Source: a virus. Taken from it: a stretch of 22,327 nt of DNA. The notes under the pieces were generated by a model that saw only the letters and a list, made by a program, of their open reading frames with translations, was not told the origin of the DNA and did not search any database. Within the stretch, counting starts at the first letter, position 1. Each line of letters opens with the position of its first letter. Both the position numbers and the translations under genes were made by a program. Below, piece after piece: positions 1 through 22,327 of this stretch. The stretch spans positions 1-22,327 of the IMG/VR virus record IMGVR_UViG_3300042429_000087. The stretch is one strand, 5' to 3'.

Positions 1-126
1 ACCTTATTAGCTAATAGCTTCACGCATCAAGAGATTGCCCCTTCGGATAAACTTGTAGATGCCGTAATGGTTATTTGCATAGCTGCAATGGGTACTACTA
101 CAATAGATAAATTCAGCCAAAAATAA
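1..126 (+). CDS. C-terminal end of an unidentified protein (5' partial)
   Basis: An open frame runs in from the left edge and gives 41 residues before a TAA at 124-126, three bases before the next start. The visible part is helical-looking, with a hydrophobic stretch (VMVICIAAMG) and a polar end, DKFSQK. I do not recognise the family. The tight spacing suggests it is the preceding gene of the same operon as the exonuclease. Confidence 0.6.
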   Translation, partial: TLLANSFTHQEIAPSDKLVDAVMVICIAAMGTTTIDKFSQK

Positions 127-129
127 AAA

Positions 130-864
130 ATGCTAAAATCAAAACGCAAACGACTATTTTTTGATATTGAAGTTTCTGCAAACATAGGCTTCTTTTGGAG
201 TTCTGGTTACAAACTTAATATTGGTCCTGAAAACATTATTAAAGAACGGGCAGTAATTTGTATCTGCTACAAATGGGAAGATGAGAAAGAAGTTTACCAT
301 TTGGAATGGGATAGTAAGCAATGCGACAAAAAGATGTTGCAAAAGTTTGTAGAAGTAGCAAACACGGCTTCGGAGTTAGTAGGGCATAATGGAGATAAAT
401 TTGACCTTGCGTGGATAAGAACACGCTGCTTGTTTCACGGGATAGATATGTTTCCTTCTTATACAACTATTGACACGCTTAAAATAGCGAGAAGTAAGTT
501 TAGATTTAATAGCAACAAGCTTAATTACATAGCTGACTACTTAGGGATTGGCACTAAGATAAAGACCGAATATAGTTTATGGAAGGATATTGTTCTGCAT
601 AAGGACAAAGTGGCTATGGCTAAAATGATTAAGTACTGCCAAAAAGATGTTGTGTTATTAGAGCAGGTATTTAACGCCCTTAAAAACCACATCGAACCTA
701 AAACACATTACGGAGTTATCTTTGGACAAGACCGAGGCTCTTGTCCTGAGTGCGGAAGCGATGACTTAATTATTTCACTTCGTAGAACAACCGCAACTGG
801 TGTAAAGAAAATACAATACAAGTGCAAAACTTGTTTTAAGATACATAGCAAAACCGACAAATAA
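130..864 (+). CDS. DEDDy-type 3'-5' exonuclease with C-terminal zinc ribbon
   Basis: This is a DnaQ-like (RNase H fold) nuclease predicted to remove nucleotides from DNA 3' ends in phage replication or recombination. All three exonuclease motifs are visible in 244 residues: Exo I FDIE (D12, E14), Exo II GHNGDKFDL (residues 85-93, D92) and Exo III YCQKD (Y169, D173), which places it in the DEDDy class. A C-terminal zinc ribbon follows, with CPEC at 205-208 and CKTC at 232-235, probably for nucleic-acid binding. No polymerase domain is attached. The start has no competing upstream ATG, and the stop overlaps the next start (TAATG). The nuclease class is well supported; the in vivo substrate is not known. 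Confidence 0.82.
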   Translation: MLKSKRKRLFFDIEVSANIGFFWSSGYKLNIGPENIIKERAVICICYKWEDEKEVYHLEWDSKQCDKKMLQKFVEVANTASELVGHNGDKFDLAWIRTRCLFHGIDMFPSYTTIDTLKIARSKFRFNSNKLNYIADYLGIGTKIKTEYSLWKDIVLHKDKVAMAKMIKYCQKDVVLLEQVFNALKNHIEPKTHYGVIFGQDRGSCPECGSDDLIISLRRTTATGVKKIQYKCKTCFKIHSKTDK

Positions 865-1067
865 TGGACAGTAAAATATTAGCAGCAGTAATAGAAGATA
901 TGCGTAGGCGTGAACTTGTAGGGAAATCAAAGTACGGAACTACAATGGATAGAAATGATTTAAGCACGGGGCAATGGATAACGCACCTAAAGGAAGAGCT
1001 GCAAGATGCAATACTTTATTTAACCAAACTTGAACAGATACATAATGCGCCTCAAGAAGATATTTAG
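864..1067 (+). CDS. small MazG-like / all-alpha NTP pyrophosphohydrolase-like protein
   Basis: This 67-residue protein has a KYG...D...W region followed by HLKEELQDAILYL at 41-53. That arrangement is typical of short phage proteins related to the all-alpha NTP pyrophosphatases (MazG/dUTPase-like), whose ExxxD/EExxD helices bind Mg2+. E44, E45 and D48 are candidate metal ligands. Phage members are thought to adjust nucleotide pools. It is shorter than a full MazG domain (about 100 residues), so activity is uncertain. It overlaps the exonuclease stop by one base and runs into the start of the next gene. Confidence 0.6.
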   Translation: MDSKILAAVIEDMRRRELVGKSKYGTTMDRNDLSTGQWITHLKEELQDAILYLTKLEQIHNAPQEDI

Positions 1068-1473
1068 CTTCGGCAACATATTAGACCGAGATACCTACGA
1101 GCAACTTAGGGAATTAGATTACACGAACCCAAACTTTAAGGGTTGCGCTGACGAGTTCCAGTTCAATAGGGAATGGTGGGTTCTGCTTGACCAAGGCGAG
1201 ATAGTAGCTTACTGCGGTTCTATTTATAGCAAAGGCATTTGCATATTTAATCGTGCGTGGGTTAAGAAATCACATAGAGGACAAGGCATACAAAGACGAA
1301 TGATTAAGACCAGGTTAAAGGCAGCATCTACTTTTTGCCATATAGCTATTACTTACACAACCTTAGATAACTTCCCTTCAGCTAATAACCTTATAGATTG
1401 CCGGTTCAAGCTTTACCTCCCTGAGTATTCTTACGGGGGTTATGACAAACTTTACTTTCAAAAGTTGCTTTAA
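1045..1473 (+). CDS. GNAT-family N-acetyltransferase
   Basis: This is a single-domain GNAT acyltransferase of 142 residues expected to use acetyl-CoA. Motif A, the pyrophosphate-binding loop, is visible as HRGQGIQRR at residues 77-85 after a beta strand (CIFNRAWVKK). The preceding strand, EIVAYCGSIYS, fits the GNAT core. I chose the ATG at 1045; the same frame can also be opened from a TTG at 1030, five codons upstream, inside the previous gene. It overlaps that gene by 23 bases. The acceptor is unknown. Phage GNATs can modify host proteins, nucleic acids or glycans, and nothing here decides between these. Confidence 0.75.
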   Translation: MRLKKIFSFGNILDRDTYEQLRELDYTNPNFKGCADEFQFNREWWVLLDQGEIVAYCGSIYSKGICIFNRAWVKKSHRGQGIQRRMIKTRLKAASTFCHIAITYTTLDNFPSANNLIDCRFKLYLPEYSYGGYDKLYFQKLL

Positions 1474-1503
1474 AGTGCAACATTTTATAAAATAGGAAAA
1501 CCT

Positions 1504-1794
1504 ATGACAACAAGAGTAAAAGTAACATACATAGCTATAAATGAGTATAAGCCTATATTATCTGCTTCATCTTTTGATGCAATTAAAGAAGGCTTAGATG
1601 AGTATTATGGTGTAGATAAAGGACAAGCTGAATGCTTAGGATTTACCCCATATGATACAAAATACCCTGATGATTATGAAGGTTATTATTCTTATTCATA
1701 TACAATAAAACAATATGATAAAGAAATAACTAATATAGATGTAGTTAAGATTTACTGCGTAGAATACTATCCGTATACAATTTATAAAGTTTAA
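1504..1794 (+). CDS. hypothetical protein rich in Tyr and Asp
   Basis: This 96-residue protein is not one I recognise. It is unusually rich in tyrosine (for example DDYEGYYSYSYTI and YCVEYYPYTIY) and acidic overall, with no membrane segment or cysteine motif. Codon use is more AT-rich than in the neighbouring genes, which may reflect separate acquisition. It is preceded by a 30-base gap and followed by another small gene. Confidence 0.6.
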   Translation: MTTRVKVTYIAINEYKPILSASSFDAIKEGLDEYYGVDKGQAECLGFTPYDTKYPDDYEGYYSYSYTIKQYDKEITNIDVVKIYCVEYYPYTIYKV

Positions 1795-1804
1795 TGTTAA
1801 TAAA

Positions 1805-1975
1805 ATGGAAAACGAAACCAAACCAGACATCACAAGATTAGAAGTAATTAACCACGCAACAAATGACCGCCCAATAGGTAGGATATTAACTTTATACCAA
1901 GAACTTGGCGACTTCAAATCAATAGAACTATCCTTTCAAGACGGGGGTAAAACCCTTAAAATCTTCTTAGATTAA
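1805..1975 (+). CDS. small hypothetical protein (56 aa)
   Basis: A 56-codon frame starts with ATG ten bases after the previous stop and ends with TAA at 1973-1975. The product has an acidic N-terminus (MENETKPDITRLEVINH) and a beta-like C-terminal half ending in KTLKIFLD. The composition looks like a real small phage protein rather than chance. I do not recognise the family. It is the last gene before the 1976-2173 regulatory gap. Confidence 0.55.
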   Translation: MENETKPDITRLEVINHATNDRPIGRILTLYQELGDFKSIELSFQDGGKTLKIFLD

Positions 1976-1981
1976 TTAAAA

Positions 1982-2005
1982 AAAGGTAGTAATACTACTA
2001 CTTTT
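1982..2005 (+). terminator. possible intrinsic terminator of the upstream operon
   Basis: A hairpin can form between AAAGGTAGT (1982-1990) and ACTACTTTT (1997-2005), nine pairs including one G-U, with a six-base loop, directly after the last gene stop. The 3' arm ends in TTTT but the following bases are not a long U tract, so termination may be weak. The run of A before the stem would help in the opposite direction. Confidence 0.35.
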
Positions 2006-2046
2006 GGCTTCATTTTGTTACCGACTTTGGCAACTTTTACCCTTAC

Positions 2047-2104
2047 TTTGTACGTTATTTTGTACGTTTCTATGTACAAATGCAACATTGTTGCAAAAAT
2101 AATT
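2047..2104. promoter_or_regulatory. operator-like repeat cluster upstream of an early promoter
   Basis: TTTGTACGTT occurs twice in direct repeat at 2047-2056 and 2059-2068. The second copy also forms an inverted repeat with GTACAAA at 2074-2080. Directly after lies TGCAAC-ATT-GTTGCA (2081-2095), a perfect six-base inverted repeat, running into TTGCAAAAATAATT (2091-2104). The last block recurs at 13342-13365. Position upstream of a promoter-like -7 element suggests repressor or activator sites; the binding protein is unknown. Confidence 0.5.
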
Positions 2105-2122
2105 TTAAAATATTTTAATAGT

Positions 2123-2156
2123 TTTGCACTTTGTATTGTGCATTGTTGTATATTTG
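2123..2156 (+). promoter_or_regulatory. Bacteroidetes-type promoter
   Basis: A perfect -7 element TATATTTG (TAnnTTTG consensus) lies at 2149-2156. TTTG at 2123-2126 is a candidate -33 element with a 22-base spacer, within the range reported for Flavobacterium-type promoters. Transcription would begin near 2163, giving a very short leader before the ATG at 2174. Confidence 0.6.
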
Positions 2157-2173
2157 TGTAAACAAAACACAAA

Positions 2174-2380
2174 ATGACACATTTAACCACCTACCAAATG
2201 TTCCAATATCAGCGATACGGGAACATATTAATCGACGGGGATAGGAGTACTACAAACCCCTATGACCCTGCCCTATTGCCTAAAAACTACGATTACGAAG
2301 ATGACGATTACACGTTTACTCGTTGGGTAGAACACAATGCAGAACTTGAACTTTTAAAAAACGAATTATATGAAGATTGA
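2174..2380 (+). CDS. hypothetical early protein
   Basis: This 68-residue acidic protein has a tyrosine/aspartate-rich centre (PKNYDYEDDDYTFTRW) and a helical C-terminus (NAELELLKNELYED). It is the first gene after the promoter at 2123-2156, and its leader AAACAAAACACA is shared with the gene at 13436. Being first in the unit suggests early expression. I do not recognise the family. Confidence 0.55.
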   Translation: MTHLTTYQMFQYQRYGNILIDGDRSTTNPYDPALLPKNYDYEDDDYTFTRWVEHNAELELLKNELYED

Positions 2381-2567
2381 ATTTGTAAAAGAAACTAAGC
2401 CAGACGGCACGATTTTCTACTATACTTTAGTAGATAACAAATATGATAGCGCAAGTATGTACTTGGAATACTCACAAGCTTACGAGTACTTTGTAAGCCT
2501 AAAGAAAAGACAAGAACCTATTATTGAAATTTTAGAACACTATAACATAGACATACAAAACAAATAA
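2370..2567 (+). CDS. hypothetical protein (65 aa)
   Basis: This 65-residue protein overlaps the previous gene by 11 bases. It has a beta-hairpin-like N-terminal part (EFVKETKPDGTIFYYTLV) and a helical C-terminal half. No motif is recognised. It lies two bases upstream of the ERF recombinase gene and is probably co-translated with it. Confidence 0.55.
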   Translation: MKIEFVKETKPDGTIFYYTLVDNKYDSASMYLEYSQAYEYFVSLKKRQEPIIEILEHYNIDIQNK

Positions 2568-2569
2568 CA

Positions 2570-3103
2570 ATGAGCCTAATTAAAATTCAACAGGAATTAA
2601 AAGCACCTAAAAACCAATTCAATGCTTTTGCTAAATACAAGTACCGAAGTGCAGAAGATATAATCGAAGCTGCAAAACCTATCTGCCATAAATACGGCTA
2701 CGCTTTAATGTTAAGCGATGAGGTAATAGAAGTAGGCGGTAGAGTTTATGTAAAGGCTACCGCTTGTTTAAGTAACGGAGAAGATAACATTACTTGCACG
2801 GGTCTTGCTCGTGAAGAAGAAAACAAAAAAGGAATGGATGCTTCGCAAATTACGGGAGCAGCAAGTAGCTACGCTCGTAAATATGCTCTTAACGGACTCT
2901 TTGCTATTGACGATACCAAAGATGCAGATGCTACTAATGAGCATAAAGACGAGGTAAGCGAAGGGCAAAAGGCATTCTTGATTGAGCAGTTAGACAAGAC
3001 AAAGTTTACCCAAGACCAAAAGGTAAAGGCTGCTTTGAAAATCAATGCTATCAAGAGTTTAGACGAATTTAACAAGATTAAAGAAACAATTAAAAAAAGC
3101 TAA
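2570..3103 (+). CDS. erf: ERF-family single-strand annealing protein
   Basis: This is a phage recombinase of the ERF/Sak (Rad52-like) group that would bind single-stranded DNA and anneal complementary strands in recombination or genome circularisation. The family hallmark is clear: QITGAASSYARKYALNGLF at residues 93-111 followed by the acidic AIDDTKDAD. The N-terminal helix, which begins IKIQQELKAPKN and continues into FAKYKYRSAEDIIEA, also matches. At 177 residues it is near the usual length for the short forms. The C-terminal 55 residues are a separate, probably protein-interacting, helical region. A small protein with an SSB-like tail is encoded about 600 bases downstream. Confidence 0.88.
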   Translation: MSLIKIQQELKAPKNQFNAFAKYKYRSAEDIIEAAKPICHKYGYALMLSDEVIEVGGRVYVKATACLSNGEDNITCTGLAREEENKKGMDASQITGAASSYARKYALNGLFAIDDTKDADATNEHKDEVSEGQKAFLIEQLDKTKFTQDQKVKAALKINAIKSLDEFNKIKETIKKS

Positions 3104-3104
3104 T

Positions 3105-3290
3105 ATGAAAACCGCAATGCAAGAATTAAAAGATTGGGCTAATCAATATAAAGGTCAAATGATTTCAGCAGACCAAGTTGTATTAAAAGCACATAACTTA
3201 CTTACAAAAGAAAAAGAAATATGCATATTACTTGCAGAAAAAGTATTAGATAATTTAATAGAAGAAGACATTAACGAAAAAGAAAACTAA
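3105..3290 (+). CDS. hypothetical helical protein (61 aa)
   Basis: This 61-residue protein appears to be all-helical and charged (MQELKDWANQYK, KEICILLAEKVLDNLIEE). It starts one base after the ERF stop and its stop overlaps the next ATG. I do not recognise it; its context is the recombination/replication block. Confidence 0.5.
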   Translation: MKTAMQELKDWANQYKGQMISADQVVLKAHNLLTKEKEICILLAEKVLDNLIEEDINEKEN

Positions 3291-3529
3291 TGAAAGAATT
3301 GCTACCATTTGAAAGGCAGATATTACTTGCAGAAGTTTACCATTATGCTTGGTATAACGAAGAGGCATACGAGGACTTATTAGCCTTTATTAAAAAGTAT
3401 GAAAACAAATTAGACAAACCTGTATTTTTTAACCCAATCAATAACAATGACACAACAACAACAAATCTTGAACCACTTGCTTTCGGGCAAAACATTGACA
3501 CCAATCCAGGCTTTAACGAAGTACAATAG
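3290..3529 (+). CDS. hypothetical protein with a long 3' overlap
   Basis: The product is 79 residues. The first 50 are acidic and helical (FERQILLAEVYHYAWYNEEA). The last 28 or so (NNNDTTTTNLEPLAFG and on) are low in complexity and coincide exactly with the stretch that also encodes the next gene in another frame. The 83-base overlap is long for this phage. The ancestral C-terminus may have ended earlier, with the present stop reached after loss of an older one. Function unknown. Confidence 0.5.
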   Translation: MKELLPFERQILLAEVYHYAWYNEEAYEDLLAFIKKYENKLDKPVFFNPINNNDTTTTNLEPLAFGQNIDTNPGFNEVQ

Positions 3530-3656
3530 CCTAAGATTAGCAGCCGTAGTATTTGAATTAAAACGCAAAGGCTACAAAGTACGAACGGAATTAATTAACG
3601 TTGGTACGAAAAAACAAAGTAAATTAGTAGCTCAATATTCAATTAAAAACAAATAA
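3447..3656 (+). CDS. helix-turn-helix protein (HTH_39-like)
   Basis: This 69-residue DNA-binding protein matches the short phage winged-helix/HTH pattern: QILNHLLSGKTLTPIQAL, then NSLRLAAVVFELKRKGYKV, then a beta hairpin ending in QYSIK. The conserved RLAAxVxELKRKGY recognition helix is clear. Such proteins (Pfam HTH_39) are frequent in Bacteroidetes phages and are presumed regulators or recombination accessory factors. The start at 3447 is preferred because the domain begins immediately after it, even though it overlaps the preceding gene by 83 bases. Confidence 0.75.
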   Translation: MTQQQQILNHLLSGKTLTPIQALTKYNSLRLAAVVFELKRKGYKVRTELINVGTKKQSKLVAQYSIKNK

Positions 3657-3658
3657 AA

Positions 3659-3853
3659 ATGGAACAAAAAAAATGGAGTACTGGCGGTTGGAAAAAGCAG
3701 ACCGCTAAAGGAGAAGTAATTAATTTTACAATCAATGATGTTAAATATTCAATGTGGGTTAATGCTTACAAGACAGAAGATAAGCAACCAGATTACAAGA
3801 TTTATGTAAATGATTTCAAACCAAAAGAAGATACGGAAGGATTGCCGTTTTAA
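3659..3853 (+). CDS. small protein with SSB-like acidic C-terminal tip
   Basis: This 64-residue beta-rich protein reads GWKKQTAKGEVINFTINDVKY, then QPDYKIYVNDF, and ends EDTEGLPF. The core resembles small phage proteins of the DUF736 type. The terminal acidic-hydrophobic tip ending in proline-phenylalanine resembles the SSB tail (DDDIPF) that recruits replication and repair proteins. It lies between the ERF recombinase and the DnaA-like gene, which fits a role in DNA transactions, but single-strand binding is only an inference. An A8 run at 3666-3673 falls in codons 3-5. Confidence 0.5.
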   Translation: MEQKKWSTGGWKKQTAKGEVINFTINDVKYSMWVNAYKTEDKQPDYKIYVNDFKPKEDTEGLPF

Positions 3854-3855
3854 TT

Positions 3856-4284
3856 ATGCTAAACAGAAAGAAGGATATATCAATAAGACAATTAAAGGAG
3901 TTATACTTCGCACAACGTAACACCCATTTGCAACTTCACGAAATGATGCAGCAGTTAGGGTTGTTAGGCATAGAAGATAATGAGCCTTTAGGGTTAGACA
4001 TTGGTGCGAGAACTATTGTCAAATTGGTAGACGAAGAGTTTGAGTGCGATGTATTAATTAAGGATAGGAGTTTAAAAACTACGTTCGGTCGCAAGGCTGC
4101 TGCTTACTTACTCAGGAGGTACACTAAGTTAAGCCTTAAGGAGATAAGCCAATACACAGGAACAAGCGACCATACAACGGCTATCCATAACATAAAACAA
4201 GCGAATAACCTAATAGAAACTGAGGACTGGTTTAAGACAAAACTAAAAAAACTTTGTTTAAAATTAGAACTTAAAGAAATTTAG
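3856..4284 (+). CDS. DnaA domain IV-like DNA-binding protein
   Basis: This is a 142-residue protein whose C-terminal half matches the DNA-binding domain of the DnaA initiator. It reads FGRKAAAYLLRRYTKLSLKEIS at about 77-98, then TGTSDHTTAIHNIK at 101-114, corresponding to the DnaA signature around DHTTV. There is no AAA+ ATPase domain; the N-terminal 60 residues are helical and unassigned. It could bind DnaA-box-like sites in the phage or host origin, as an initiation helper or competitor. It sits just upstream of the presumed replication initiator gene and candidate origin. The domain call is strong; the role is inferred. Confidence 0.75.
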   Translation: MLNRKKDISIRQLKELYFAQRNTHLQLHEMMQQLGLLGIEDNEPLGLDIGARTIVKLVDEEFECDVLIKDRSLKTTFGRKAAAYLLRRYTKLSLKEISQYTGTSDHTTAIHNIKQANNLIETEDWFKTKLKKLCLKLELKEI

Positions 4285-4286
4285 TG

Positions 4287-4294
4287 TATATTTG
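4287..4294 (+). promoter_or_regulatory. promoter -7 element (TATATTTG)
   Basis: A perfect TAnnTTTG element lies three bases after the DnaA-like gene stop. A clear TTTG -33 partner at the right distance is not visible, so strength is uncertain. The start would be near 4300-4303, immediately before the structured RNA region. Confidence 0.5.
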
Positions 4295-4300
4295 CAGTAT

Positions 4301-4395
4301 AATAAGACACATAGACGAACTGCGAACCGCCTATGTGTTTAGTGGTTAAATATAATAACCCTGGTAGTTCGCAGCTATCGGGGTTTATTTTTTTT
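4301..4395 (+). ncRNA. candidate structured RNA (small RNA or attenuator leader)
   Basis: Two hairpins follow the -7 element. Hairpin 1 pairs ACACATAG (4307-4314) with CTATGTGT (4331-4338) around a 16-base loop. Hairpin 2 pairs AACCCTGGTAG (4357-4367) with CTATCGGGGTT (4375-4385) around the loop TTCGCAG. The loop of hairpin 1 contains CTGCGAAC (4320-4327), the exact complement of GTTCGCAG (4367-4374) in hairpin 2. The RNA could therefore form a kissing complex or switch to an alternative fold. It ends in a U-rich tract. It may be a free-standing sRNA or the regulated leader of the gene at 4396. Confidence 0.5.
4357..4395 (+). terminator. intrinsic terminator / attenuator before the replication gene
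   Basis: An 11-pair stem (4357-4367 with 4375-4385, two G-U pairs, seven-base loop) is followed by TTTATTTTTTTT (4384-4395). This is a good rho-independent terminator. The ATG of the next gene begins at 4396, so reading into that gene from the upstream promoter would require read-through or anti-termination. Confidence 0.65.
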
Positions 4396-5130
4396 ATGGC
4401 AAAAGACCCAGCATTTTTATTTTACCCAGGCGACTATGTTAGTGGCACAATGGGAATGACATTTGAAGAAAAAGGAGCATATATGGACTTACTTATGCTT
4501 CAATTCAATCGTGGTCATATGAATACTCATATGATACAACATACGATAGGACACTTGTGGGAACAAGTGAAATCCAAATTTATACAAGATGACGAAGGTT
4601 TATGGTACAATGTAAGGCTTGATTATGAAAAAGAAAAGCGTAAAACCTTTACAGAATCAAGGAGAAACAATATGAAACCTAAAAACAAACCTAAAGAAAA
4701 TGTATCATATGAAACGCATATGCAACCTCATATGATAGCTCATATGGAAAATGTAAATGAAAATACAAATAAAGATATAATTAATAATAAAAGTAAATGT
4801 AGTTTTGAGCAAGTTTACGAATATATGGCTAATAAAATTAATTTAGATTTAGCTAAAATAGAAGCGGAAAAGTTCGTAAATTACTACGAAAGTAACGGGT
4901 GGAAAGTAGGCAAGAACCCTATGAAAAGTTGGTCAGCAGCAGCAAATAATTGGATAACTAACACTAAACAATATGCAAAAGGAACTACAAACAATAAGCC
5001 AAAACTTAATAAACACGAACTCGACAACCTTAGAAACTACAACTATATCCACTCTACTTCCTATGGAGAAGGAGATTATGAAAAGCTTTTCGGGGGAGAG
5101 GGTACGCAATCTGAATACTACAATATTTAA
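4396..5130 (+). CDS. DUF1376-type phage replication initiation protein
   Basis: The 244-residue product starts MAKDPAFLFYPGDYVSG and continues TFEEKGAYMDLLML, the DUF1376 signature seen in phage replication/helicase-loading proteins. The C-terminal part has FVNYYESNGWKVG, then MKSWSAAANNWI, typical of the replisome-organizer C-terminus. Between them lies a low-complexity His-Met and Asn-rich linker (about residues 95-135 of the product). The start at 4396 is chosen because the domain begins there; 21 more codons are open upstream to 4333 but fall in the RNA hairpins. The linker DNA holds the candidate origin. Domain recognition is good; the biochemical step is not proven. Confidence 0.75.
   Translation: MAKDPAFLFYPGDYVSGTMGMTFEEKGAYMDLLMLQFNRGHMNTHMIQHTIGHLWEQVKSKFIQDDEGLWYNVRLDYEKEKRKTFTESRRNNMKPKNKPKENVSYETHMQPHMIAHMENVNENTNKDIINNKSKCSFEQVYEYMANKINLDLAKIEAEKFVNYYESNGWKVGKNPMKSWSAAANNWITNTKQYAKGTTNNKPKLNKHELDNLRNYNYIHSTSYGEGDYEKLFGGEGTQSEYYNI
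4516..4800. other. candidate replication origin (CATATG iterons plus AT-rich stretch)
   Basis: CATATG occurs six times: at 4516, 4528, 4706, 4717, 4729 and 4741. Spacings are 12, then 11, 12 and 12 bases within the two groups, close to one helical turn. Bases 4747-4800, right after the last copy, are about 87% A+T (7 G/C in 54), as expected of an unwinding element. The arrangement inside the initiator gene resembles lambda ori within gene O. The alternative is that it merely encodes a His-Met-rich linker. Confidence 0.45.
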
Positions 5131-5731
5131 ACAAAACCTTGTTTATTTAATGCAACTTGTAGGCATAAACAATCCTGGCGAAGTTAAGTTAGCAATTTTA
5201 GAAGATTGGATAAGAACCGAGTATGGTGGCTTTACAATAAACGAGGTTAAAGTAGCGTTTAAGCAAATGGTAGCCAATGACTTTATAGATCACTACCAGA
5301 ACTTTAGTCCTGCATACTTTAGTCAGGTTATGGACAGGTACAAGAAAAAAGCAAACGAAGTAAGAAAAATGATGCCACAGGAACGAGTAGAAGCAATACC
5401 TCACTTAAGCGATTTAGAAATAATTGATTACAGTTATCAAGAATACAAAATTTTGGAAAATAAAACATTTGATAGATTGTTTAATCCATTAAGTGTATTT
5501 ACAAAGCTTAATAGCACAGGCATCAAGGTATGGACAAAAGAAGATGGCGCACTTGCTAAAAAGAAATTAATGGAGATTATTACCTACAAAGCTAATAAAA
5601 TGGATATCATAAGCGCAAAGCAGTACCGAGACGAGTGGACTGAACAATGGCTAAAGAACCAGGCTCGAGCCGTAGCCGTAGCTTTATTTTTTGATTTGCA
5701 AATTAAAAATGGTAAAGTTTCATTTTCTTAA
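5078..5731 (+). CDS. hypothetical protein, probably replication-associated
   Basis: This protein is 217 residues from the ATG at 5078; an ATG at 5063 is the alternative start, and both lie inside the previous gene. It contains a helical module EVKLAILEDWIRTEYGGFT, then EVKVAFKQMVANDF and FSPAYFSQVMDRYKKK. That pattern is shared by proteins commonly encoded after phage initiators in Bacteroidetes phages. The C-terminal half is helical with a YRDEWTEQWLK segment. No catalytic motif or Walker box is seen. A helicase-loader or replisome partner role is inferred only from its place after the DUF1376 gene. Confidence 0.6.
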   Translation: MKSFSGERVRNLNTTIFKQNLVYLMQLVGINNPGEVKLAILEDWIRTEYGGFTINEVKVAFKQMVANDFIDHYQNFSPAYFSQVMDRYKKKANEVRKMMPQERVEAIPHLSDLEIIDYSYQEYKILENKTFDRLFNPLSVFTKLNSTGIKVWTKEDGALAKKKLMEIITYKANKMDIISAKQYRDEWTEQWLKNQARAVAVALFFDLQIKNGKVSFS

Positions 5732-5733
5732 TA

Positions 5734-5741
5734 TAGTTTTG
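5734..5741 (+). promoter_or_regulatory. possible promoter -7 element (TAGTTTTG)
   Basis: TAGTTTTG fits TAnnTTTG and lies five bases before the ATG at 5746. A transcript from it would be leaderless or nearly so. No well-placed -33 TTTG is visible, so this is a weak call. Confidence 0.25.
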
Positions 5742-5745
5742 TAAT

Positions 5746-6051
5746 ATGACCGCAAACGAATTAACCAAACAAGCAATCCAAACTCTAAATAAAAACGGAT
5801 GCTTTGTATGGCGTAACAATAACCTTGCAGTTAGAGGTCGCACCTTTATAGGTTTAAAGGGTGTTCCAGATGTTGTAGGTTTTCACACTAAAAGCGGTGT
5901 AGCGGTTTACTGCGAAACAAAAGCAATAGGAGATAAACTTAGCAGCTATCAAATAGCATTCTTAAACTTAGCAAAAACGGCAAATTGTTTTTGTTACATA
6001 GCAACCGAAGAGAACGGCAAACTAACCTTAAAAGAATATGAACAAGAATAG
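5746..6051 (+). CDS. VRR-NUC domain nuclease
   Basis: This 101-residue protein of the VRR-NUC branch of PD-(D/E)XK nucleases is likely a structure-specific DNA nuclease (resolvase-like). Visible motifs are GVPDVVGF (residues 39-46, catalytic D42), VYCETKA (E57, K59) and DKLSSYQIAFL (Q69), the usual QxxF helix. The length is right for a stand-alone phage VRR-NUC protein. It overlaps the next gene by 14 bases. In the context of ERF and replication genes it probably processes branched replication or recombination intermediates. Confidence 0.85.
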   Translation: MTANELTKQAIQTLNKNGCFVWRNNNLAVRGRTFIGLKGVPDVVGFHTKSGVAVYCETKAIGDKLSSYQIAFLNLAKTANCFCYIATEENGKLTLKEYEQE

Positions 6052-6514
6052 CATCATATTAGAACTTTGGGAAAGCCGAGAACTTAAGGAAGCAATAGAC
6101 AAGATGCAGCCTGAAGATTTACGAGAAGATTTAAGAAGCGAACTATTTAAGGTGCTATGTGAAATGGAAGAAGATAGGTTAATAGATATGCGCACACGCA
6201 ACGTGTTAAAGTTTTACTTGGTTAGGACTATGATTAATATGATGCAAAGTAACACAAGCCAATTTTACAGAACATACCGAAAACCTTTAGAAGTAGAATT
6301 AATTGTACACGATAGAGACGAAGATTTACTTAACAAAGTAGAAGATGAGTTATCTAAAATGCACTGGTACAAAGCGGAACTTTTAAGAGTGTATGCAATT
6401 AAGCACAACTGCAACGCTAAAGAACTTAGCAGGGTTACAGGTATCCCGTATATGTCAATCCATAGGGAACTTAAGCTAACTAAACGTGAATTAAAAAAAC
6501 AATTACGCAAATGA
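6038..6514 (+). CDS. sigma-like / HTH regulatory protein
   Basis: This 158-residue protein has two helical halves. The first (about 29-81) has DLRSELFKVL, a long helix, and NTSQFYRTYRK, which recalls a sigma-factor region 2. The second (about 110-158) has YKAELLRVYAIKHNCNAKEL and TGIPYMSIHREL, a clear helix-turn-helix like region 4, with a basic tail. The two-domain size fits a small ECF-like sigma factor, and Bacteroidetes phages often carry such a gene here. The HTH is well supported; recognition of late promoters is an inference. Other possibilities are a repressor or a packaging-related HTH protein. Confidence 0.5.
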   Translation: MNKNSIILELWESRELKEAIDKMQPEDLREDLRSELFKVLCEMEEDRLIDMRTRNVLKFYLVRTMINMMQSNTSQFYRTYRKPLEVELIVHDRDEDLLNKVEDELSKMHWYKAELLRVYAIKHNCNAKELSRVTGIPYMSIHRELKLTKRELKKQLRK

Positions 6515-6744
6515 TAATTATAGCAGCGATATGCTTTGCAATATTCTTTGTAGAGGTACACCAATTCCATAGGAAGTGGAAATTAGATTTTAAGCCTTTT
6601 AGCTGCACAAGTTGTTTAGCAGCTTGGACAGGTTTAGCTTTATATTTACTACCTGCAATATGTACCGACATAATTGCGTTTGTATTTATACCAGGAGTTG
6701 CAGCACCTTTACTTTCAAAACTAATGTGGAACTTATGGAAATAG
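6511..6744 (+). CDS. small membrane protein with CxxC motif
   Basis: This 77-residue protein has an N-terminal hydrophobic segment (residues 1-16) and a second long hydrophobic region (about 36-68). Between them is a basic stretch and FSCTSCLAAW (CxxC at 32-35). The CxxC beside a membrane helix resembles small phage inner-membrane proteins of the DUF1360 type. Its start overlaps the previous stop (ATGA). The function is unknown; superinfection exclusion or membrane remodelling would be guesses. Confidence 0.6.
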   Translation: MIIIAAICFAIFFVEVHQFHRKWKLDFKPFSCTSCLAAWTGLALYLLPAICTDIIAFVFIPGVAAPLLSKLMWNLWK

Positions 6745-6980
6745 AACACCGCAAATTTTTAGATGACCACGTTGGTAATTGGCATACAGTTCAAAATGGT
6801 TATGTGCGTAATATCGACTTAGACATCTTAAAAATGTACGAGCATATTTACCGCAAATATATGAGTGCAGATTTTATCTTAACAGTATGGTGCGGTAATT
6901 GTATATTCGATATGATTAAACGATTATACACTTGGTACGAAGAGCAACCTAAACCTAAAAATAAAAAAAAGAATGGCTAA
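6735..6980 (+). CDS. conserved hypothetical protein (81 aa)
   Basis: The start at 6735 gives MEIEHRKFLDDHVGNW. The frame is also open far upstream, but that part lies inside the membrane-protein gene and looks like noise. The C-terminal half has MSADFILTVWCGNCIFDMIK, then RLYTWYEE with a lysine-rich end. The WCGNC pair of cysteines beside an amphipathic helix is distinctive, and I have the impression of similar small proteins in other Bacteroidetes phages. No function can be assigned. It overlaps both neighbours by 8-10 bases. Confidence 0.6.
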   Translation: MEIEHRKFLDDHVGNWHTVQNGYVRNIDLDILKMYEHIYRKYMSADFILTVWCGNCIFDMIKRLYTWYEEQPKPKNKKKNG

Positions 6981-7452
6981 CTTTATCCACCCTACCGCTA
7001 TCATTGGCGATAACGTAATTATCGGAGACGGCAATTACATTGGTGCTTATTGTATTATTGGCGACCCTGCCGAGCATAAGAAGTTTTGGCAAAAAGAAAA
7101 AGGCAAAGTATACATTGGAGATAACAATGTTATTACAGGACTTGTAACAATAGATGCAGGAACGGAAATAGATACCTTCATTGGTAATAATTGTTTCATT
7201 ATGAAACACGCACACATTGGACACGACTGCACAATTTTAGACAATGTTACTATAAGCTGCGGAGCAAAAATAGGTGGGCATTCTATTGTAGACAATGGTG
7301 CTAATATAGGACTTAATGCAGTTCTACATCAGTTTGCAAACGTAGGAGAAAATTGTATGATAGGAGCAAGTGCCTTTGTAAAAGGAGATGCAAAACCAAA
7401 CACTAAATACGCAGGAGTACCAGCACGAGAAATCGGCTCAAACATAAGATAA
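6973..7452 (+). CDS. LpxA-like left-handed beta-helix acyltransferase
   Basis: This 159-residue protein is built almost entirely of hexapeptide repeats ([IV]-G-[DE]-N-x-x), from FIHPTAIIGDNVIIGDG onward, ending KYAGVPAREIG. Residues 80-86, AHIGHDC, match the LpxA active-site segment AHIAHDC (H84 corresponds to the catalytic His125, H81 to His122). LHQFANVGENCMIGAS matches the following LpxA turn. It lacks the C-terminal helical domain of LpxA (about 260 residues). It probably acylates or acetylates a nucleotide sugar or glycan. The two glycosyltransferase genes directly downstream suggest a surface-glycan pathway. Confidence 0.82.
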   Translation: MANFIHPTAIIGDNVIIGDGNYIGAYCIIGDPAEHKKFWQKEKGKVYIGDNNVITGLVTIDAGTEIDTFIGNNCFIMKHAHIGHDCTILDNVTISCGAKIGGHSIVDNGANIGLNAVLHQFANVGENCMIGASAFVKGDAKPNTKYAGVPAREIGSNIR

Positions 7453-8135
7453 TGAAAGTAGCTATTTTATTACTTACACAAAACAGGCACGATTTAACTC
7501 ATCGTGTAATTAACCAAAACTTTTTCAATAGCGGTTACAATGCCGATTGCTTTTTAATAGATAACGGAAGCGACACGCACGAAACCTTTAAATATCCTTT
7601 TGCCGGTTATGACTTATCAAAAGAAAAGCGAGGCATAGCAGCAGGAGTTAATGCAGGACTTAGGCTTACTACTAACTATGATGCGGTTTGTTTATTAGCC
7701 AATGATATATTACTTCCTGAGAATTGGTTAGCTAAGTTTGTATTGTTTGCACAACGAATAGAAAAGACCGGCATAATAGGAATACATTGCGTTGAAGATT
7801 TGCCACCCATTGTAGACGGGGTACATAAAACACACACACCTTTTGGCGATAACTTTATTACTCGTGAACTTATAGATGCGGTTGGCGGTTACAATACCGA
7901 GTATGACCCATACGGAATGCAAGATAGAGATTATGGGGAACGTGCAACTATTACAGGCTTTACTAATTACTACTTGCCAGATATGAGGTCGGAACATATA
8001 GGACACGATGTTGGCAACGGAACGGAATATAGACAAATGAAAGACGAAAGCTTAGCACGGGCGCAAAGCGTTTGGGAAAAATACCAAGACATCTATCACA
8101 ACCAAAAGAATATAAGATGCGAATACTTTGTATAA
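7452..8135 (+). CDS. family 2-like glycosyltransferase (GT-A fold)
   Basis: This 227-residue protein has VAILLLTQNR at the N-terminus and FLIDNGSDTHE at 34-44, the nucleotide-sugar binding start of GT-A enzymes. GIAAGVNAGL follows at 61-70 and CLLANDILLPENWL at 80-93, where N84-D85 replace the DxD motif. GMQDRDYGERA at 155-165 is the acceptor/base region. H182 and H185 in EHIGHD may be metal ligands. It would transfer a sugar to a lipid, protein or DNA-linked acceptor. It shares its start base with the previous gene and overlaps the next one by 19 bases. Confidence 0.82.
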   Translation: MKVAILLLTQNRHDLTHRVINQNFFNSGYNADCFLIDNGSDTHETFKYPFAGYDLSKEKRGIAAGVNAGLRLTTNYDAVCLLANDILLPENWLAKFVLFAQRIEKTGIIGIHCVEDLPPIVDGVHKTHTPFGDNFITRELIDAVGGYNTEYDPYGMQDRDYGERATITGFTNYYLPDMRSEHIGHDVGNGTEYRQMKDESLARAQSVWEKYQDIYHNQKNIRCEYFV

Positions 8136-9112
8136 CTTCAGCGAATAGCGGAGTAGGACTGCACCGAATAATGATGCCAATAGTACACTTAGAAAAGGAG
8201 TATGCACTTATTACCGATGTACTTAATGACGAACTACTTGAGCAAGGTTGGGATATTGTGCTAATGAATAGAATGCTTAACGAGATAGATGCAAAGCAAA
8301 TGGACACTTGGCGCACTAAGTATGGCTTTAAGTTAGTAGTAGACAATGACGATTATTGGGAACTTAGTGAAACGCATCTTTTGTATTACCGATACAAGTA
8401 TAATAACATAGGCAAACAAATTACCGATTACTTAGAGATTGCAGACCTTTGCACCTGCACACACGAAAGATTAGCAGCAGAAATAAGTCAATACAATAAG
8501 AACGTTCACATCTTACCAAACGCATTACCTTACGGGCAAGAGCAGTTTCAGGATAACAAGACCGAAGATTACAAGGTTAGATTATTTTGGAGCGGTAGCG
8601 GAACGCACGAAAGAGATTTAGAGATACTTAGGCAGCCGTTTAAAAGGTTACAAGGTATGAATATAAGAACTGTTATTGCGGGTTACAATGACGGGGAGAA
8701 ACCTATATGGGATAAAATGATTGATGCCTTTACTTGCGGTTTAAAGCTTAACCCTACAATTTATAACTATGCAAAGGTTACTGAATATATGGGGGCTTAC
8801 ACTGATAGCGATATTTCAGTTATCCCATTGGTAGATAACAAGTTTAACGCTATGAAGTCAAATCTAAAGGTATTAGAAACGGCTTCTAAAAAGAACCCTG
8901 CCATAGTTAGCCACGTCAATCCTTACTTAGATATGCCCGTGCATTACGTTAAAAGCCAAAAGGATTGGTACAAACATATACGAGATTTAGTAAGCGATGC
9001 GGATATGCGTAAGGAAAGCGGACAAAAGTTATTTGAGTTCTGCCAAAACAAGTATAACTTTAACGAGATAAATTTAGACCGAAAGTATATTTATAGTAAA
9101 CTATGCCAGTAA
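8117..9112 (+). CDS. GT-B fold glycosyltransferase (family 4-like)
   Basis: The ATG at 8117 gives 331 residues beginning MRILCITSANSGVGLHRI, a typical N-terminal Rossmann start; an upstream TTG at 8072 is unlikely. Residues 74-82 are VVDNDDYWE. The second Rossmann half has RLFWSGSGTHERDLEIL (155-171) and then DISVIPLVDNKFNAMK with SNLKVLETA (232-256). This matches the nucleotide-sugar binding segment of GT4-type enzymes. It probably adds a second sugar after the GT2-like enzyme. It overlaps both neighbours, so the three glycan genes are translationally linked. Confidence 0.8.
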   Translation: MRILCITSANSGVGLHRIMMPIVHLEKEYALITDVLNDELLEQGWDIVLMNRMLNEIDAKQMDTWRTKYGFKLVVDNDDYWELSETHLLYYRYKYNNIGKQITDYLEIADLCTCTHERLAAEISQYNKNVHILPNALPYGQEQFQDNKTEDYKVRLFWSGSGTHERDLEILRQPFKRLQGMNIRTVIAGYNDGEKPIWDKMIDAFTCGLKLNPTIYNYAKVTEYMGAYTDSDISVIPLVDNKFNAMKSNLKVLETASKKNPAIVSHVNPYLDMPVHYVKSQKDWYKHIRDLVSDADMRKESGQKLFEFCQNKYNFNEINLDRKYIYSKLCQ

Positions 9113-9525
9113 TAAAATGCTCAAACGGGAAATATAGAATAGGCTCAGGCGGTTGCGTTTATGAAACCGAAGAGAAAGCAATGCAAGTTTGGAAGGCTAT
9201 TCTTGCAGGTGGCAAGTTTGCCGAAAGCTATACCGACTACCCCGAAAGTGCAACTAACAACGCAAAGAGGGCAATAGAATGGGCAGAGAAAAATGGTTGG
9301 GGTTCTTGTGGAGAAGCAACTGGCAAAGCAAGAGCAAGGCAGTTAGCAAATCGTGAGCCGATTAGTAGAGATACGATTGCCCGTATGGCTTCCTTTAAAA
9401 GACACCAACAACATAAAGATGTACCTTATAGTGAAGGTTGTGGCGGGTTAATGTATGACGCCTGGGGCGGTACGAGTGGCATTGAATGGGCAATTAATAA
9501 ACTAAAAGAAATAGACAATAAATAA
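9103..9525 (+). CDS. conserved phage protein with two short domains
   Basis: This 140-residue protein has an N-terminal element KCSNGKYRIGSGGCVYETEE, then a helix VWKAILAGGK, a pattern seen in many short phage proteins. The larger C-terminal module (about 43-138) contains YPESATNNAKRAIEWAEKNG, ARARQLANREPISRDTIARM, KRHQQHKD and CGGLMYDAWGGTSGIEW. I recall this module as a stand-alone protein or fused to head-assembly proteins in phages, with no proven activity. It overlaps the glycosyltransferase by 10 bases and ends the operon that begins near 5746. Confidence 0.65.
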   Translation: MPVIKCSNGKYRIGSGGCVYETEEKAMQVWKAILAGGKFAESYTDYPESATNNAKRAIEWAEKNGWGSCGEATGKARARQLANREPISRDTIARMASFKRHQQHKDVPYSEGCGGLMYDAWGGTSGIEWAINKLKEIDNK

Positions 9526-9527
9526 TT

Positions 9528-9585
9528 TGCATACTTAAATTTTTTAATTATTAATCAACGGAAAATTTAATGGGGAAAGTATGCA
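9528..9585. repeat. 9-bp inverted repeat flanking the HNH gene start
   Basis: TGCATACTT (9528-9536) and AAGTATGCA (9577-9585) are perfect inverted copies separated by 40 bases of very AT-rich DNA. The right arm contains the start codon of the HNH gene (ATG at 9581). Pairing in mRNA would sequester that start; a two-site operator is another option. Confidence 0.4.
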
Positions 9586-9835
9586 GAAACACACACAAAT
9601 ATATTTGCAGGGAATGGGGTATAAAAAAACGGACTTTATTCCTTGCGAAATGTGTGGCTCACAAGCGGTAGACGTGCATCATATTGAGGCGAGGGGTATG
9701 GGTGGCAGCAAAGACAAAGACACGATTGAGAACCTAATGGGTTTGTGTAGGAAATGCCACATAGAATACGGAGACAAAAAACAATATAAAGAGTTCCTAA
9801 AAGACATACACGCAAAGAATTATGGCAAAGATTAA
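9581..9835 (+). CDS. HNH endonuclease
   Basis: This 84-residue HNH nuclease has zinc-ribbon cysteines CEMC (22-25) and CRKC (56-59), and the catalytic DVHHIEARG (H33-H34) with N51 and H60. In many tailed phages a small HNH protein encoded beside the terminase assists genome cleavage during packaging. Here it lies about 2 kb upstream of the terminase genes, so that role is plausible. The start at 9581 is the first ATG in frame, with an alternative at 9614 (GMGYKK), which would still retain the whole domain. Confidence 0.85.
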   Translation: MQKHTQIYLQGMGYKKTDFIPCEMCGSQAVDVHHIEARGMGGSKDKDTIENLMGLCRKCHIEYGDKKQYKEFLKDIHAKNYGKD

Positions 9836-9944
9836 AGAGAACAATAATAAAGTTAGCTTTGGCAAACGCAAAAGAGGTTCTGCAAAGAAGTCCTTTAATA
9901 AACATACGCCAAGAGAAAAAGCTTATAGAGGTCAAGGTAGATGA
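9822..9944 (+). CDS. small very basic protein (40 aa)
   Basis: A 40-residue frame overlaps the HNH gene by 14 bases and ends in TGA overlapping the next ATG. The product is strongly basic: FGKRKRGSAKKSFNKHTPRE and then KAYRGQGR. I recall similar short basic proteins ending in YRGQGR in Bacteroidetes phages near HNH and terminase genes. It probably binds nucleic acid. Function unknown. Confidence 0.65.
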   Translation: MAKIKENNNKVSFGKRKRGSAKKSFNKHTPREKAYRGQGR

Positions 9945-10162
9945 GAAAGTTAAACGCTATATGGCTACTCTTGACACATAAGGCTTACTTCCTTGCGGTA
10001 TGTAAGACGGGTAAAAACGGAGACGATATGACAACGATAGGACACTACACCTATGCAATGGCAGAAACTTTAATTAACAAACATATAGCAGACGTAGATA
10101 CTTACCTTGACCAAGAAGATGCAATAGACGAAGCAAACGATATAATTAACGGCATACTATGA
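9941..10162 (+). CDS. hypothetical protein (73 aa)
   Basis: This 73-residue protein has a partly hydrophobic N-terminus (MRKLNAIWLLLTHKAYFLAV) and a helical acidic C-terminus (TYLDQEDAIDEANDIINGIL). The N-terminal segment is interrupted by charged residues and is more likely an amphipathic helix than a membrane span. Both ends overlap neighbouring genes by 4 bases. I do not recognise the family. Confidence 0.55.
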   Translation: MRKLNAIWLLLTHKAYFLAVCKTGKNGDDMTTIGHYTYAMAETLINKHIADVDTYLDQEDAIDEANDIINGIL

Positions 10163-10674
10163 TACAAAACGTACCAATCAACACAGTTAAAGCAAACCCT
10201 AACAATCCCAGAATAATCAAAGACGATAAGTTTGCAAAACTTGTAAAGTCAATAAACGAGTTTCCTGAAATGCTTAAGCTTAGACCTATCGTAGTTAATG
10301 ACGATATGGTTGTTCTTGGTGGCAATATGAGATTAAAGGCTTGTAAAGAAGCGGGACTTAAAGAGATACCTATTATCAAAGCAAGTGAACTAACCGAGCA
10401 GCAGCAAAAGGAATTTATAGTTAAAGACAACGTAGGCTATGGCGAATGGGATTGGAACGATTTAGCGAATAATTGGGATAGTGAGCAACTAATAGATTGG
10501 GGTTTAGACATACCTGGTTTTAAAATAGAAGAAGAAAAGGAAATGGAAGATTTATCTGACAAATTAAAATCAGAATTTAAGATTGAAATTATTTGCAGAG
10601 ACGAAGCAGAACAAGAGCAAACATATAATAAACTTATAGAACAAAACTACGAATGCCGACTTTTAACATTGTAA
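10159..10674 (+). CDS. ParB/Srx-like nuclease domain protein
   Basis: This 171-residue protein has an N-terminal ParB-like domain: VPINTVKANPNNPR at 5-18, then LRPIVVNDDMVVLGGNMRLKAC at 41-62 in the ParB nuclease order (GGNMR carries the conserved arginine, R58), then EAGLKEIPIIKA. The acidic C-terminal region (WDWNDLANNWDSEQLIDWG) is the same type found in phage ParB-like proteins fused or adjacent to DNA methylases. Here the neighbour is instead an ABC-ATPase/GNAT fusion, with which it overlaps by 22 bases. DNA or nucleotide hydrolysis is expected from the family; the partner role is inferred. Confidence 0.8.
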   Translation: MIQNVPINTVKANPNNPRIIKDDKFAKLVKSINEFPEMLKLRPIVVNDDMVVLGGNMRLKACKEAGLKEIPIIKASELTEQQQKEFIVKDNVGYGEWDWNDLANNWDSEQLIDWGLDIPGFKIEEEKEMEDLSDKLKSEFKIEIICRDEAEQEQTYNKLIEQNYECRLLTL

Positions 10675-11732
10675 AAACAGCCGAACCTAAAAAAACTTTT
10701 AGGGTATCTTCCGTAATGGGTAAGTTTGATTTGGAAAGCAATCAAATTAAAGAACATTTTGAAGGTAACATAGACATTAAAGATAATTGGCAAATAGGTT
10801 TAATAGTTGGCAAAAGCGGTAGCGGTAAAACTACAATAGCAAAACAATTATTTCCTGACTCTTATATAACCAATTTTGAATATAATGCAGAAACTATTTT
10901 AGACGATATGCCTAAAGAATGCTCAGTTGAAGATATAACAAAAGCATTTAATTCTGTTGGCTTTAGTTCCCCACCTTCTTGGTTAAAGCCATATTCCGTT
11001 CTATCAAATGGAGAAAAAATGAGGGTAGACCTTGCCCGTGCTATTTTATCAGAAGATAATTTATTTGTATTTGATGAATTTACAAGCGTAGTAGATAGAA
11101 ACGTAGCACAAATTGGCTCATTTGCAATGCAAAAAGCAATTAGAAAAACATCAAAACAATTCATAGCAGTTACTTGCCATTATGATGTTGAGGATTGGCT
11201 ATTGCCAGATTGGGTATTTGATACAGACACTATGACCTTTCGTAACTGCGAAGGGCAAAAAAAAAATAGACCAGAAATTAAATTCGAGATATTCCAAACA
11301 GACGATAAGTCAGTCTGGAAAATGTTTGCTAAGCATCATTATTTAAGCCATAGTCATAATAATGCAGCAAAGGTATTTTTGGCTTATGTTAATAATCAAT
11401 TAGCAGGTTTTATATCAGTATTTCATTTTCCTCACCCAAAAGTAAAAAACTTTAAAACTGTTCATAGATTAGTTATATTACCTGATTATCAAGGACTTGG
11501 AATAGGAGTTATGTTTTTAAATGAAATTGGTAAAATATATAAAAGTGAAAAATGGAGATTTACAATTATAACATCAGCTCCAAGTTTAATGTTTGCCTTA
11601 AAAAAATCTAAATTATGGGCTTTAAAACAATTTGGAAGGAAGCCTCCTCAAAATATAAATACAGGTAATCCAATTAGTACAAGAAAATCAGATAGCTCTA
11701 ATAGATTAACAACAAGTTGGGAAATGATATAA
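10653..11732 (+). CDS. ABC-type ATPase fused to GNAT acetyltransferase (COG2401-like)
   Basis: This is a 359-residue two-domain protein. The ABC domain (about 45-200) has Walker A GKSGSGKTT (53-61), signature LSNGEKMRVDLARA (117-130), Walker B LFVFDE (137-142) and the H-loop H176. There are no membrane spans, so it is not a transporter. The GNAT domain (about 210-330) has KHHYLS (227-232), FISVFHFPHPK and motif A RLVILPDYQGLGIG (272-285). The architecture matches the ABC-ATPase/acetyltransferase fusions of COG2401. A modification role, possibly on DNA as for the GNAT-like Mom of phage Mu, is inference. An A10 run lies at the domain junction. The DNA is AT-rich relative to the terminase genes. 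Confidence 0.82.
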   Translation: MPTFNIVKTAEPKKTFRVSSVMGKFDLESNQIKEHFEGNIDIKDNWQIGLIVGKSGSGKTTIAKQLFPDSYITNFEYNAETILDDMPKECSVEDITKAFNSVGFSSPPSWLKPYSVLSNGEKMRVDLARAILSEDNLFVFDEFTSVVDRNVAQIGSFAMQKAIRKTSKQFIAVTCHYDVEDWLLPDWVFDTDTMTFRNCEGQKKNRPEIKFEIFQTDDKSVWKMFAKHHYLSHSHNNAAKVFLAYVNNQLAGFISVFHFPHPKVKNFKTVHRLVILPDYQGLGIGVMFLNEIGKIYKSEKWRFTIITSAPSLMFALKKSKLWALKQFGRKPPQNINTGNPISTRKSDSSNRLTTSWEMI

Positions 11733-11737
11733 ATTTG
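11730..11737 (+). promoter_or_regulatory. possible promoter of the terminase genes (TAAATTTG)
   Basis: TAAATTTG matches TAnnTTTG and begins in the stop codon of the preceding gene, 28 bases before the small terminase ATG. A -33 TTTG at normal spacing is not evident. It would allow separate late expression of the packaging genes. Confidence 0.35.
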
Positions 11738-11764
11738 TAATAACAAAGAAGTAAATAAGAAGAT

Positions 11765-12160
11765 ATGGCAAACGAACATAATTTAATACCTGTTAAAAAG
11801 GGTGAAATAAGAAACCCGAACGGCAGACCAAGAAAGTATGTAAGCCTACTCAAAGAGCAAGGATATAAACTTGCTGAAATAAACGATACCATACAGGCTA
11901 TGATGTCAATGGACTTAGAGGAACTTAAAACAGTATGGGATAACCCGAAGGCAACAATACTTGAAAAAACGATTGCAGCAGCTATGCGTAAAAGTTTAGA
12001 AAAAGGTAGCCTTTATAGTTTAGAAACTTTGCTTACTCGTGTATATGGTAAGCCAAAGGAAACAGTAGACACTACAAATAAAACAGAACTAACAGGTAAA
12101 ATACAAGTTGAAGTAATAACAAGCGGTGTACCTTTAGCAAATAGAGAAACAGATGTTTAA
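11765..12160 (+). CDS. terS: terminase small subunit-like protein
   Basis: This 131-residue protein directly precedes, and overlaps by 8 bases, the large terminase. It has a basic N-terminus with GEIRNPNGRPRKY, then LLKEQGYKLAEINDT (helix-turn-helix-like) and a central helical region. The C-terminus reads TLLTRVYGKPKETVDTT and then GKIQVEVITSGVPLA, a form I associate with small terminase-like proteins of Bacteroidetes phages. It would recognise the packaging site and regulate the large subunit. Family assignment rests on context and partial motif memory. Confidence 0.65.
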   Translation: MANEHNLIPVKKGEIRNPNGRPRKYVSLLKEQGYKLAEINDTIQAMMSMDLEELKTVWDNPKATILEKTIAAAMRKSLEKGSLYSLETLLTRVYGKPKETVDTTNKTELTGKIQVEVITSGVPLANRETDV

Positions 12161-13301
12161 AACAACCGATGTATTTTTAAGTAACCGTAATGCTGATACC
12201 GACATTATAATTAATCAAGGCGGTACAAGTAGCGGTAAAACTTATTCAATACTTCAAAATTTATTCTTACACGCAATAGAAAATGACAGGTGTATTATTA
12301 CTGTTGCTGGGCAAGATATACCCAACTTAAAAGTCGGACCGATTAGAGATGCCCATAACATAGTTGATAATACGGAAGGACTTAACAATTACATTTTAGA
12401 ATATAACAAATCGGATAGGGTATTTACTTTTGTAAATGGCTCAATAATTGAATTTAAAAGCTATGACGATGCCCAAGATGCTAAACAAGGTAAAAGAGAT
12501 TATTTGTTTTTAAATGAGGCAAATGGTGTAGATAAGATAATATGGGATGAGTTATATATCCGTACAAAAAAACGGAGTTATATAGATTATAACCCAAACA
12601 ATGAATTTTGGGTACATACAGATTTAATAGGTAAACCAAACGTTACGCTTATAATTAGCGACCATAGGCATAATACATTTTTAGACCAAAAGATACACGA
12701 TAAGATTGAGGCAATAGATGACCCTGAATTATACAAAGTTTATGCTCGTGGTTTAACAGGTAAACTTGAAGGGGTAATTTTTAGAGATTATAACGTAGTT
12801 AGCGGTATTGACCCTGATGCTAAACTTATTGGTTATGGTTTGGACTTTGGGTTTAGTAATGACCCAACGGCATTAATTGCTCTTTATTCTCAATCTGGAG
12901 AACTTATTATAGACGAGTTAATATATGACAAAGGATTGCTTAATGTCCGTATTAGCGATTTAATGCGTGAATTAGGCGTTAATGGGCGTATTGTGGCAGA
13001 TAGTGCCGAACCCAAGTCAATCGCTGAATTAAGCGCATATGGGTGGCAAATAGAGGGTGCTAAAAAAGGGCCCGATAGCATAAGACAATCAATTAATACT
13101 TTAAAGCGTTATAAATTAAACGTAACGCAAAGGTCAAATAACTTAAAAAAAGAACTAAACGGGTACAAATGGAAGCAAAATAAAGACGGTAACCTTGATA
13201 ATGAGCCCGTGGACTTCCTTAATCATGCAATAGATGCCCTTAGATACGCTTCACTTAACATATTAAACAACCCAACGTCTGGCAGATACGCCTTTTTATA
13301 A
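12153..13301 (+). CDS. terL: terminase large subunit
   Basis: This is the 382-residue packaging motor. The N-terminal ATPase has Walker A QGGTSSGKT (22-30) and Walker B YLFLNE (117-122). The C-terminal RNase H-like nuclease has YGLDFGFSNDPTAL (228-241, D231), IVADSAEPKSI (280-290, D283) and FLNHAIDALRYA (355-366, D361), the three acidic metal ligands. The length and motif spacing fit the PBSX/Terminase_3 group. It overlaps the small subunit gene. No portal gene follows; a promoter region comes next instead. Confidence 0.95.
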   Translation: MFKTTDVFLSNRNADTDIIINQGGTSSGKTYSILQNLFLHAIENDRCIITVAGQDIPNLKVGPIRDAHNIVDNTEGLNNYILEYNKSDRVFTFVNGSIIEFKSYDDAQDAKQGKRDYLFLNEANGVDKIIWDELYIRTKKRSYIDYNPNNEFWVHTDLIGKPNVTLIISDHRHNTFLDQKIHDKIEAIDDPELYKVYARGLTGKLEGVIFRDYNVVSGIDPDAKLIGYGLDFGFSNDPTALIALYSQSGELIIDELIYDKGLLNVRISDLMRELGVNGRIVADSAEPKSIAELSAYGWQIEGAKKGPDSIRQSINTLKRYKLNVTQRSNNLKKELNGYKWKQNKDGNLDNEPVDFLNHAIDALRYASLNILNNPTSGRYAFL

Positions 13302-13341
13302 CTCATTGGTTTACAATAGAATATAAAAAAAACGTAATATT

Positions 13342-13405
13342 TGCAACAAAATTGCAAAAATAATTCATTATTTATTTTGTGGATTGTGTAAAAGTTGTAT
13401 ATTTA
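13342..13405 (+). promoter_or_regulatory. second early-type regulatory box and promoter
   Basis: TGCAACA (13342-13348), three bases, then TTGCAAAAATAATT (13352-13365) repeats the box at 2081-2104. It is followed by TTTG (13376-13379), an 18-base spacer and the -7 element TATATTTA (13398-13405, one mismatch to TAnnTTTG). TTGTATATTT and the leader AAACAAAACACA are also shared with the first region. The gene at 13436 begins about 25 bases after the predicted start of transcription. Confidence 0.6.
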
Positions 13406-13435
13406 CATATCAATTAACCACAAAAACAAAACACA

Positions 13436-14011
13436 ATGACAAATCTAATTGAAAAGTACGAAAATTTAGGTTACACATTAACCTTAAAAAATGAGCCTAT
13501 GATTATAGGCACTTGCGTAAGAAAAGTTAGCAGAGCTAAAATACCTAACCCATTATTTAACTACAGATTTAGAAGCATTGACAGAATGATTGAGTTCTGT
13601 ACTGAATGGATTAATAAAGTAGAAATTAACGTAAATGCTGAAAACGAAAGGAAAGCTAAGAAAAAAGAGGCTCAAAAAAATATGCAGCATAATTACAAGG
13701 TAGGCGATATAATTTACAATAGTTGGGGATATGACCAAACTAACATAGATTTTTATCAAATAGTACAAGTTAAAGCTAAGTCAATTATGATTAATAGAAT
13801 AGGAAAATGCTATGTAGAAGGAACTGAGGGTTTTATGTCATCAAACGTTAAACCAATTAAAAATGATTTTATTGGAACTGCAATTTTGAAAAAAGTAAAT
13901 ATTTTAGTAAATTACAACGGCAATATACAATATTACATTAAAGCAGACCACGGATGTTTTGTTGAGTATCACAATGAAAATTCTGGTGTATACTCAAGTT
14001 GGTACGCTTAA
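13436..14011 (+). CDS. hypothetical protein under the duplicated promoter
   Basis: This 191-residue protein has an N-terminal helical part with a lysine-rich segment (ENERKAKKKEAQKN, about 69-82). A beta-rich part follows with YKVGDIIYNSWGYDQTNIDF and YQIVQVKAKSIMINRIG (about 87-123). The latter is a recurring module in phage and plasmid proteins of unknown function (VGDIxxxSWGYDQTNxxFY). It ends with ADHGCFVEYH. No catalytic motif is seen. Its promoter matches the one before 2174, so early co-regulation with that operon is expected. Confidence 0.6.
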   Translation: MTNLIEKYENLGYTLTLKNEPMIIGTCVRKVSRAKIPNPLFNYRFRSIDRMIEFCTEWINKVEINVNAENERKAKKKEAQKNMQHNYKVGDIIYNSWGYDQTNIDFYQIVQVKAKSIMINRIGKCYVEGTEGFMSSNVKPIKNDFIGTAILKKVNILVNYNGNIQYYIKADHGCFVEYHNENSGVYSSWYA

Positions 14012-14067
14012 AATAAAATAGGGGTGCGACTATTCAACGCACACTTTAACACACAAAACTAAACACA

Positions 14068-14154
14068 ATGAAAAAAGAAACCGCACAATTATTAGCAGTA
14101 TTTTTAGTAGCTTGTTACCTTATTGGGCAATTACAAGACATCTACTCAAAATGA
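14068..14154 (+). CDS. tiny single-span membrane protein (28 aa)
   Basis: An ATG preceded by an A-rich leader (ending CTAAACACA) like those at 2174 and 13436 opens 28 codons. The product has a basic start (MKKE), a hydrophobic span LLAVFLVACYLIG and a short polar tail. The stop overlaps the next ATG (ATGA). Function unknown. Confidence 0.45.
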   Translation: MKKETAQLLAVFLVACYLIGQLQDIYSK

Positions 14155-14276
14155 TTTACGCTATTTGCCTTCTGCTAATTGCAACAGGTTTTGTAATGGC
14201 AGCATTATTTGACTACACAATTAAAAACTATGACCCAAAGCACAAAAGATTACATCGACAAGTATTACGCAAGTGA
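14151..14276 (+). CDS. small membrane protein with basic tail (41 aa)
   Basis: A 41-residue product starts MIYAICLLLIATGFVMAALF, a clear single membrane span, followed by a strongly basic tail (YDPKHKRLHRQVLRK). It overlaps its upstream neighbour by 4 bases and the next gene by 47 bases. Membrane anchor plus cationic tail would fit a small lysis or membrane-interaction protein, but this is a guess. Confidence 0.45.
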   Translation: MIYAICLLLIATGFVMAALFDYTIKNYDPKHKRLHRQVLRK

Positions 14277-14442
14277 GCCAATTAGCATAATGATGACTAA
14301 CATTGATGCGACTTATTTGGAGATACTAACCTACTGCAACGAGAAGGGTTACGAACCTTCTAAGCGTAGGTTAAGAAGTCCAGAACATAATTCAAAAATT
14401 GGCTTTTTTGACATTGAGAATTATAAACCTGAAACAATATGA
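14230..14442 (+). CDS. hypothetical protein (70 aa)
   Basis: The ATG at 14230 gives 70 residues starting MTQSTKDYIDKYYASEP; a TTG at 14209 could extend it by seven. The product is mixed alpha/beta with TNIDATYLEILTYCNEKGYE and a basic KRRLR segment. I do not recognise it. Its stop lies just before the operator-like repeats at 14442. Confidence 0.5.
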   Translation: MTQSTKDYIDKYYASEPISIMMTNIDATYLEILTYCNEKGYEPSKRRLRSPEHNSKIGFFDIENYKPETI

Positions 14443-14522
14443 AATTAGAAATATAATTCTAATTCTTTCAAAAAAAGCTATTTGAAAACAATTATTCAAT
14501 CAAATTAGAAACATAATTCTAA
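14442..14522. repeat. pair of operator-like palindromic repeats
   Basis: Two 21-base copies, at 14442-14462 and 14502-14522, differ at one position. Each contains the inverted arms TTAGAA and TTCTAA around six bases (ATATAA or ACATAA). They are exactly 60 bases apart, centre to centre, and lie directly upstream of the gene at 14536. This is a typical layout for a dimeric repressor or activator binding two sites. Confidence 0.55.
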
Positions 14523-14535
14523 AAACAAATAACCT

Positions 14536-15000
14536 ATGGAACTACAACAAATATTCGAAACAACAAAAGAACAAAGGACTGAGTTTACCTACCAATTAAT
14601 TGAACGATTAAACGCAGGGGAACTTGACCCGTTAAAAACACATCTTCAGGTTAAAGCCTTAGAGGATATGCTCGAAACACTAAAGGCGAACAAGGACTAC
14701 AAAGATGCCGTATTACAAGCAGCCGTACTTAATGGCAAGGACTTTGAGTATATGAGTGCTAAGTTTAACATTAGAGAAGTAGGCGTTAAGTACGATTATA
14801 CCAAATGCGAAAGTCCTGCATACGAAGAGATTATGACAGAGTACAATAGTTCGGCTAAAGCAAAAAAGGATATGGAAGAGTTCCTTAAAAAAGTTCCGCA
14901 TCAAGGTCTTGATATTATTAACGGAGTTACTGGCGAGGTTACAAAAATTTACCCACCCGCTAAGAGTAGCACAACAAGTGTAGCCGTATCATTAAAGTAA
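14536..15000 (+). CDS. conserved hypothetical protein (154 aa)
   Basis: The N-terminal half is helical and acidic (EQRTEFTYQLIERLNAGELD and KALEDMLETLKAN). The central part has FNIREVGVKYDYTKCESPAY. The C-terminus reads NGVTGEVTKIYPPAKSSTTS and VAVSLK. I recall similar proteins in Bacteroidetes phages, always uncharacterised. The TGE...YPPAK(S)ST ending is the most distinctive mark. It lies between operator-like repeats and the tail chaperone genes. A role cannot be assigned. Confidence 0.6.
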   Translation: MELQQIFETTKEQRTEFTYQLIERLNAGELDPLKTHLQVKALEDMLETLKANKDYKDAVLQAAVLNGKDFEYMSAKFNIREVGVKYDYTKCESPAYEEIMTEYNSSAKAKKDMEEFLKKVPHQGLDIINGVTGEVTKIYPPAKSSTTSVAVSLK

Positions 15001-15008
15001 TAAAAATA

Positions 15009-15101
15009 TTGTACTTCTTTGCAATTTGCTTACCTTTGGCAGCGTTATGCTACATAGGTGGGCATCTTGCTTATGAGATAATGTTAAAACTAAGAAAATG
15101 A
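15009..15101 (+). CDS. tiny membrane protein with TTG start (30 aa)
   Basis: A frame opened by TTG at 15009 encodes 30 residues with a strong membrane span (LYFFAICLPLAALCYIGG) and a short basic end (KLRK). There is no ATG start in this frame. The TGA overlaps the ATG of the tail chaperone (ATGA), as for other real gene pairs here. The lack of a standard start keeps the call tentative. Confidence 0.35.
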   Translation: MYFFAICLPLAALCYIGGHLAYEIMLKLRK

Positions 15102-15772
15102 CTTGGAACGAAATCACAGTTTGGCAGTACCAACAAATCTATCCAATAGTTACTAAGCCTGAAAAGGATTGGACTACCTTAGACGTTGAAAGTAAGTTAG
15201 TAGGTATTTTACATAACCTTACCGACACGCAAGTAGATAGCTTAAGCGTAGGGGAGTTTAATAAATTAAAGGTAACCTTAGCCTTTTTAGACGATAAGAT
15301 TGAAGGTAAGCCTGTTAAGTACACCGAAGTAAACGGAAAACGTTATAGGTTTATCTATGATGTGCAGCAAATCAAAGCAGCCAGATACATTGAAACAAAA
15401 GTATTTAGCACGGACTTAGTTGGTAACCTGCACAAGTTAGCAGCCTCTATGGTTATTCCTCAGCGCAAAACTTGGTACGGAAAATGGGTTGATGACAAGT
15501 ACGATGCTGCCAAGCATAGCGAGTATGCCGAGGACTTACAAGCAGCTAAATTTATGCACGTTTACCAATCCATTGTTTTTTTTTATCAAGTATACAGAAA
15601 TTGGATAGAAGTTTCCAAGGCTTATTTGGTAAAGGAAATGATGAATCAGGGGATGACTTCGGAGTTGGCACTAAAGGGGGTTCAAACTTTATGCGAGATT
15701 TTGGATGGCAGTATTGCGCCAAATCTGTTGCCGACCACGAAAATATCACAGTTGATGAAAGCTATGAACTAA
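15098..15772 (+). CDS. tail assembly chaperone, short (0-frame) form
   Basis: This 224-residue protein begins TWNEITVWQYQQIYPIV and contains NLTDTQVDSLSVGEFNKLK, INGKRY-like VNGKRYRFIYDV and NLHKLAASMVIPQ. That layout is that of chaperone proteins encoded before the tape measure gene in Bacteroidetes siphophages. The frame passes through a T9 run at 15576-15584 (codons GTT TTT TTT TAT) and continues for 63 more codons. The same DNA downstream is also open in the -1 frame. It would bind the tape measure protein in tail assembly, like lambda gpG. Order and frameshift support the call more than sequence motifs. Confidence 0.65.
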   Translation: MTWNEITVWQYQQIYPIVTKPEKDWTTLDVESKLVGILHNLTDTQVDSLSVGEFNKLKVTLAFLDDKIEGKPVKYTEVNGKRYRFIYDVQQIKAARYIETKVFSTDLVGNLHKLAASMVIPQRKTWYGKWVDDKYDAAKHSEYAEDLQAAKFMHVYQSIVFFYQVYRNWIEVSKAYLVKEMMNQGMTSELALKGVQTLCEILDGSIAPNLLPTTKISQLMKAMN

Positions 15773-15855
15773 GCACAATACAATTCTTAAATACCCTATC
15801 CTATCTAAAGGCTAAAGCCGATTACGACAAGGAGCAACATAGGAAACTTAAATAA
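15098..15855 (+). CDS. tail assembly chaperone, long form by -1 frameshift
   Basis: This is the predicted fusion of bases 15098-15583 with 15583-15855 after -1 slippage on T-TTT-TTT (15577-15583), giving 162 + 90 = 252 residues. The -1 frame adds a Gly/Asp-rich linker (GKGNDESGDDFGVGTKGG) and then FGWQYCAKSVADHENIT and LSTIQFLNTLSYLKAKA. That is an aromatic-plus-helix module resembling the T domain of lambda gpGT-type chaperones. The -1 frame has no good start of its own (only a TTG at 15601), which favours frameshifting. A single-base error in the T run is the alternative. Confidence 0.6.
15577..15583 (+). other. -1 ribosomal frameshift slippery site (T TTT TTT)
   Basis: The heptamer lies in phase as X-XXY-YYZ within a nine-T run (15576-15584). 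A small stem, TTGGA (15601-15605) with TCCAA after an eight-base loop, starts 17 bases after the slippery site and could act as a weak stimulator. Confidence 0.55.
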
Positions 15856-15860
15856 GACCG

Positions 15861-15893
15861 ACCCTGCCAATTTTGGTGGGGTTAGTTATTTTT
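15861..15893 (+). terminator. intrinsic terminator after the tail chaperone
   Basis: ACCCTGCCA (15861-15869) pairs with TGGTGGGGT (15874-15882), nine pairs including two G-U, around a four-base loop. A T-rich tail follows (TAGTTATTTTT). It starts five bases after the stop of the long chaperone form and would reduce transcription into the tail genes. Confidence 0.7.
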
Positions 15894-15916
15894 AGACCTT
15901 CCTTATATTTATTAGC

Positions 15917-16588
15917 GTGAGTATTAGTTCAGCACAACAACAAGCATTAAGAGACCAGTTTATACAAAAGCTTGGTTTAAAGCCATTAGCAGTTGGCGAT
16001 GAAATAGGTTTGCCTATATTAGAAGAGACACTTGCTTTGTATGGTCAAGCTTTTAATGATGCTATTGTAGCTAATTTAAGGGAAAGTAACTCAATATCTT
16101 CTGGTGCTTTAGCGCAACCTGCAATACCTGTTGTGGTTAAGTTTGGTACAAGATATACTTTAGAAGTAGGTTACAAAATAAATAGTGAACAAGTTAAATA
16201 TTTTGAATTTGTAGATGAAGGGGTTTTAGGTACTGATAACAAAAAAGCTAACCCTAACACTCGTTTTAAATTCAAAAAAAATAAGAAGTCAGTACCTATT
16301 GACAATATTAAACTTTGGATTGAACAGAATAGCTTAAAATCGGTAGCAGTTAAAAAGTATACAAAACTTGGTACGGAACAAAAAGCTTTGACAGATAGTA
16401 AAAGCCTTGCGTTCTTAATAGCAAGAAGCATACACCGAAAAGGTTTAAGAACTACCAATTACTTTACAAACGCAGTTACACAAGTATTTGAAAACGAGAA
16501 ATTTAGAAACGATGTTTCAACCGCTTTAGGAAGCGACTTTGAATTAAAAATAATTAGAATAGCAAATGGCAATAACAATAACAAGTAG
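15917..16588 (+). CDS. probable virion (tail/neck) protein
   Basis: This 223-residue protein starts with GTG at 15917. There is no ATG, and an in-frame TAG at 15893 bounds the frame upstream. It contains a predicted beta region (KFGTRYTLEVGYKI, VKYFEFVDEG). A C-terminal helical segment follows with AFLIARSIHRKGLRTTNYFT, of a type common in phage neck/tail-completion proteins. The end is Asn-rich. It overlaps the next gene by 23 bases. Membership in the tail module is from position. TATATTTA at 15904-15911 could be a promoter but would give a leaderless message. Confidence 0.55.
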   Translation: MSISSAQQQALRDQFIQKLGLKPLAVGDEIGLPILEETLALYGQAFNDAIVANLRESNSISSGALAQPAIPVVVKFGTRYTLEVGYKINSEQVKYFEFVDEGVLGTDNKKANPNTRFKFKKNKKSVPIDNIKLWIEQNSLKSVAVKKYTKLGTEQKALTDSKSLAFLIARSIHRKGLRTTNYFTNAVTQVFENEKFRNDVSTALGSDFELKIIRIANGNNNNK

Positions 16589-17780
16589 CCCTGCACCATA
16601 TTCGTCTATGCACGAAAACCTATGGTTTGTATCAAGTTCTACTAATAGCGGAACTACAAACTTTAAGTTTGTTTATGATGTATACATAAACGGAAGCCAA
16701 GTAATTAGATCAAAAGTTTTCCCTGCTCCAAGTGCAGAGGGTAGCTATGGAGTGTTCAACGCATCTCCAATGGTAAGAAGTTTCGTAACTAACTACTTTG
16801 AGCCTTCTGGCAACTCAATACTTGTGGCTTCAAACGATAAGATCAAAGTAGATTACCAAATAAGAGTAGGCGAAGAGGTAAGCGGTGTTACAACTACTAA
16901 CTTAGCATCTGGTAGTTATTCGGCATATAACTTTGTGCCACCATTGTTTGCCGATGTGTTCTTTATGGAGAGCCAAACCTATTTAGATTTAGCAACTTAT
17001 TATAGCAGTTTACAATTAGAAAACTTTAAGGACAACTTTTTAACCGAAAGAGATTTAAGTAACATAGCTATTGAATACGGAAATAATTTTTACGCATCGT
17101 TTTTAAAGATAACTTCAGGCACTTACTCGGCTTGGGTAGAAGTAGTAAACGAAAGTGAAGCAGTAACAAGCACTGTATCGGGCAACATTACATTAAGCGG
17201 TCAGTTTAACTTGTTTAACTTAGAGGCATCGCACATAAATACTTTTGCAGGTTCAACTATTATTAACGCAAACACTTACGGCTATAACTTTTACTTAAAG
17301 CGTGGCACTACTCAATCAAGGGTTATCAAGCTAAGGCAAAAGTGCTATCCTAAGTTCCAACAATATAACTTGCAGTTCCTAAATAGATTAGGCGGTTGGG
17401 AAACAAAGAGCTTTACTTTAGTTAATAAAAGGTCAAGCGAATTCGAAAGGACATCATACAGGCGCAATGATTGGCAGCTTGTAGGTGGTCAAATGAAAAA
17501 CTCAGATGGATATAACAAATTTAACGAAACAACTTTCAACTATGCTATTCAGCATAAGGATAAATATAAGCTTACTAGCGATTGGGTTACTGAACAAGAT
17601 TATTCTTGGTTGGCTCAGCTTGTATCGTCTCCTATTGTTTATATGGAAGTACTTGGTGCTTATTTCCCTGTTACCATAAGTGCAACAAATTACGATTACA
17701 AGTTAGAAAGTGCAGACAAACTATTCAACTTTGAGATTGAAATAGAAGTAGGAAGATACTTAACAAGCCAATTCAGATAA
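16566..17780 (+). CDS. structural protein, probable tail component
   Basis: This 404-residue beta-rich protein starts AITITSSPAPYSSMHENLWF, then NFKFVYDVYINGSQVIRSKV and FPAPSAEGSYGVFNASPMVR. I recall this N-terminal pattern from virion proteins of Bacteroidetes phages, where it lies near the tape measure gene. The later part has strands and turns and ends NFEIEIEVGRYLTSQFR. There is no enzyme motif. It could be a distal tail or minor tail protein. It shares its last base with the next gene start. Confidence 0.6.
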   Translation: MAITITSSPAPYSSMHENLWFVSSSTNSGTTNFKFVYDVYINGSQVIRSKVFPAPSAEGSYGVFNASPMVRSFVTNYFEPSGNSILVASNDKIKVDYQIRVGEEVSGVTTTNLASGSYSAYNFVPPLFADVFFMESQTYLDLATYYSSLQLENFKDNFLTERDLSNIAIEYGNNFYASFLKITSGTYSAWVEVVNESEAVTSTVSGNITLSGQFNLFNLEASHINTFAGSTIINANTYGYNFYLKRGTTQSRVIKLRQKCYPKFQQYNLQFLNRLGGWETKSFTLVNKRSSEFERTSYRRNDWQLVGGQMKNSDGYNKFNETTFNYAIQHKDKYKLTSDWVTEQDYSWLAQLVSSPIVYMEVLGAYFPVTISATNYDYKLESADKLFNFEIEIEVGRYLTSQFR

Positions 17781-19855
17781 TGATAAGTACAGAAATTTAT
17801 ATAGAGGATAGAAGGATTGATCTATTGGAAGATATATCTACCGAGTTCACTTATGCTATTGACGATGTAAGTGAATTTGGCAGTCGCAATACTTCCTTTA
17901 GCAAAACAATTAGCATACCAGGAACAGGACTTAACAATGCAATCTTTGGTTACATCTTTGAACTTAACAACGCAAACTTTACCGATAATGACCTGCCAAA
18001 CGTAGGGTATAATTACAACGTAACTAAACAAGCTAACTGCAAAATCTTTATTGAAAAAGTGCAGATATTTAAAGGCACTTTACGAATTTTGGAAATAGTA
18101 ATAGACAAAGAAACAATCGAGTACCAGTGTTGTGTTGTTGGGGAGCTTGGTGGTTTTATTAATCAGTTAGGAAATAAACGTTTGGAAGATTTAGATTTTA
18201 GTGCTTACAACCATACTTATAGCGTAGCTAATATTAGTTCAAGTTGGGATAACGCAGGAGGTTCTGGTTATTACTATCCACTTATTGATTACGGAGATGT
18301 TAGTACGGGCAATGGTTCAGGTGGCGCGGGTGGTCACGGAGTAGCTAAAAAGGACTTTCAATACACAACTTTTAGACCTGCTTTATATGTTAAAGAATAT
18401 ATGCAAAAGATATTTGCTGGAACTGATTATACCTTTAACTGCCCGTTCTTTAATAGTGCTTTATTTAATAGGTTAATCATACCGCATAACCAAACTTCTA
18501 TTACTGCTTTAAACAATACAAGCTTAAATGCAGCCGCTAAAATAATACTTATTAACACGAACCTAAGTCCTTATGCTGAGTTTACATTTATTACTCAAGG
18601 TAGCTTTACGCTTGATAGTTTAGGGCAAATATTTACTTATACAGGTACGCCTACAATTACAACTAATTTAGAATTAACGCTTCGTGGAGATATTACTTTT
18701 TTCAATCCAAGTTTGCCAAACTATTCTGTATTACTTAAAAAGAACGGAAATATAATAGGTAGACAAGATTTCGATGCAAGTATTAACGACTTTATGGATT
18801 GTAATTTTACAATTAATGGTGCTACTTTTTCTACTAATGATACAATGCAGGTAGAGATATTAGGTAACGGCATTATCATAAATATTATTATGGGAGAGCT
18901 TAAACTTACTACAAGCACTCCTACACAAGTACAGATTAATTTAGGAGAAACAATTAAGGTAAGTGAAACAATCCCTAAAGGTATATTCCAAAGAGATTTC
19001 TTTTTGAGCATTGTTAAGATGTTTAACCTCTACGTTTATGAGAATAAGTTTAACGACAAGGAACTGGTTATTAGTCCGTTTGTGGACTTCTATCCTAATG
19101 TTTCTGCTAATGCAGAAGATTGGACAAACAAAATAGATAGGTCAAAGCCTTTGAGCATTAAGCCAATGAGTGAGATTAATGCTCGTTACTATAACTACAA
19201 GTTTAAACAAGATAATGACTTCTACGGGGAAAACTATCGCAAAAAGTACACCGAAGGTTATGGAGATTTTATTTACGATACCGAGTTTGACTTTGTGAAA
19301 GAAACCGATACCCTAGAGGTTATATTTTCTGCATCTGTACTTTATCAAGCAACAGGAGAAGATAAAGTATTTCCTGCTATCTATAAAAAGTCAAATAGTA
19401 ATAACGCAGAGGATAAAATGGATAGCATCATTCGTATAATGCAAACAAAGAAAATAACAGGCGTAAGCACTTGGCATATTAAGAATGTAAATCATAACTT
19501 AGGTTCTTATACTTCGTATGGTTATGCAGGGCATTTAGACGACCCTATTAACCCTACTAACGATATAAACTTTGGCGCACCTAAAGAACTACAATTTAAC
19601 CCTAATACTTATCCAACTACAAACGTATTTAATGCGTTTCATAGTCCTTATATTGCGGAGATAACAAGCAAGGATAGTAAGCTATTAACGTGCTATGGTT
19701 TATTAGATATAATAGATATTTTCAATTTAGATTTTAGTAAGTATGTATTTATAGACGGGGTTTTATTTAGGCTTAACAAGGTGGAGAATTACAATCCTAT
19801 GGAATACAACACCACTAAACTATCATTCCTTAAAGTAATAGAAACAAGATATTAA
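17780..19855 (+). CDS. large tail/baseplate protein
   Basis: This is a 691-residue protein. The N-terminal domain (ISTEIYIEDRRIDLLEDIST, then SRNTSFSKTISIPGT and GLNNAIFGYIFEL) is the kind that begins tail tip/baseplate proteins of Bacteroidetes phages. The middle has a Gly-rich stretch (STGNGSGGAGGHG, about 174-186) followed by FRPALYVKEYMQKIFAGTDY and many beta strands. A later segment has FFLSIVKMFNLYVYENKFND, as in hub-like domains. No peptidoglycan hydrolase motif is seen. It lies just before the tape measure gene. The structural role is well supported; the exact position in the tail is not. Confidence 0.65.
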   Translation: MISTEIYIEDRRIDLLEDISTEFTYAIDDVSEFGSRNTSFSKTISIPGTGLNNAIFGYIFELNNANFTDNDLPNVGYNYNVTKQANCKIFIEKVQIFKGTLRILEIVIDKETIEYQCCVVGELGGFINQLGNKRLEDLDFSAYNHTYSVANISSSWDNAGGSGYYYPLIDYGDVSTGNGSGGAGGHGVAKKDFQYTTFRPALYVKEYMQKIFAGTDYTFNCPFFNSALFNRLIIPHNQTSITALNNTSLNAAAKIILINTNLSPYAEFTFITQGSFTLDSLGQIFTYTGTPTITTNLELTLRGDITFFNPSLPNYSVLLKKNGNIIGRQDFDASINDFMDCNFTINGATFSTNDTMQVEILGNGIIINIIMGELKLTTSTPTQVQINLGETIKVSETIPKGIFQRDFFLSIVKMFNLYVYENKFNDKELVISPFVDFYPNVSANAEDWTNKIDRSKPLSIKPMSEINARYYNYKFKQDNDFYGENYRKKYTEGYGDFIYDTEFDFVKETDTLEVIFSASVLYQATGEDKVFPAIYKKSNSNNAEDKMDSIIRIMQTKKITGVSTWHIKNVNHNLGSYTSYGYAGHLDDPINPTNDINFGAPKELQFNPNTYPTTNVFNAFHSPYIAEITSKDSKLLTCYGLLDIIDIFNLDFSKYVFIDGVLFRLNKVENYNPMEYNTTKLSFLKVIETRY

Positions 19856-21609
19856 TGGCAACAACTAACGTAGGTTTTAGCGTAACAGTCGAATCGAATG
19901 ACGCTACAAAATCAATAAAAGAACTAAGGTCGGAGATAGACCAAACTACCCAAGCCGTACAAGAATTAGGTCAGCAATACGGAGAAAATAGTAAAGAAGT
20001 AGAAGCTGCTCAAAAAAGATTGTTGCAACTTCAAGACCTAACAAATCAAAAGCAAGAAGAGAATAATAGACGTATTGATAATGCAGCTAAAACAATTACT
20101 GCTCTATCTGCCGCTTATGGTGGTGTTCAAGGTGCTTTAGAACTTACTGGTCTTGCAGGAGAGGATACTATTAAGCAATTAGCAAAAATACAATCTGCTT
20201 TAGCTATTGGTGATGCAGTACAAAACTTAGCTGAGTTTAAAGATGCTATTAGTTCTACTTTTGGAGAGTTTAGAAACACGGCAGTAAAGGCATTCCAAGC
20301 AGTTAAAGGTGCGATTGGTTCAACAGGCATAGGGTTGCTTATTGTAAGCTTAGGTTTGGTAGCTGCTAACTTTGATAAAATTAAAAAAGCCGTTCTTGAG
20401 TTTATTCCAGGTCTTAATCAAGTTGGTAAAATTTTTACAAGCATAGTTCAAAAAGTTACTGACTTTGTAGGTATTACATCACAAGCTGAACGTGCTTTAG
20501 CATCTTTAGAAAAAACAACTAAAAGAACTAATGAAGGTCTTGAATCAAGAATTAAAATACTTACTGCTCAAGGTGGAAAAGAAAAAGAGATATATGAACT
20601 TACTAAAAAGCAAGGAGAAAATGAACTTAATGCCTTAAGAAGTAGATTAGCAACTACAGGTAAGCTAACAGAAGAAGAACAAAAAAGATTTAGAGAATTA
20701 GGAGTTGAAAGACAAGTATTAGATGCTCAAGAACAAAAGAGAAGAGCAGACAATGCAAAACAAGCTGCCGAAACTGCTAAGGGTATTTCTGATAAATTAG
20801 CTGAAGAGGAAGCTGCAAAAATTGAAAAAAGAATAGCTGACGAAAAAAAGCTTACAGAAGAAACATTAGCAGAATACGATAAAAGAAGAAGTATTGCAAA
20901 TAACGCAAAGATTTTAACTCAAAAAGAAATTGCTAAATTAGACGCAGAAGAAAAAAAGAAAAAAGAAGAAGAAGATAATAAGAAATTTGATGCACAAAAA
21001 GAGTATTTATCTAAAACTACCAATTATACAATACAAAAGTATAATGAGGACCAAAAATTAAAGCAAGAACTTAGAGATGCTGAATTAAAAGCAGACATAG
21101 AATTACAAAATGCAAAATTCGATGCAGCATCAGCAGGTATTAATCTATTGTCAAGCCTTGCAGGAGAAAATGAAAAATTAGCAAACATTCTATTTATAGC
21201 AGATAAGGCTCTAGCTATTGCTAAAATTGTAGTAAATACTCAAGCTGAAATATCAAGTATCGCTTTGGCGAACTCTAAATTTGGTGCAGCAGGTATACCT
21301 TTAACTATTGCACAAAGTACGGCTGCTAAAATTAGAGCAGGTATTGGTATTGCAAGTATTGCAGCTACAACAATAGCTAAGTTTAAAGGTGGTGGTTCTG
21401 CTGGTAGTATTGCAACAGGTGGTAGTTCTGCACCAAGTGTTTCAGCAGCAGCACCAATAGCACCCCCACAACCACAAACAACAACATTAAGTAGCCAAAC
21501 AATTAATGCAATAGGCAACCAAGCCGTTAGGGCATACGTTGTAGAGAACGATGTAACAAGTAACCAACAAAGGATTGCAGCTATTCAGCAAAGAGCAAGG
21601 TTTGGTTAA
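19855..21609 (+). CDS. tail tape measure protein
   Basis: This 584-residue protein has long coiled-coil regions (about 16-75 and 215-425, rich in E, K, Q and A). A hydrophobic segment (GIGLLIVSLGLVAANF, about 158-173) and a second hydrophobic C-terminal region (ILFIADKALAIAKIVV to about 505) follow. The tail is Gly/Ser/Ala/Pro rich. This is the standard composition of a tape measure protein. Using the usual 1.5 angstroms per residue, the tail would be roughly 90 nm, on the short side for a siphophage. It overlaps the baseplate gene stop by one base. Confidence 0.8.
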   Translation: MATTNVGFSVTVESNDATKSIKELRSEIDQTTQAVQELGQQYGENSKEVEAAQKRLLQLQDLTNQKQEENNRRIDNAAKTITALSAAYGGVQGALELTGLAGEDTIKQLAKIQSALAIGDAVQNLAEFKDAISSTFGEFRNTAVKAFQAVKGAIGSTGIGLLIVSLGLVAANFDKIKKAVLEFIPGLNQVGKIFTSIVQKVTDFVGITSQAERALASLEKTTKRTNEGLESRIKILTAQGGKEKEIYELTKKQGENELNALRSRLATTGKLTEEEQKRFRELGVERQVLDAQEQKRRADNAKQAAETAKGISDKLAEEEAAKIEKRIADEKKLTEETLAEYDKRRSIANNAKILTQKEIAKLDAEEKKKKEEEDNKKFDAQKEYLSKTTNYTIQKYNEDQKLKQELRDAELKADIELQNAKFDAASAGINLLSSLAGENEKLANILFIADKALAIAKIVVNTQAEISSIALANSKFGAAGIPLTIAQSTAAKIRAGIGIASIAATTIAKFKGGGSAGSIATGGSSAPSVSAAAPIAPPQPQTTTLSSQTINAIGNQAVRAYVVENDVTSNQQRIAAIQQRARFG

Positions 21610-21640
21610 ATGATAACAATTTAAAACACTTAATATTTAA
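21606..21640 (+). promoter_or_regulatory. spacer element shared with 22222-22256
   Basis: TTAAATGATAACAA (21606-21619) followed by TTAATATTTAA (21630-21640) lies before the protease gene. The same two blocks, with one inserted A in the first, precede the next gene at 22222-22236 and 22246-22256. It may be a late promoter or a translation-enhancing leader. Confidence 0.4.
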
Positions 21641-21644
21641 GATT

Positions 21645-22229
21645 ATGGACTTACCTGTTTATTTATTAGACATTAGCGAGGATATGAATGACGATGCCGA
21701 GGTGGATTATGTGGCACTCGTAGACAGACCCGCAATACAAAAGAATTGGAATGCCTTTAAAAACCAACAACGCTTTGAAGTGGTTAGCGAAGATAAGCGC
21801 ATTATTTCTGGACCTCTTATGCTTGCTGACGTACCTATTTTTCGCAGCGATGCTACTTACGGCGATTATTATGTGGTGTTCTCTAAAGATACTATTTTTA
21901 AAATTGCGCAAAAGTTTTTCAAAAGAGGCTACCAATCAAACGTAAACTTAATGCACTCGCCTGACCAACAAGTAGAAGGCGTTACTATGTTTGAAAGCTT
22001 TATTACCGATGCAAGTCGTGGTATCTTACCAATGAAAGGATTTGAAGATGCACCTGACGGCTCGTGGTTTGGTTCTTTCAAAGTAGACAACGAAGGCGTT
22101 TGGAACGATGTTAAAGAGGGCAAATTTAAAGGCTTTAGTGTAGAAGGGTTATTTACCTACAAGACAAAGCCAACTAAAGAACAAGAACTTATGAATGCAA
22201 TAAAGGAAATATTGCAACGAGTTAAATGA
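21645..22229 (+). CDS. XkdF-like prohead protease (Peptidase_S78_2)
   Basis: This is a 194-residue predicted serine protease that would mature the capsid and cleave scaffold. It begins DLPVYLLDISEDMNDDAEVD, continues YVALVDRPAI, and has LMHSPDQQVEGVTMFESFI (102-120, candidate catalytic H104). PDGSWFGSFKVDNEGVW follows, then KEGKFKGFSVEGLF (157-170, candidate catalytic S165 in GFSVEG). These features match the XkdF/Peptidase_S78_2 family. It lies after the tape measure gene rather than beside portal and terminase, so head genes appear to follow the tail genes. Confidence 0.82.
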   Translation: MDLPVYLLDISEDMNDDAEVDYVALVDRPAIQKNWNAFKNQQRFEVVSEDKRIISGPLMLADVPIFRSDATYGDYYVVFSKDTIFKIAQKFFKRGYQSNVNLMHSPDQQVEGVTMFESFITDASRGILPMKGFEDAPDGSWFGSFKVDNEGVWNDVKEGKFKGFSVEGLFTYKTKPTKEQELMNAIKEILQRVK

Positions 22230-22256
22230 TAAACAAAATCTTTTATTAATATTTAA
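22222..22256 (+). promoter_or_regulatory. spacer element shared with 21606-21640
   Basis: The second copy is TTAAATGATAAACAA (22222-22236) and TTAATATTTAA (22246-22256), before the gene starting at 22266. The first block overlaps the last codons and stop of the protease gene, whereas the first copy begins at the stop of the tape measure gene in another phase. Conservation is therefore not due to coding. Confidence 0.4.
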
Positions 22257-22265
22257 ACAAAAAGA

Positions 22266-22327
22266 ATGATGAACGCAAAAGATGCAATTATGCAAATTAG
22301 GGCTTTGTTCGAAGATATGCCAATGGT
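22266..22327 (+). CDS. start of a head gene, possibly scaffold or capsid precursor (3' partial)
   Basis: Two adjacent ATGs at 22266 and 22269 open a frame running off the right edge; about 20 residues are visible (MNAKDAIMQIRALFEDMP). A short helical N-terminus directly after the prohead protease is typical of scaffolding proteins in Bacteroidetes phages. This is an inference from position only. Confidence 0.5.
   Translation, partial: MMNAKDAIMQIRALFEDMPM

Follow-up and report, generated by a model that had tools for sequence, protein, structure and literature searches.

The virus record analysed here (IMGVR_UViG_3300042429_000087, 22,327 bases, in the following called the window) carries an ERF recombinase, an ORF with a DnaA C-terminal (DnaA_C) domain, a VRR-NUC nuclease and a large terminase, which has Flavobacterium psychrophilum phages, with about 40% identity, among its closest matches to named phages. 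In a further ORF of the window (10653-11732), the N-terminal half matches an ABC-type ATPase and the C-terminal half a GNAT acetyltransferase. The element under study lies on the plus strand between the ORF with the DnaA C-terminal DNA-binding domain (3856-4284, + strand; Pfam Bac_DnaA_C, E 1.9e-11), the 3' end of which overlaps the promoter region, and a replication-type gene (4396-5130, + strand). The N-terminus of the latter is DUF1376-related (Pfam DUF1376, E 8.6e-06, below the family's cut-off) and the gene matches PHROG 9327 and 3992, both primosomal, in agreement with a previous reading of the letters alone (the sequence-only reading), which had placed the element before a replication gene.

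All parts of the element are encoded on the plus strand. The promoter box TATATTTG (4287-4294) fits TAnnTTTG, the reported Bacteroidota -7 consensus (PMC7366714). A strict -33 TTG at 17-23 nt from the box was not found in the window, which has TTA there; TTG is present in some relatives. Hairpin H1 (4307-4338) consists of 10 bp with one internal mismatch and a 10-nt loop (4318-4327), which contains the segment CUGCGAA (4320-4326). The H1 3' arm and the conserved single-stranded linker behind it span 4331-4356 (linker core at about 4339-4356, UUAGUGGUUAAAUAUAAU) and are followed by hairpin H2 (4357-4385; stem AACCCTGGTAG / CTATCGGGGTT) with the 7-nt loop UUCGCAG (4368-4374) and by the U tract TTTATTTTTTTT (4384-4395; T run 4388-4395), which ends at the ATG. 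Both hairpins appear in the 114-nt fold (MFE -31.9 kcal/mol, z -2.91; equal stability in 3 of 200 shuffles), and a consensus terminator scan recovered H2 independently of the fold. With its G+C-rich stem (4357-4385) and a T tract running to 4395, H2 has the form of an intrinsic terminator whose U tract abuts the ATG at 4396, as had been proposed; the positions that had been given hold at base level as well. The same applies to the claimed perfect complementarity of the loops over 8 bases, since CTGCGAAC (4320-4327) is the exact reverse complement of GTTCGCAG (4367-4374). The conserved loop pairing, CUGCGAA/UUCGCAG, comprises 7 bp and is thus one base pair shorter than the complementarity in the window; the eighth pair, C4327-G4367, is absent from some types and takes up the closing base of the terminator. 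Predicted loop-duplex energies lie between about -6.5 and -11 kcal/mol. On the minus strand of window 4299-4338, H1 is followed by a T-rich stretch, and in some relatives H1 looks terminator-like in this opposite direction.

A search with the downstream protein led to 80 viral loci, and wherever these reached far enough upstream, the element was located directly 5' of the ATG. An independent search with the upstream DnaA_C ORF yielded 80 loci, all of which (80/80) kept the linker TTTAGTGGTTAAAT downstream, and a search with the linker pattern matched at least 119 viral stretches; the same design is present in hundreds of related viral fragments. From the relatives grouped as clade A, 41 distinct element patterns were sorted and 40 distinct sequences entered the covariation alignment. 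Covariation, which had been suggested as a check, was evident here: the kissing helix (4320-4326 with 4368-4374) was Watson-Crick paired in 99.3% of cells, contained no G-U pair and showed two-sided changes in five of its seven pairs. H1 (99.3% of cells paired) exhibited two-sided changes in 3 of 10 pairs and H2 (98.5%) in three pairs. The whole structure was paired in 99.0% of cells, compared with 34-43% when the partners were slid by 1-3 columns; our conclusion is based on the two-sided changes and on this slid comparison, because shuffle counts are inflated by the kinship of the sequences. Six paired loop types were found in clade A (CUGCGAA/UUCGCAG, GUACGAA/UUCGUAC, CUACGAA/UUCGUAG, GAGCGAA/UUCGCUC, AGUCGAG/CUCGACU and AGUCCAG/CUGGACU), the first loop being of the NN-7-N form with a CG/CG or GG/CC closure and the second, that of H2, measuring 7 nt. 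A loop mismatch, of one base each, occurred in only two (L123 and L194) of the 41 patterns. Two hairpin loops are thus held complementary by compensatory change, and from this comparison of relatives the complementarity is not a product of chance. Columns 27-46 of the alignment (H1 3' arm and linker) were invariant or nearly so, the terminator form was conserved, and the U tract touched or closely preceded the start codon in all types, including those with an endonuclease downstream. Taken at the level of the alignment, there is firm ground for both stems, for an evolutionary constraint on the loop pairing, for the form of the terminator and for the position before the gene.

The sequence-only reading had further considered a switch between a kissing, terminating form and an alternative pairing that breaks the terminator. 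The former is supported by the loop covariation, the latter conflicts with the limits of the pairing. In every type the complementarity ends at the loop borders; it is exactly loop-long, because the bordering columns 13 and 70 are always A and C, which cannot pair, and only some types allow a pair between column 21 and the closing base of H2. Furthermore, H1 and H2 covary independently of each other, and a conserved alternative antiterminator helix, as expected of an attenuator switch, was not found in the clade A alignment. These limits fit a putative kissing complex that contains the terminator, not a switch whose bases open it. A GGUUA/UAACC hairpin was considered as an alternative fold and rejected, being weak and not kept in all types.

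More distant phages were reached via replication genes with other N-terminal domains. Many of them lack the clade A linker, yet carry box, H1, linker and H2 with U tract before the ATG; with other linkers and loops, the same layout precedes MAKRFTD, Lin1244 and MAKDP replication genes or an HNH ORF in front of them. An automated scan upstream of replication genes detected H1 plus terminator in 12 cases, the window's own element included, and all 12 showed 6-9 complementary loop nucleotides. As a control, 535 hairpin-plus-terminator sites in the loci were inspected, the elements among them: pairs of at least 7 nt occurred only in these elements, and a single unrelated site reached a 6-nt loop pair. 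A second large family (family B), found with the pattern AACTTATTGSCYCNNRGMTGAA, comprised 119 usable contig sites, of which 118 had a perfect 7-nt loop pair, in four loop types; at the remaining site (L540) the H1 loop was lost. The terminator of this family (L502-L581) is interrupted by a conserved internal loop (AAAGCUGAA / GGAAGCCGA); tandem G-A pairs may form in it, and a protein or ligand could bind there. Several small families share the layout as well, mostly before replication-type genes. For the 18 loop pairs collected overall, which are not fully independent and some of which come from small families initially chosen by eye, the own complementarity was 6-9 nt, and 300 of the 306 cross pairs remained below 6 nt. 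One linker match, in a Bacteroidetes MAG (L196/L219), also had a terminator next to it, but was rejected as an ordinary host 3' end with no complementary hairpin.

In nearly all clade A elements TAnnTT[TC]G is located 7-20 nt upstream of H1 (142 boxes were counted, about 32 of them at chance matches to the linker in bacteria). Family B has its -7 box only 3-5 nt away from H1, and this short distance should make H1 the 5' end of the RNA. In the window, the position of the box would place the transcription start near 4300, and the layout predicts both a leader mRNA and a free sRNA from one promoter.

With respect to the neighbouring genes, the ORF upstream of clade A elements was DnaA_C in all 167 loci with enough flank, and the downstream ORF was of five kinds (DUF1376-like, MAKRFTD, Lin1244_N, HNH and GIY-YIG). 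The replication proteins have a common C-terminus and a swapped N-terminal domain; the window gene (4396-5130) together with L083, L101, L114 and L132 shows this modular build, with DUF1376-like, MAKRFTD or Lin1244_N N-termini on the shared C-terminus. In some relatives an HNH or GIY-YIG ORF has been inserted at the exact junction of the U tract and the replication gene, which suggests, from these arrangements, that this point is a recombination hot spot. Across families the upstream gene varies (DnaA_C, HTH or others), and outside clade A too a replication-type gene follows, either directly or behind an HNH ORF. Since the upstream genes differ and the downstream type stays, the position directly before the replication operon is the shared property.

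We interpret the element, with moderate confidence, as a kissing-loop attenuator leader whose terminator would be tuned in cis by the kiss and which would also yield an RNA of about 90-95 nt. From the promoter just upstream, transcripts would begin at the base of H1 or close to it. Both hairpins would then fold and their loops kiss over 7 bp, a pairing supported by the covariation, presumably giving a compact rod with its two far ends joined by the conserved linker. Most transcripts would stop at the U tract to give the short RNA, and a minority would read through into the replication gene, the AUG of which directly follows the U tract and would be translated without a Shine-Dalgarno sequence. 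Most likely the kiss tunes the efficiency or timing of the terminator in cis and keeps the replication protein low until read-through is raised by a factor that binds or otherwise acts on linker or loops, and the released short RNA may have further roles. Promoter use, termination, read-through, the kiss in cis and control of the replication protein are steps that we infer from the layout; the attenuator reading is supported by the link to a downstream replication gene, the one link common across families. Three results speak against it. The five kinds of downstream ORF in clade A, HNH and GIY-YIG endonucleases included, would also fit an autonomous sRNA gene. Most of the divergent replication genes that were inspected lacked the leader, which is therefore not needed for the replication gene in general. 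Finally, the element was missing from 33 replication-gene loci in Bacteroidota genomes (prophage-like loci included) and from isolated phages with related replication proteins (six phage-collection records scanned). A covariance model (R1) gave no match at 1e-6 in 395 Bacteroidota genomes, a set with no positive control.

Alternatively, the RNA may be an autonomous trans-acting sRNA, with H1 and H2 as cap and clamp and the invariant linker (core GUGGUUAA) pairing with phage or host mRNAs, while the replication gene is expressed otherwise or via leaky read-through. We consider this unlikely, although it is the most serious of the competing readings: the layout is compact and sRNA-like, and conservation is much stronger in the linker than in the loops. 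The plus strand of the window has three copies of TTAACCAC, a sequence complementary to the linker core, two of them at gene starts, namely in codons 4-6 of gene 2174 and 11-22 nt upstream of the ATG at 13436; the TTA ACC codons are invariant in 71 distinct gene 2174 sequences, and pairing with start regions was better than for 195 of 200 shuffled linkers. These statistics are weak, as the shuffles were mononucleotide shuffles of an AU-rich seed, and the target search is suggestive only. In addition, part of the site is lost in several gene 2174 relatives, it is altered in both relatives of gene 13436, and the linkers of the other families are unrelated, whereas the position before the replication gene is kept. 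Both genes (window 2119-2200 and 13390-13440) also share a similar promoter and leader (TATATTT..., AACAAAACACAA-ATGACA), each with the TTAACCAC site. Feedback in trans, in which the loops of the terminated RNA kiss other nascent leaders so that termination rises with the phage copy number, appears improbable to us. It would make the loop types compatibility groups, as in plasmid copy control or the P1/P4 immunity RNAs, and would agree with the position before replication genes and with loops that vary more than any other part but are always self-complementary (at least 18 loop pairs). Within one molecule, however, the two loops lie near each other, and for this reason cis pairing should win over trans; the complementarity ends at the loops, so that no extended duplex is possible; and no conserved antisense promoter box (TAnnTTTG) was present within 400 nt. 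Equally doubtful is, in our view, the broader proposal of a widespread, undescribed class of phage RNA, in which the terminator loop is bound by the loop of the first hairpin and the released RNA feeds back on nascent leaders. If true, one RNA would be both target and regulator of replication, and the loop sequence would set phage compatibility groups.

Two further readings carry very little weight. The element could act at the DNA level, as a binding site or origin structure of the upstream DnaA_C-domain protein with repeats that merely resemble RNA loops, and indeed the upstream ORF carries this domain and the reverse complement of the linker contains, as read from the sequence, two overlapping 7-of-9 matches to the DnaA box. 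This is very improbable, since independent stem and loop covariation, the terminator with its U tract and the promoter box all point to RNA, and family B and other families lack this linker, their upstream ORFs read so far not being DnaA_C; the consensus DnaA box TTATNCACA was not found in the window. Slightly less probable still is a translated leader peptide, MCLVVK (ATG 4333), whose ribosome would open the terminator. In most relatives ATGTGTTTAGTGGTTAAATAATAATAA does provide a six-codon ORF ending just before H2, but its stop is lost in the window and in other loci with the TAAATATAATAACC variant (7 entries), and the linkers of other families contain no such ORF.

The element fits no Rfam family: Rfam 15 gave no match at the gathering score in the window or in 14 divergent loci, and the best match of a permissive scan reached 17.8 bits against a cut-off of 49. 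The c4 antisense RNA of P1/P7 (RF01695) and the P4 CI RNA are derived from phage leaders and control expression by pairing and premature termination. Here, by contrast, the complement lies within the terminator loop itself and not at separate target sites, and the RF01695 covariance model matched neither the window, also in the permissive scan, nor the 14 divergent loci. Attenuation of the pT181/pIP501 type likewise uses a leader with an intrinsic terminator before a plasmid replication initiator gene, but depends on an antisense RNA counter-transcribed from the opposite strand, together with an antiterminator that excludes the terminator; neither is conserved here. The likeness to plasmid copy-control RNAs put forward by the sequence-only reading is not upheld as far as promoters of the TAnnTTTG type are concerned: classical copy control needs an antisense transcript, and no conserved minus-strand TAnnTTTG box was found near the element. 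Among 23 distinct relatives sharing the gene type, 4 had such a box 180 nt past the ATG and 6 had one at 290 nt, none being conserved throughout. In the ColE1 RNA I/RNA II kiss, 7-nt loops are paired over their full length, but these loops are on two fully complementary RNAs, whereas the present element is one RNA, complementary in the loops only. The closest precedent is IsrK of the Salmonella Gifsy-1 prophage, where a single phage promoter yields a short RNA that ends at an intrinsic terminator and, through read-through, a longer mRNA (PMC4825925). IsrK acts through orf45/anrP and antQ, and the abstract and outline of that study mention no terminator-loop kissing (PMC4825925). No description of such an element was found in the open literature, which is weak evidence, most subscription journals being outside this scope. 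The parts are of known kinds; their combination, a terminator loop bound by its own first hairpin before phage replication genes, appears to be new.

Bacteroidota phages are very abundant and poorly understood, and RNA control of phage replication is, to our knowledge, known from few systems, mostly enterobacterial ones. The loop pairs swap while the complementarity stays, and thereby offer ready-made natural compensatory mutants across several phage lineages. They raise the testable question of whether a loop-loop contact sets the strength of an intrinsic terminator, and such leaders would extend the toolbox of RNA-controlled transcription by an orthogonal family of parts. Given its recurrence in hundreds of viral fragments and the lack of a fitting Rfam family, the element is probably an undescribed switch that limits the timing or strength of the start of phage replication.

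Follow-up and report, generated by a model that had tools for sequence, protein, structure and literature searches.

To our knowledge, phage replication origins are known only from a few models. In this study, we analysed a stretch of viral DNA of 22,327 nucleotides (positions 1 to 22,327 of IMG/VR record IMGVR_UViG_3300042429_000087; hereafter, the window), in which a probable replication initiator gene contains two groups of CATATG hexamers. The question raised by this locus is whether the gene carries its own replication origin, as a preliminary description of the DNA had proposed, or whether the repeats are kept for another reason.

Repeats and A+T-rich stretch in the initiator gene

A motif search of the window confirmed the six CATATG copies described previously (iterons 1, 2, and 4 to 7 in Table 1), their spacing of 12 bp in the first group and of 11, 12, and 12 bp in the second, and the A+T content of the 54 bases that follow the last copy. 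The preliminary description had placed the repeats in the linker of the protein; this holds for the second group, but the first lies in the sequence encoding the N-terminal domain. The CATACG at 4540 extends the first group by another step, and this first array (4516-4545) is 160 bp from the linker array. Five of the six CATATG copies are read as CAT-ATG codons (His-Met), and the copy at 4706 is out of frame (TCA-TAT-GAA).

Outside the initiator gene, CATATG occurs only twice in the window (1649 and 13036), and the total of eight copies is ordinary (shuffle mean, 5.8). The clustering is unusual, as six copies of any palindromic hexamer within 240 nt were reached in 3 of 300 whole-window Markov simulations. 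When synonymous codons of the gene were permuted, six CATATG copies were reached in 337 of 20,000 permutations; this single-sequence result is modest and too weak to decide alone, and it is the conservation among relatives that settles the matter. The A+T content of 4747-4800 is attained at four places in the window. At the counterpart of this stretch, relatives of all subtypes have an A-rich coding sequence for a peptide rich in Glu and Asn.

Table 1. Features of the initiator locus, with repeats at the corresponding gene regions of related phages (window positions unless a relative is named)
Feature	Position	Strand	Remarks
DnaA domain-IV-like DNA-binding protein gene	3856..4284	+	Pfam Bac_DnaA_C, E=1.9e-11
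TATATTTG, possible Bacteroidota-type -7 promoter element for the initiator leader	4287..4294	+	putative function
Leader hairpin 1	4307..4338	+	loop bases 4320-4326 pair with 4368-4374
Leader hairpin 2	4357..4395	+	T-run reaching the start codon, terminator-like; kissing partner of hairpin 1
Probable replication initiator gene	4396..5130	+	DUF1376-like N-terminal domain, aa 1-95; linker, about aa 96-132; exchangeable C-terminal domain
Iteron 1, CATATG	4516..4521	+	first array; gene nt 121 in 71/71 unique relatives with the same N-terminal domain
Iteron 2, CATATG	4528..4533	+	gene nt 133 in 71/71 unique relatives
Degenerate iteron 3, CATACG	4540..4545	+	12 bp past iteron 2; unchanged in 50/50 close relatives
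Iteron 4, CATATG	4706..4711	+	out of frame (S-Y-E); hexamer invariant though residues vary (SYE/PYE/TYE)
Iteron 5, CATATG	4717..4722	+	invariant in relatives
Iteron 6, CATATG	4729..4734	+	invariant in relatives
Iteron 7, CATATG	4741..4746	+	invariant in relatives
A+T-rich stretch, candidate DNA unwinding element	4747..4800		abuts the last iteron; 87% A+T
Overlapping downstream gene	4973..5731	+	start uncertain, probably after 5060; no Pfam match
Type B repeat CATTAGGTT	L218, gene nt 138, 149, then 314, 326, 338
Repeat CCACGGCA	L222 and L224, 161, then 326, 338, 350; L472, 153, 164, then 317, 329, 341
Repeat GGCAATGCC	L227, L475
Repeat TTAACCCAA	linker of L491
Repeat AGGTCATATG	L319

The encoded protein

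The window protein matched Pfam DUF1376 (PF07120) with E=8.6e-6 and 26.5 bits. Considering that this score is under the curated cut-off of 30.1, we call the protein DUF1376-like rather than a member of the family. Among the aligned relatives, 29 of 35 matched DUF1376 (E<0.01), and the window protein also matched PHROG entries annotated as 'primosomal protein' (E=7e-8 and 2e-7). The N-terminal domain was modelled with a pLDDT of 88 as three helices, a short beta hairpin, and a long helix. In a fold search, this model gave weak matches, the best being a MarR-type regulator (E 0.38), together with ORC winged-helix and DnaD N-terminal domains. Judging from the model, the N-terminal domain is probably winged-helix-like and DNA-binding. 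The full-length model had a pTM of 0.36, at which a fold search is meaningless, and a PDB sequence search with the window protein gave no match. A protein search of a phage database returned partial matches only, mostly to the C-terminal part, from Vibrio phages and faecal phage records.

Conservation of the sites as DNA

An IMG/VR scan for relatives of the initiator found 521, of which 80 were kept, and all kept relatives having the same N-terminal domain carry the array. When only the N-terminal domain was used as the query, a second scan reached further, to members whose C-terminal halves differ, and a genome scan yielded two relatives, in Neomarinimicrobiota and Bacteroidetes bins. In the 71 unique relatives, the two sites of the first array are always accompanied by 2 to 5 sites in the linker. 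The intervals between sites were 12 bp in 218 cases and 11 bp in 49; the others were the gaps between the two arrays (162-192 bp) and a single interval of 36 bp. Alignment of relatives at the DNA level had been set beforehand as a test of the proposal, and in 71 of 71 the His-Met residues were kept without loss of CATATG, of the codons, or of the 11/12-bp spacing.

The His-Met codons in five of the six copies, and the single codon available for Met, would also suit a repeat kept for the protein, in which HM-x-x-HM serves, for example, metal binding and CATATG merely follows from the codons. The codon usage speaks against this explanation. On the one hand, His codons in the arrays of the 71 unique relatives are CAT in 345 cases and CAC in none; on the other hand, elsewhere in these genes His is encoded by CAT in 146 cases and by CAC in 156 (Fisher p=5e-65, indicative only, as the sequences are related). 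In 50 close relatives, 0 of 36 columns are variable in the sites vs 19 of 23 in the spacers. The out-of-frame copy encodes SYE, PYE, or TYE and yet stays CATATG, which argues for selection on the DNA and rules out a metal-binding HM motif. Many relatives have a further out-of-frame CATATG 12 bp before the counterpart of 4706, which is also unchanged. Other N-terminal subtypes, described below, have unrelated peptides but the same two-place layout in the DNA. We therefore regard a protein-level repeat as scarcely credible; as judged from the alignments, selection is acting on the DNA of the arrays.

In the records of 12 relatives (28-34.5 kb), the pattern CATATG-N5/6-CATATG was confined to the two arrays of the initiator gene. 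In more distant relatives (L318, L299, and L314), the site is longer and forms an extended palindrome, AGGTCATATGACCT, a hint that the binding protein acts as a dimer.

Exchange of the N-terminal domain together with the repeats

CATATG is missing where the C-terminal half of the initiator is shared at 76-89% identity and the DUF1376-like N-terminal domain is a different one. The N-terminal domains of the window and L057, for instance, are 48% identical and the C-terminal halves 89%, and the CATATG copies number six vs none. The same pattern of exchange was found with other C-terminal halves, between L297 and L208 and between L313 and L218. Other N-terminal subtypes have different repeats at the same two regions of the gene, often 11-12 bp apart (Table 1), and some of these are also read in two frames inside one gene, through 11-bp steps. 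The type B repeats are less clear-cut than those of type A: 30 close sequences retain TTAGGTT at gene nt 140 and 151, and 7 of them have lost the linker copy (nt 316). We also applied a motif-free test, in which the longest word common to both regions was compared with synonymous permutations in 33 clusters. Twelve of the 33 were individually significant, and the combined Fisher p of 2e-13 is indicative, as the clusters are related.

These comparisons argue that related phages swap the probable DNA-binding half of the protein together with the matching set of sites. Because the subtypes carry their own DNA repeats at the same two regions, the low-complexity linkers of these proteins (HMxxHM, ATASTTAYATA, NPTLNPTL, and KPNGKPNG) are best read as translated iterons. 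In L216 (3001-3978), a type-B-like initiator, the linker holds an HNH-endonuclease-like stretch (CxxC...CRQCNSSK) where other relatives have iterons; it may be a homing-type insertion.

Considering that module exchange is frequent among the relatives, with junctions near the linker, the arrays could be recombination hot spots kept because they promote the exchange of N- and C-terminal modules. However, no junction falls at the array that lies in the binding-domain sequence, and invariance at each base exceeds what homology would need. Type A and type B phages have no array sequence in common, so that homology at their junction cannot come from the array. Recombination hot spots are thus a very improbable explanation.

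Leader RNA upstream of the start codon

A conserved leader RNA, at 4296-4398, has two hairpins with mutually complementary loops (Table 1). In 25 distinct sequences, the loop-loop (kissing) helix was 100% paired, with five of its seven pairs doubly compensated, and slid controls were only 33-41% paired; in the stem of hairpin 1, two pairs were doubly compensated. Hairpin 2 has G-U pairs on the + strand, which indicates an RNA of this strand. This arrangement recurs in distant relatives with different loop sequences, for example GTCGGAT/ATCCGAC (L208 and L298), GTAGGAT/ATCCTAC (L300), and GTACGAG/CTCGTAC (L303). Rfam gave no match to the leader in the window or near the leader in the loci of eight relatives; one tRNA was found elsewhere. 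Just upstream, close relatives retain TATATTTG or TATATTCG at the counterpart of 4287-4294, which we take to resemble the Bacteroidota-type -7 promoter consensus. The leader may act as a transcription attenuator or a translation gate of initiator expression.

The leader points to tight regulation of the initiator gene and so bears on the main rival to an origin, namely that the arrays are only an autoregulatory operator, by which the protein blocks transcription of its own gene while replication starts elsewhere. An operator would account equally well for conserved sites inherited together with the binding domain, and a repression loop could form between two arrays 160 bp apart. However, the usual place of operators is at promoters, whereas the sites here lie 120-350 bp inside the gene. 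Repression does not need an A+T-rich stretch abutting the last site, and no other CATATG pair was present in any of the 12 records. We consider an operator without origin function to be unlikely.

Neighbouring genes and other origin markers

The gene upstream encodes a DnaA domain-IV-like protein, and the preliminary description had counted it in favour of an origin. The gene is real (Table 1) but adds little, because DnaA-box-like 9-mers are at chance level: TTATCCACA with up to two mismatches was found 89 times vs 81, with no cluster at the array. A DnaA-dependent (oriC-like) origin was rejected, as a cluster of DnaA boxes was not found. GC skew was monotonic, with no sign change, in the window and in the records of four relatives (33.5-34.5 kb); it is uninformative as an origin marker because all genes there point one way.

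The downstream gene has the position that a DnaB or DnaC-like protein occupies in other relatives (we also compared it with Rac ydaV). In L472, L231, L226, and L320, a DnaB helicase gene is the next gene, overlapping or adjoining. The window also encodes an ERF annealing protein and a DNA polymerase exonuclease (Pfam and PHROG). At 10653-11732, an ABC-type ATPase part is joined to a GNAT acetyltransferase part (Pfam ABC_tran, 1e-9; Acetyltransf_1, 2e-7), and a ParB-like ORF, recognised by eye at 10159-10674, adjoins this gene.

Comparison with known origins

In lambda and Stx phages, the origin consists of iterons in the middle of gene O with an A+T-rich tract directly after them (PMC7466680). 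The lambda iteron is an inverted repeat, and four or six iterons occur, their copy number varying and adding residues to the linker (PMC7466680). The parallel to lambda ori drawn in the preliminary description was borne out, in that the window also appears to have iterons and an adjoining A+T-rich tract inside the initiator gene. CATATG is likewise palindromic, and the copies in the linker vary from 2 to 5 and lengthen it. The sites of the window differ from those of lambda in being very short, with a 6-bp core every 11-12 bp, and in forming a second array inside the binding-domain sequence. The host lineage also differs, being apparently Bacteroidota here, and a homologue of P was not identified in the window.

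In SPP1, oriL consists of direct repeats and an A+T-rich region in gene 38, which encodes the origin-binding protein, and genes for a helicase loader and a DnaB-type helicase adjoin (PMC6316719). Repeats and an A+T-rich region inside the initiator gene are common to both, but the protein family differs. SPP1 has a second origin, oriR, elsewhere, whereas no second paired array was present in the 12 records searched here.

The Rac prophage of E. coli K-12 has an active origin, oriJ (PMC3945230). Its ydaU is DUF1376 by annotation and thus of the same Pfam family, and the next gene, ydaV, is annotated as a putative ATP-binding protein. We found that ydaU (L347:5120-5977) has TGTTCAAACA in the linker twice in direct and once in inverted orientation, and a copy GATGTTCAA in the N-terminal part. 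These repeats are more widely spaced than those of the window, at 33 and about 23 bp, and there is little divergence from which to judge selection on the DNA. It is possible that they are the site of oriJ; a literature search did not find the location of oriJ relative to ydaU. In the E. coli ydaU alleles L416 and L421, the linker is followed by an inserted segment, which lengthens the joined match by about 340 bp and encodes a stretch like TDRNGVRCGIELDRNSPRQKSLLKIGAV.

Discussion

The gene at 4396-5130 combines a short repeated sequence inside an initiator gene, conservation of this sequence as DNA, and an A+T-rich region beside it. A helicase or loader gene next door was found in relatives, and the downstream gene of the window gave no match. 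The proposal of an intragenic origin is supported by the conservation of the sites and their restriction to the initiator gene, by the absence of CATATG where the N-terminal domain has been exchanged, and by the DnaB neighbour in relatives. We consider it quite probable that this gene codes for a replication initiator and that the origin lies within it, bound there by the encoded protein, in the manner of lambda O and SPP1 gene 38.

If so, the DUF1376-like N-terminal domain, probably a winged helix, would bind the CATATG sites, and the core origin would be the linker array (4706-4746) with the adjoining A+T-rich stretch. Initiators assembled on the array would strain the duplex, and the A+T-rich stretch would open. 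The C-terminal half would then recruit the replicative helicase or a helicase loader. The first array may be a second binding platform, which serves looping or lets the gene limit itself. Binding, melting, helicase loading, and origin activity itself are what we infer from the arrangement.

Origins within initiator genes are already known. Our literature search, which covered few subscription journals, found no paper linking DUF1376 or DUF1376-like proteins with a replication origin, and such an origin for DUF1376-like proteins therefore appears to be new. A wider proposal, which we hold to be evenly balanced, is that these proteins are a widespread family of phage initiators, in Bacteroidota phages and possibly as far as the Rac prophage, in which the linker is essentially a translated origin. 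An iteron of its own would mark each N-terminal subtype, present both in the linker and in the sequence for the binding domain, so that this domain and the origin would be exchanged as a single module, and a kissing-loop leader RNA with a terminator would gate expression.

In summary, the origin of this phage would be predictable from its sequence, and the rule that the iteron type follows the N-terminal subtype would extend the prediction to hundreds of related phages. The natural exchanges of domains offer material for reading the recognition code, and in E. coli K-12 ydaU and oriJ allow the idea to be tested directly. The conserved leader RNA provides a second, independent route to how such phages limit initiation. 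If true, our reading would assign a role to a protein family still lacking one, and would explain why its linkers are so unusually low in complexity.
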